Assembly: GCA_025331445.1 (NCBI GenBank)
Contig: JAIWNE010000014.1
Location: forward strand, 248,001 to 312,000
From: Blakeslea trispora
Lineage: Eukaryota > Mucoromycota > Mucoromycetes > Mucorales > Choanephoraceae
Direction: 5' to 3'
DNA length: 64,000 nt
Shown: positions 1-64,000 of the stretch, one piece after another
Layout of the letters: each line of letters begins with the position of its first letter
Position numbering within the stretch: the stretch's first letter is position 1
The notes under the pieces: model-generated
What the model saw: the letters and a program-made list of their open reading frames with translations, nothing else
Database searches by the model: none
What the model was told of the DNA's origin: nothing
Made by a program: the position numbers and the translations under genes

Positions 1-1166
1 TCATTTGGGCACAGATGCGAACATTTTTATTCCTAAGACAAGCAGCGGATTCCAGGCGGCCCTCTTGGTTGGTTTTTCCTTGCTTCAAGACCATCACCAA
101 AGCATAGCAAGGCGTAACACCTTCGTTCTCAAGCATCATAGACTGAAGATCTGGGAACTCCATCATGCGAAGACTTTCACCACGAAGCAAGCCATAATGT
201 TGTAGAAGGAAAGTAACACCATTACGAAAATCCTCTTCAGTATTCTTCTCGAAATAGTATTGGACGAGCTTCTCCATTTCAGCAGTGGTGGAATAACCAT
301 CAGCAACAGTACCAACACCACGATCAATATAGTTTTCACGGCGATGCTTTTGTTGCTCGGTTTCAAGAAGACGCAAAAGAGCTTCCACAAGCTTGCCACG
401 AGGATGAGGGCGATGACTATGAGGGTCGGCAAGTGCTTGTTCGTTGTACAGGTCAACTACGGCAGCGATGTACATCTTGACTGTGGCAAGACCGACACGT
501 TTATTAGGCGAATTTATGACTGCACGGCTTTGCATCTCAAAAGCCAATTCATCATCATCAAAAGCCGTACTTGCAATCTCTTCCGAATGAACAAGATCAG
601 AGTCAGAGGGCAACAAGGTGTTTGTATCTTGAGATACAACAGGAAGTTCTTCAGAGTTTTCCAAGGAGCGACTTCTCTTTGTACCCTTCCTATTTTAGAT
701 AAATACATTAGGATGGTTGATAAGTTTGAGCCTTGATCTTACTTACTTTTTGTATTCTCGATTGACAACCTATATTTAATTAGAGTGAGAAACTAATCGG
801 GTATAAACCATTGTATATGCGAAGTACCTGAGTCAACAAAAAGAAATGCAACTTTCGGTCATCAACAATTTCATTCAAAGGACCAGGAGGACAGTGGGTA
901 CGACACCATTGTAAGAATTCCTTTTTCTTTGACTCATAAGACTTGATAGTGTTCTTGGGTCTGTTGTTTCTTGCCGTTTCTGCAGTATCTTGTGCAGCAG
1001 CTTCAACACCTTGAGCATATGCATAATGTTGATTCGTGGCTTGAACATAATCAGTTTGAGCAGCAGACAAAGGAGCAAAGTGTTGCTGATTATCATGAGA
1101 AGCACTGCTTGAAGCATAAGGTTGTCTGGCTTGGTTTCTGTTGTCTAAGTTTTTTAAATAGTTCAT
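1..1166 (-). CDS. Ndc10-domain / Crypton-type tyrosine-recombinase-like protein (3' partial)
   Basis: The gene runs leftward off the window. Exons that fit are 828-1166, 747-769 and 689-1; introns are GTACTT...ATATAG and GTAAGT...AAATAG. Splicing joins LLTQVVNREYKKKGTKRS, which is characteristic of the family. The N-terminal half has a Gln/Ser-rich leader and a SAM-like segment (NTIKSYESKKKEFLQWC). The third exon holds GLLRGESLRMMEFPDL, where the Arg fits the first catalytic position of tyrosine recombinases, and VLKQGKTNQEGR. This matches my memory of fungal Ndc10_II/CBF3-like and Crypton proteins, which bind DNA and may be domesticated or mobile recombinases. The catalytic C-terminal Tyr would lie outside the window, so activity cannot be judged. 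The reading frame is intact across all three exons. Family assignment is by recall of motifs, not by search. Confidence 0.68.
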
Positions 1167-1327
1167 GTCAGCCCTTAAATGATCAGATCAAAAATACAAA
1201 TAAAAAGAGAATACAGTACTGCTAGGTCTAGTCATTTTGTCAATTGGTAATAAGAAGTGTTTGTAAAGTATAGTATTTGACAGTTTCTGATCAAAATTTC
1301 AAGACCTTATATACTTTCTGAATCGCT

Positions 1328-1520
1328 CAATGGACTGTGTAATTTTCAATTGCATTAATGTCATCTCATCATCTCAAATACATTAATTTTATTTATTGAA
1401 GAGTAATCTGTATACTTTGATTTGCATTAATGTTATTTCGTCATCCCAAATGCATTATTGTTGCTTCATTGAACAATGGTCCGTGTACTTCCTTTCTGCA
1501 TTAATGTCAACTCATCATTT
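1328..1520. repeat. Degenerate 72-74 bp tandem repeat, about 2.5 copies
   Basis: The anchor GCATTAATGT recurs at 1352, 1424 and 1498, spacings of 72 and 74 bp. The surrounding units share a pattern of TG(T/A)AT/AC, GCATTAATGTNA, TCATC and CATTAAT/CATTATT words. The third copy is cut off where the inverted repeat at 1524 begins. No coding potential is seen. Confidence 0.7.
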
Positions 1521-1523
1521 TAT

Positions 1524-1738
1524 TAGAGACATATTCAAAAAGTTTCACCCCGGAATTTTACCACAATTGATAGCCATTCTACAAGAAATAGACTTGAATG
1601 AATCAGAATATTATAGTACGCTTGTGAAGAAAAAGAGCTTTCTAACCATGCCATCCTGGTTCATTCAAGTCTATTTCTTGTAGAATGGCTATCAATTGTG
1701 GTAAAATTCCGGGGTGAAACTTTTTGAATATGTCTCTA
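1524..1738. repeat. Perfect 79-bp inverted repeat with 57-nt loop
   Basis: Bases 1524-1602 are an exact reverse complement of 1660-1738 with no mismatch. The loop is 1603-1659. Just outside the arms the pairing stops (1523/1739 and 1603/1659 mismatch). Transcription in either direction would give a 79-bp perfect RNA duplex. A perfect arm pair implies a recent origin by fold-back duplication or ongoing conversion. Candidates are a young fold-back element, a hairpin siRNA precursor, or an assembly artefact at a palindrome. Confidence 0.95.
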
Positions 1739-1851
1739 TTAAACAATTAATCCATAATTTATTAACTCCGCGTACTGAATTATTTGTTTCAAGTCCGCTT
1801 AAGGCTGGCGACCCAAGTCGGCGACTCAGCTATAGCCAACATAGATAATCA

Positions 1852-2846
1852 TATATTAGAGGATTTTGGGAAAAAAAAATTTCGTCCTTAGGCTACCCTA
1901 TAAGGAAATAACTCCGCTCAGGGTCACGTTATCTTTAGACAAACATTATTGAACAGACGCTACTGGCGTTTGTTGAATAAAGTTCGTCTAAACATCGGTA
2001 TATGAGTTTAAGCAGTTTTATTGGCTGAAATTCGGTTCCGACGAGCAAAAATGAGCAAAAAATGAATAGAAATCAGTATTGAAGAAGGAAGAGTATGGTT
2101 GTTGCAATATCTCAATTTAACTAGCAGTGACATGATATTTTGAGTAAAGCACTAAATGACTATGGCCTACATTGCTGCCAACCCAAATCTTGATATTTTA
2201 TATGATAAATCAAGCCATTGACTATTCAATTTCTTTAATGATTTATCCTATATTTCTTATAAGAAAATAAAGAAAGAGTATAGAAATGAAGCAAAAGAGA
2301 AAAGTGCATTTGCGTCACGGAACAAGTGTGTTTATTGCAGAGCACTTGATTGCTTTAGTGTCTTTATTAATGAACTGATTGAACACCTTACAACATCTAC
2401 AATCGAACTGCTGCTCTCAAGTAAGATATAATCTAGTAGATTGCATGAAATAATCTACATATTATAGCCTTGATATAGCGTAGTATTGCTGAACACAGTC
2501 ATGAATTATACTTCTTGCATTAAGATCATATACTCAATGGAAACAGTCTTCTTTAAATATCAGGAAATAAGTCAAAATACAAAACAAACTAAGCTCAAAT
2601 CATCATCAATCCTGCCTAGAAGTATTATAATAATTATTGAGTGAAAACATTACGTTTCTATATTAGTTTTTATTGCTTTTACAGCCAAATATCCCAATGT
2701 AGATGTCAACTGCTTCAGGGCTGAAATCTGATTGCTCAATTTATTCAAAGACCGAAAGACAAGGATTAAAGTGAGACATACGGAGTGTGAATATTAAATG
2801 TTTTGCCGGTTCATGTGACTTTTGTCTCCCAAAATCCTCTAATAAC
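1852..2846. mobile_element. Putative non-autonomous DNA transposon (~1 kb) with TA-flanked inverted ends
   Basis: TTAGAGGATTTTGGG at 1856-1870 is the exact reverse complement of 2828-2842. Each copy is bordered on its outer side by TA (1854-1855 and 2843-2844), as expected for a Tc1/mariner-type target duplication. The interior has no ORF of note. It reads as a MITE-like or internally deleted element. With only 15-17 bp of terminal identity in an AT-rich genome this is suggestive rather than proven; a second genomic copy would settle it. Confidence 0.5.
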
Positions 2847-3599
2847 GAAATTTGGGTTGCTACACATTAAGTTTCCTTTCTGATTAGCCAATCAGATGAA
2901 TTCGATTGGAATTCAGACACAGCACTCATGACAATTTAGATCTAAAACTATTTTATGCATCACATGCTGTACAACATTATTCGCTACTCCTTTTTATTTC
3001 CTGACTACATGCAAAATGACTGGTTACTGCGAAAAAGACTAGACAAAAAAAGGGGATGCAATACTCTACCTTGCTTTAATCAATAAGCCATCCTGCTTCA
3101 ATCAAAGCAGATGCATTGCTCGTGATAAATTGGAAAGAGAATATTTAAGGAACTGCTTCGCGTTCTCTCTCTACATTTTTTCATTACTTACAGCACACAG
3201 AGTGTTTGAAACGTCAGTAAAAACAAAGTTGGCGGATTATAGCAGCTATCTGTGTAGCACAAACATCAAACGTATGATGATTATATAAGTAAGCATGAAT
3301 GTACTACATGGTCTGGTCTAGGCGGGAGAGACAAAAAGAAGGAAAACAAAAGATTATACAAAGAAGGTGATGATAGCAAGAGATATTCAAATACAAAGGT
3401 GTTTGTATGATGCTCATTCTCGCAATCCGCAAATGGACAAGGCCTCCAGATATTTATGTGGAAGTTTATACTGTCCTTCACATTGCCCAAAATGAAACGC
3501 CATTCTTTTTGCTTTCGGAGTTCCTAGTCCGTGTATTTTATCAGTGTACCAAGAATCAACCCAAAACAAATAAACTTTGCCTTTATTCTTTTAACTACC
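2847..3599. other. Intergenic stretch, nothing recognised
   Basis: AT-rich DNA between the putative element and the PD-(D/E)XK-like gene. Short ORFs here have no recognisable motif. The last ~100 bases are pyrimidine-rich and probably form the 5' leader of the gene that starts at 3600. Confidence 0.5.
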
Positions 3600-4631
3600 A
3601 TGGCAACTCACAACCGCACATTAAAACAATATTTCGATAATGCTTTACAAAAAGACGAACAGCCTTCACTTGCTGATTTTATTCAACATCACAACAAACA
3701 CATTAAAGCCAATCTTGCCGATGACCTTGAGACAGAATACAACTGCATCTCAAAAGCCTTCTTCAAATACGCCAAATCCATCAATGTGAGCGCCAAAAAA
3801 GGCAAAGCTAAAGAAGCCTGGGACAGATACGTAAGCAAATACATATAACACGATAACAGATACTAAAAGCTGCTTCTTTTTCTATAGGTAAAGGAAGAGG
3901 TAAGTGCTAGTTTAAGCTCTTATATTTTTATTAGCTTTAACGCGTAATTCATTTAGAACCCAGCAAGCACCAGCAGAGTTCTGTGTGAAGATTACGGAGG
4001 AGAAGAAGGAGTGTTTGGCCGCTGGTCAGTAGGTGGCGAAGACTTGATTAAATGCGTTAATCAAGAAAGACGTCGTGTTGTTGAACTGGTGAAGGAGAAA
4101 ACGGCAATAAAAGAAAGTCAGTACCTGCTGCTTTCTTTCGTTTTAGAAGTGCCTGCTGCAGAAGAAGATTTTTTGTTTGAAGTCTCAGACTTCAACAAGA
4201 TCAGAAAGGAGCTGCTTCCAGCCCAAAAGAAACCCAAGTATGACTTGGATATTTTGGTCAAGTTCCTGAACTTGAAAACGCGATGGGAGCTAGAGCAGGA
4301 GGAAGACGAGGAAGAGGAAGATGATGATCAAGAAGACGAGCAAGAAGACGTTGAGTACTTGCTGTACCAAATGTCGAGGTATGCAAAGAAGAGCAAGAAG
4401 ATTGAAGATGTTGTGCTTGTACGTGTTGCCCAAGCAATGTTGAGCAACCTCAACTGTTGGAAAGACAAATGCGAGACCGAAGAAGATTTTATCGATCAAG
4501 CATTGTATCCTTTTTTGAGAAATGCACTGTTGCTTGACAAGAAGCTGTCCTCTACCAGATCGTATGGTAAAATTCCTTGCGCTTCTGACAGCAGCAGCAA
4601 CAACATCAGCAGCAACAGCAACAGCAACAGC

Positions 4632-4677
<46 letters not shown>

Positions 4678-4688
4678 GCAACAGCAGC

Positions 4689-4722
<34 letters not shown>

Positions 4723-5231
4723 CCACCACAAGCAGAAGCAAAAAAAGCATAGACAAAGTCAAACCTGACTTCTATGTATTTATGTCTTCCGAAAATGATT
4801 CCTTTGGCCTGCTTTGTGTTGAGGTGAAGAAACCGGGCGCTAAGTCCTCACAAGTTCTTAGCGATCGCGCTAAATTGGCCCTTGAATGTAAGCGGTCAAT
4901 TGACCACCAAGTGTCATTAGGTGTTCGCACACCTAAATGCTTTGCTTTGGCTGTTGATGGGGAGAAGTGCTCCTCCTTCGTTTGTGAGTTGAACTCACAT
5001 GGGCTCTACACTTTTGTAGAGTTTGATAACTTCTGGTTGCCTCGTGGGAGAACCGATCTGGGCTCTTTGCCTGATACCGTCCTCTCTTTTGTTTGGATCA
5101 AGAATCTGATCGACGATCAGATCTCTTGTATCTACAAGAGAAAGCGAACTGGCAGTTCGACCTCTTTGGCCAAGCTAGTCAAACCCACTGTCATCTTCCC
5201 CTTCAAGAAGACCAGTGTACGAATGTACTAA
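3600..5231 (+). CDS. PD-(D/E)XK nuclease-like family protein with Asn/Ser repeat
   Basis: Exons are 3600-3830, 3888-3899 and 3957-5231; all junctions are phase 0 with GTAAGC/TATAG and GTAAGT/TTTAG sites. The middle exon is 12 nt (VKEE) and could be skipped without breaking frame. The start is the ATG at 3600 (MATHNRTLKQYF). The protein is about 505 residues: a charged N-terminal half with an acidic Glu/Asp tract near residues 180-200, a long Asn/Ser tract coded by AAC/AGC repeats, and a C-terminal domain KPDFYVF...LLCVEVKKPG. The Pro-Asp followed by Glu-Val-Lys fits the PD-(D/E)XK fold active site, and QV..GVRTPKCFALAVDG fits the later strands. I recall this as a domain shared by many Mucoromycota hypotheticals; function is unknown. 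The frame is intact even though the neighbours are transposons. Confidence 0.6.
4591..4735. repeat. AAC/AGC trinucleotide repeat (poly-Asn/Ser coding)
   Basis: A nearly pure run of AAC triplets interrupted by AGC lies in frame inside the PD-(D/E)XK-like gene, encoding alternating Ser and Asn blocks. It is expected to vary in length between strains. It also creates long spurious ORFs (poly-Leu, poly-Thr) in other frames. Confidence 0.95.
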
Positions 5232-5852
5232 CCGAGGATGCGAGTCATTCTCTGCCTTCAGGTCTTGGGTCTGGGGGTGGGAGTACATGTCAAATGCCTT
5301 CTCGTGGCTACTCCTGTGAGTAACTTGGATAACAAGTGAAACTAAAGTTTGACGCTTTTAATAGATAAATAAACAAACTTGAAAATTCTTGAATAATACT
5401 TGACCTCTTTGATAATACTTGGCCTTTTAAATAAAATTCGACCTTTTTAAAAAGACTAGAATAAAACCAAAAAACCAAAAGACCAAGAATATTCATACAA
5501 AGCACTCTGATTTTGCTTTTATGTTTTTATTTGCAAAAGACGAATAAATCAAGTAAGTATGCATTGTAAGTTCTATACGATACTGAGAGGGTATTGACAC
5601 TATGAGTCGCAAAAAACGTTAGTATTCTGAGTTTGAGTTGACTGAAATGAAAACTTACAAATTTGTTTAAAAGTGCAGTGGATGAATAAATGTAGATGTA
5701 GATAGAAGGAGCGGGTTAATTAATATTTTAAATAAACATTTAAAAACTTACCCTAAAAGGTACACACACGCCATCGGCGGGAAGCCTAGCTCTGTTTCGT
5801 TTTAGGAAAAGTAGCGGCAAAAAAGAGTACAATGTAGAATTGATTGCTTTTG
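5232..5852. other. Intergenic; 3' flank of both the plus-strand gene and the Fanzor-like gene
   Basis: Convergent intergenic region. At 5376-5460 words such as ACTTGA and CCTTTTTAA recur loosely. A small GC-rich hairpin (CGCC-ATC-GGCG, about 5769-5779) stands out in AT-rich sequence. In known TnpB/Fanzor loci the guide RNA is transcribed from the 3' end of the ORF into the downstream flank, so this stretch is where such an RNA would be sought; nothing here proves one. Confidence 0.4.
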
Positions 5853-8800
5853 TTAAAGATACGGGTTAAATACATCAAGAGTTCCTTTGCCGATCAGTCT
5901 AGATGCACCAGAGATACCAATGGCTAGGGCTGAAAGAGAGTCTCTTGGTTTGTGGGATTGTTTTGCTAAATTAAGAACACAAGCCTTGTTGCTGCATATA
6001 GAGGTACCATTGATCGTTTTCAGACTTTCTCTTCCATCCTTCTCTACAATTTTCAATGGATGACTTATTTTTTCAAAGCAAAAAACACAGACTTGAGACG
6101 TGTTATGTTCATTGGTTATACATACTGATGTATAAAGACTATGCTTCTTCGGCTTCCATGAACCACCTAGACGAACGTGTCCTCGAATGGACGAGCCAAT
6201 ACCGTAGCCTCTATCACCCACGAACATAACATGTAGTACTTGCCGTTGTTGTTGTTGCTGGTCATACCTCCTTTCAGCTGAGCACGTTCGATCAAAAGTC
6301 TTTTCTTGTCTCATTTCATACCGCTTCTTACTTCTATTGCGAGCAGAACTGTAATAAAAATTTCTTAATGTATTCTTCTGCTCTTGATACGCATTGTATG
6401 CGACTATAGCACCTTCAAGAGTTGTAGCTGTTTTTAGAGAGTATTGTGAGAGAACTGCCTCCGCTGCTTGTACTTCTTGACCTTCTGGGATAGCTTTTGC
6501 ACGTTGCAGACTGTGTTGAAAAGCATAACCACCGCTTCGAAAATGCAAATCCCTGGGATTGATTTTGAATGATTTAGGAATACTTAGTAATTCTTTATCA
6601 ATGGTTGATAAGTCTGATGCTGTTGCTATAAGTAAATCAGTAAGTATGTTTAAGTAATAGCAGCAGTAATAACAACTTACGATTTGTAGAAGTAGACGTT
6701 TTGTATGTATCATATAACTGGAGGTGATATCTTAATTTTCTCAAAGAAAATGGTGCTGTTTCAGATATAGAGACAATTCCATCATCAGTCCCAGAAAACC
6801 TAACCTCGTCTTGCTTTTCTAATATACTCCCATCAATTGCTACATTGTCAACATTCTCGAAACACTTGTATTCTTCAGATGTAATCTTTTTTTGTAGACG
6901 TCTGTACAGGCTGTTGTTTATTAGGATTTCTCAGGAAGTAGGCGTCATGCCTTAGCTTTTTAAGTTTGTTTCTTTGAATATAGATATCTTCATCAAGCTG
7001 CTTTCGATTTCTTCTCATCTGTGCTATTTGTTCATAAAGATCTTGGTTTGACGCAAGAGCTTTGTTTGCTTCTTCTCGGAGAGCTTTGTTCCGCATCGTT
7101 TTATCTTGCAGCACCCACAGTTCTTTCAGCTCCTTGATCTTGTTTTTGAGAATAAATTCTCCTCCTGCCTTACATGCTTGTTTGAGCTGATTAGATACTT
7201 GAGTCATTTCATGTTGGAGTTTGTTGGCTTCAGTCTTAGAAAAATTTGTGTTGGGAGCCAGTGGTGAAGCCGGTATAGGTGCAGACGATGATGGCTGAGC
7301 TTCTTCTTGAGACTTGATCGGCTGACATGTGTTGGCTGGTGAAGCGTTATCAAGTATGTTACAGATACGAATTGTTTCTGCACCAGGAAGTATAACCATG
7401 TAGTGACCAAACGTATGCTTCCATTTGTTACAAATAGCAAGTAGTTTTTTCAAATAAAAAAAAAGAACTGAACATAGCATCCTTTTGTTCAGTTGCAAGC
7501 TGTCTTGTGGTGATAACGTTTCCATCAGAATCATGAACATTTAGTGGATTTGTTTTTGCGTTAGTTCCGCAAAAGAGACTGAAAAGAGATGGTGCATCCA
7601 AATGGAGAGCATTCAACTGGGAAGGGCTTGTCAAAGGGCAAAGAGAGGCTATTCGCTTTGTCTGTCCACTAGCACGAAAGATAGTATTTGCCATCAAGAA
7701 GAAGGGAATATTATACTCAAAAAATTTTCGATGTCTTGGCAATGACATGTAGGGAGAGATTACATTGGCAATCATTATGCCGACGTCTGATTCTTTTGGA
7801 CTCAAATCTGAAGTTTGTTCTGTTCAAATGGTCAGTCATGCTTTGGACAAACTTTGTTTGCTAAATAGCTTTACCTTGAAAATGTTGTATCGTAATTTTT
7901 TCTTGAGGATTTGAATACAAAGTTGCTCTTAGAATAGCTACCAAGGCTTTTATTCTTCTTCTGGGGGTATCATTGTTGTCTTGCGTAGCATTGTCTTCCA
8001 GCTCTAGAATGCGACTTTCTGCTGCAGGAAGTTCTTCGGCAAGGTTTATGAGATCAAGTAGCTTGTTATCGTCATCATCAATAAGGTTTGGTTTCTCTTG
8101 CTGTTTTAGTTTTCCTTTTGAAAATGCTGATCTCTGTTGAAACCCAAAAAAAAACATTAGCCTGACATTGTATCAACTAATCCTAAACTACTTGCCTCGT
8201 TTTTCAAAATCTCTTCGTACGTATTTATTCTAACTTGACAGCGGTCTGCTCTAGTCTTCCATTTTTCATCTTGGAAATTACTTTCTCTATATCTTTTGAG
8301 CATTGTCTCTAGCTTGTTTCTTTCTTTCTTGAACAGATTCCGTCGATGACTTCTTGAGTTATTAATCAAACTAATTGAGGAAAAAGGAATGGCTGGCAGG
8401 TAGACATGATTTTGGGTTTTCTTTGTTTTTTGACGATCTTGCTTTGACTGTGAGAGATAATGTTTATACTGTTTGGTTTGCTCAGGGGCAAGGTGGATAC
8501 TCAGTAAATGACTTAGTAGCTGGTTTAGTGTCTTTCTAAAACGACCGAGGCGGGTCCACATGTTTTTAAAGTTTACGAAATACATGGAGTAGGCTTTCTT
8601 CATCAAGTAGTTGTCAACAGTACATTTTTCGTCCTCTCTAGGAGGCATTGCATCCACAAAAGCCTTGATAATAGGGTTCTTGTTTAAGGTGTCTTGTCTG
8701 GTACCTTTAGAACCAAAATAGGCACTGTGAATAATTTGAAGATGACTCTGGTCAAAGATGTTTTTGTAAAGCTTTTCAAACAATCTAGATTCTACGCAAT

Positions 8801-9653
8801 TTGGTGCAAATGGAGGAGGCAGAAATTCCTGATTTGATGATGACCCAGAAGTTGGAAGAATGTTTGACAAAGCTTCACCTCGAGACTCTCGCAAAGATAT
8901 AGCACCTGCATCATCAATAAGAAATGCATAGTTAAGCATCAAGAGAAAAGTGCAGTACACCTTGAAACTATAACAGGAGATGTAATCAGTTACATTCTCA
9001 ATCGCTTCATTCAAAGTCTTTATAAAATGATCTTTTATGTCTGGTTTCAAGTCTTTTCGGATGATCTGTCGCATGGCCATTGTAAAGGTTCTGCGCTGTT
9101 CTTGATTAGACTGTTGTTCAACAATGGAGCCTTGAGCTTCTGCTACAGGAGTATGTGGTTCAGAGGCCGTTGGAGTAGCAAGCTGAGCTCTCATATTTTC
9201 AACAGTACTATCGAATGCATCTTGGACGTGGTCAACCCAGTATTGATGGTTCTTCTTTGTTGCTCTATTTCTTTTAATTTATCTCTCAATAGAGCCAGCC
9301 GCAAAACCATGACTTGATTCAGCACCAGTTACTACACCCTTCTCTAACCTTGTAGACTTAAGTAAAGTTTCTTTTAAATGACGAAGATCACCATCATTAT
9401 TTAATGCGTTGCGTATTTTTGCCTCTAGCCTTCGTTGCATTTCATTGTGCAAAGCTTCTAAAAGCATACCATCATCCTCGCGACCTTTTCCTTTTATACG
9501 CTTTCTGCTACTTGGTCCCTCAGATTCTACTTCACCAAATGGACGTTTGCTTTGAGACACCCATCTCAAAACAGGAGGATTGTTCACGCGAGTTGACTCT
9601 GGATCATACCTAAAAGCCTGAGCCTTCCTTTTGCCTTTTCGACGACTTGACAT
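5853..9653 (-). pseudogene. Fanzor/TnpB-like RNA-guided nuclease gene, frame-disrupted
   Basis: Best exon model, 5' to 3': 9653-9349, ~9264-8178, 8133-7875, 7819-6681, 6625-5853. Well-supported introns are 7820-7874 (GTAAAG...AACAG) and 6626-6680 (GTAAGT...TTATAG); 8134-8177 has a strong CAACAG acceptor and weak donor. The protein would be ~1,150-1,200 residues: basic N-terminus, long alpha-helical middle, coiled coil (IQRNKLKKLRHDAY), then a RuvC-like domain. FSGTDDGIVSISET (Asp codons at 6781-6786) fits RuvC-I; RGYGIGSSIRGH, NEHNTSQVCVFC with a later CSNKAC fit the TnpB zinc ribbon; KPRDSLSALAIGISG fits RuvC-III (RD..SA..I). The frame breaks at a T9 tract (7456-7464 on the plus strand as A9) and an A7 tract (6887-6893). 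A TAA at 9279-9281 must be spliced out, perhaps with 9265-9348. It is either a decaying copy or carries homopolymer errors; genes elsewhere in the window have intact frames. Family call is from motif recall. Confidence 0.72.
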
Positions 9654-11053
9654 TGTACAAAAAAAGAAAATTATTTAATAGTTGTTAAAAAGCAAAAGAA
9701 AGAAAGAAAATCAGCTATATGTCTAGATATATATTCCAATCCTGAACACTTGGCTCTGTGTGACGAGAAATGAAGCTGTCCTTTTCGAGGACTGATTCTT
9801 TAAATTGACAGCCTTTAAATCAGTATGTTGATAGACTATTCATTTTAAAATTCATAGTAGTCAGCAAAGTATCTCTCTCTGCCAAACTTTACTAGGGCAT
9901 TAACCCTATTTAACTATATGGTATAATTAGACTCCAAGTTTGTTGTAGGTATGAGCAAACGATGAATTCGTTGTTCTGAGAAGTTTTATCAAATTGTATT
10001 CATTGTGTTATTTTTCTCGCACTAAAAGAAAACTTTCAGGAGAGATTTCTAAGTAATGATATATTTGGACATAAGGTGACACATAACAAGCTAAAGCTCT
10101 ATTTGTGTGCTATTATACGAACAGTCCTATTGTATTTTTACTCTTATATTTGTGATTAGAGTCACAGGTTGCACAAATCGAGAAGAGAAAACTCAAGTAT
10201 CTGATATATAGGAACGAAAACATAAACACACATAAAATGGTCCTTAAGCAAAGCTAAAGAGATTCTGGGAGGTGTTGCGGGTCGAAAAGAGAACTCAGAT
10301 GGGCTGTAAATCCTTATTCATATAACAATAGATATACAAAACAAAAGGCAAAGAAAATACAGCAATAAGTTTTATGTTATTATAGGAGGGATGAGGCACA
10401 AAACACTGTGCTTATGAACGTTTGGGGATCTTACATTGTAGAAGGACTTGATAATAGATTTGTTCAGTTCTAGCTTAGAACCGCTTTTACTTGTTAAGAT
10501 CAACTTAATGTTTTAGAGGAAAAACCCGCTTTTATTTAAAATGATATTGGTTTGATATTCACATAAAAAATAGTAGTGTGTCCTACCTCTTGCGGCCTTA
10601 GTGGACATAAGGGGAGGATTATCTGGCACTATTGTATTGAGGACGTTTGTGAGAAGTTTGTTCTTTCCGTGCTTCAAAATGCCAATTTTACAGAAGTCAT
10701 AAACACAATTATTCAGGGAAGGCATTTTATTGGCTCAAAAAGTTATTTTCAAGTTATGAGTCTCAGATGAGTTACAGAGTAGAAAAACCAGCGTATCTTA
10801 TAAGGTAATTAGCTGGAAGACTAAAAAATACTTTGAAAAAAATTTCAAAAAGGAAGTTCACTGCTTAAAATTCTAATCCGACATTGATTTTTTTGAGTCT
10901 GGGACGAGTCTCAAGGTTGAGATACTGGACATCATCACTTTTAGGCCAGCCTGAAGAAAAAAGCAAAAGAGGAAAATACAGTCACACCGAATAAAGCTAC
11001 ATACGGTTAAAAATTTATAGAAATTTTCATTACTTTTCTTTATAAAACAACAT
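9654..11053. other. Intergenic between Fanzor-like gene and Tc1 remnant, no gene recognised
   Basis: The stretch contains only short ORFs without recognisable domains. Part of it should include the promoter of the minus-strand Fanzor-like gene and the left end of the Tc1 element. I could not find a convincing left terminal inverted repeat matching the right flank of the transposase (around 12190-12235). Confidence 0.45.
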
Positions 11054-12142
11054 ATGCCTCCTAGAAAACAACAAAAAATAAATAGTGGAGCCGCTTCCGA
11101 GAATGTCAAGCGTGGCGAGAATCTAAAAGATTCTGTTTTTTGGGGTATTTATTGGCTTAGAAAAGCAAACCTTTCTATGCAAAAGATTGCAGACGTTGTT
11201 GAACTCAGTAAGGCAACTGTGTAGACTGTATTGAAACTTGTCGACCAAACTGGTTTACCTATTGGTCGAGCTAGTCCTGGAGGGCCCTAAAAGTTGGGTG
11301 AAAGGGATACAAGAAGTCTTGAATTGATTGGGAGACGCAATTCGTTTGCCTCTTATATCCAAATTAATATGGAGGCAAAGGTAAGTGGAATTGACATTCA
11401 CCGAGATACTTTGATCAAGTATTTGAAGGATTTAAGCTTTGGTTCCTACTTTGCGGCACACAAGCCAAGGCTGTTAGAGGAAAACAGATTGAAAAGGCTT
11501 CGTTGGGCTAAAGAGAGGGCTAACTGGACAAAGGATGACTAGAGACGTGTAGTTCAATCGGATGAATCACGATTCACTGTCGAAGGCTACCGTGGAGGAG
11601 CTAGAGTGATTCACAAGGCCGGGGAGAGATACCGTGCTGATCATGTTGTCTCTACAACAAAGTGGGGAAGAGGCAGTGTCATGATTTGGGGCTGTTTTTG
11701 GGCAGGTGGTTTTGGTTCTTTGGTCTTTGTTGATGGCTCTGTAGATCAGGATGACTACATCATCATTTTGGCTAAAAAATTTATGCCATGGCTCATTGAT
11801 TTGAACCAGAAGGAGGACACAGACTTCATATTGCAAGAAGACGGCGCCACCTGCCACACAGGTAAGTATGCGACGTGGTGAAAAGACTCCCATCAGATCA
11901 ACCGCTTCGACTTCTGGCCTCCACAAAGCCCTGATCTCAACCCAATCGAGCATCTGTGGAGCTCTCTCGATAAGCTCATCGAAAAGAAGAGGTTTGATAT
12001 TAGTAATGTTGATCAGCTGAAGGCTGCTTTAGAAAAAAGTTGGGGTGAGATCAGCCCTGAGCTTGCAGAACGCTTAGTTGGCAGTATGTACGATCGCTGC
12101 AAGGTAGTCATAGAAGCCAATGGCGGCCTGACAAGATATTAA
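11054..12142 (+). pseudogene. Tc1/mariner transposase with four in-frame stops
   Basis: One continuous 363-codon frame from ATG 11054 to TAA 12140-12142 has no indel but is interrupted by stops at 11222-11224 (TAG), 11288-11290 (TAA), 11540-11542 (TAG) and 11879-11881 (TGA). The N-terminus has the HTH (MQKIADVVELSKATV). The catalytic DD34E elements remain: SDESRF, ILQEDGATCHTG and PPQSPDLNPIEHLW. All four stops can be explained by one C-to-T or G-to-A change (for example CAG to TAG, CGA to TGA, TGG to TAG). The element is therefore dead by point mutation rather than by deletion. Terminal repeats were not clearly seen. Confidence 0.93.
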
Positions 12143-12995
12143 AAGTAATTTTCTTTTTACATTTTCTGAAATGCCATGAGTTGAACTACATTTTGTTCAT
12201 TTTTGAGAGTATGAGGTCCACTTCAGAGTTTCCAATGTTTATTACAACACATGCCATGTTCATCGGTTGTTCAAATATTTAAAAATCGCATGTAGAAATG
12301 TCTTGGTAGTATAGATGCGTTTTTTGAAAAAGACAAGTACCACAATTCGGATACTAATACACCCTCCCTGTCTTTACAACTCAGCAGTTAGCAGCCTTTC
12401 CCAGTTTCTTTACTCATTATTAAGAGCATTTTATTGTAGGTACTGTCGGGACTTTCCGTACGCACGTACCTCTATCTGTGTCTCAAGAGTGAATCTGGGT
12501 GGATAAATAAATTGAGATGAATGTATTTTTTTTACTAGCGTTTATCTTTTTAATGTTCATTCACATGCTCCCTGCTTAAAAAAAAAGGAAAAAGAAAATT
12601 AAAAGTCAATTCGAGAGAAAAAAAAAGAGAAAAAGCTTGGTCTATATCTCTCTCTCTCTCTCTCTCTCTTGCTCAGCATATGGGAAATCAGAGCCTGCAG
12701 AGTAACTGTTATTCATATTAGACAGAAAGGAAAGCTTTTTATTTATTCATTTGAAATGGCAAGGTATATGTGTATTAAGAGAGGGTAGAAAGAGAGAATG
12801 AATTTCTGTAATTAAAGAAAGAAATATACAAAGGATACATGTTTTGAGTAAATATTAGATAAGCAATTATGCAAAAAAAAAAGAAAAGCAATAAAAAAAA
12901 AAGGGGGAAAGGGGGCTATACAGAGATTAGATGTTAATGACAATATAAAAGAAAGTGTGTATATGATTAGTTAGCATGAAGAAGTAGTATAACCA
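12143..12995. other. Intergenic with TC microsatellite
   Basis: 3' flank of the Tc1 remnant followed by the 3' flank of the minus-strand G-alpha gene. A (TC)n run lies at about 12646-12669 and several A-rich tracts at 12870-12905. No gene was recognised. Confidence 0.6.
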
Positions 12996-14611
12996 TTACA
13001 ACATGCCGGAATCTCGAAGAGCATTTTGCAATAAAGTCTCTCGTACTGCTGCAAATACAAACCGAATCTATAGGTTACATAAGAATTAAAATAATAATAA
13101 TTGAGTTAGATGCCCTAACTTACATTGGATGTATCAGTGGCTTGTGTAAGACTAGAGAAGAAAGATGATCATTTAAAAGGCTATACATGTACATACATTC
13201 TATCATCACTTACTGTGGGTAAATATTAAGCTTGTTTCGGTTGCATTGTAAGAACCGCCAGAGAATATATTTGGCTGCTTTATTGGCATCATCACCGCCT
13301 CCATAATCAGGAAAATATCTCTCCAACGGTGATCCTGATATCTTGGCTTTAAATATGTCGACCTTGTTTAAGAAAAGCATGATTGAAGAATGAACAAACC
13401 ATCGGCTGTTGACAACTGATTCAAACAATGCTAAACTTTCCATCATACGATTCTAATCATAACAAACAAGAGCAACATCAGCTACAGCCTCAATGACAAA
13501 ATCAAATCTATTTACCTGACTTGATTCTTCCAACAAGACTTGATCGTATTCACTAAGTGCCACACAAAATATAATGGAAGTTACCGATTCAAAGCAGTGA
13601 ATCCATTTCTTTCGCTCTGATCGTTGTCCTCCAACATCAAACATGCTTTGTGAAATAAGAAATGAGTTTTCAATATGAATAGTGTGCACATAGCTTGCAT
13701 GACTTACTGTATCATCAAGCTTCCTAATTGGAATTCAATTTCAGTAATACCAGTTGTCTTGAGTCTTGCCCGCAAAACATCTTGTTCATCTGGCAGGTAA
13801 CTCGCTTGACCGATACGATCAATTGAGTCAAAGAAACTACAGAGAATACATGGTCAATATATTATTTAGCCTGACTACGTGCGCTAACTTACTAGGCTGC
13901 AGAATCCATGATGTAGTACTTTTTCTCGACATTATCAATGCTGCTTCTCACAGAAGGGTCTTTCCATAATAGTTTGATGAATGCTACAACTTCAGGGCTC
14001 AATTGACTTTTTGGATTTCCAGACAATCGATAGGCTAATATGCGCTCAATGTAATCCTTATGAAAAAGAAAAAAGAGAGAGTAAGTTTTGAGGGATTAGG
14101 CTGGTTTTCTTTTTCTTTTTTTTTTTTTTTGCTAAATATCGAAGCCTACATTCAACTGAGGTGTTTGAAATGATAGTCCAGAATCAACAAACGACTGAAC
14201 AATTGTTTGTGCTGACTCGACGACGTTTCTGTAAACAGTTGTGCGCCAAGTGAAAAGCTCCTCTTGGGAATAGCCATTCAAGTTGATGATCTTCATCTGC
14301 TTTAGTATAGTTGACTTTCCAGATTCACCACTTCCTAGATCACACAAAAGTAGTTTTGAGTTAGCAACTAGTATTGTTACTCTAAGCCAAGTTGTTACTA
14401 TGACTGCTAGTGCTAGTGCAAGAAAAAAGGAGAGAGAGGGGGGGGGTAGAGGGAGGTAAAAGGGTCAATAACAGACAAAATAGTTGTTACCTAACAATAA
14501 AATCTTGCATTCTTTTTCTCGGCTATTCCGTTCTTTTTCAATAAGCTTATCAATCTCATTACTGCGCTGATATTCTTGGTTGTCTTCCTCTGTAGAGTGA
14601 CATAAGCCCAT
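12996..14611 (-). CDS. Heterotrimeric G-protein alpha subunit
   Basis: Eight exons: 14611-14491, 14334-14150, 14056-13893, 13836-13708, 13645-13516, 13452-13214, 13151-13124, 13067-12996, stop TAA at 12996-12998. All introns have GT-AG ends and keep phase. The product binds and hydrolyses GTP and relays receptor signals at the inner plasma membrane. Visible motifs are the N-terminal MGLCHS (Gly2 myristoylation, Cys4 possible palmitoylation), P-loop [11 protein letters not shown], switch [12 protein letters not shown], switch [21 protein letters not shown] for guanine specificity and the TQATDTSN box. Helical-domain residues [18 protein letters not shown] are of the fungal type. The C-terminus is LRDSGML, without the Cys four from the end that marks pertussis-sensitive Gi-like subunits. 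The 28-nt exon 7 is typical of introns crowding this family. It is one of probably many G-alpha paralogues; the fungal subgroup is not assigned. Confidence 0.97.
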
Positions 14612-14777
14612 TCTTCTTTCTGGGATTAACTGTATGTGTTAAAAAAATGTATATTTCTTTTTGACGATAGATATAGTGTCTGTTGCCTCTGTATTCTCTT
14701 TTTCTCTTTTTCTCTTTTTACTGCTGAATATAATATAAATAAAAAAACAGAGTGAAATAAACAATGGTTGTATGAAA

Positions 14778-14831
<54 letters not shown>

Positions 14832-15476
14832 ATATCTGTTTTTTTTTTATTATTCTGATGTTACATTCGGTGATTTAAAAGAAAAAGAAAGTTTGCTTAC
14901 ACTTTTCTCTCTCGCTTTCTTTTTTTTAAATAGAGGCAATATGAAACTACTCTGCTTATAGCTTCATGATTCAATCATCCACTTGATTTTGATGATTTCT
15001 TAGTGCTAAATAACTCATCGTTTTATTGCCTGTAGGATAATAAGAAAACATAAATTTATTTTAAGTTTTTTTTTTGAACCCTTCAATTCACCTTTGAATT
15101 ACATTGCCCGATCAACTAAGCTTTATTTTATAAATCATCTATTTTGCTGTGGCTCTGTTTCTTTCTGTTGAACATCTGTTTAGACAATAAAAAGGCTGGC
15201 ACGTGATAAATAATGATTCAGCGGAATGAATCCAAAAGAATAGTTATTCTATTAAAACTTTCGTTTGACTTAAAAATAGCAAGAAAACAAAAAAAGGTTA
15301 CCCAAACCAAGCACATTTCTTGATAATTTATTCTCTTTTACAAAAACAAAAAAAGCAGCATGAAACCAATTTAAGAAAAAAAAGTCAGAATCATTCCTTA
15401 AAGCTGAGTGTTTAACAAGACATAAAAAGCAGGATTCGTTCATCTTTTGGAGTTAAAACAAGTCGGATCTAGCTAG
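14612..15476. other. Upstream region of G-alpha gene, no other gene seen
   Basis: AT-rich with the poly(A) tract noted separately and several T8-T10 runs. Presumed promoter of the minus-strand G-alpha gene. No coding frame was recognised. Confidence 0.5.
14785..14829. repeat. 45-nt poly(A) tract
   Basis: An uninterrupted run of 45 A lies about 175 bp upstream of the G-alpha start codon (poly-T relative to that gene). Such runs can exclude nucleosomes at promoters; the length may be unreliable in an assembly. Confidence 0.9.
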
Positions 15477-16391
15477 CTAATGTACTGTTTGAGAAGTGAT
15501 TGCACACATATTAAATGGTATCATTAGCGGCAGAATGGAAGGGAAAATCATTCTAACGAAATATTTCATATGTCTTCTGTGACACTTGAATTGCGGCTTT
15601 ACAACATGATATAACTTTTCACAAGGGGCGCTATAGCGGCCGAAGAAAACAAATGAACTGCACTTGCCATTCCCTTCTTTCTTGCTTAAAAGAAGCCCAT
15701 AAAAATGGATCAAGCCATTGATGATATTATCTGAGCCTCGGCATCTATAGTTTCTATAAAAAAAAAAAAAGAAAGGTGATAGCTGATGTCTCTTTTTATT
15801 ATGTCAATTCGATCTTTTGGGAATCCGAACATTTTCAAAAAAGTCGAGCTCCGATTATTTTTTCCGAAAACGATGACTACTGCTTGAATAATTAAACGTC
15901 TTTCTTTGTTACTGATTCTAAAGAAAGAAAGAAAAAAAAAAGATGGCAGTTTGTGACTCGGATCAAAGATGAGAATGCAATGGAGTTTTTGAGTATGCTC
16001 AATCTGTCTCTTTGCGCTCATCAATCGTTGCCATCTTCTTTTAAAGTCAAGGTAAAGATTCAATTTCTTTCCTCCATTTATGATCAATCCCATAACCCTT
16101 GGTGTTCTATATTTTGCTTTGTAATATTCCAAAAGAGGAGACTCGTCAATTGAATGCTTTTCTTAAAAAGATGCTACAAAGCAACAGACTTACCTTGTAT
16201 GGACAATCTGTGTAACAGTCAATCAAAAAAACGACAATAACAATAAACGGTAAGCTCCCATTTTCGGCATTGTCTTGCTGTTTAAAAACCCAAGAGGCGT
16301 TGTCAAGCTCAACTGGGACTTTCATGGGCAGAGAACAATGGATACAGCAAGACAAAAACAGATAAAAAAACTTGGCTTAAGTAGCTCATCC
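15477..16391 (-). CDS. Hypothetical multi-fragment minus-strand gene (weak)
   Basis: Several minus-strand frames in sequence look weakly coding. One segment ends at CYTDCPYK (donor GTAAGT near 16196). A second continues in phase as HSIDESPLLEYYKAKYRTPR and then NLYLDFKRRWQRLMSAKRQI. Others contain IQAVVIVFGKNN (about 15860) and GKCSSFVFFGRYSAP (about 15640). The intron between the first two would be only ~37 nt, and I cannot connect the later pieces with good splice sites. It may be a decayed gene, possibly transposon-derived. No family was recognised. Confidence 0.22.
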
Positions 16392-17263
16392 ATTTTGATT
16401 TTACAAATATAACCAGTTAGTACATTCGTTATATCGGGCGGAATGAACAATGACAGCAGAAAAGTGATATCACTATTGACGTTCTATACACCATAAAAAA
16501 AAAGACTTAATATAAAAATTTAAAAAAAAAAAAGAGCCATTGCATTCACTTTATTGTTGATTATGTCAGAGCATATAAAGTCTTTGTCTGCGATAATTCT
16601 ACAACTTAATTTTACTCACTTTGAGGCAAAGGCTCGATCAGACATTGCTACTGAAAATGGCTCAGGCGTTTGTCGTGTGGAACGCTTCTATGCACCAATA
16701 ATAATTTATGTCAGATACTGCACTCCAAGAGAAAAAAAAAAAGCCTACCAAGACTTGATTACCTACAGTAAAAAAGAAGAGAATAAGATGCTTTTATATC
16801 AATAAAAAGAGAGAAAAACACAGCCTAATTTTTGACATATAAACAGCTATATAGCATGCATCTGTATTTGTTTTGTTCCTGTAGTTGATCTTCTTGTATA
16901 GTTCATATTGTCAGTAATGCTCATGATTTAGATGACTGTAAGAAAAGACATTGTAAAAGCAGACGAAACTGAGACTTGATTTGATACTCTTGTCAGTAAA
17001 TCTCACTGGCTTAATGCCTCTCAAATATACCAAAATCGCTTCTTGTACCTTTAGTACACTAACCACAAAGTAGAGTGCTGATGATACCTATAAATTAGTA
17101 AAAAACCTTTAAAAACAATGTAGCTCCTAAATGGAAAAAAAAACACGAATAGCTATCATTGAGCATCTTGACGTAACTTATAATGAGTTCACATAGATCT
17201 TTAAACGCACACATCAAAACCAACATATTTTTTCCTCTTTCTATCTGTTTGTTTGTTTTTTAC
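16392..17263. other. Intergenic, nothing recognised
   Basis: AT-rich stretch with A-runs. An 83-codon plus-strand ORF (16554-16805) has no recognisable motif and is not called. The right part is the 3' flank of YIP1. Confidence 0.5.
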
Positions 17264-18090
17264 TTAAAATAATGTCATCAAAGCAAAACAAGCATAAAAA
17301 AGACCAACAGGATAGGCTACCAAGAAGCGTTGCTCATTTAAGTGCAATACGCTAGAGAACATGCCTGAACTAGAATAGGTACACCAAAGGATACTGACAA
17401 CAGTAAGAGCAGTACCAATGATATTGTCCAATTTCACCACCACACTAAACCCACTTAGCATCACCATAGGTAACAGACAATAACCCAAAACACTAGCTGT
17501 TCTTGACCAATCAATACCATTTTCAGACATCAAATTCAAAATAAGATAGATGCTGACAACACCCATCACGCCAACACCGTAAATATAACCAAAATGAGCT
17601 TTTCTCGATAGAAGCAAAAATGTACCAAACAAGAAGATGAACAAAAGAGGTCCTGCTAAATCGGTATCGTCCATAATGGTATCAGGCACTGTCTTAAAAG
17701 GATTCAAAACAGCAAGACTCTGTAGACAGATAGGATGAGTGATATGCGGATTCGTGTATATTTATATGTTGTCTCTCTCTCTACCTTTGTCTTAATATGA
17801 CCAAAATTAAGTCCAAGTTCTTCTAACAATGGTGGTTCATCTGCAAATCCACCTGTGCCAAACGCGCTCCAGAACGAGCCAGGAGAACCGGCTGTATAGT
17901 CATAGTTGTTTGAGCGCATATCGCCTGCAGGAGGACTGCTATAATAGTTTGTGTTGCTGTATTGATCACCATAACTCGATGTATAAAACTGTAAACCATC
18001 TGTGCCTGCTGCATTAGCTTGTTGTCCATAGTATTGACCGTTGTTTTGGTTCTCAAAGAGAACAGAGTGTACGGGTTGACCTGACGCCAT
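17264..18090 (-). CDS. YIP1: YIP1 family Golgi membrane protein
   Basis: Two exons, 18090-17785 and 17719-17264, joined in phase 0 through an intron with donor GTAGAG and acceptor CTACAG, giving 253 residues. The start is ATG 18088-18090 (MASGQPVHSV). The N-terminal ~95 residues are Gln/Asn/Tyr/Ser-rich and cytosolic. Then comes the family signature PPLLEELGLNFGHIKTKSLA followed by VLNPF and five hydrophobic helices (for example GPLLFIFLFGTFLLL and VLGYCLLPMVMLSG). YIP1 proteins bind Ypt/Rab GTPases and act in ER-to-Golgi vesicle formation. Length and layout match YIP1/YIPF5. No break was seen. Confidence 0.93.
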
Positions 18091-19481
18091 ATTGTTGTGG
18101 TTGTTCTTGTTTAACTTTTCTACAAACAGGGAACAAAAGTGAATTAAAGAGAGGTTCAAGAAAATCAAGTAAAAGTTGATTTTCTTTGCGCACGGTATTT
18201 TAATTTTTGCGCACTTTGTGTGTGTGTGTATGGTAAGAAAGTAGTTTATGCACCCAATAGTTTGCATCATAGATTTGTAAGATAGATGAGTTTCGAGACA
18301 TAGTGTTTTATCGAGTTGGCACGGCTTAAAGCAGTCTTTTCTCTTACTGTCAAGTAACCTACCTATCTTTAGCTTTAACCAAAAGCAACTCGAATAAATT
18401 CAATAAAGTAAAGTGCAAAGATAAGTAGAGAAAAGAGTAGCGTAGATCTAGACTTATGCAATATCAAGTCTACAATGCTTTTCTTATTTTTATGCTTAGG
18501 TTTTTTTTTTTTGAAAGTTCAACTTTCGCAGGCTTGGTTTTATCGGACATATCAAAGTTATGCACAAGTTCTGTCACAATATGTTTACTTGTTTGCCTTG
18601 TATTCCTACCCCTTTGATCATTCTTTTCTTCTTGTTAGTGGTTGCACCTTCAAATGATAGTTGCAACATTAAGAAAAAAAGAATTTGATAGAATCAACAG
18701 GTGACACAGTTGGGAAAGACATCTAGGACAAAATTCTCGAGTTCATAAAAAACAACACACCCAAGACAGCCTATTTTCATATTGGAATAGGTATTATTGT
18801 TGCCATAAAAACTAAGGCAACAACCAAAACTGGTCATACTGTTTATTAAATCAACAAAAGCATATGCATCTATAATGCCAGCAAGTATCCCTTTCTGAAC
18901 GAGACAATAGAGCCCTCTTTCTCTTTTTGAACTATTGTCTTGAACAAAACGGAGAAAGAAAGCCATCAGTTCAAATTAAATAATAAAGTCAGTGCAACAA
19001 CAAATGTTCTATACAATGAGATGACTCAGTCTCATAACTTGTTTTATGCTTTTTTTTTAGAGTCCAACCAATGTCAATATTGCACTTAATTAAATCACCG
19101 AGTTTCTCATCCTATGACTCAAGCAAACTACTATGCGAATGCTCACCATCAAATGATTTTGCTCCAAAGTAGTTAGTTATTTTCAAGTGACAATTTATAA
19201 TACGAAGAAAAGAGGATGGCACAGCTTAAACAGTTCAGAAGTGTATTTTCCACTCAAGTAGCTTGGTGGGTTCTATTCAAACTCCGGGACACCCGCCTTT
19301 CTGCGGTCTTGTCGCCGAGCAACAGTCACATTTGCTAGAAAATGATTGGTAAGACTGCTGCGCCTTTAGTAAAAGAAGTTTTTTTTTTTGTGATCAATCA
19401 AAAATTTTGATCCTATAAAAAGGTTTTTCTTGCTTTTTCTTTTTCTTATTCTATATATTTTCTCTATTTCTGATTTAAATA
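18091..19481. other. Divergent intergenic region YIP1 / TIF6
   Basis: About 1.4 kb between divergent starts. At 19281-19340 lies a GC-rich patch with a hairpin (GACA..CCGC-loop-GCGG..TGTC) followed by CAACAGTCACA. It stands out against AT-rich flanks and may be a small structured RNA or a strong promoter element. A minus-strand ORF at 18694-18966 has no recognisable domain. Confidence 0.45.
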
Positions 19482-20361
19482 ATGGCTGTTCGTAAGTTAG
19501 CTTTGTGCTTTTGTCTTTAAGGAGAAGACGTTTGGAGATTAACATTCTTTGTTTTTTAGGTGCTCAGTTCGAAAACAGTAACGAAATTGGTGTCTTTTCT
19601 CGTTTGACCAACAGTTATTGTTTGGTTGCCTTGGGCGGCTCTGAAAACTTTTATAGGTAAGCAACTTATTTGTACAGAAGAGAATTTGAGGATAGAGGGA
19701 AACTTACAAAGACATGGCTTTTGATGATAGTGTCTTTGAAGGTGAATTGGGTGATGTTATTCCTGTTGTTCACACTTCTATTGCCGGCACTCGTATCGTT
19801 GGCCGTTTGACTGCCGGTAACAAGAACGGTTTGCTTGTTCCTAGCACTACCACAGATCAAGAACTCCAACACTTGCGCAATTCACTTCCTGACAATATTG
19901 CTGTTCAACGTGTTGAAGAGCGTTTATCTGCCTTGGGTAATGTGATTGCCTGTAACGATTATGTCGCTCTTGTCCACCCCGACATCGATCGTGAAACAGA
20001 AGAGATTATTGCTGATACATTACAAGTCGAAGTTTTCCGTCAAACCGTTGCTGATAACGTGCTTGTTGGATCTTTCTGTGCTTTATCTAACCAAGGTGGT
20101 CTTGTTCACCCTCGTACTTCTGTTCAAGATCAAGATGAACTGTCTTCTCTTTTGCAAATTCCCTTGGTTGCTGGTACAGTTAACCGTGGTTCTGATGTGA
20201 TTGGTGCTGGTTGTGTTGTTAATGACTGGTGTGCTTTTGCTGGTATGGATACTACCTCCACTGAGTTGAGTGTTATGGAATCTATCTTCAAGTTACAAGA
20301 TGCCCAACCTACAGCCATTGTCAACCAATTAAGAGATACTTTGGTCGATACTTACTCATAA
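19482..20361 (+). CDS. TIF6: Eukaryotic translation initiation factor 6 / 60S assembly factor
   Basis: Three exons: 19482-19491 (only ATGGCTGTTC), 19560-19656 and 19731-20361, with GTAAGT and GTAAGC donors and in-phase joins giving [20 protein letters not shown] and [14 protein letters not shown]. The protein is 245 residues, the usual length. TIF6 binds the nascent 60S subunit, prevents premature joining with 40S and is needed in nucleolar 60S biogenesis. Family marks visible are [54 protein letters not shown] and [16 protein letters not shown], the repeated pentein-fold units. An ATG at 19714 lies inside intron 2 and is not the start. Codon use is rich in GTT, TTG and CGT, suggesting high expression, in line with its role. 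Confidence 0.98.
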
Positions 20362-22334
20362 ATCATTCGTACAATTTATTTTTCTCATTTTTATGCATTT
20401 GCACCCAAACACTCTTTGCCATTATCACCACCGTTTTTTTTTCACCATCTAATCCTTATAAAAATTGTATTATATTTTTTTTATCTATTTTTTTTTATGT
20501 ATACAAACCATAGAATTATTTAAATCTTACGCCTATTTCTTTTTGCTTTTGTGTAAACATCACTGACTAGTTACACAATAAAAACTATTTGATTTATGGG
20601 CAGATTTGTATCTCTCTTATGCTCTCATGTTCGAATTAGTGAAAAGGTGACAACATCATTATTTGGAACAGGTCAACTGTGTTGCTTCAAAGTAAACTTT
20701 CTAGTTTTTATTACTAAACATGAGGACTGTGTTTAGGCTTTTGAAGTCGCCTAAGTTTAAGCACATAGTTCTCTTGTGAGAAAAGAAATAATAAAGTTTG
20801 GCCTTATGATTGAGAGACCTTAGAAAGTACGGGTTTCAAGTGAAAATGATACTATAGCCGCTTCTGTTTATTCTCATATCGCCTCAAAGGATTCACTAGT
20901 TTAGTCATGACGATGTTGTGTAGTCGAAATCATTCAGACTGGACTGAGAGAAAGAGATGGCAAGCATGTCTATACACGTTTGCAAAACAGTTCAACCTTC
21001 GTTTTGAATAGGCAGTTAGAATGAGAGGGCTTGTTGGCTAAGAAGAGTAAGGCTACCATGTGGACGGATACAACTATCTGTAAAAGCAAATAATAAAAAA
21101 GCAAGCTGGAAGTGGCAGAAAAGAAGATCAACATCTTTGGGTAAATAGTTCAAAGACTTTGTTTTACAATAGGTTTAAAGTATCTTGGCCATTTGTATAG
21201 ACTGGATCATGTTGATACCTTCTGTTATAGCTTAAGCTTTGATGACTTTGGCCGCTTCGTTTCTTTTCGCTGAAGAATTTCTGGTTTTTGTATCAATCAA
21301 GACGGTTTCGGTTCATGTATTCAATGTAGTGGTCGCCAACAAGACGCTCAGTTCTATTCCCTGTAAAAACCAATGACAGTTTGAGTATTGCTTATTTTGC
21401 ATGCAACATTGCTTCTTGTTAATGAAGATTTGAAAGAGTTCAATAGGGAAAGAGACTGAGGAAGAGGTTTTGTTGGACAAAGGGGTTGTGAGAGGTTTGG
21501 ATGAGAGGGAGCAAGCGACACCGGTTGGAGCATTCGATCCTGTTGGTCAGTCAAGACTACTTTACAGAAGAGCTATATCTTTAATCCAGTTCAAGACGTT
21601 CGTGCGTCAATGACGGGTTTCTTCACATTGCTGCTAATGGACTTTATGGGCAACGATAAGCTTACATTCAATAAAAGCTAGGATTCCTTGAAGAACCAGC
21701 TCTTCTTGAAGTATCTGTTCAAACCTAGACTAGTCAAGTTGTTTATTTTGAAAAAGTACCAACTTGGTTTTAAGTGGTTTTTTTTATGTATAAAGAGAGC
21801 GACCTTCTTTTTAAAACAAGGTACAACAGATTGAAGAATGATTCATGGACTGAGAGGATCGTTTTAAGCACTTACTAGGGGGAAAGAGTTCAATTTGAGG
21901 TACTTGACATGACAGTTTAAATAAATAAATGTTAATCATATTAAAGTGTTGACAACTCAGAGAGCTGTGAAGATGACAACCTTGGCAAGTGAGTGTAGCA
22001 TTCATTTGTAAAGATCCAAAAGATTTTTTTTTTAACAACTCTATAATTTTATTCTATAAGTTGACTATGTGAATGACGCTATCAATCTTCTAAGCATAGG
22101 CAAGTTTGTTACCAAATTCAGGTGTTCAACACTTTAATTTGCTTATCTTTCTACAAACACTTATATTTTAAAGCTAATTTTGTTGATATGAAAAGATACT
22201 CGTGTTCAAAGCACATTTAAATCGTTACAATAAGACAAGCACTTAATTAAACCTTTTAATGAGACATTGATAAATTCTTTTAACTTTTCTTTTATTAGAA
22301 TAAATAAATAGATAAAAAAACTAAACACATTTAC
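20362..22334. other. Non-coding stretch, nothing recognised
   Basis: About 2 kb with only small ORFs lacking domain signals. Possible downstream part of the minus-strand snoRNA host transcript, whose last intron acceptor I place at 22335. No tRNA or rRNA signature was seen. Confidence 0.4.
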
Positions 22335-22389
22335 CTAATTGAAAAAGAAAATCAGTATAAGTTATACGAGAGTAACTAATTCTTTTTTT

Positions 22390-22487
22390 CCTTTCTTTTT
22401 TCAGAGTATATAGCTAGGAGCCGTTTTCATCAAGGATATTTATGAAGACCGTCGTGATATAAGGTATCATCATTCAAAAAGAAAAGG
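22390..22487 (-). ncRNA. snR73: C/D box snoRNA, yeast snR73-like (25S Cm2959 guide)
   Basis: Box C TGATGA at 22467-22472, a C'-like TTGATGA around 22427-22433 and box D CTGA at 22401-22404, with pyrimidine/purine terminal stems (CCTTTTCTTTTT against AAAAAAGAAAGG). The guide is complementary over 12 nt to AGACCGTCGTGA of 25S rRNA (plus-strand 22446-22457), the segment 5' of the sarcin-ricin loop that contains C2959 in yeast. The D' box is degenerate; five positions from it would address the second C of ACC. The guide upstream of box D has no target that I know. Confidence 0.78.
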
Positions 22488-22626
22488 AAAAAAAGAATTA
22501 TTTTGATGTTTACCTTATAGAAAACCTCCGGGAAGACATGTCCTTCTAAGTGCAAGCCAAATATAGAAAGAGTAGCTAAGGAATGAATTAGCATTTGCAT
22601 TCATGAAACATGAGGCCAAAATCCAA

Positions 22627-22716
22627 CAAGATCCATATATCAGAAAGGAAAAACTCTTCATGAAATCAGACATATGCTTGTCTTTTGTTTTTGTTGATCA
22701 TCAATTAGAGATCTTG
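22627..22716 (-). ncRNA. snR74: C/D box snoRNA, yeast snR74-like (18S Am28 guide)
   Basis: The terminal stem CAAGATC/GATCTTG pairs 22710-22716 with 22627-22633. Box C TGATGA is at 22698-22703, D' CTGA at 22666-22669 and box D CTGA at 22640-22643. The guide before D' is complementary over 13 nt to CATATGCTTGTCT near the 5' end of 18S rRNA (plus-strand 22671-22683). The fifth nucleotide upstream of D' pairs with A28, the yeast snR74 methylation site. It is a complete, canonical 90-nt C/D snoRNA inside an intron. Confidence 0.9.
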
Positions 22717-22817
22717 TGAATGGACCTTTCAGAGAGAAAAAATTACCTTCACTAAAAAGAAAAAAGATGTGAGTCAGTGAACCTTTTAAATTATAATATT
22801 CAGTTAATTCTTTTTCC

Positions 22818-22928
22818 GTTTTCAAAGTCTCAGAAATGCATGAATGGAATTAAAAAAGGTTTTTTCGACATTGAACGACTCTTCAGACTCGTCATCTAAA
22901 TTGGGATCATCATTTTGACATTGAAAAC
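22818..22928 (-). ncRNA. snR75: C/D box snoRNA, yeast snR75-like (25S Gm2288 guide)
   Basis: The terminal stem GTTTTCAA/TTGAAAAC pairs 22921-22928 with 22818-22825. Box C TGATGA is at 22907-22912, D' CTGA at 22883-22886 and box D CTGA at 22830-22833. The guide before D' is complementary over 12 nt to CTCGTCATCTAA of 25S domain IV (plus-strand 22888-22899). The fifth position pairs with the G of CUCG, Gm2288 in yeast. A second 11-nt complementarity (GCATGAATGGA, plus-strand 22838-22848) matches 25S about 15 nt further 3', but its spacing from box D does not fit the methylation rule. Confidence 0.9.
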
Positions 22929-23100
22929 AGAAAAAGAACCAACCAACATAGATATTTACCATCTCAGAAAAGACAAGCCATTTTAGGGATAAGATAGTCT
23001 CTTGTAAGCATCCGAAAACACTGTAAGAATAAGATTAGTATGTAAAATAAAAAAGAATTGATCGAATCGAGGGGAAGATCAGTAAACAGCCAATTTATAT

Positions 23101-23192
23101 CTACAGAAGTTTCAGACGGTAATTCCAACTATAATATAGTCGAACATCACTTCAACCCCTTTCATCGATCTTTGATTTCGCGAATAAATTAC
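23101..23192 (-). ncRNA. snR77: Intron carrying C/D box snoRNA, yeast snR77-like (18S Um578 guide)
   Basis: A 92-nt intron (GTAATT...CTGTAG) holds box C as CGATGA (23162-23167, one base off consensus), C' GTGATG (23145-23150) and box D CTGA (23112-23115). The guide before D is complementary over 11 nt to CGGTAATTCCA of the 18S 530 loop (plus-strand 23117-23127). The fifth nucleotide upstream of D pairs with U578, the yeast snR77 site. It is compact, about 60 nt from box C to D. Confidence 0.87.
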
Positions 23193-23342
23193 CTTTTTAA
23201 AAGAAACTCAGCATGGAGTTAAATAAGACGCTACACATAAGCCACAAAAAGTAGAAGGGTAAAAAAGTCTATAGGTAAACATTAGTCTATCTTGTTGCTG
23301 TTTTTTGTTAACAAAGAAACATAAAAGAAAGTGTATCGATTA

Positions 23343-23424
23343 TAAAGTGCATCAGTGGAAAAAGGTTCACATCAATAATCAGAAACTCTAGTTTGTTTGA
23401 CATAAAACATCCTTTGCGCAAACA
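23343..23424 (-). ncRNA. snR78: C/D box snoRNA, yeast snR78-like (25S Um2421 guide)
   Basis: D' CTGA at 23379-23382, C' TTGATG around 23370-23376 and box D CTGA at 23352-23355; box C is weak (GGATG near 23408-23412). The guide before D' is complementary over 11 nt to ACTCTAGTTTG of 25S (plus-strand 23385-23395), and the fifth position pairs with U2421, the yeast snR78 site. The second guide can pair with AGTGGGGAAAGGTTC of 25S with two G-U pairs, the region otherwise served by U24. Outer boundaries are approximate. Confidence 0.72.
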
Positions 23425-23815
23425 AACACACTTTCTCTTATGTTTCTTTATGTCTTTGTTAAAAGAAACTGATGACTCACCTTATTTTATTGAAAATAAA
23501 ATACAAAAGAAAAGGAAAGGACTGAAAGATGAGTTTCGGGGAGGCTTTTTTATAAACAATTTTTTGAGAAAAATTTTTTAGGGTCAAGCAGTCACTTTTT
23601 TCTCAAATAAATTTGGCGTTAAACATTTTGTAATTCCTTATTGAAGGTGCACACTAAGGAAAGTAGTCACCTCACGTCAAAGCATGTTTGAGTTTGACAT
23701 AACCATAGTCCAAGTCGCCAACTCACAAAGCTGCTTACTACAAAATGATCATTAAAAGATGCATGAAAATGGGTTGATTTTATAAGGCAAAAGCACAAAG
23801 ATGACAATCGCGACA

Positions 23816-23960
23816 TACAGTAGTCGCTCTATTTAAGGGTGGGTTTTTGAAAAGTGTCTATCAATACAAGCTCCAAGGCCAATTCTATGTGAAGGTATTC
23901 TCCATTTTAGAGTGAGGTTTTCAAGATTTTTGGTTACCCTTAAGTGGAGCGACTATTGTA
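23816..23960. mobile_element. 141-bp pogo/Tigger-like MITE
   Basis: Left end CAGTAGTCGCTCTATTTAAG begins at 23818 and right end (reverse complement) CAATAGTCGCTCCACTTAAG ends at 23958. The ends agree at about 22 of 25 positions, and looser pairing (TTTTTGAAAA) extends inwards, so the whole unit is nearly palindromic. TA dinucleotides flank both sides (23816-23817 and 23959-23960), the Tc1/mariner/pogo target duplication. The CAGTAGTC-CTC start resembles pogo-family ends as I recall them. There is no ORF. Confidence 0.75.
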
Positions 23961-24647
23961 CCCACACACAATAGAGATGTTTGCTAGCCCTAAAATGCAC
24001 CGTTTTTGGAGATTGTTGGGACATTAGCTGATTTCAGATGTTAACGCTTCAAATATTACTAAATCATCATAGTTGTCTAATCCTTTTTTTTTTTCTTGTT
24101 GTACTGAACAGTCAGCTAATCTGGTATCAGAATGTATGCTGAACTTTTTCAAAATGTCAATCAAAGCATTGTTGCTAATTTCTTAATTGGAAGAATGATA
24201 GAGGTGTGAATGAAAGTGTTGTATCAAGCATAGATTTTTTTTATAAGACTTTGGAGTTCAAATACAATAATTAATGTGAAACTAGTTGCAAATGCTCAGA
24301 GCTTAGTATGCAGACAAAAATGTCAATAAGAATCTAGTTTGTAAAGTGCGTTTTGTTGCAACTGTTAATCATAGATTCTATAGTCGATACAAAGCCTTTT
24401 CATTTGCAACATACACTTTACATTCATTCTTTGACTAGCCTAATTCTCTTTCTCTTATTTTTCTATACATCTCCTTCTCTCTTTTTGTTTCTTTTTTACA
24501 TGGTCTATTCCATCTTTTGATGCAAGTAATTCTGCTTTTCATTTTCAAACACTGCCTCAATATTTTCCGAATAAAGTGTAAAATAAAGATTTCCATAAAC
24601 AGCTTCTCTGCATCTGGTTCTTTTTTTTTATTTTTACCAACACAAAC
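23961..24647. other. Promoter region of the J-protein gene
   Basis: No gene was seen. An ATGATGA...CTGA pair on the minus strand at 24030-24072 resembles C/D boxes, but I found no rRNA match. The last 200 bp are pyrimidine-rich, as is common just upstream of start codons in this window. Confidence 0.45.
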
Positions 24648-25856
24648 ATGGATGTAGAAGTTGACTACTACGAGCTTCTTGGCTTAGAAATAACAGCCTC
24701 TGCCGAAGATATCAAAAAGGCATACAGAAAGAGAGCTCTTAAGGTCCATCCTGATAAAAATCCAAGTCCAGATGCAGGTAATTAAGCCTAAAGTTCTTCT
24801 ACACGGTCTACTCACTTACCTTGCCATTATAGCTGTTCTTTTCCACAACCTAACTCAAGCACAAGATCTGCTGCTGGATCCTACCAAAAGAAGTGAATAT
24901 GACCAGCGTCATCGTGCTCGACAAGAGCGAATGAAGAAAAAGAAAGAGATGGACTCAAAGCGAAGAGAGGCACAAGAGGAGCTTGAACGAAGAGAACGTG
25001 AAGCAAAGCGAGTAAAGACAGACCAAAACCAAGCCAAAGCACAATATGAAGCTGAACTTGCCCGACTACGTGAAGAGGGTGCCAAGAGAAGACAGGAGGA
25101 TTGGGTGACTGAGCCAAAAGAAACAGAAACAGGTAAGATGACTTTATGCATCTAAGGAAATACGACTTACACATGACCATTAGAGTTACCGCCCGAAACG
25201 GAAAGAGATTGCGCCCTGAAGTTCAGGTGGAGTAGTAAACATCGGTTAACAGAAAGCGAACTACATGAGTTGTTGAATACAGTAGCTAGTGTGGACACAG
25301 TGGCATTTTCACAGAAAAAGAAACGATGTGCATTAGCTGTGTTCAAGACAGTGGTGGATGCTGTAAGTAAAACACAATCAACAGGCTATAGTAAGGCTAA
25401 TGTCAAGTTGGTATCATTAGTACACTGTCATCACCAAAAAAGATACACATCCTTCACTATCAAAATTCGACAGCATTGAATGGGCAGCAAAGAAGCCACC
25501 ACCATTGGTTGAAAAGATGATGCGAGAAGAGGAGATGAGGAAACAGGCTAGGGCAGCTCTATTTGCTGTTGACAATCGATCTTCTCGGCCAAGGTCAGAA
25601 AAGCCTCTTTTCTCTACTGACACAGAAGCATCCTCTTTATTCTTCAAGCCTTTCAATCTCCCTGCATTCAAGGTAAGAAAGGGTTTCTGTTGATTTTACT
25701 GCTACTCATAACTGTACTCTGTTTATATAGAACACATCTTCTTTAAAACTGTCAGATAATGATTACGAATCTCTTACTCTAATGAAGATGAGGCAAGCTG
25801 AGAGAGACCGTCTTATTTTAATTGGCCAGATGAAACAAGAAAGCACATCCAACTAG
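24648..25856 (+). CDS. DNAJC17/Cwf23-type spliceosomal J-domain protein
   Basis: Five exons: 24648-24777, 24833-25132, 25184-25362, 25421-25672 and 25731-25856, all GT-AG and in phase, about 328 residues. The N-terminal J domain starts [20 protein letters not shown], has HPDKN (the HPD that stimulates Hsp70 ATPase) and ends [19 protein letters not shown] basic coiled coil follows ([20 protein letters not shown]). Next is an RRM-like segment ([20 protein letters not shown]), then [11 protein letters not shown]. The C-terminal box [19 protein letters not shown] is typical of DNAJC17. Family members associate with Prp43 cofactors and help spliceosome disassembly or assembly. An ORF starting inside intron 1 is a shadow. 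Confidence 0.92.
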
Positions 25857-26861
25857 ATAATCCACATGTACATATTCCTGACTATACAATAAACACCCTT
25901 TTATGCTTGAACACAACAAGCTAACAATATACACTGATTTGTCATGCTTCAAAGGAAGAGTATAGTGTCATTGGATTACTTCTTTTCTTCTTGAATGAGG
26001 GTACGAGTACAATAGTTTAAGTGAGAATGTAGATTGCAAGATGGCTCTCAAACCTATGATGACCCTGTGTAACTTAGCCTTTTGCTCATCTCTCTAAAAA
26101 AAAAAGGTGCTGTTTGACAGCAGAAAGGCAAAGAAAAAGTTTATAAAAACTGTAGAAAAAAAAAAAGCAAATTGCAAGACCTTACAATTGATTCAAGTCT
26201 TATCAAAACTGAATTGAGCTTGGTAATTCAAAACTTCAAATGTTCATCATCTAGTAAAATGTTTGGGGCAATTTCTTCTTCCGCTTTTTTTTTGTAACAG
26301 TTATCTACTTGCTTGACTCTTTAGAAGGGTAAATGGAGTTTATTGCATTAAATCCAGACCGAAGTAAACGAGAAAGAAAAACGAAAGCCTGCAACAGGTA
26401 TACTACAATTGACAATAGGAGTGCACCTAAAAGACAGAAAATCACTTTTATGTATTTCACACAACATTGGAAAAATCCATCTTTGTTTTGGTGAAACTAT
26501 TGTCATGTCAAATTATCTTTCAACAGCTTCCTGCTCTTCTTTTTTTTTTTTTACATCCTCTGACTCTTAAAAGAAAACTCAGTTGTTGACTAAAACAACT
26601 TCTTGACTTGTTGGGTACCTCTTTTTTTTTCTCTTTACCTTTTCTCAAACAGAAAGCTTGTCTTGTCTTTTTCTCGGACTAAAACAAAAATATCCCACAT
26701 CAGGTAAATTGTTTCCCCTTACTTGCCTATTTAGTCAAATAGTTACGGTCAACTATATTTTAATGACTAACTGTTTTCCCACTTGAATTCACTTATTCTA
26801 TGTCTACAGAGTTCATCTGTTTTTTCGCTTTTCTTTTTCTTTTCCTACAAGACAATAAGCA
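25857..26861. other. Intergenic, promoter of the CoA ligase
   Basis: No gene was recognised. Several T-rich and A-rich tracts are present; 26,500-26,860 is strongly pyrimidine-biased and leads into the start codon. Confidence 0.5.
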
Positions 26862-28913
26862 ATGACTATATACAAGTCCAACAGAGATTTTATCCAGATA
26901 CCTAGCATTGATATTTATTCCTTCTTGTTCAATCCCAATCAGTTCAATAAAGCCCGCTCTCCTGATCGCCCTTTGTTGATCGACGGTGTGACTGGTAAAT
27001 CAATTTCGTTCAGACAAGCAAAAGATTGGATTGACAGGATCGCTTACGGCTGGAAGCACAATGTTGGCTTGAAAAAGGGTGATGTGGCTGCTGTATTTGC
27101 TCCCAACCAACACGATCATGCTGTTCTCTATTTCTCTTTACTGGCTGCTCAATGTACCGTAAGTCCTGGGTAAGTTCATGATGAATCACAGATAACTCTT
27201 GGTCTAATTTATCCGTTTAAATGATAGTAATCCTAATTATACAGAAGGTAATCTTTTCTCTAAGAGAACACAAATGCGCGGCGGGTTAAACTAATAAGAA
27301 AATTAGTCGAGTTTGAGCATCAAATACTCAAGTCAGGAGCAAAGGTTATTGTTACTGTACCTGAGCTCTTACCAACACTTTCTCGGATCGCTGAGAAGCA
27401 CCATATTCCCCAAGAACGAATCTTTCTGTTTGGCAGCCAAAACATTGACAAGGCTAGAGCATTCAGATCAATAGCTGCTTTACATGATACAAATCCTCAA
27501 GTATTTGTTCAAGATATAAATCCCATAGACGATCTAGCTTTTATTTGCTTCTCAAGTGGTACAACGGGTGTAGCAAAGGGCGTTATGCTGACACATCATA
27601 ACTTTGTGTCGCAGGCAGTGACTGTATTTGACTTTGAGGGAGCAGAAAGCAATAGAGAAGAGGATATCATCATTGGCTTCTTGCCTTTTTTCCATATCTT
27701 TGGTCTAACAACCCTTGTGATCCGTGCATTCTATTCCAACACACCTGTTGTTGTTCTCCCTAAATACAATTTAGAAACTGTTTGCCAGCTCATTGAAAAA
27801 TACAAAATTACGATTGCTCCAGTTGTGCCACCTGTTGGTAAGTTGGCTTCTCTATATTTCATAATAGAAGAAGTGAGAGAGAAAAGGAAAGACACTCATC
27901 TTGTATGCTATTGAATTGGTCATGTGTAGTGGTTCAGCTAGCCAAAAACGAGGTTGTTACGAAATATGATTTGTCGTCTCTCAGAATGTTAACAAGTGGA
28001 GCAGCACCTTTAGGCATAGAGCATATCGAGGCTCTCAACCTTCGTATCAAAGCACCCATTCGACAAGGGTAAGAAATTGCCATGGCCAATTAGATTCTTC
28101 ACAGATTAGAACTCTATCTTACTGCCTTTCTTAACTTTTTTTTCTTTAGTTATGGACTGACAGAAACTACAGCAGGCTGTATGTATCAAAAGCTCAATAT
28201 AAGTCCCGCTGGTGCTTCTGGTGTGCTTGTAGCTAATATGGAGTGTAAATTAGTTGATCAGGATGGAAATGGTAAGTGAGTTTGTTTTCTCTATTTGCTC
28301 ACATGGACTCAATTTTGTCGAGTAGACGTTGATCCAGGCAAACCGGGAGAAATTCTTTTTAGAGGCCCAATGGTCATGAAAGGCTATTTGAACGATGACA
28401 AGGCAAATACCGAAACATTTACTAGAGATGGTTGGATGAAGACTGGCGATGTGGCTAAATATGATGCTAAAACGGGAGAATTTTATATCATTGATCGTAT
28501 CAAAGAATTGATCAAGTATAAAGGATACCAAGTGGCACCAGCAGGTAAGGATATATAGAGAGCCAAGATCTTCAAGTTGTTTTAAATATAATTGAATAGA
28601 GCTGGAAGCATTGTTGATGAGTCATGCAAGCGTTGCTGATTGTTGTGTTGTTGGAGTATATGACAGTGTACAAGCAACTGAACTTCCAAGGGCTTATGTG
28701 GTGCTTCAATATTCTGTGCCCAACAACAAGGCCACAATAAGTGCAATTGCCAAATTTGTAGAGAGTCATGTAGTTAGCCACAAACAACTGCGTGGTGGAA
28801 TCCGTATCGTAGACACAATACCAAAGAGTGCTAGTGGGAAAATCTTAAGAAGACAGGTGCGAGAATGGATCAAAAAAGAAAAAACTCAAGAGCCAATGAC
28901 TGCTCGCCTTTGA
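26862..28913 (+). CDS. 4-coumarate/fatty acyl-CoA ligase-like enzyme, PTS1-type C-terminus
   Basis: Seven exons: 26862-27169, 27228-27247 (20 nt), 27307-27837, 27930-28068, 28150-28271, 28326-28544 and 28600-28913, all phases consistent, 550 residues. The ANL superfamily adenylates a carboxylate with ATP and transfers it to CoA. Visible motifs are [15 protein letters not shown] (P-loop A3), the microexon-joined [16 protein letters not shown] (A5), [12 protein letters not shown] (A7), [19 protein letters not shown] (hinge) and [11 protein letters not shown] (A10 Lys). The C-terminal ARL is a plausible type 1 peroxisomal targeting signal. That suggests a beta-oxidation or aromatic-acid activation role in peroxisomes; the substrate cannot be told. 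No defect was seen. Confidence 0.95.
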
Positions 28914-29191
28914 TTCATTCACTTCTCAATAAATAAGACTATATACACGCATACAATGTAATTGTATGCTGGCATTTAATTTTATTGTATACAGTACTAT
29001 TCCTTTAAGCAAAGTATAATTTTGGCATTACAGCTCTTCAGCTATTCAGAGCATCTCCAATGGACCGACTAAATTCAGGGAGTTGGTAAGTAATAGGAAA
29101 AAATTGACATCCTAAACTTAAGGTACCCTAAAAAACAAGATATCTTTCTCTTTCTCAATAAGCACATTCACAACCATCTTCTTAAATCGAA

Positions 29192-29533
29192 ATGGAAAAT
29201 ATCATAATGAACAATAACACCAATACCAAGTTGGACGGTAGAGGTGAATCTTACACCAAAGAAGAAGACATCTTCCTTTGTAATGCTTGGGTAACTGTCG
29301 TTTTTTACCGCATTAGAAACACTGACAAAAAGAATGCGAGAATGTGGGAGAACATGCATACCTTTTTTTCACAATGTAAGCCAGACAACAGGCGTACCTT
29401 TAGTTCGCTTCAAAAGAGATGGGCAGTCATCAGCAAGGAAGTCGCCTTGTATTCTTGTTTTTATGAAAAAGCAGAGCGTAAGGCTTCTAGAGGAGCCAAT
29501 GAAGTAGATATAGTAAGTATCTTATGTCTTTAG
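29192..29533 (+). CDS. Myb/SANT-like DNA-binding protein (short, 3' end uncertain)
   Basis: The first exon runs from ATG 29192 to about 29512 (donor GTAAGT in EVDI|GTAAGT); unspliced, the frame ends at 29533. The sequence GESYTKEEDIFLCNAWVTV, then RNTDKKNARMWENMHTFF and RTFSSLQKRWAVISKE, fits the trihelix/Myb-SANT fold seen in Harbinger-associated and plant NAM-associated proteins. Such proteins often derive from transposons. No clear second exon in phase could be found, so this may be a truncated copy. Downstream to 29778 I see no other gene. Confidence 0.5.
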   Translation: MENIIMNNNTNTKLDGRGESYTKEEDIFLCNAWVTVVFYRIRNTDKKNARMWENMHTFFSQCKPDNRRTFSSLQKRWAVISKEVALYSCFYEKAERKASRGANEVDIVSILCL

Positions 29534-29778
29534 ATCAATAAATCTAACTACTGGTTTGCTTCAATTGAATCACTTTGTCAACTAAATATTATCTGGCCAA
29601 TTCAAAGAACAAGAAGCCAGAATAGACATATTTGCTCTCAGATCTAGTCAGTCAAATTTAAACCTCATCTTTCTAAATTTGGAATTCGATGATCAGCAAC
29701 CCTATGATGATGTGAAACTACGTCAAATCACTTTTCTTTTGTCTTTTTTTTTTTTTCTTTTTTTACTTTTCTCTTCTC

Positions 29779-32700
29779 ATGACGCAACTTAAATTTATGT
29801 CAAGCATGAATAGAGGGAAAAAGATATCTTCAGTCAAAGAAGAGTTGCCAGCTAGCAGAGAAAATAACAATACATCGTTACAATCAAATCCTAGTGAGAA
29901 AGTAGACTATGCAACGGCTAATTCCAGTAGATTAAAGCGTCTCTATGCTGCACTCCCCAGCTTTTCTCAATTTCGAAAGACCATAAAAGCATCCATTGCT
30001 CTCCTTATTGCCGTTATTTTTATTCTTGCAGATGAAACGCAGGCATTTTTCGGAAGCACAGCCCTCTTAATTGCTGTTGTAGTTATCTTCTATTTCCCAG
30101 TCAGAACAATAGGTATCCAGACAGAGGCAGTTATATTAGGGACGTTGGGTGGCCTTATAGCTGCTGCATGGAGTTTTTTGGGTATCTTTTTGGCTAACCT
30201 TGCTCGGAGCAAGTCAGATTCAAACCCTGTTCAACCAGGAGCTTGTGCTGTTCTGGCTGTTTTCTTGTTCATTGGCACATTTGTTGTTAATTTGGTACGT
30301 ATAAAAATTCCTAAAGGTAAGTCCTCTTGGTCTTGCTTTTTTTTTCTAAAGAAAGAGAGACGAAGGGAAAATGTATGCGTATCATTTATATGTTAATTTG
30401 TTTTCTTTTATATGTAAAACAGCCAATTTTGCTGCCGTCAATGCATGTATTATCTTGACATTTACTATGACTTTTTCTGCATCCTATCATGTATTTGATC
30501 CTGAGGTAATTTGGGCATTTTTGAGACCAATAGCACTAGCTGGAGCCATTGCATTGGCTGTGGACTATCTGGTTTGGCCTGATGATAGTATCAATAACTT
30601 TTCGTCTGTAACACATAAAGTACTGGCTGGATACAATGTCTTCTTTCAAGAGCAATCCTTAGGTTTTCTCTCCAATGCGCTCGAAAAGAAAAGTTCTTCA
30701 TTGCCTTCCCTCAAGACTCGACTTCAAAACGGTCTTCTGTTGATGGTTGATTCCAAACGAGCAGTCAAAAGAGACCTTATCTATTCAAGAATATCCGATG
30801 TAGATTGTAGTCACATATGCAAGCTTATAACAAGCATGCAGCCTTCACTTCACGGTATCGGTCTCAGTCTCATATTAAAAGACGATTACTTTCATACTGA
30901 AAACAAAAACATCTACTTTAAGAATTTTAATAACGATATTGTAGTTGATGCATTCACAACTTCTCTTAACAACATACGCTCAGTCTGTGCCGAGTTGACT
31001 GACATATGCTTTAATGCCACCAATCAGCTTTCCATCAGACTTAGCCAGCTACATTACCATCCCCGAACTACATTAAATAGTATTTTATGGCCATTCCCTA
31101 GACTATGGGTTTCTAAACCAAAAGACAATGACATGCAGCGCATGGATATATGGGTTAGCTCTGAACAGTTGCGGCAAACCATACAACTATTGGTTGAATT
31201 CTCCAGAAACGAGAAACAATTTAGTAAATTTGTTGACATGAACGATTCAGAAATTCCTCGTAATGGGCCTCTTTATTTATTGTTCCTCTATATCTACAAC
31301 CTAAACCAGCATGCCACTAAAATAGCTGATTTGTTGCAGTTCATTGAAGACACAGAGAAGAGACGCACTAAGCCTAAATTTTGGTTACCTCACCAAACGT
31401 TGAAGAAATGGCTTACCTCAAATACAGAAGTGGAAGCTTCTGTAGGTGGAAATGAAGGAGACTTCGCAAGCCAGCACGACGGAAATGATCTCATTCGAGT
31501 CTCCACTCGTCCTGAAGGCAGTAACCGAAATAACGAAAACAGTATTATTTTTGAAGCTAAACAAGGCCAAAAGAAAAACAAAAAGCAAAGACTGAATGAC
31601 CCAGACGTGTCTGAACCTGTCACTTTGTTTCATAAGATATTCAATGTTTTATATTCTATCGAGTTGTGGGCTATGGATATGACAACCATTTTTACATTCA
31701 AAACAGCTCTAGGCGTCGTCTTAATGGCCATACCTGCTTGGAGGCCACAAGATGCTGGTTGGTATCAGAACTGGAGAGGCCAATGGGCCATGATTACATT
31801 AGTGTTATGGATGTTTCCTATGACAGGTGCTTTTATCTTTGGGTAAGCATAGAAAATATTAGCTTGTCAAAAAAAAAGAAAGGTGTTCAAACCATTGAGT
31901 CTATCCATAGGATCGTCGATCGATTGCTAGGCTCAATGATAGGTGCAGTACTAGGTATTATTGTATGGGAGATAAGTAGGGGCAATCCTTATGGTTTGGC
32001 TGTTATCTGCTTTGTTGTATTCCTACCTCTGTATCATGTTTTCTTCTTTGTGCAGAGATATAGAGTAATGGCTCTTATGAGCAAGGTTACTATGCTGCTC
32101 ATTGTTTCATATGAATTCAATTATGTAGCTGAACAAGTTCCAAATCATGATCAAATCTACACAGTAGCAGGCAAAGTACGAAATTGGATGAGTCGGCTTT
32201 AACTTTAGGTCATCACGCACTCATACAGAATATCTATAGAGACTATTGTTAGTTGTCATAGGCATTATTGCTTCAGGTATTTTAATTGCTATTCCATTTC
32301 TTCCAACAAGTCGTGTTGCGCTTCGAAAACACTTATCTGCTACGGTTTCTGATATCGGAAAATGTTACGGTATCTTGTCTACAAGTGTACTTCATCCAGC
32401 TGGACAGAATCCTACTCCTGAAATGGAAAAGTCGTTTAGAAAGCTTGCCCTAGAATTACGTCGACAAGTGAGAGAAGAGTATTCTTTGTTTCATCATACA
32501 GCTTTTGAGCCTTCTTTTAGAGGGTATTATCCTTCTGAAAGCTATCAAAGACTAGTGGAAAAGATGGACAACATGTCGGACTTGGTCATCAATATGGTAT
32601 GTTAGGGTTGAGGAAAAGATAGCTGGACTGCATAATAACTCATCGAGATCAAAAGGGTTTTTGCTTACGTCAAGTCAAGCCTGACTGGGCCAAGAGTATT

Positions 32701-33090
32701 CGATCAATTTTGTTAAACGAGAGAAAGGATTATGTAATATCTATGTGTATCTACAGATCAATCCAAAGAAGAGTCTTTTTAACTTTTTTTCATGTTTAGG
32801 TTTCTTCAATCATCACTTGCTTAAAACTAATATCTTCCACATTGGCCACAAAAGCCTCCTTACCACCTTATCTTACACATCCAATTGAATCAAGACAAAA
32901 AGTCATCAATCTACTAGAGAAAAAAATCATGATTAGTGGAAAAGATATAGCCAACCCTTCTTTTCCTAGCTATAGTGCTTGTCTCATGAACAGTCTTGTT
33001 TTTGTCGACGAGTTAGAGGCTGCTCTCAATGTCACAGAACGTCTCGTAGGCGTAGAAGATCCAGAGGAATGGCTTTTGTCTCGAGCCTAA
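29779..33090 (+). CDS. BRE4-like / aromatic acid exporter family membrane protein
   Basis: Exons: 29779-30316, 30423-31842, 31911-32175, 32240-32596 and 32800-33090; phases agree and give 956 residues. There are two blocks of transmembrane helices: the first near residues 70-260 (ASIALLIAVIFILADETQAF, AVILGTLGGLIAAAW, PEVIWAFLRPIALAGAIALA), the second near 610-770 (FKTALGVVLMAIPAWRPQDA, GSMIGAVLGIIVWEI). Large cytosolic regions follow each block. The layout and motifs fit the fungal ArAE_2 (DUF2421/2422) proteins that include yeast Bre4, linked to brefeldin A tolerance and presumed efflux. The last intron (32597-32799, 203 nt) is unusually long for this window. Convergent with the MFS gene at 33477. 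Confidence 0.88.
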
Positions 33091-33476
33091 TCCCATATTT
33101 GCAGGTATTAAAATCATCGAAATAAATCCCTGATAATGGCTGATCACGTTTAATCTCTCAAAGCTGGGTCACTCTTTATACATTTTTCTTTCCCAATAGC
33201 AAATAAGAGTATGTAAACAATATGAATAACAGAGTTTACTCTCGAGTCTGTACATACAACCAAGAAACCATGTAAATCATAATGCAAAACTTAAATGTTT
33301 ATGTTTGTATGAGATATAATGTATGATGGCGCAAAAAAAAAGAAAGGGAGAATTATCATTAGGTTTTTCACAAAAGAAATGAGGGAGAGGAGAGAGAAAG
33401 AAGATGCAATAAAATTACAGTATCTAATTAGGGTAAAATAAATTATTGGAATAGTTGACTTAGCTGTGAGCAATGC

Positions 33477-35706
33477 TTATTTCGCATGTGTTTCTTCAGG
33501 CATATCGACAGCGACTTCACCATCATTGGCGTTTGATTCTTTTTGAGCTTCCTCCTTAGATTTTTCGGCTTCTTTGTGCATCTGATGACTACGTGTAGAA
33601 TGGTGCTTGACAAACAAAGAAGCAATCAGGCCAATACCAGCCATAGGAATAAGAACCCACCAAATTAAACGTAGTGCATCTACATAGACTTCCAGAGTCA
33701 CCTCCTTGTATTCCTGAGGTAAGCCATGGTTGACGAACTCAGAAGATTGGATTATAGCAAGCGCTATTTCTTCGGGTACATACTTGTATAGCTCTTGATT
33801 TAACTGAGAGTTAAGTACTGCAGATGAGACAGCTACGCCCAATGCGCCACCAAGAATACGGGAGAAGTTACCTAGCCCGGTAACCACTGCAATATCTTTT
33901 GGAGGAACAGCTGCTTGTAAAGCAATAATAGTGGAAGAGAAAAGCGAGCCTAGGCCTAAAGATCCGATAATAGTAATTCCATATATTCTAGACCAAGGTG
34001 TATCGCGATCATAAAGGCTAGTAAGACCAATCCAAAGGGTCAGAAAGAACATACCAGACACAATCAAGGGCCGATACATGCCTGTTTTTGAGATAAACAG
34101 GCCCGATAAAGTGGAGATGACACAAAGAACCATTTGCATGGGAATTAGACGGATACCTGACCACATGGCAGAATCATTTCTCACCACTTGAAAGTAGACA
34201 GGAAGATAATAAACAGCAGAGAAGAAAGTCATACCAAAAAACCAATTAGTGATCAAGACACTAACAACAGATCGATTTTTAAACAGTCTGGGTGGCATCA
34301 AGGGTTCTTTAGCAAACTTCTTTTCTACCAAAACTAAAAGACTCACAAGAGCAACTGAGAGTACAAGCGGAACAATGACAGCAGCTGATTTCCAAGGGAA
34401 TGTTTGGCCACCAAAATTGAGTGCCAGCAGAAATAAGGTTGCAAAGGCTAATACAATGACTGTGCCTTATGTGTTGTTTGCATAATTAATGACTATTTAC
34501 TATCGGTTTGCTTCTTCTTCTTTTTTTCATACCTGCATAATCCACACGCTTTAACTTTTCAGATAATTTTCCGTGAGGTGTTGGTAACTTGAGGAAAACA
34601 AATAAGACGGCCATTGCAGCAGCGCCAATAGGAAGACTAAAAAAAAAGGGACCATTAACCAACAAAATTCAAACAGTCTACAGGACAATACTTACTTGAT
34701 ATAAAAGTTCCATCGCCACGAAACATAGTCAGTAAGAGAGCCCTGTTTATAGAATTAGTAACTAAATATATAGTTATTCTTTCTTATATGGAATACTTTA
34801 CACCAATCAAAGGACCGAAAACACTTGACAAAGCAAAGACAGCATTGATGATACTAAATCGGTCATATTGAGGTCAGAGAAAAAAAAATACCATATATTT
34901 GTGCGACAGTGAAAACATTTACCCTTGATAACTTCCTCTTTTCTCCAAAGGCACAAGCTCTGAGAAAATCACAAAAACCTAATAGTTTTGATTAGTTTAT
35001 GGCTATCTTATTCGCTGCCTACCGCCTACCATAGAAAAGATGCCAGCAGCACCAATACCAGCGATTGCTCTCGAGACGATCAGCATGATCATTGACTATT
35101 GCTATATAGTTAGTTTTATATCCCGTTTGCCTTACTGTTAACCTAATTACTTGGGATGCACCACATAAAACAGAACCAAACAAAAAGACGGTGATGCCGA
35201 AAAGCAAAATCCATTTTCGACCAAATATATCTGAAAATTTAGCAAACAAAGGTTCTAATCATATAAACCAGAATGTTAGTGATTAAATATATATACCAAT
35301 AAATGAGTCCTTACGGAATGCGTCAAAAGTAAGAATGTATGCAGTAGCAACCCAGGCTACAATGGACATTTGATTGAAGTCGGATCCTATCCGAGGTAAT
35401 GCAGTAGCAACAATAGTACTGCGATATGATGAGCATGATTATTCTACGTAAAAGCAAAATAAAAACAACTTACTTGTCTAGAGCACCTAAAAATAAAGCG
35501 ATTTGAAGGCCAATAAAGGTCAAGATACGTCCAATTTTTGCTTTTCTACTTGTTGCCTCTAAAGCATCCACATTGTTTTCTTTGTCTGACTCGAAAGGTG
35601 TTGCTTCTTTGGCAGATTGACTGTCGTGTTGATCCAATGTAGATATTGAAGTATCAGACTGGTCGTTGGTCGGCACAATGTGCTCTGAAACTTCAGTTTT
35701 TTCCAT
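33477..35706 (-). CDS. MFS multidrug/H+ antiporter, DHA2 (14-spanner) type
   Basis: Nine exons: 35706-35474, 35418-35315, 35254-35151, 35095-35030, 34978-34923, 34853-34802, 34742-34696, 34636-34533 and 34465-33477. All joins keep phase; 584 residues. The N-terminal ~70 residues are acidic and cytosolic. TM1 carries GALDNTIVATALPRIGSDF, the DHA2 signature; loop 2-3 has FAKFSDIFGRK (motif A). TM4 shows SRAIAGIGAAGIFSM, and NAVFALSSVFGPLIGG is motif C of antiporters. Drug or toxin export at the plasma membrane is likely; the substrate is unknown. The C-terminus is a charged tail (KEAEKSKEEAQKE). No lesions. Confidence 0.95.
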
Positions 35707-37892
35707 TTTACAGGATATATAATAGTTTGTAACGAAAACAAAAAAGAAAAAAGAAAATTGAATTTTGATCTGTTTATTTTATAATGTTTTCTGATTTGAA
35801 GGATCACAGTCTCTGTGGACGATCGGATAAATAGATCTCCGTACCACAATGAAATCAAGATTATGATTTGATTCGAAGTAATGATCATGAATACTAAGCG
35901 CGATAGCTTTGTTGTTGTTGATTCGTGCAGCATAACTCTTCAACTTTTCTAAACTCTACTTGTTCCCAAATGCTATGTCTCATCTAAAAATATTGCTTTG
36001 TCTGTTTGAATAGTTGCGTATTGTTACTATATACTTCTTACAGAAAAATAGCAATCGGAATATCTAATTTTCCAGCTACGGAAGAATTGAGATAATTCAA
36101 ATCAATACTTTGATAAAGATAACATTTAAGACTGACACTCTAGACAATTCGGTTTTTTGTTCATAGTTCTTAATGCTTCTTGTGAAATACAGAGAAAAAG
36201 TAATGGAAAGTGACTGGAGACTGTCAGATTCTGTTGAGATCAATAAAGTTCACACTGTTTAAGAAATACAGCCAATTTGTCAGCCAATCATTTTGATCTT
36301 TGAATGATAGTTTGTACTTGTTGAGAGTTAAAATTATCAATATCTTTTTCTTGCGGCGATTACCATATAAGTATTTAGCTCGTTTGGTTGCTGTTCTAAA
36401 GCATTTTGTCGATCAACTTGTCCTCCAAATCTAAAAATGCTGATTTTCTTGTGAAGAAATGATGAACCCAATATATTAGTCTCTCTCTCTTTTTTTTTTA
36501 GTTAGGTCGAACTTGAAACTTTTGCTGAAATTAAAAATGTCAGTTCGATATAGTGATAGGGCGCATATGATTTGTCTCTTACGTCGATCTTGATACAAAC
36601 TACAGCCGTTTGATCCTTGTATTTATCTTTTCACAAAGAGAAGATCAAAAAAAAAAGGCGGTTGTTTATATAATTGCTTGTGCTTGAAAGTCTTGGCCAT
36701 CTTGTGTTGCAATCATTCGAGAGACAGCATTTATTGTGGGATGCATAAGAAAAGATTGAACTCAGAATAGTCAGACTGCACTATTGAAATTAGAACAGAG
36801 TGTATATTTTTAATAGGATCAATATTATTGATGCCATAAACACTGCTATCTTTTTCGCTGATGGATTCTTTTGTTTTCTTTTCTTGCAGCAACAAAACTA
36901 GTCGTATTGCTCATTTATTTATAATTTATAGCCTTTTCTTTCTTTCTTTCCTTTTAAGTTTCGTTTATCTCCTTGATTAGATGTTCTTTTAAAATACATG
37001 GTAGAAACTCTCATTGTTTATTTGTAATCTATCGGATCTTAATTCCTATACAATCATTGCTAAGCAGATGTGCTAGTGTGCCTTTTTGAATTCCGTACTT
37101 TATTGTCCAATACTATTTCTATTTCTAATTCTGTCTCTCTGCTAGTTTAATTGATGAATGCGCCGCTTTTCAGGTATACGTTAAGAGGAGTCAGAAGCAA
37201 CTATGAATATGACAGAACAAGCAGAATAATGAGAAGCAGCATACTAAAAAGAAATTTCAAAACATGTGTCTATTCATATATATATATATAATGTATGATT
37301 TAATAAAAGCAAATTTTGCTCCTGGTAAGATTCTTCAATTAATATACATTCAAATAGATTGACCTTGGGTTCAAAAGAACATAAAGTGGCTGTACCACAA
37401 AACTGTCAATTGTGGTTGATCTTGTGACAGAAAGAAGCTACCTTTGAGAAAGAACCGTCCCCTCTTCTTCTCGGGAATTCAAATCTCGCTTTCAATTTAA
37501 AAACCGTCATTCGGATTTGGATTTAAAGCATTTTATCGTATTTATTAACTCAGGTAAGCTATCTACAACATGTTGTATCTATTTAGCTCTACAAGTACAA
37601 AGGCTACTTGTAAGTCAAGTCAAAGACAAGAGGGGCGCTAAAGAGATCTCAACAGAAGTCTCGAAAGGAGGAAAGAGAAAAAGAAAAGCAGACAGAGAGA
37701 GAGAAAATACAAAGTGCAATAAGCTTTTATTGTTTTTCATTGTTTGTAGAGACTATTTTATTCGCATAAAGCCTATTCTCTCTCTCTTTTCTTTTTCTTT
37801 TCTTTTTTGCTCCTTATGTCTATACTGACTACGAGCTTCTTACTTGATACAAAAGAACAAGCCAACCTAATCTAACTTGTATACGCATCAGA
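35707..37892. other. 2.2 kb divergent intergenic region, no gene recognised
   Basis: Lies between the divergent MFS and RHO1 starts. It contains a (TA)n run at about 37276-37291 and several T-rich tracts. ORFs at 35559-35933 and 37517-37828 lack domain signals. Likely the two promoters plus a long RHO1 5' leader; unannotated introns in that leader are possible. Confidence 0.5.
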
Positions 37893-38741
37893 ATGACCGA
37901 AATCAGAAGGAAGCTCGTGATTGTAGGCGATGGTGCCTGTGGTAAAACCTGTCTTTTGATTGTTTTCTCGAGGGGAACCTTTCCAGAGGTGAGTTGTTTA
38001 TCCACAATAGAAAGGTGGTCATGAAATAACTCGTTTTGTTCTATAAGCTTTATGTTCCTACCGTCTTTGAAAACTATGTAGCTGATGTTGAAGTAGATGG
38101 CAGAAACGTTGAATTAGCTCTATGGGATACAGCAGGTAAATCAATTTCCTTCTCAAAAAAAAAAAAAACTCGGGTGGATCTAAATGTTTCTTTTATAGGC
38201 CAAGAAGATTATGACCGTCTTCGTCCTCTTTCTTATCCTGATTCTCATGTTATTCTTATCTGCTTCTCTATTGATTCACCTGATTCTCTAGACAATGTTC
38301 AAGAAAAGGTAACTATTGAATAACTCAGCAGTGTTTTGGTAAAAATAGTAACAAAAAAGTAAACTGTAGTGGATCTCTGAAGTACTTCATTTCTGTCAAG
38401 GTCTTCCTATTCTATTAGTTGCCTGTAAAAAGGACTTGAGAAATGACCCTGGCAAGATTGAAGAATTAAGAAGAACATCTCAACGACCTGTTACAACTGA
38501 AGAGGTAATACGACAAAAAAAAAGAGAGAGAATCTTGGGAAACCAAATGTGTATTGATCTCTTCATTCTCCTTAAATAGGGTCTTGGCGTCGCACAAAAA
38601 ATCGGTGCTTACAAGTACCTCGAATGCTCCGCAAAGACAGGTGAAGGTGTACGTGAAGTTTTTCAGCATGCTACCCGTGCTTCCTTGACCTTCAAGAATC
38701 CTTCTGGCAAAAATAGCAAAAAGAAGTGTATGATCCTATAA
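37893..38741 (+). CDS. RHO1: Rho1-type small GTPase
   Basis: Five exons: 37893-37988, 38048-38135, 38199-38308, 38370-38504 and 38580-38741; 196 residues. The Rho GTPase controls actin, beta-glucan synthase and PKC1 at the cell cortex. Motifs in order are GDGACGKT (P-loop), YVPTVFENY (switch I effector), [18 protein letters not shown] (switch II), VACKKDL in place of the usual NKxD (Rho1 of yeasts also has Cys) and ECSAK. The Rho insert helix [21 protein letters not shown] is present. The C-terminus KKKCMIL is a polybasic CaaX box ending in Leu, which predicts geranylgeranylation. The PKC1 gene, its classical effector, lies 3-7 kb downstream. Confidence 0.97.
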
Positions 38742-38804
38742 ACTTTTTCTTCTTCTTCTTTTTTAATATCTATAAACTTGAGCTTATTGCAATAAGGATG
38801 CCTT

Positions 38805-39704
38805 TTACAAGTCAATAGAAGGCTTTGGTTTGAACTTTTTTGCTGCTCTTTCTGCAGGACGAGCAACAAACTGAGGTCCATAGATTGTATAGTCTTTGCC
38901 CAGCTCATTGATATGAACACTAAAATGGCTGCTATTCTTTGGTATTTCTATCAATTACAAGAATCATTAGAAAAAACGGGAAAAAGACATGGTGTATAGG
39001 CTGTTTCTTACGTTCAGCTTATCTTGCTTGGTGATGATTTTAAATAGAGAGAGAGTTTCTTGAACAACAATACCTTGTACGCCAATGTATGTTGGATTTG
39101 AACTTTGGATCACTAAGAAAAAAAAATTATAACTCAGCTTGAGCTTCGGTGTTTTCTTTAGTTGTTACCTGTCAAAGTTGCACCGTGAAAATCAGCTCGA
39201 ATGAGTTTTTGTTCAAAATTAGCTTGGCCCTGAGATAACAACTTGCTCATATAGCCTTGCCATAATTGATTTAGTGGCTCAAACAGTCGATATTGATGAG
39301 CTTCTTTAGGGATATCGTATACTTTAAGCTGTCGTTTTTCTCTGGCAGTCAGTTTGCGCTCTTTTCTGTTTCTTTGTTTTTTCTTTTCTGCCTTTTTGTC
39401 TTCCTCCTTGACGAATGTATGCGCACGGTCAATATAGATAGGCTTCATTTCTTTCATGACTCTATCTGCATCTGAAGTTGGCTTAATGAAGTCGGCCACA
39501 AAGTCCTTGACAGCTTTCTGAAATAAAAGAATTAGTTTGATTGGCTTCTTTCACGATCATAGCGATGTCGAGTTACAGTGCCATGTTTGCCTTGCAAGTT
39601 GCCCGGTAAAGACTGATAAACACTTTCTCCTTTTATGTTGTCACTTGTTAATCAGCCATATATTTTCTTTTGAGTAAAACAAGGAAATAATTACCCTTAT
39701 CCAT
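38805..39704 (-). CDS. POP4: RNase P/MRP protein subunit Pop4 (Rpp29)
   Basis: Exons: 39704-39695 (10 nt), 39629-39577, 39517-39169, 39112-39012 and a last exon ending in TAA at 38805-38807. The joins give MDKGESVYQSLPGNLQGKHG and ATLTVIQSSNPTYIGVQGIV. The middle is basic (KKAEKKKQRNRKERK). The C-terminal Sm-like barrel has ADFHGATLTV, GIVVQETLSLFKIIT and FVARPAERAAKKFKPKPSI, all typical of Pop4/Rpp29, the subunit that binds RNase P RNA and matures tRNA 5' ends. The last junction is odd: the obvious acceptor GATAG (exon start 38947) throws the frame, while an in-phase AAAG 12 nt later (start 38936) loses the conserved IPK. Divergent from the MFS gene, starts 160 bp apart. Confidence 0.9.
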
Positions 39705-39864
39705 TTTGATGCTTTAAGAAAAAAAAAATCGCAATAAAAAAAATACAGGAAAAAAAAAAAAGAAAGTCTCACCATTGTTGTCTTTGCTTTAAAACTCAGG
39801 GCAGAAACTGTATTCAATTTCGCTCTCTCTCTCTCTCTCTTTTCTCTGTTCTCTAGCATAAATC

Positions 39865-41552
39865 ATGCATCATACAGATAACATTGATCATCTCGAGTCA
39901 CTCAATGAGGGTTTAAGTCTTTTGGCTCAGTATAATCAAATCAGCCAATCGAAATGGTCTGTGGCAATACTTGTTGCATTGATCTTATTTACGTGAGTGA
40001 GCTAAATCATCATCTCACTTAAAATTAGCTTACTGATTGTTTGTAAGAATATAGAGATATGCTAGCATATGGTGCTATCATACCATGCTTGCCTGTTCTA
40101 GTTATTGAGAGGCTTCATGGTACACCCAAAGACATTGGAATTCTATTTGGTTGCTTTGGTGAATACACCTTTTGAAACGAACATGTACATTTCAACTTAC
40201 TTTTTGTTACCTATTTAGCATTCGGATATCTCATAGCAACACCTCTGTTTGCTATCTACTCTGATTCTCACAAGAATAGACGCTATCCTATTATGTTGGG
40301 GTCTGTTTGCTTAATAAGCTCTACACTATGTTTTGCTTGGGCTACATGCTTCAGTATGTATGTAATTGCTAGATTGTTTCAAGGTGTTTCTGCAGGCGCT
40401 TCATGGTAATGAGTTGTTTGTACATGTATCTCCCTTTTTTTTTTAAACTGTTTCAAGTCAGGACGATTGGTTTAGGTATGTTGGCCGATACCTTTCCTAC
40501 TGAAACACTAGGGCGGATCATGAGAACAGTAATCATTGCACATACTGTCGGATTTGTGTTAGGCCCGGTCATAGGTGGAATACTTTATGAAGCTGGAGGA
40601 ATAAGAGTTCCATTTTATTTTTGCTGTCTGTTTGGTATTATCACTTTATTGGTAACCCTTTGGATTGCCGAGCCTGATAAGGGACAGCCAGAAGAACAAA
40701 TACCGTTAGTCAGTTCTAGAAACAAAAACAACAATGAAATGCTTCGTCTATTGAAGAACCGGCGAATCATGGCTTGCATTGTTTGTTGCTTTATAACATC
40801 CGTTGTGTTGGCTGGAATTGAGCCTGCCTTACCTATCTACCTCTTGAAGAAGTATAATGCCTCAACGGTGACCATTGGAAGTATGTATCAAATGACACTT
40901 AAACTACGTAGATCCTAATCTTTGATGGTATTGAAGCCATTTTTATTGCTTTGGTGTTGCCTTGTTTTCTAGGTCCTTTGACAGGGTATCTTTCTGACAA
41001 AGTAAGTGTTTGTGACATCTTCTTTTAAAAAGATCTCTAATTTGTCTTTCATTAGTATGGTAGACCCTATTTCATAGTAGCAGGCATGATGTTGGCATCA
41101 TTCTCAGCTTTCCTGTTGAGCATCTCTTGGAATGGCTCGATGTATTCGCTTATGCCATTACTATTTCTCTATGGTCTGTCAAATCCAGTACTACACACTC
41201 CCCTCATGCCAGAAATGGGCTCGATCGTTAGTCAGATGGTAAGCAAAGCAACTTGAGACATTCATAGGAAAAGAAGACAATGTCATTAAAAGCTACTTTT
41301 CATAATTGCTCTCACTGACTCTAATCCTTAAATGTTTAGAACAGTACAGCATTTGCGCAAGTGTACGCTCTTTACAATATGGCATATTCATTGGGCACTT
41401 TGGTAGGCCCTTTTATTGCTGGACATGTAATGTCAACACCATCATTGGGTGATGTTTCCAACCAATTTCAAACCTTGATGCTGTTGTTCTCGATTCTGAT
41501 TCTCGTTTTCTTTCCTACTAGTCTAATCATTGCAGTCAAGAGATTTCAATAA
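39865..41552 (+). CDS. MFS transporter, DHA1/vesicular-amine-transporter-like
   Basis: Seven exons: 39865-39992, 40055-40158, 40219-40405, 40462-40880, 40937-41001, 41056-41238 and 41340-41552; phases agree; 432 residues. Twelve predicted spans. TM1 is DMLAYGAIIPCLPVLV, loop 2-3 is YSDSHKNRRYPIMLG (motif A), TM4 is MYVIARLFQGVSAGASW and TM5 is HTVGFVLGPVIGGILYEAGG (motif C). The second half has GPLTGYLSDKYGRP and AQVYALYNMAYSLGTLVGPF, closely like VMAT/VAChT-type carriers. Loop 6-7 is short and charged. Probable proton-coupled export of a small organic compound. The exon 4/5 junction (GTATGT...TTGAAG) was chosen because it restores TIGTIFIALVLPCF. Confidence 0.93.
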
Positions 41553-41578
41553 AGAAAGAGAAAGATCATGATTTTATT

Positions 41579-45218
<3,640 letters not shown>

Positions 45219-46141
45219 AACTAACCAAAATACATATAAATAAATGACAATAGATTAAGATAAAATAAAGAAAAAACAAGAGTAAGAAAGAGACGAAAAA
45301 TTATTCTGATCAATGCTTGAGCGCAGGTTTAAAAAAAAAAGAAAAGAAAAGCAAATTCGTTCTCCTTTTTTATTGTGCGACCCACTTCATTGTGTTTCAG
45401 AATGTATTGATTGTCATCTTTACGGTTAAACAACATAATGTTATATGCATTGCTATAAAGGAAAATGTTAAAGACAAGCTTGAGCAAGAGAAATTGAAAT
45501 AATTTCATTCATCAAAAGTAGAGATAACAGCATATACGCAATGCATGCTGCTAAAAAACTTTTGATATATCTATCAATAGAAAATTGATGGAAAGAATTT
45601 ACGGCTGTGTTGAGACCATTTCGGTTTTATCATATCGCTAAATAGCATGAGTTACTGATCTAAATTAGGTATTGCACTATCAAGTTATGAAAGGATACAT
45701 TATGCAATCATTGTTAGAATGAGCATATATGCATATATATATATATGTTGCACTTATTCCAATTGCAGTTTTAAATGATGAGAGTAAGCAATGTATAATA
45801 TGTCATAACTCATATTATCGATCACTTCATTCAATGTATTTTCTTAAAAGAAATAGTCTCAGATGCTCAATGCACATAGCCATTGACTCATTATATAAAC
45901 GTCTTTGCTAAAGGATAGATGGAACAAATCCAGAAGGAAGTCCTTTACATATACAGTATGCGTATTATTTCAGGCTTGTGTTAATCAAGTATTGTATAAG
46001 AAGCTACATCGTCGCTTTGGCCCTTTCTTTTATAGCCAAAAAAGAAAAAGCTGCTTCTAATAACAGATTAAACAATAAAAAAAAGAGAAAAAGACTCGAA
46101 TGCGTTTATTCTCATCTGAATTTGTTACTGGACAAGCGAAA
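45219..46141. other. Intergenic with TA microsatellite
   Basis: Upstream of PKC1 and downstream of MCX1. It has a (TA)n run at about 45724-45747 and small ORFs without domains. Nothing else was recognised. Confidence 0.55.
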
Positions 46142-48298
46142 TCAGATAGAAGTCATTTGTTGTCGAGCATCTTCTGTGCTTGTATTGAGATCCATAGAAT
46201 TACTATTACGATTGTCCTTAAAATCGTCATCAGCAATTATCTTGTCTGCTAATTGAGACTTTTCTGTAGTGATGTAAACTGCTGGCTTTTGTTTATCCAC
46301 CACTTTGCTGTCTATGATAACCTGCTTGATGCATGAACCAGGTGCATCAAACATGGGATCCAACAACAAGTTTTCCTACAAATATAGGAAGTCAATTAAG
46401 AAATACGCACAATAAACATGAGCAATAGAGAAACCATACCATGATTCTTCGAAGTCCTCTGGCTCCTGTCTTTTTTTGTAATGCTTGAGTAGCGACTGCT
46501 CTTAATGCAGTATTACTGAATCTCAAGCGCACATTGTTCAGCTTAAAGAGACCTTCGTACTGCTTTAAAAGAGAGTTTTTTGGCTCTTTCAATACACGCA
46601 CTAAGTCTTCTTCTTTCAGGTTATCTACAGAAGCAACCACTGGACATCTTCCAACAAATTCATTGATCAGACCATACTTGACAAGGTCTGCTGTCTCCAC
46701 TTGACGCAAAGCATCCCTGCCTTCTCTCTCTGTATCAGATTCCGATTTGATATAGGCACCAAAACCAATGGACTATGTCTTCAATGTCAATATAGCTCTC
46801 TTACTAAGCCTAAATCCAAAACTTACACCTTTGGACAATCGATCTGTCACAATCTTATCAAGGCCAATGAAAGCACCGCTGAGAATAAATAAAATGTTAC
46901 TTGTATCCACAGAATAGGTTTCGCCTTTACTGGGTGAGCCCAAAGCGCTTCCGTTGCCAGGCCTTTTATGATTACTCGACCCTGACTTATCTGTCACGTT
47001 CACAACTGTGCCCTCTAGCATACGTAATAAAGACTACAAGACCAAACATAAATCCTGTGAGCAATGTGTCGGATCAGATAGGCCATTCAATACTACCTGC
47101 TGTACACCTTCACCAGAGACATCACGAGAAGCTGTATGACTATCGGATCGCTTGGATATCTTGTCAATTTCATCTATAAACACAATGCCTGTTTCTGCTT
47201 TTCTGACATCGAAATCACATGCTTGTAAGAGTCGCTGAATGACAAGCTCAACATCTTCACCCACATAACCCGCCTGAGTAAATGGTGTAGCATCTGACAT
47301 CGAAAATGGTACCTGTAGCACTTGTGCTAGTGTTCTAGCAAGCAATGTCTTGCCAGATCCTGTGGGACCGATCAGCAATACATTACTCTTTTCATGAACT
47401 GTGCTTTCTTCTTCTTCTTCTTCCTCGGCTCTCTTTTGTCCATGGTCATACGAAGTATATAGTTTATCAGATGGATCCTCTTTGACGATCGAATCATTGG
47501 TATGTGCTTCTGTTGGTGGGTTCAACCATGCTCTAGGACGCTGACTGCCTATTTTTTTTTTTGAGTGTAAGCAAATCAACGTACGTAAGCTTCTTTTCTT
47601 CTATTGGTAATTTTTTATTTTATTTTATTTTTACCATACGCACTGCTCCTCTCATTGGCTGAAAAGTCAGTATTCTGTAAAGGTAATTGGGTAGCATAAT
47701 AATCTTGTGGTAATGTGGGGTGATGATGCTCAGCGTGTGTGCGTTCTTCTGACATATCGTCTTTTTGATGTTGCTCTCTTTGATGCTCTCTTTGCTGCAG
47801 CTGCTGTCGTTGCTGTTGTATAAACTGTCGTTTTGTGTTTGCTTTCACTCTGTTATAATGATTGAATATAGCGACGGCAAGTACTTTCTTGGCCCTCTCT
47901 TGACCAATAACATATTCATCCAAATGCTGAACAATCTACAAAAAAAAAAAAGAAATAAGCAAGATCAATCTAAATCCGACTTTCCCTTCCTTTATTCTTA
48001 CTGAACGTGGGTCGGATAGTTGGATTGAATCCAAGTGATGCAGTGACTCTTCTGCTCCAGTACTATTGCCGCTGTTATTGCCATTGCCTGTTCCTCCTAA
48101 ACCTCCTCCTCCTGCCCCAATATTACCGCCGCCTTTTGGAGGAAGAGGTGGTGCAGGAAAGTTGGGACCATGCCCACCTATAAGACCACCACCACTATAG
48201 TCTGCACTGTGGTATAAGCGTTTACTGGATATAACAATTGTGCGCGCTGCGTAACAGCTCTTTGTGAGTGGTGTATAAATAATAGGAATAATTCTCAT
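46142..48298 (-). CDS. MCX1: Mitochondrial ClpX-type AAA+ unfoldase
   Basis: Six exons: 48298-48002, 47935-47635, 47548-47097, 47033-46827, 46772-46440 and 46375-46142; 607 residues. The N-terminus [20 protein letters not shown] is a basic mitochondrial presequence, followed by a Gly/Pro-rich stretch and no ClpX zinc finger, as in yeast Mcx1. The AAA+ core has [33 protein letters not shown] (Walker A), [29 protein letters not shown] (Walker B), [11 protein letters not shown] and GARGLRRIM (sensor 2). Between the first helices and Walker A lie a long Gln/His-rich and an acidic insert. ClpX unfolds proteins for ClpP or, in yeasts lacking ClpP, acts alone (haem synthesis activation). No lesions. 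Confidence 0.96.
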
Positions 48299-48573
48299 TT
48301 GAAATATATAACTACAATCGAAAAAAAATATACAAAGCGTTGAAAGAAAGGAAAAATACACAGATTAGCTCATTTTGGACATTTTACTGATAAAATTTGA
48401 GTCGGCGCTTTATTTGCGTAAACCAGTTGATTTGCTTTGTTATCCATCAAGCATACAGAAATATCATTGTTTGAATGAATCTCAAGTTAGACAACACATG
48501 CACCTACTAAAGTTTATTGATTTTATGAATAAGGATATTATAATAGAGGAGTGTAGGCATCAATTGCCTTAGT

Positions 48574-51500
48574 CTAAATATTGAATTCTGAAGGATCTTG
48601 ACGACAGGGCTCAAATGAATTCATAGCTGATAGCATCATGGTATTTGTGTGCATGGGTGAAGAAGATGGAACAAGAGAATGTGCTATAGAAACATTAGGT
48701 TGAGTTGTTTAACAAATAGTTAATGACTGTTTAAAGAAATCTTACTCTTGTCATGATGCTGCATAAAAGAGCAGCTATTTGGTTGATGTCCAAAGGCATA
48801 TTGCGTTGTATTGATAGAGGAGGCTCTTCTGGAAGGCAGTGTATCAAACAGATCTCGGCCTCCTAAGAATATGTTGGGCCAAGAGCTATGGCGTTGGGGA
48901 TACTGTTGATGGGAATGATATGGCTCTTGAAATGGATCGTGTTGTCTTGTACCAATAGTAGGCATACTTGGCTTTGTTTTTGATTGCGGATGAAGAGGTT
49001 GACCGGATTCGGTCATAAACTCATCCGTTGGAGGATCAAACAAATGTTGCGGTTGGATGGGAAAGCATGAATTAAGGGAAAGTCGTTTAGGCTGTGTATA
49101 TTCCATAGGCAACATAGGTGGGTTCTTTTAAAACAATATTTTAAATAATTGCACACACGAAATTATTTGAAAACTTACATGTTTTAATGGAGCTTGAGCT
49201 GAAGCCCATATGTTACGATGGCTATGAATTGGCATGGATAGGAATGAATTAGTTGTTATGCAAAAAGATTTAGTATGTGGTATATCGAGAGGATGTGGCA
49301 TAGGATCGCAACACGATGGCTGAGAGCAAGACATCGGCTGAACGCTTGAAAGGCCTTGTGCATCTTCGGCTGGAACTTCAGTATTAAGATGTATGGATTT
49401 ATAGGTTTCTATAGACAGAAATTGTTTTGCTATAGATTAGCTTTCCTTCTCGTACATATGCAACTACATCTCTATTTACCTTCAAGGGGATCATGGTACG
49501 TATCAAGAAAAGTACTATGTGATCCAATCTCCTCAATGGATATGCTACAAGTCTCCTCCAATCGATTCTGAATGATGCTTTTTGTCTTTTCAATATGCTG
49601 TTTGGATATTAAGCTGTAAAGCATTCTGAACACAATGACCTTGTCTTTAACATGATTCATCCACGCAAATTCGAGTTGGTCTGAATGAGTCTGATGCTGT
49701 TGTTGCCAAACTATGATATCTATCAGATGAACAGAGTCCTCTAAATCGCTTCTTAACTGTGCAATCAAGTCTTTAGATATAGCTCTCTCGAGTTCTTTTG
49801 TGTATTCAACAACTAAAGGCTGCTCAATTCGGATGATGGATAACAGAAACAGGCTAATAGCAGAAATATGGCTCTGAGGACCATAAATTTCAATCTGGCT
49901 TGTACCTAAACGCTCTGGCCAATATATCTTGGTATTGTGAGAGCGGCAAATCTCACGAATCTCAGAACCATGTTGATGCAGCATAGTCCTTTGGAGAGCA
50001 AAGGGAACAGCAAAAGGTTGAGAGACATAATTCTTATCCTTTTCGATGCCAATAAAATCAGTCACGGTTTGTTTGAGGTTCTCTAGGTTGATTTGATTTT
50101 TCATAGGTGTACGAGCAACCACATTGTCTTCATTTTCGAAATAGCCGCCTAAGGTTGCAAGCTCTTCTGCGCCTGAAAATTTGACATAGACTCCATACTT
50201 CTTCATGACCTTTTGGATGTTCTTTCCTCCAACACCAATGATTCGACGATGATAGATTTCGGGTACATAAAATGAAGCTTCAGCTGGCAGTTCATCCTGA
50301 AGTAGCAAGAGACCTTCAAATGCACTTTTGTCATGTGTGCTCTCTATGATTATGCTCGAGTTGTACTCATTGACGGTAACAAACCGTATATTGACTATGC
50401 ATGCTTTCATAATCTTGTTAATCTTGCCATTTTTTTTCCCACTTATGAATTCTAGTTGCTCTGTTGCTAGTTCTAATCGAAAGGTAGTATATACCTGACT
50501 TTCCTAATGTGGGTGGGGGCACACGTTAAAGAAAAAAGTTAGTAAATGGATTCTAATTCACAACTAGAAAGAGGTTTGATAATATACTCTAAAAAATGGA
50601 GCTTTAACGAGCAGTTGGTATGCATGTTTCACTTGCTTTTCAGTACCAAACAGTGTGATTACTTGGCTGTCATCAAAATAAGAGGCTGTCACACCAGCTG
50701 ATTGTGATAGTTTCCCTAAACACAAAGGGATATTGATATCCTTGAGGTTCTTTGCATTCAACTCAAATGAAGCATCATACAACGATGTTATCTAAATAAT
50801 GCAAAAAAAAAAAAAAAAGATCAATACCTGGGCTTGGAATTTCAAACTAGAAATATGAAAACTTCTTTACTAATTGATTTAGTAGACGAATGGATCGTTC
50901 AACATTGACTCGATTCTCGGCATAAACAGAGATCATGTTGTCTCCAGCCCCCAGTGTTGGGAAAGCAAAAAAAGAACCTGTAACGGAACATTTAGGTATT
51001 TGTTGACAGAATAACAAACAAGAATAGAGTAAACAAATGAAAATCATAAAATGAAAATTATACCATTGTCTACCATGATTTTTCGTAGTTGACATCGTTT
51101 GAACAATAATAGCCAATCAATTTTGTTTGCTGCCATTGTTAAATCTTTTTGGTGAAAAGATTTGAGCTATCAAAAGAAAGAAAGAAAAAGGATAAGAAAC
51201 AAACAGAAATGATATCCCACCAATGCCTTCTCTTTTTCAATGTGCATTTACTTTCTGCAATGACAGCTTAGTCAAAAGCTCCTTTGCTTTTAACAGCTCT
51301 GAGTCAGATCTACCAGTCAGATAGATAAGTCCATCGTCTGTCTGTCTTTCTTTACAGACATGACTGAAAGGAGATTGAAGATAGATGTTGGTAGATGTCT
51401 CTTCCATGATATGATGTAATTGGGTATGTTTTTTTCCGGCAATAAGATTATGTAAATAATAGGGTATTGTGTCTAAAGTCTCCATATGCAAGCCGCTCTT

Positions 51501-52067
51501 ATGAAGCGAGAAAATGAGTCATCGATTGCTTTTGTGTCAAAAACCAACTTACTAATAAATCCATCTGGCAAAGTACTCTTACACGAGCAACCTCAATATC
51601 ATCAATGGCTCCCAATAGTCTTATCTCAGGTTCTGAAGCTTCTTTGGAAATCAATTTGATCTGAATACGATGATCTTCTGCAATTTTACTCAAGCTGGTT
51701 TTAATTTCCGCATGAAAAAGAGCATCCATGTTGGGTGAGTCAATTGTAACTGTTGACTGCAGTAAGATTATTTGATTAAGGTTTTGGAATTCATGATAAA
51801 ACAAAGTTAGCAGAAGGATACAATGAGACAAATGAAGAGCACAAATTTGTCTCGATTTAAAAATGTATGCAATACCTTGATGGGATTGTTCTGCAAGACA
51901 TACTGATTGGCTTTTGAGACTGAAGACTGGTTCGGACTTGTTATTAGGACATGTACCCTATTTTGTTGACCAACAGATATGGGTGTGAATTGAGTATTTT
52001 CTAGTTCATACAAATGCTCTGTAGGGTATGAGTGATTTGGTTCGAGACAAAATGAATGAACTCGCAT
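48574..52067 (-). CDS. Multi-KH-domain RNA-binding protein (Mug60/YLL032C-like)
   Basis: Ten exons: 52067-51876, 51756-51553, 51497-51252, 51166-51064, 50977-50871, 50791-50588, 50503-49480, 49408-49179, 49124-48746 and 48683-48574; phases agree; 932 residues. KH-like units can be seen as IPYYLHNLIAGKKHTQLHHI (residues ~140-160), YVPEIYHRRIIGVGGKNIQK (GxxG loop; ~450) and AVPFALQRTMLHQHGSEIRE (degenerate). The last ~270 residues are low-complexity, rich in His, Pro, Ser and Gln. The order fits fungal proteins related to S. pombe Mug60 and S. cerevisiae YLL032C, of unknown but RNA-linked function. The frame is intact through ten exons, so the gene is under selection. Confidence 0.88.
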
Positions 52068-54793
52068 GGTTTAAGTGAGAACAATTATTAGAAAAAAGAA
52101 AGAAAACGAAAAGAAAAAGATGAGGGATAGAGTGACGAACAGTTACGATCGAAACCTTTGATAGCTTGTAACAAAAGAAAATATTTGTTAAGAAAAAAAT
52201 ACCGTCTTACTTTGGTAATTTGAAGCAATTTGACTCTAACAATCTTTCTTTCCTTCTTTTTACTCTGCTTGTATACGACTTGTTTTGTTTGTATACTAAT
52301 GTTAGTAAGAAACAATGTTTATGAAATACAGCGTTTGAACCTACATGCTCCTTTTTTCTTTCTATAAGAAGTCCATGTGAATTATTCACTCTGCTACATA
52401 TTTTATGTTATGTAGATTCTATGAAGTTTAAACCTAGTTTTGCTTTCAGATAGAAGCATTGCATCTTCAATATCCAATGCTAAAGAGATATAAAAAAGAC
52501 AACATACTATTTTTCCATTATTTGGCTTATAGAGAAGCTAAGAAGGAAACCACATTAAACGAAATAAAGTATGAAACATAACTATCAATATAGTTTAAAA
52601 ATTAAAAAGCCAGTGTCTCTTCATTGCTGATTGTTTAGAGCAAAGCCTTGCTCCTTGATGCAGCCTAGAAATATCAAATAAAATAGAGATGGCAAAAGTA
52701 AATTGGAAAATTTATTTTAATGTGAGTTTGTTATGCAAGTTCAATCCAAGAAAAGGGATTTCGAGTGTGACCATACAGTTTCTACATGGTTTTGTTCAGT
52801 ATTGCGTTAACAATGTCTTTTGTTCTCATCAACCTACTGAATTAAAGGCACTGCTCCTGTTGATTCTATTTTGGCAAACAGATATGTATTCAATAAGCAC
52901 TTTGATGATTGTAAAGGATATGAATCTTTAGTATCAACATCTTGCAACGAAACACTCTATGCTACCTAAAATTACTTGTTTAATAAACTACAGCGTATAA
53001 ATGTGTTTCTTTTCTCAAACATTTTTTTAGCGCTCTAACAAGCAACACTTATCACACTAGTCACTTTATTTGAGGGTGTTCATATTCTGGAAAAATGCAC
53101 TCTTATTTTTAGCACATTGTTTAATTGAATGACATTTTAGCGCTTCAAGCAATATAAGTCAAAAGATTACACTCTTAAATCGAGCGACCATTGTAACTAC
53201 ATTTATTTCCATACCAGTTTTACTATGAGCTTCTGCTTCCACAATAGGGCAGGTATTTGCTGAACAATTCAAAGACAGAACAATTATCTTTGTATCATCT
53301 CCCAAGAATTTTTTTGTTTTATTGCCATAAATAGTTTTGTTAGATCTACAAAAAAAAAGCTCATAGTAATGACGTTTACTATTGTTTTTAAATAAAGGAA
53401 GATTTAATATAAACCTTGATTTTTGAACTGTCAAGAAATCAACTAAGAACAAACAATACACACACATATCATATAAATAATTCAGGGATACACCTTCGCG
53501 AACCAACGCACAAAAGCAATATGAAGAGGGCGATTTCTTAGTCTATTTACCATGAAGGTTATTAAACTGCTTGGAAGTGAGGAAAAGAAAGGTATGCGTT
53601 CTTGCAGACAAGCAGCATTAAGAAGAACAGTAGCTTCATGCATTTTGATTGCATTGGCCAAGCAGTCTTTCAATAGCTCTGGCTAAAATCATCTGACCAT
53701 TATGATATATAAAAGCGACTGTTATCAACTATGAGTTAGTTTTTTATAGTGCTAAGTTATTGATTATATACACAATAAAATCAGTAAGCTTAGGTGACTT
53801 CCTTATACTAATAACAGTAGATGGCTTTATTCAAAATAGTATATTCATAATGGGTTAATTTACATAAGTGATGAATCCTACTTTTTTTGTAGTTCCTTGA
53901 TTGAGTAGAATATTTAAAGTAAAGTAAAGAAAGCAATTTTGAATTCGAGGAACAAGGTAACATTTATATATCTTCTACTCATATTGACAGCAAGGAGCAA
54001 TGTAACCAAACTTCTAAAACAGTAAATCAAATTCTCACTGGCTCTTTTCAACAGAATAATTAATTCAAAGTTTGAATTTTCCAACTCAGCTGTTCATGTA
54101 ACGATTTTGATTGGTTGCTATGGATTTTTATTGTATGGAAAATACTTTCTCTATCAAGCAGTAAGACTAAAGAAGATACTTTTCGATAAAAAAATAAAAT
54201 CCTCAGCAGCTAAATTTGGGAGTATAAAACCGTATTTTTTCTTCTTAAAGCCAGAGGCGAATTTCAAGGCATTCATAGATGGAAGTTGATTGACACAGAC
54301 AAGCTAGTTTTTTGCCGAGTCAAAGACTTAATTTGTTAATTTCTTGACACCTTAGAATGATCAGGATCAAATTAGCTAAAGTTGCTTTTGAAAACTTCAC
54401 TAGTCATAGTTAAATTCAACCACAACAAAGAAAGACAGTGAATGGGGGCCCAATGCTTCTTTACACATTAACATGCTGTAGACTATGATGAATACAGATT
54501 TTTCTTTTGTTGCTAAAGACAATCAATTTATGCAATGAATTCATGTTTACTGCGGAGTCTTCGGGAAGCAACATGGCCAAATATCAGCCAACTAACTTGC
54601 GTCCAATGGTCTACTTTCTTTAGCAAAAAGTCAAATACAGCTTAATTTTCCTTCTGAATGAAAGATCGCAACAAGTAATTCTGAAAAAGGGTTTTCGGCA
54701 TTTGTGTAATCTATTTTTGGAAAAAGTGTATTCCACCCCCTCCCCTTTATTTTTTCTTATTTCTTTCATATCTCAGTGTTCTCTGTTGAAAAT
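52068..54793. other. 2.7 kb gap with possible decayed minus-strand fragment
   Basis: No confident gene. On the minus strand, 53673-53482 reads MKDCLANAIKMHEATVLLNA and could be an exon ending at GTAAAT; another frame at 53159-53360 reads KTIYGNKTKKFLGDDTK. They do not join with clear splice signals and resemble no family that I can name, so a decayed gene is most likely. Direct copies of TTTAGCGCT occur near 53027 and 53137. Confidence 0.3.
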
Positions 54794-56700
54794 ATGAACT
54801 TGTCTGATCTTGTCCATAGAACTGCTGGAGAAAACAAAGCCAACATTCCTTCAAGATTAAACACAAACGATAACAATGCCAACGTCTTGTTCTCTCATTT
54901 AGACCCATCCTCACCATCTAATGTCCTGTCTAGTTTCAGCCGGCAAGACACACCTTCATTCTTATTCTCAATGACCAACGTAAATGACTTTTCAGCTTTT
55001 GCTCTTTTAGTGCTAAGCTTAATCTGCTTTCCGTTTTTTTTATAGACCGACTGGATGAACAACAGTGTATTCTTCAATAGTATCAATGGTGCAGACATAG
55101 AGCCTCTGCCGACACATGAAGCCAATTCGATATTTATTCAACAAAAACCCCAAACTCCTAATAAAAGTGGATTTCACACGTTTAACCTGTCACCCACCAA
55201 ATCAATAGATCACCAGGAATTAATCATTATGCCTCATACAACCACCACCAGTACTACCACCACTACCACCACTACCACTACCACCACAACTCCTGCAGAA
55301 CCCCCAACGCAACCTTTAGAAAACACAGTTCGACCGGCTTCACCTTCACTTGCTAATGAACATCAATCACTTTCAATTATCAAAGATAGTCATCAACTGT
55401 CTATCAATGGAGACAATGTGACAGCGAGCAATATAGCGGAAGGATACATTCAATTTGTCTTGTGTCATGATGAGAGCTATATTGGCGATGACATTGAAAG
55501 CCTAGTGTATGCTAAGCGTAAATTCTGTTCTGTTCCCAAGACAGCTGATATTAGCTATTCTACTTGGGACATATACCAGCTCGTTCTGAAGTTACATAAG
55601 CGTGAGGTAAATAACAGTAGAAGGTTTCACATAAATCAAAGACATGTCTTCTCATTTCATGGTAGATCAAGAATTGGTCTCAGTTAGTAGGTCAGTTAGG
55701 CTTACATGACATGACAGGCCGACCTCAATTTGCTCAACGTGTAAAGCGATGGATGCACCGTTATAAAATTGATTGTTATTTCGATTATTTGCTAGGCAAT
55801 GAATATGAATTCAACTCTCCCAATGGAAAGTATTCAGGTTGCCTCACCATGGGGAACTACAAAAAGAGAGACAATCCACATCCAGATCAAACAACTAAGT
55901 CAGACGAGGAGGAAATAGAAGAAACAACGATAGATCAGGAACACCGCATACCTATCTTGCTGGCAGGAAGTCGAAAACGTATGCGGGATAGCAACCAAAG
56001 CAACATGGAGCTGATAGAAAATGCTCAAAAATATCTTCGATTACATCAAAGTGAATCGGACCGTGAAGAAGAGGAAGAGATGAGTATCCTAGATACAAAT
56101 GATCAAGATGTGACTATAGATCAACAGAAGTTGGATTTATTCGGAAAGACATCTATAGAAAACAACGCAGAGGATGAGGATGAGAAAGAAGAAGATGAGG
56201 ACGAAGAACTTGCCGAAGAAGAAGAGGATGAACTGGCATCATCTTCAAGCTCTCCCTCTTCTCCTATACGTATCATCATACCATCACCAAAGATAACCCA
56301 AAAACCAGTCAATATGAAACCGATATCCCACACAATAGAATCCTCCAGTCATCTGTATAAACCATCTTTATTACCCTCATTGCCACCGTTATCTTCTTGC
56401 TCTAATTGTAAGTCGCAAAAGAGCAAGGTATCTGTACTAGAAAAAGAGATCTCGGCACTCAAAGATTTAGTACTTCAATTGGAAACCAAATCAAAGAAAC
56501 AGTCAATACAGATCAACAAGCTATTACGGCAGCGAGACCGAACTGAGCGATGGCGAAAACAAGTCATTGCTGATCTAGCTAGAGGCCCTTTAATTGCTTC
56601 AGATGATGATGACGATGAGGATGATGAAGACGATGAAGACGATGATGATGACGATGATGACGATGATGATGATAGGCGAAGACCAGCATTAATACTCTAA
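54794..56700 (+). CDS. ARS-binding protein 2 (Abp2) homologue
   Basis: Three exons: 54794-54979, 55046-55606 and 55666-56700; phase 0 joins; 593 residues. The Abp2 domain (about residues 190-295) contains AEGYIQFVLCHDESY, KRKFCSVPKTADISYSTWDI, the junction-spanning HKREIKNWSQLVGQLGLHD and VKRWMHRYKIDCYFDYLLGN. In fission yeast Abp2 binds AT-rich replication origins. The rest is low complexity: a poly-Thr run coded by ACC/ACT (55235-55290), acidic blocks, a C-terminal coiled coil (KSKVSVLEKEISALKDLVLQ) preceded by CSNCK, and a poly-Asp tail coded by GAT/GAC repeats. The ATG at 54794 is chosen as the first in frame. Confidence 0.85.
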
Positions 56701-57294
56701 TTTAATACTTCTTCATTGTACTTTTACTTCATTCCACAATATGTATATGTAAATAATATTTATTCTAATTTAAAGCAAATATTTCTTGAAGCTATAGAAA
56801 ATTGTTGTTCTTTTTGTTTTCGAAACCACAAAAAAGAGAGCCACAAACATCTTGGTTGTAAAGGGGACTCAAGAATGAACTACATGACACTCGGGACTTT
56901 TTCAACTTCCAAAAGAATTCATCAAAAAGAGATAGAGAAGATTGTTTTGCAAGAAAATAAGCATTTGAATAGACTAAAATAAGAGCTTATTCTACCTCTG
57001 ATCTTTTCTCTTCTTTTCGTATTCGTCCTCTTTATAGCCTTTGTCTGACTTTGAGAATTTTCGAAAAGACAAAACACCATTTCCGCTTTCTCAAATACAT
57101 TGGTTATAGAGAGAGTTTGTGCTGCCTATTCTTTAGAATAGTGAATCAATTGCATAACAACACTCTCCTTCCGTTTCTTTCTAAAAGCCTACACACAAAA
57201 AAAAGGATACTACGTCGCAACTTGAATTTTTGCACTGTGCGTTTGTTCAAATGTTTGTGCTTGAAGAATCAGCTTCCTCTTTCCCCCCTTAATT
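56701..57294. other. Intergenic between Abp2 and GCP genes
   Basis: AT-rich with short ORFs only (56716-56982, 57051-57332) that have no domain signal. Presumed terminator of Abp2 and promoter of the gamma-tubulin complex gene. Confidence 0.55.
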
Positions 57295-60144
57295 ATGCTT
57301 CAGTTCAACTCACAGGAAGCAAACGCGTTTGACAAAGATGACTGGCAAATGAATCATGATGTATTGAGTAGAACACAAAGTAATGTTCCTTTTCTTTACT
57401 GTTTGTAGATAGTATACTGATGTTGCTTCTTTTAGATCTTGATTGGCAAGAAAAGGGTTTGGCACTCGATCCACTACCCAATATACCATTCGACATTCTC
57501 AATTGCATCGACCTACCTTCGCCATCGGATCCTGATCCTTCTGTCAGCACAGATCGCTCAAGTGTGTCTATACAAGAAGATCATTCGCACGATATTTGGC
57601 TCGATCGCCCTCCATCACCTACTGTCTTTAATACACTTTCATGGGATACCTATCATAGTCGGTATCCTTCAGCAGCACAGACCAGGCTAGCTGAAAAGCG
57701 TGCATGTACGCCTTATTTGACAGAGATACCTCTCGAATTGTTTGAGCCTTTAGTGGAACGCATGGACTACCGAGCCACTGTTGTTCTAGAGTCAAAGTTG
57801 GCTAAGGGACTAGTCCAGGCAATGGTTGGTATTCCTTCAGTGTACTTTAGTTGGGATGGCCGACAGCTTGTACCTAGTATTCATCATGTACGAATCATAG
57901 GTGTCACTCATACCACTATTGAGCCTATCATCAGTTCACTTTTGTTGTTTGGCACACGCATGAAGCGGTTGGAACAGATAGCGCAACAGCTCCAGTTACA
58001 GCCTGAACAGTATGGATTGACAGGTGTAGCCTTTGGCTGTTGTTTGACAGAGTTGATCTTATCCATTCAACATACGATCGTTCAAGCATTATCTGAGCAT
58101 GCTACTATCTTAAGTATTCATCAATCTGTGCAACCTATAGCTGATATTGTAAGTCGCATGTACGAGTTATGCCAAATAGACAATCAAGGATCCTCTTTTC
58201 ATTTACCTTTTGGTGCTGCTTTGTTAAATCGGCTCTATCAAGAGGCGTATCAATTCGATCTGGTATTGGATGGAAGTCTGGCTCTTTATCGACACATTTG
58301 CTTGGCTATCTTGAGTTACAGTAGTGTGCCTTATTTAGATATGTTGAGTAGTTGGCTTCATCTCGGTCGCTCTTGGTGTGATGATCAAGACCTGTGGAAC
58401 GAATTCTTTGTTTCGGTACGGCAAGAAGAAACAGACATGATGGAGCGATATCAGATCAAGTCAGACGCTGTTTTACCTTATTTTATAGATACCGACTTTG
58501 CGACTTATTTGGTCAGATCAGGCATTTCGCTTCAGCTATTAAAAACCTCCAGACCCGACCATCCTTTGTTTCAATTGAATAGTACCTCATTGTCTTTACG
58601 ATGCATGATGAAGGATTTAGAATATGAAACGTAAGTGAGTCCTTTGTTAAGCTGACCCAAAAAATGAAACGAACCAACTTCTTCTTGTAGCTATATGGAA
58701 CAATTGAGTCAAGTAAAACAAACAATAGAACAGTTCAATGCAGGCCATACTGTGCAAATACCCCAAACATTGTCCATAAGAGACAAGCTTACTGAGGAAA
58801 CAAGCAACGATACCCCCACACTTCCCTTATTGCCTGTTGATCAACCATCTGTCTTTTGTTTTATCAAAGAATTCTCAGATACCCTCCAAGACCTTATCCA
58901 ACAACGCACAATACCCATTCTAGACACAATCACACATCAAAGCTATATAGAGCCCTTAAAGACATGGTGTCCACTTTTAAATACTTCTTTCATGGCTTGC
59001 TTTTTACAGCAGTTTCAGCTTGAATCCCATTTGTATTTATTGTTCCGTCGCTTTTTGTTAGCGGATGGTTCGTTTATGCATGGGCTAAATGCCCTGTTCT
59101 TTTCACAGCCAGATCGTATTGATATTGAATATAACATTCAATGGCCTCCACCTCGTCTGGCGATGACATTACATGACGTCCTTCTAGCAACGCAACAACA
59201 ACCAGAAGATTCCCTTGTTCAATTCCGTATTGAGCCTACAACATCATCTAGTAATTGGATAAATCCCAGAAGTAAGACGTTTTTTTTTTATGTATTCTTA
59301 GAATAGAGGTTTGAGTGTTGAATATCTCTCCATTTTTTTCTTATTAGGTGTAGATGCACTTGATTTTTTAAATTTGACATATCAGGCTAATTATCCACTC
59401 AGTATGGTGATTACACCTACAATACTCTCTAAATACAACCGCGTCTTTCGGTTCTTGTTAAAACTGACTCGAGTTCAAACGGTAGCCAAGCGCATGTACA
59501 CATCGCTCAGGAACACGCATTGGTTCCATATAGATACTCGTGACAGAATCTTTCGATATCGTTTTCAGCTCGAACAATTCATGAACGGACTGCAGAGCTA
59601 TGTCTACGATGCTGTGATCCAAAACACCTGGCATCCTTTTATGCAGCATGTTCGAGCCATGAAATCGAATCACTCCGATGATTATGTGTCAGCCATGATG
59701 GAACCACAAGCTTTTAGAGAATATCATGAACATGTGCTCGATTGTATCCTTTTTCAGTGCTTTTTAAAGCAAAGTCAAGCACGTATCATGCAAGTCCTTG
59801 TACCAATCCTTCAAGATATCTTATTGTTTGGTGTTGTACTCGATGACTATGCATCAAATGCAGCTACTCCAGTCACGATAAACCAAGAAGAAAAACTAGA
59901 AATCAGATGCAGAAAATTATTTGACCAGTTTCAGCGCAACACAGCCATGTTCTTGCATGTATTAAAGACATTGGAAGAGAAAGGCACAGGCAGATTGAGC
60001 AACATTCTCAAGAGTACCCGTAAAAGCATCTTTAACGAACTTTACATCAAGCATGAAGCAAAGCATGGTATGGATGTGTTTGTCAAGGATTTGATGGTAC
60101 GTTTGAGTCTCAATGAGTTTCAAAACGAAAAAAATAAAGGATGA
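57295..60144 (+). CDS. Gamma-tubulin complex component, GCP5/GCP6-like (Spc97/Spc98 family)
   Basis: Four exons: 57295-57379, 57436-58630, 58691-59271 and 59348-60144; phases agree; 885 residues. The N-terminal GRIP1-like half has FNTLSWDTYHSRYPSAAQTR and FEPLVERMDYRATVVLESKL. The C-terminal GRIP2 half has CFLQQFQLESHLYLLFRRFL, LLADGSFMHGLN, NIQWPPPRLAMTLHD, VDALDFLNLTYQANYPLSMV and ILSKYNRVFRFLLKL, the contact region for gamma-tubulin. Such proteins stabilise the gamma-tubulin ring at spindle poles. Length and the extended N-terminus favour GCP5 or GCP6 over Spc97/Spc98 themselves; I cannot separate these two. Tail-to-tail with the channel gene, whose stop is only about 60 bp away. Confidence 0.9.
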
Positions 60145-60204
60145 GATTGGCTGTAAGGGTCTTCTTTATTGAGAAGCATTGCTTTAAAGAGTATTTGTTT
60201 GCAA

Positions 60205-63200
60205 TTAGATCGCCTTCTTAATCCTTTGTGCTCTACACAAGAGTATTTGTGCATATCTTCTTTCTAAACTCTCTGTTTCTTTTATCAGTTTGTTCTTTTG
60301 TTCCTCAATTTCATCTTTGCTTGCAATATAGTATACGTGAGCAGGGTTGTTTCTAGGATCAATCCTAACATAATGTGTACACCAAAATTGTTCAATTTCC
60401 AGAATGATATCTACAAATCACTTAATAAAAAGAAAAGGGTAGCTATTCGTGCTATATGATTTACCTCGGTAATGACTTAACCTATTTTGAAGGAGCAATG
60501 ATTCATAAGTCAACACTCTAGTCAAAAAAAAAAAACTTACCATACTTGTCTACCACGCTCTAGTACGTCTTCAATAGATGCTGACATAAAACCTCTGTAT
60601 TCAAACATGCGAAATTAGTAGTGTCATAGGATCACATGATTGATAAAGCTAAACCATACATGACTACATTAAACATGAGCAGCAATACAATGAATGAGAA
60701 GGCTATCGATAGGACTGCTACCATATCATTATCTGCAGACTGTCCATTTCTGACAGGATCCCATATACCAAATACAAAGAACCACACATCTCTAAAAGAC
60801 TTGAAAACATTATTAAAGTCATTGGTCGCATCATTAGAGTATTTGGCTGTTTCATTCATGCTGCTTGTCATGTTCTCTCTAAAATAGGCATCCTCTTTGT
60901 CTCGCAGTAAGATAATGAAGGCATTGGTAAAAGCAAAAACGACAAAGATCAGGAAAACAATAATTTGAAACACCTTTCTAAAAAGTGCGACAAAAGCTTC
61001 AAGTGCAATATCCTATCCAATTCAAAACCAATTAAATGAACTGACGCTTCATAGACATACATCAAGCCAAACAATCTACTTACAAAGCTTTCAAACACTC
61101 TAAGTTTTAGTAATGCATGTAGCCAGACAATGAGTGCACAGACGCTTTCAAACTCTTTCTATATACACCCAAGTTATTAGTCAACTGTACATAGAAGCCC
61201 ATGTATATGATTACCAAACAATCCGATTCAAAGTACATTTGGAAGAATGTGAACATGGTAAACACAAGAAGAAGAATGTCGACCCAGTTGTATGAGTGAA
61301 AGTATTTTTTCCGCAGGAACCAACACTGCTGTATTTCCACAAATGTCAGTAGAGCATAAGACAAGAAAAAAACGACCAGTACTATAACATGCATAGGGTT
61401 GTCTAGAAAGATTGATTTGCCAGGAATATAGCCAAAAGCTTCATAAGAGAAAGTAACAGTAAGAAAGTAACTTGTATAAAATACCAGATGTATTAGACAG
61501 ATGATAGCAAATCGAAATCGAGCAAATTGATTCCATTTATGTAGCAAGACAAGTCCAAGAACCAGCCCTCCTTCATCGAATACATTGCATCTTGATCGCC
61601 TAGTAGCCAACCGAACAAACAAGCTTAAAGTTTCCAGGTTCATCTCTTCTGAGGAATCGTATTCAAAACTATGGGTTGCATCAAGTTCGGTATCTCTGTA
61701 TGTGTTTAAATAGGATAATGGTACAATGCAAGTTTCTAGAGAGGTCTTTGAATACTTGTCATTCTGGGCTTCACATTCTATCTCTTTGAAAGCTGCATGC
61801 GTATCCAGTCTCTCGTTTAGCCAGTTTGGGAATAAAGAATAAATCTGGATGTATTTGAATCTAACTGGATTGATTTTTTCGGAACTCACAAAAGTACTCC
61901 GGAAGGCACCTTTGTCTTCAATAAGCCCTTGTTCTCTTAGAATATCAAGATCATCAAACGCTTTGTGACATGCTTTGCTATCTAACAAAGATTTTCCTGT
62001 AGGAACATAATCTAGGCTACGTACGGTCTTGGTCAAGAGATCTGAAGAAATCATGGTACATTTAGTAAACTTTAAAATCTGTTTTTTTTAGTAATACAAA
62101 CCTTTGGCACCTATTGCTTGTAGTTTTAGCAAAACCTCAATGACACAAGTAAAGGAGACATTTCCTACAATGTCGGGAGCGTCCCTTATGATTTTGTTGA
62201 GCAGCAATTTGTATAAGACGAATTCTCTTTCTTGAATCAGTATGACCAGAGCATTTTCCATTATTTCATTGTATTGATTTATATGTTTACCAGAGAGACA
62301 TACGCGTAGGCTTTCCCTCTTGATAATATCAAACAGAATCTCCCGTCCGTCTTCAAATGAGGCCAATAATGATAGGGTTTCGCTACCTTTGAGTGAAGTG
62401 AAATAGTTTGACTCTCTTTGACTCATACAGTTGACATTTTCTTTTATTGTGTCTCTGATGACTGCCAGCATGTCTTTGCTCTGTTCAAATCTTAACGTAA
62501 GTATATAATAGCCTATATCCCCTTGATATTGATTTACCTCTGGTAATTCCTTTTCATAGTCAAAAGGGTTTCGTCGAGAGTTGATGAAGACTTGATGAGA
62601 TGGAGATTTAATATGCTCGCATCCGTACTGAGTAAGGATCTTCAGTGCTTCGCATGTGTTTTCAAGCATAGTTGCCTGAACGTATTCATCATATTCTTGG
62701 ATTCCGGTTTTGGTGATGGGAGTAAAAATGTCTTCTGTTACCGCAGCTTTTAGATTTGAAAGCGCAGGTTCTTTCTTTATGACTCTGATTTTCTGCTTTG
62801 TTCTCTTTTCTTCTTCTATTGTGTTCATCATGGTTGGATCTTCAGGTTTAGCTCTTCTCGGCATACTAAAGTTCTCATAAAACATTGTACTGATTTTCTG
62901 TTTTGTGGTTTTCAGTACAGTGCTCATTGCAATTGTTAATATAGACTCCTTTGTAGACTGTCTTGAGAGCTCTCCTGGTCGCTTCTTTCCTAGCTCCACT
63001 ACTCGCTTCAATGGCAATTCTACTGGTTGTTCTTCTTGTAGTTCTATTGGATGCTCTATTGGACGCTCTACTTGTACTTCCACTGGTGGATGCACTCGCA
63101 CTTCTACGGGCTGCTCCACTCGTACTTCTGCTGGCTGTTCTACTCGTACTTCTACTGGAGGTTCCGATCGGGGCTTTGCTAGGATCTTTACGGACTCTGT

Positions 63201-64000
63201 TGTTGAAATACTTGGCGTCTCACTTTTTGACTCTGCAAAATATGGTGAGTATTGCAAACGAAGAATAAGGTTGTCATCCAATCCATTGTTCATTAAGAAT
63301 CTATAGGGAACGATACGTAGACTAGGACGTAAAGCCTTTACGAATATTAGTTTGGGATCGCTCTCAAGCTGTTTCTTCCATAACTCAAGCATGTTGTGCC
63401 TGTATATCACACAATAAGAATGATCTTGTATATCAAATCTCCAGTGTATACTCCCGTCTTCTTTCTTGTCCATTTTGCATGAGCCTCTCTTGAAGAACTT
63501 TCTTTGCCTTTGTGCCTCTTTCTCTTCAAGTAAAAATTTGTAGGAAAGGTTCGCATCCCAATAAAATGCTTCCATACTAGGTCTTGAATGATAGTCTTGG
63601 TCTTGTTTTCTAATGACAACGCAAGGTATCGGTAATCCGTAGCACCAATAGATTTTAGGTAAAGAGCTCTTGAGCTCTTCCTTCTCAAAGTATATCGTTC
63701 TATTGCTAATTAAGTCCCATACCTCAAAGCATACGATATTACTGTGTTCTTGATCATCCTGGAACAACAAGGAAGAGCAAACAAAGTATCTCTCGCAATC
63801 AGAGAATTTGGCAAAGACATAAGAGCTGTTGTTGTCCTTTGCTCTGCGGCTAGATAAATCATGTGCAATGGTATTATCACTGCTGTTGAAGATTAACCAC
63901 CTTTTTCTATTGTTATAAACAGCATAAAGCGATAGACTTCTTGACATTGCTTGTACTTCTTCGTCGCCAACAGTAATACAGTTGATATAGTCTTGAATCA
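60205..64000 (-). CDS. TRP/polycystin-like ion channel (5' partial)
   Basis: Exons: >64000-62102, 62041-61215, 61158-61084, 61012-60660, 60594-60541, 60481-60465 (17 nt) and 60410-60205. Joins keep phase and restore AKDLLTKTVRSLDYVPTGKS, DCLKEFESVCALIVWLHALL and MFNVVIGFMSASIEDVLERG. The frame stays open past 63947 to the right edge, so the N-terminus is missing. The visible N-terminal half looks beta-propeller-like (SSYVFAKFSDCERYFVCSSL), then an ankyrin-poor helical region, then an ion-transport domain of six spans (AIICLIHLVFYTSYFLTVTF, PMHVIVLVVFFLSYALL, WVDILLLVFTMFTFFQMYF). The pore lies before NDMVAVLSIAFSFIVLLLMF, and a coiled coil ends the protein. A PVEVRVEQ-type repeat occupies 62990-63170. 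Probably a Ca2+-permeable channel of a Mucoromycota-rich family. Confidence 0.82.
62990..63175. repeat. In-frame degenerate PVEVRVEQ repeat of the channel gene
   Basis: Minus-strand codons repeat an 8-residue unit (EPPVEVRVEQ, PAEVRVEQ, PVEVRVHP, PVEVQVER, PIEHPIEL, QEEQPVEL) about six to seven times. The unit is 24 bp. It forms a charged, probably unstructured linker and gives rise to spurious plus-strand ORFs. Confidence 0.85.

Follow-up and report, generated by a model that had tools for sequence, protein, structure and literature searches.

The minus strand of the window (the whole stretch of DNA analysed, 64,000 nucleotides) carries five C/D snoRNAs between positions 22335 and 23480. A cmscan search with Rfam models identifies them, in order of transcription, as snR78-77-75-74-73. 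This is the order of the Saccharomyces cerevisiae polycistron, as a previous sequence-only reading of this DNA had proposed, together with its count of at least five minus-strand C/D snoRNAs. The covariance matches confirm the cluster as real at the level of sequence families. It is very probably a Mucorales copy of fungal cluster I, in which a spliced non-coding host would carry five snoRNA introns, with the intronic form taken as ancestral. Five of the seven cluster I members are present, in order and on one strand. The cluster is one more example of an arrangement already known and not a new one. The five snoRNAs are the following:

23350-23417, minus strand: snR78 counterpart; RF01176, 36.0 bits, E 0.0048, below the gathering score of 48
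23077-23154, minus strand: snR77 counterpart; RF01509 (Afu_300), 44.9 bits, above the gathering score of 40
22828-22915, minus strand: snR75 counterpart; RF01185, 71.1 bits, E 1.8e-12, above the gathering score of 40
22636-22709, minus strand: snR74/U27 counterpart; RF00086 (SNORD27), 45.4 bits, E 5.1e-6, below the gathering score of 52
22399-22475, minus strand: snR73/U35 counterpart; RF00211 (SNORD35), 22.0 bits, E 0.15, below the gathering score of 36

The covariance search that the sequence-only reading had suggested matched all five families, but only snR75 and snR77 (the latter as Afu_300, E 2.8e-5 over 64 kb) pass the Rfam gathering score, with snR74, snR78 and snR73 below it. Scored as snoR77Y, snR77 reaches 39.4 bits against a gathering score of 52. 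The E-value of the SNORD35 match is 0.0061 when only 171 bases are scanned; the identity of snR73 rests on its guide and place. Boxes C and D, with a guide upstream of D or D', are present in the five snoRNAs. Box C of snR78 is degenerate (GGATG) and was placed by hand at 23412, with a C'-like TGATGT at 23374, and box D' of snR73 is degenerate. Weak Rfam matches around snR73 to bacterial leader and microRNA models were rejected and attributed to the long AT-rich stem, including a Phe_leader match that beats SNORD35 in E-value (0.064 vs 0.15, and 0.0026 vs 0.0061 in 171 bases).

A relaxed C/D scan of both strands of the 4.3 kb gap that surrounds the cluster returned four rows, at snR77, snR75 (two rows) and snR73, and no additional snoRNA. 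The scan missed snR78, which has an irregular box C, and snR74, which did not reach the thresholds for stem and guide; any other snoRNA resembling these two could have escaped it as well. The scores of snR73 and snR78 under the family cut-offs, and the rRNA matches of 10-12 nt that arise in shuffled sequences, would fit chance matches to AT-rich intergenic DNA. The probability of such an origin is nevertheless practically negligible, given the E-values of snR75 and Afu_300 over 64 kb, the five families in yeast order inside about 1.0 kb, and the position of all four relaxed scan rows of the gap at snR77, snR75 and snR73.

The genome searched comprises 37.2 Mb in 285 contigs. At E <= 0.001, snR75 has one genomic place among the best 56 of 6209 candidates scored, and snR74 one among the best 64 of 16621. 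The degenerate box C of snR78 and box D' of snR73 could also be signs that the cluster is a decayed copy that is not transcribed. That reading is extremely improbable, since no second place for snR75 or snR74 appears among those candidates, and both guides and splice-like signals have been retained, as have the flanking stems of four of the five snoRNAs.

As targets of the five guides we assume 25S Um2421 for snR78, 18S Um578 for snR77, 25S Gm2288 for snR75, 18S Am28 for snR74 and 25S Cm2959 for snR73. The fifth-nucleotide rule, which the sequence-only reading had found to land on known sites, does fit all five when worked by hand on yeast numbering, in the case of snR73 on condition that CATA serves as D'. 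In the Rfam alignments of SNORD27 and snR78, the guide beside box D' is identical to the family consensus, and in that of SNORD35 (snR73) the guide is kept with one change from the consensus. No rDNA of the organism itself was found in the genome with 18S and 25S sequences or with a foreign LSU contig (L003); the searches had no positive control, and an empty result alone shows nothing without one. Eukaryotic rDNA was also not found in viral contigs. Because the organism's own rDNA was not found, the sites were tested on foreign eukaryotic rRNA from contaminant contigs in bacterial bins, L002 (SSU and LSU) and L003 (LSU only).

The guides of snR75 and snR73 match this foreign rRNA exactly over 12 nt, and that of snR77 over 10 nt, with each match ending one base before D', which in snR73 is the degenerate box. 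For snR78 and snR74, there is no D'-adjacent guide match in L002 or L003. L002 differs from yeast rRNA at both the snR78 and snR74 sites; L003, which is without SSU, has only ACTCTAGT (eight bases) in common with yeast at the snR78 site. The case for these two guides is based on the Rfam alignments and yeast rRNA. A match length of 10-12 nt is weak evidence, because shuffled snoRNAs also reach it: 12 nt in 18/500 shuffles of snR75 and 19/500 of snR73 (overall range 13-19/500), and 10 nt in 194/500 shuffles of snR77 (overall range 194-246/500). Other matches of 9-11 nt to the same foreign rRNA also occur away from D'. The place beside D' carries the argument.

A second stretch of snR75, CCATTCATGC at 22838-22847 on the minus strand, precedes box D and matches LSU rRNA over 10 and 11 nt. 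In both foreign rRNAs the match is located about 20 nt downstream of the main target, and the stretch is part of the Rfam consensus. It may provide an auxiliary pairing.

Guide and box-D patterns with one mismatch allowed detected neither snR76 nor snR72 genome-wide; the patterns were built on yeast 25S, and a diverged guide would escape them. Within the 4.3 kb gap, the longest guide match of snR76 is 8 nt, and snR72 has no guide match as long as 8 nt. Matches of 11-12 nt to the snR72 guide in the window were set aside, as none is then followed by a D box when inspected by eye.

The host transcript is predicted to consist of the following introns and exons, given in order of transcription:

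23269-23480, minus strand: predicted intron 1, 212 nt, GTGAGT...CTAAT...TAG, hosts snR78
23193-23268, minus strand: predicted host exon, 76 nt
23021-23192, minus strand: predicted intron 2, 172 nt, GTAATT...CTAAT...CAG, hosts snR77
22960-23020, minus strand: predicted host exon, 61 nt, at the position of snR76 in the yeast order
22752-22959, minus strand: predicted intron 3, 208 nt, GTAAAT...CTGAC...TAG, hosts snR75
22747-22751, minus strand: predicted host exon TGAAG, 5 nt, between the snR75 and snR74 introns
22576-22746, minus strand: predicted intron 4, 171 nt, GTAATT...CTAAT...TAG, hosts snR74
22514-22575, minus strand: predicted host exon, 62 nt
22335-22513, minus strand: predicted intron 5, 179 nt, GTAAAC...CTGAT...TAG, hosts snR73

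The minus strand of 22300-23650 contains six donor-like sites, five of which precede the five snoRNAs, and nine acceptor-like sites, five of which are used in the model. For intron 1, the TAG acceptor was preferred on visual inspection to a CAG around 23297. In snR77, 75, 74 and 73, box C is located 40-46 nt after the donor. A preset pattern recognizes a donor-like site for all five snoRNAs and an acceptor with branch point for four; it misses the acceptor of the snR75 intron, where the branch-like CTGAC is 22 nt upstream, outside the preset range. The earlier placement of each snoRNA in its own intron agrees with splice-like signals at all five, one acceptor falling outside the preset range; splicing and the mature RNAs are predictions. 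Per site, shuffled sequences yield a donor at rates of 0.08-0.25 and an acceptor with branch point at rates of 0.20-0.38 (2000 shuffles each), which is no blind test because the region had been read before the splice patterns were drawn up. Of 5000 places picked at random in the window, 4.0% have both donor and acceptor. The neighbouring protein gene has four introns, delimited by eye to keep the reading frame open across the joins, with donors GTAATT, GTAAGA, GTAAGT and GTAAGA and with TAG acceptors. The first of these donors, GTAATT, is shared with two of the five cluster introns. The introns of the neighbouring gene measure 51-58 nt, whereas the predicted cluster introns span 171-212 nt.

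The longest ATG ORF of the modelled spliced host, for which 24100 and 21900 were chosen as arbitrary ends, is 49 aa, in line with the apparently non-coding host of the sequence-only reading. Animal hosts of the UHG/GAS5 type have a snoRNA content other than that of cluster I. Like the predicted unit, they are spliced, non-coding and carry a single snoRNA in each intron (cf. passages of PMC2780460). The 5-nt exon would be hard to splice in the usual way. The last acceptor, at 22335, is followed at once by a donor-like GTAAAT (22334), and this pair is possibly a recursive splice site or a relic of a lost intron.

Long complementary arms enclose three of the snoRNAs:

23313-23449, minus strand: stem around snR78, 22-nt arms, 95% complementary, 0/500 shuffles as strong
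22803-22943, minus strand: stem around snR75, 27-nt arms, 85% complementary, 0/500 shuffles as strong
22374-22503, minus strand: stem around snR73, 28-nt arms, 89% complementary, 0/500 shuffles as strong

The duplex energy of the stem flanking snR74 is equalled in 2/500 shuffles, and that of snR77 in 57/500, not clearly beyond chance; by this measure the stems of four of the five snoRNAs are stronger than nearly all shuffles. Flanking stems aid intronic snoRNP assembly in yeast intronic snoRNAs, and by analogy the stems described here are taken as probable aids to the same process. From the families, their order, the splice-like signals, the stems and the lack of a long ORF we infer a course of transcription, splicing, trimming and methylation. 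The minus strand would give rise to a non-coding host transcript, from which the spliceosome would take out five introns with one C/D snoRNA each. The debranched introns would be trimmed by exonucleases up to the snoRNP, with the flanking stems bringing boxes C and D together and aiding trimming, and the snoRNPs would then 2'-O-methylate 18S and 25S rRNA. Exonuclease trimming of intronic snoRNAs has a parallel in passages of PMC5033589.

Alternatively, the long stems of a precursor that is not, or not fully, spliced might be cut by an RNase III-type enzyme, in a yeast-like manner, with splicing being secondary. The tight enclosure of three snoRNAs by stems of 22-28 nt is what this would lead one to expect; however, the loop of each stem is the snoRNA itself, whereas Rnt1 substrates are short capped hairpins. 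The donor-like sites at all five snoRNAs and the acceptors, four by the preset pattern and the fifth in a looser listing, argue for splicing. Published passages describe Rnt1 cleavage of S. cerevisiae cluster I (PMC5033589) and a site of the S. pombe RNase III Pac1 across the splice junction of a snoRNA precursor, reported in 2025 (PMC12508059), whereas R. oryzae cluster I is described as intronic (PMC3596301). We consider release by RNase III in place of splicing very unlikely. It is conceivable, if unlikely, that the 5-nt exon and the 22335/22334 junction reflect non-standard stepwise or recursive splicing, with the stems and RNase III as a back-up release route; Mucorales would then represent an intermediate between spliced and endonuclease-cut forms.

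Splicing of one snoRNA per intron, the reading that we prefer, conforms to published fungal clusters. Luo et al. 2013 (PMC3596301) defined cluster I as snR78-77-76-75-74-73-72. According to that paper, the clusters sit in introns in Euascomycetes, Basidiomycota and Rhizopus oryzae, certain Basidiomycota have relocated or lost certain members, R. oryzae has lost the snR76 intron, and snR72 is gone from cluster I in most species. The cluster in the window shares with those described there the same snoRNAs in the same order, a predicted intronic layout and a host without a long ORF, and with R. oryzae the absence of snR76. It differs from them in the species, in its predicted 5-nt exon and in its long flanking stems, and the predicted 5-nt exon is comparable to the internal exons of other fungi that are small or absent according to the same paper (PMC3596301). 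According to passages of Liu et al. 2009 (PMC2780460), the Neurospora hosts are spliced, as confirmed by RT-PCR, and have only short ORFs. The N. crassa cluster I is similarly an intronic C/D cluster in such a host, but contains a fused snR78/snR72 double guide (CD5) and an snR76 homologue (CD12), which were not found here. In Candida, cluster I is spliced, and cluster II undergoes nested and recursive splicing (passages of PMC5033589). The S. cerevisiae snR78-72 polycistron (Qu et al. 1999, cited in PMC5033589) has the same guides in the same order; it is unspliced, has seven members and is cut by Rnt1, whereas the five members in the window are predicted to be intronic.

The yeast form is ascribed in passages of PMC3596301 to de-intronization, the degeneration of splice sites, "as proposed recently", and the direction of change is given as intron loss in Saccharomyces (PMC3596301, PMC2780460). 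We take the intronic form here as ancestral and the unspliced, Rnt1-cut form of S. cerevisiae as derived. The recent proposal is probably that of Mitrovich et al. 2010. The ancient linkage with a changed processing mode put forward by the sequence-only reading is sound, but it is already in print in passages of PMC3596301 and PMC2780460; the novelty that it implied is not supported, because the arrangement has been published, R. oryzae included. Intronic snoRNAs of RPL7 and NOG2 are described across fungi, Mucoromycota included, in passages of PMC8476143 that leave cluster I unmentioned, and among the papers listed by literature searches on snoRNAs in Mucoromycota or Mucorales, none has a title or abstract opening devoted to cluster I in this lineage. 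The cluster adds another early-branching fungus to the published pattern. It agrees with the idea that hosting in introns is the ancestral state of fungal snoRNAs and the unspliced yeast form derived, and alone leaves this idea unchanged. "The fungal snoRNAome" of Canzler et al. 2018, cited in PMC8476143, may well cover this cluster. The small extras beyond the published arrangement are the predicted 5-nt exon, the length of the intronic stems and, elsewhere in the genome, part of a second cluster.

The cluster is located in a gap of 4.3 kb (20362-24647) without any ORF of at least 120 aa in the ORF listing, as noted previously. The earlier extent of 22335-23450 does hold the minus-strand cluster, but the unit ends at 23480 rather than 23450, because the first donor sits at 23480. 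The gap is bordered by two genes:

19714-20361: eIF-6 gene with its stop codon at 20361, oriented convergently to the predicted snoRNA host
24648: ATG of a J-domain-like gene with an HPD motif seen by eye

The eIF-6 protein is a ribosome biogenesis factor. The one ORF piece of the J-domain-like gene that was scanned gave no Pfam family. A protein similarity search with one window protein found its best named match in Mucor saturninus (67% identity), and 13 of its 18 organism-named matches are from genera that we assign to Mucorales. On the similarity of this one protein, the genome is placed in Mucorales.

Another contig of the genome, C209, carries a SNORD33-like and an snR61 C/D snoRNA in tandem (L005:1232-1579, about 527.7-528.1 kb). 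The SNORD33-family match (36.4 bits vs a cut-off of 44) ends 183 nt upstream of snR61 on the same strand, and by its order it is probably snR55. The snR61 match has 32.7 bits, below the cut-off, and 40.7 bits against a cut-off of 45 in a second scan. No match to snR57 was reported within the 3 kb scanned around the pair. Each of the two snoRNAs is preceded by a donor-like site, with the acceptors not settled, and snR61 has perfectly complementary 12-nt flanks (L005:1486-1497 and 1578-1589). The pair is probably in part a counterpart of fungal cluster II, which suggests, without proving, that the intronic layout extends beyond cluster I in this genome.
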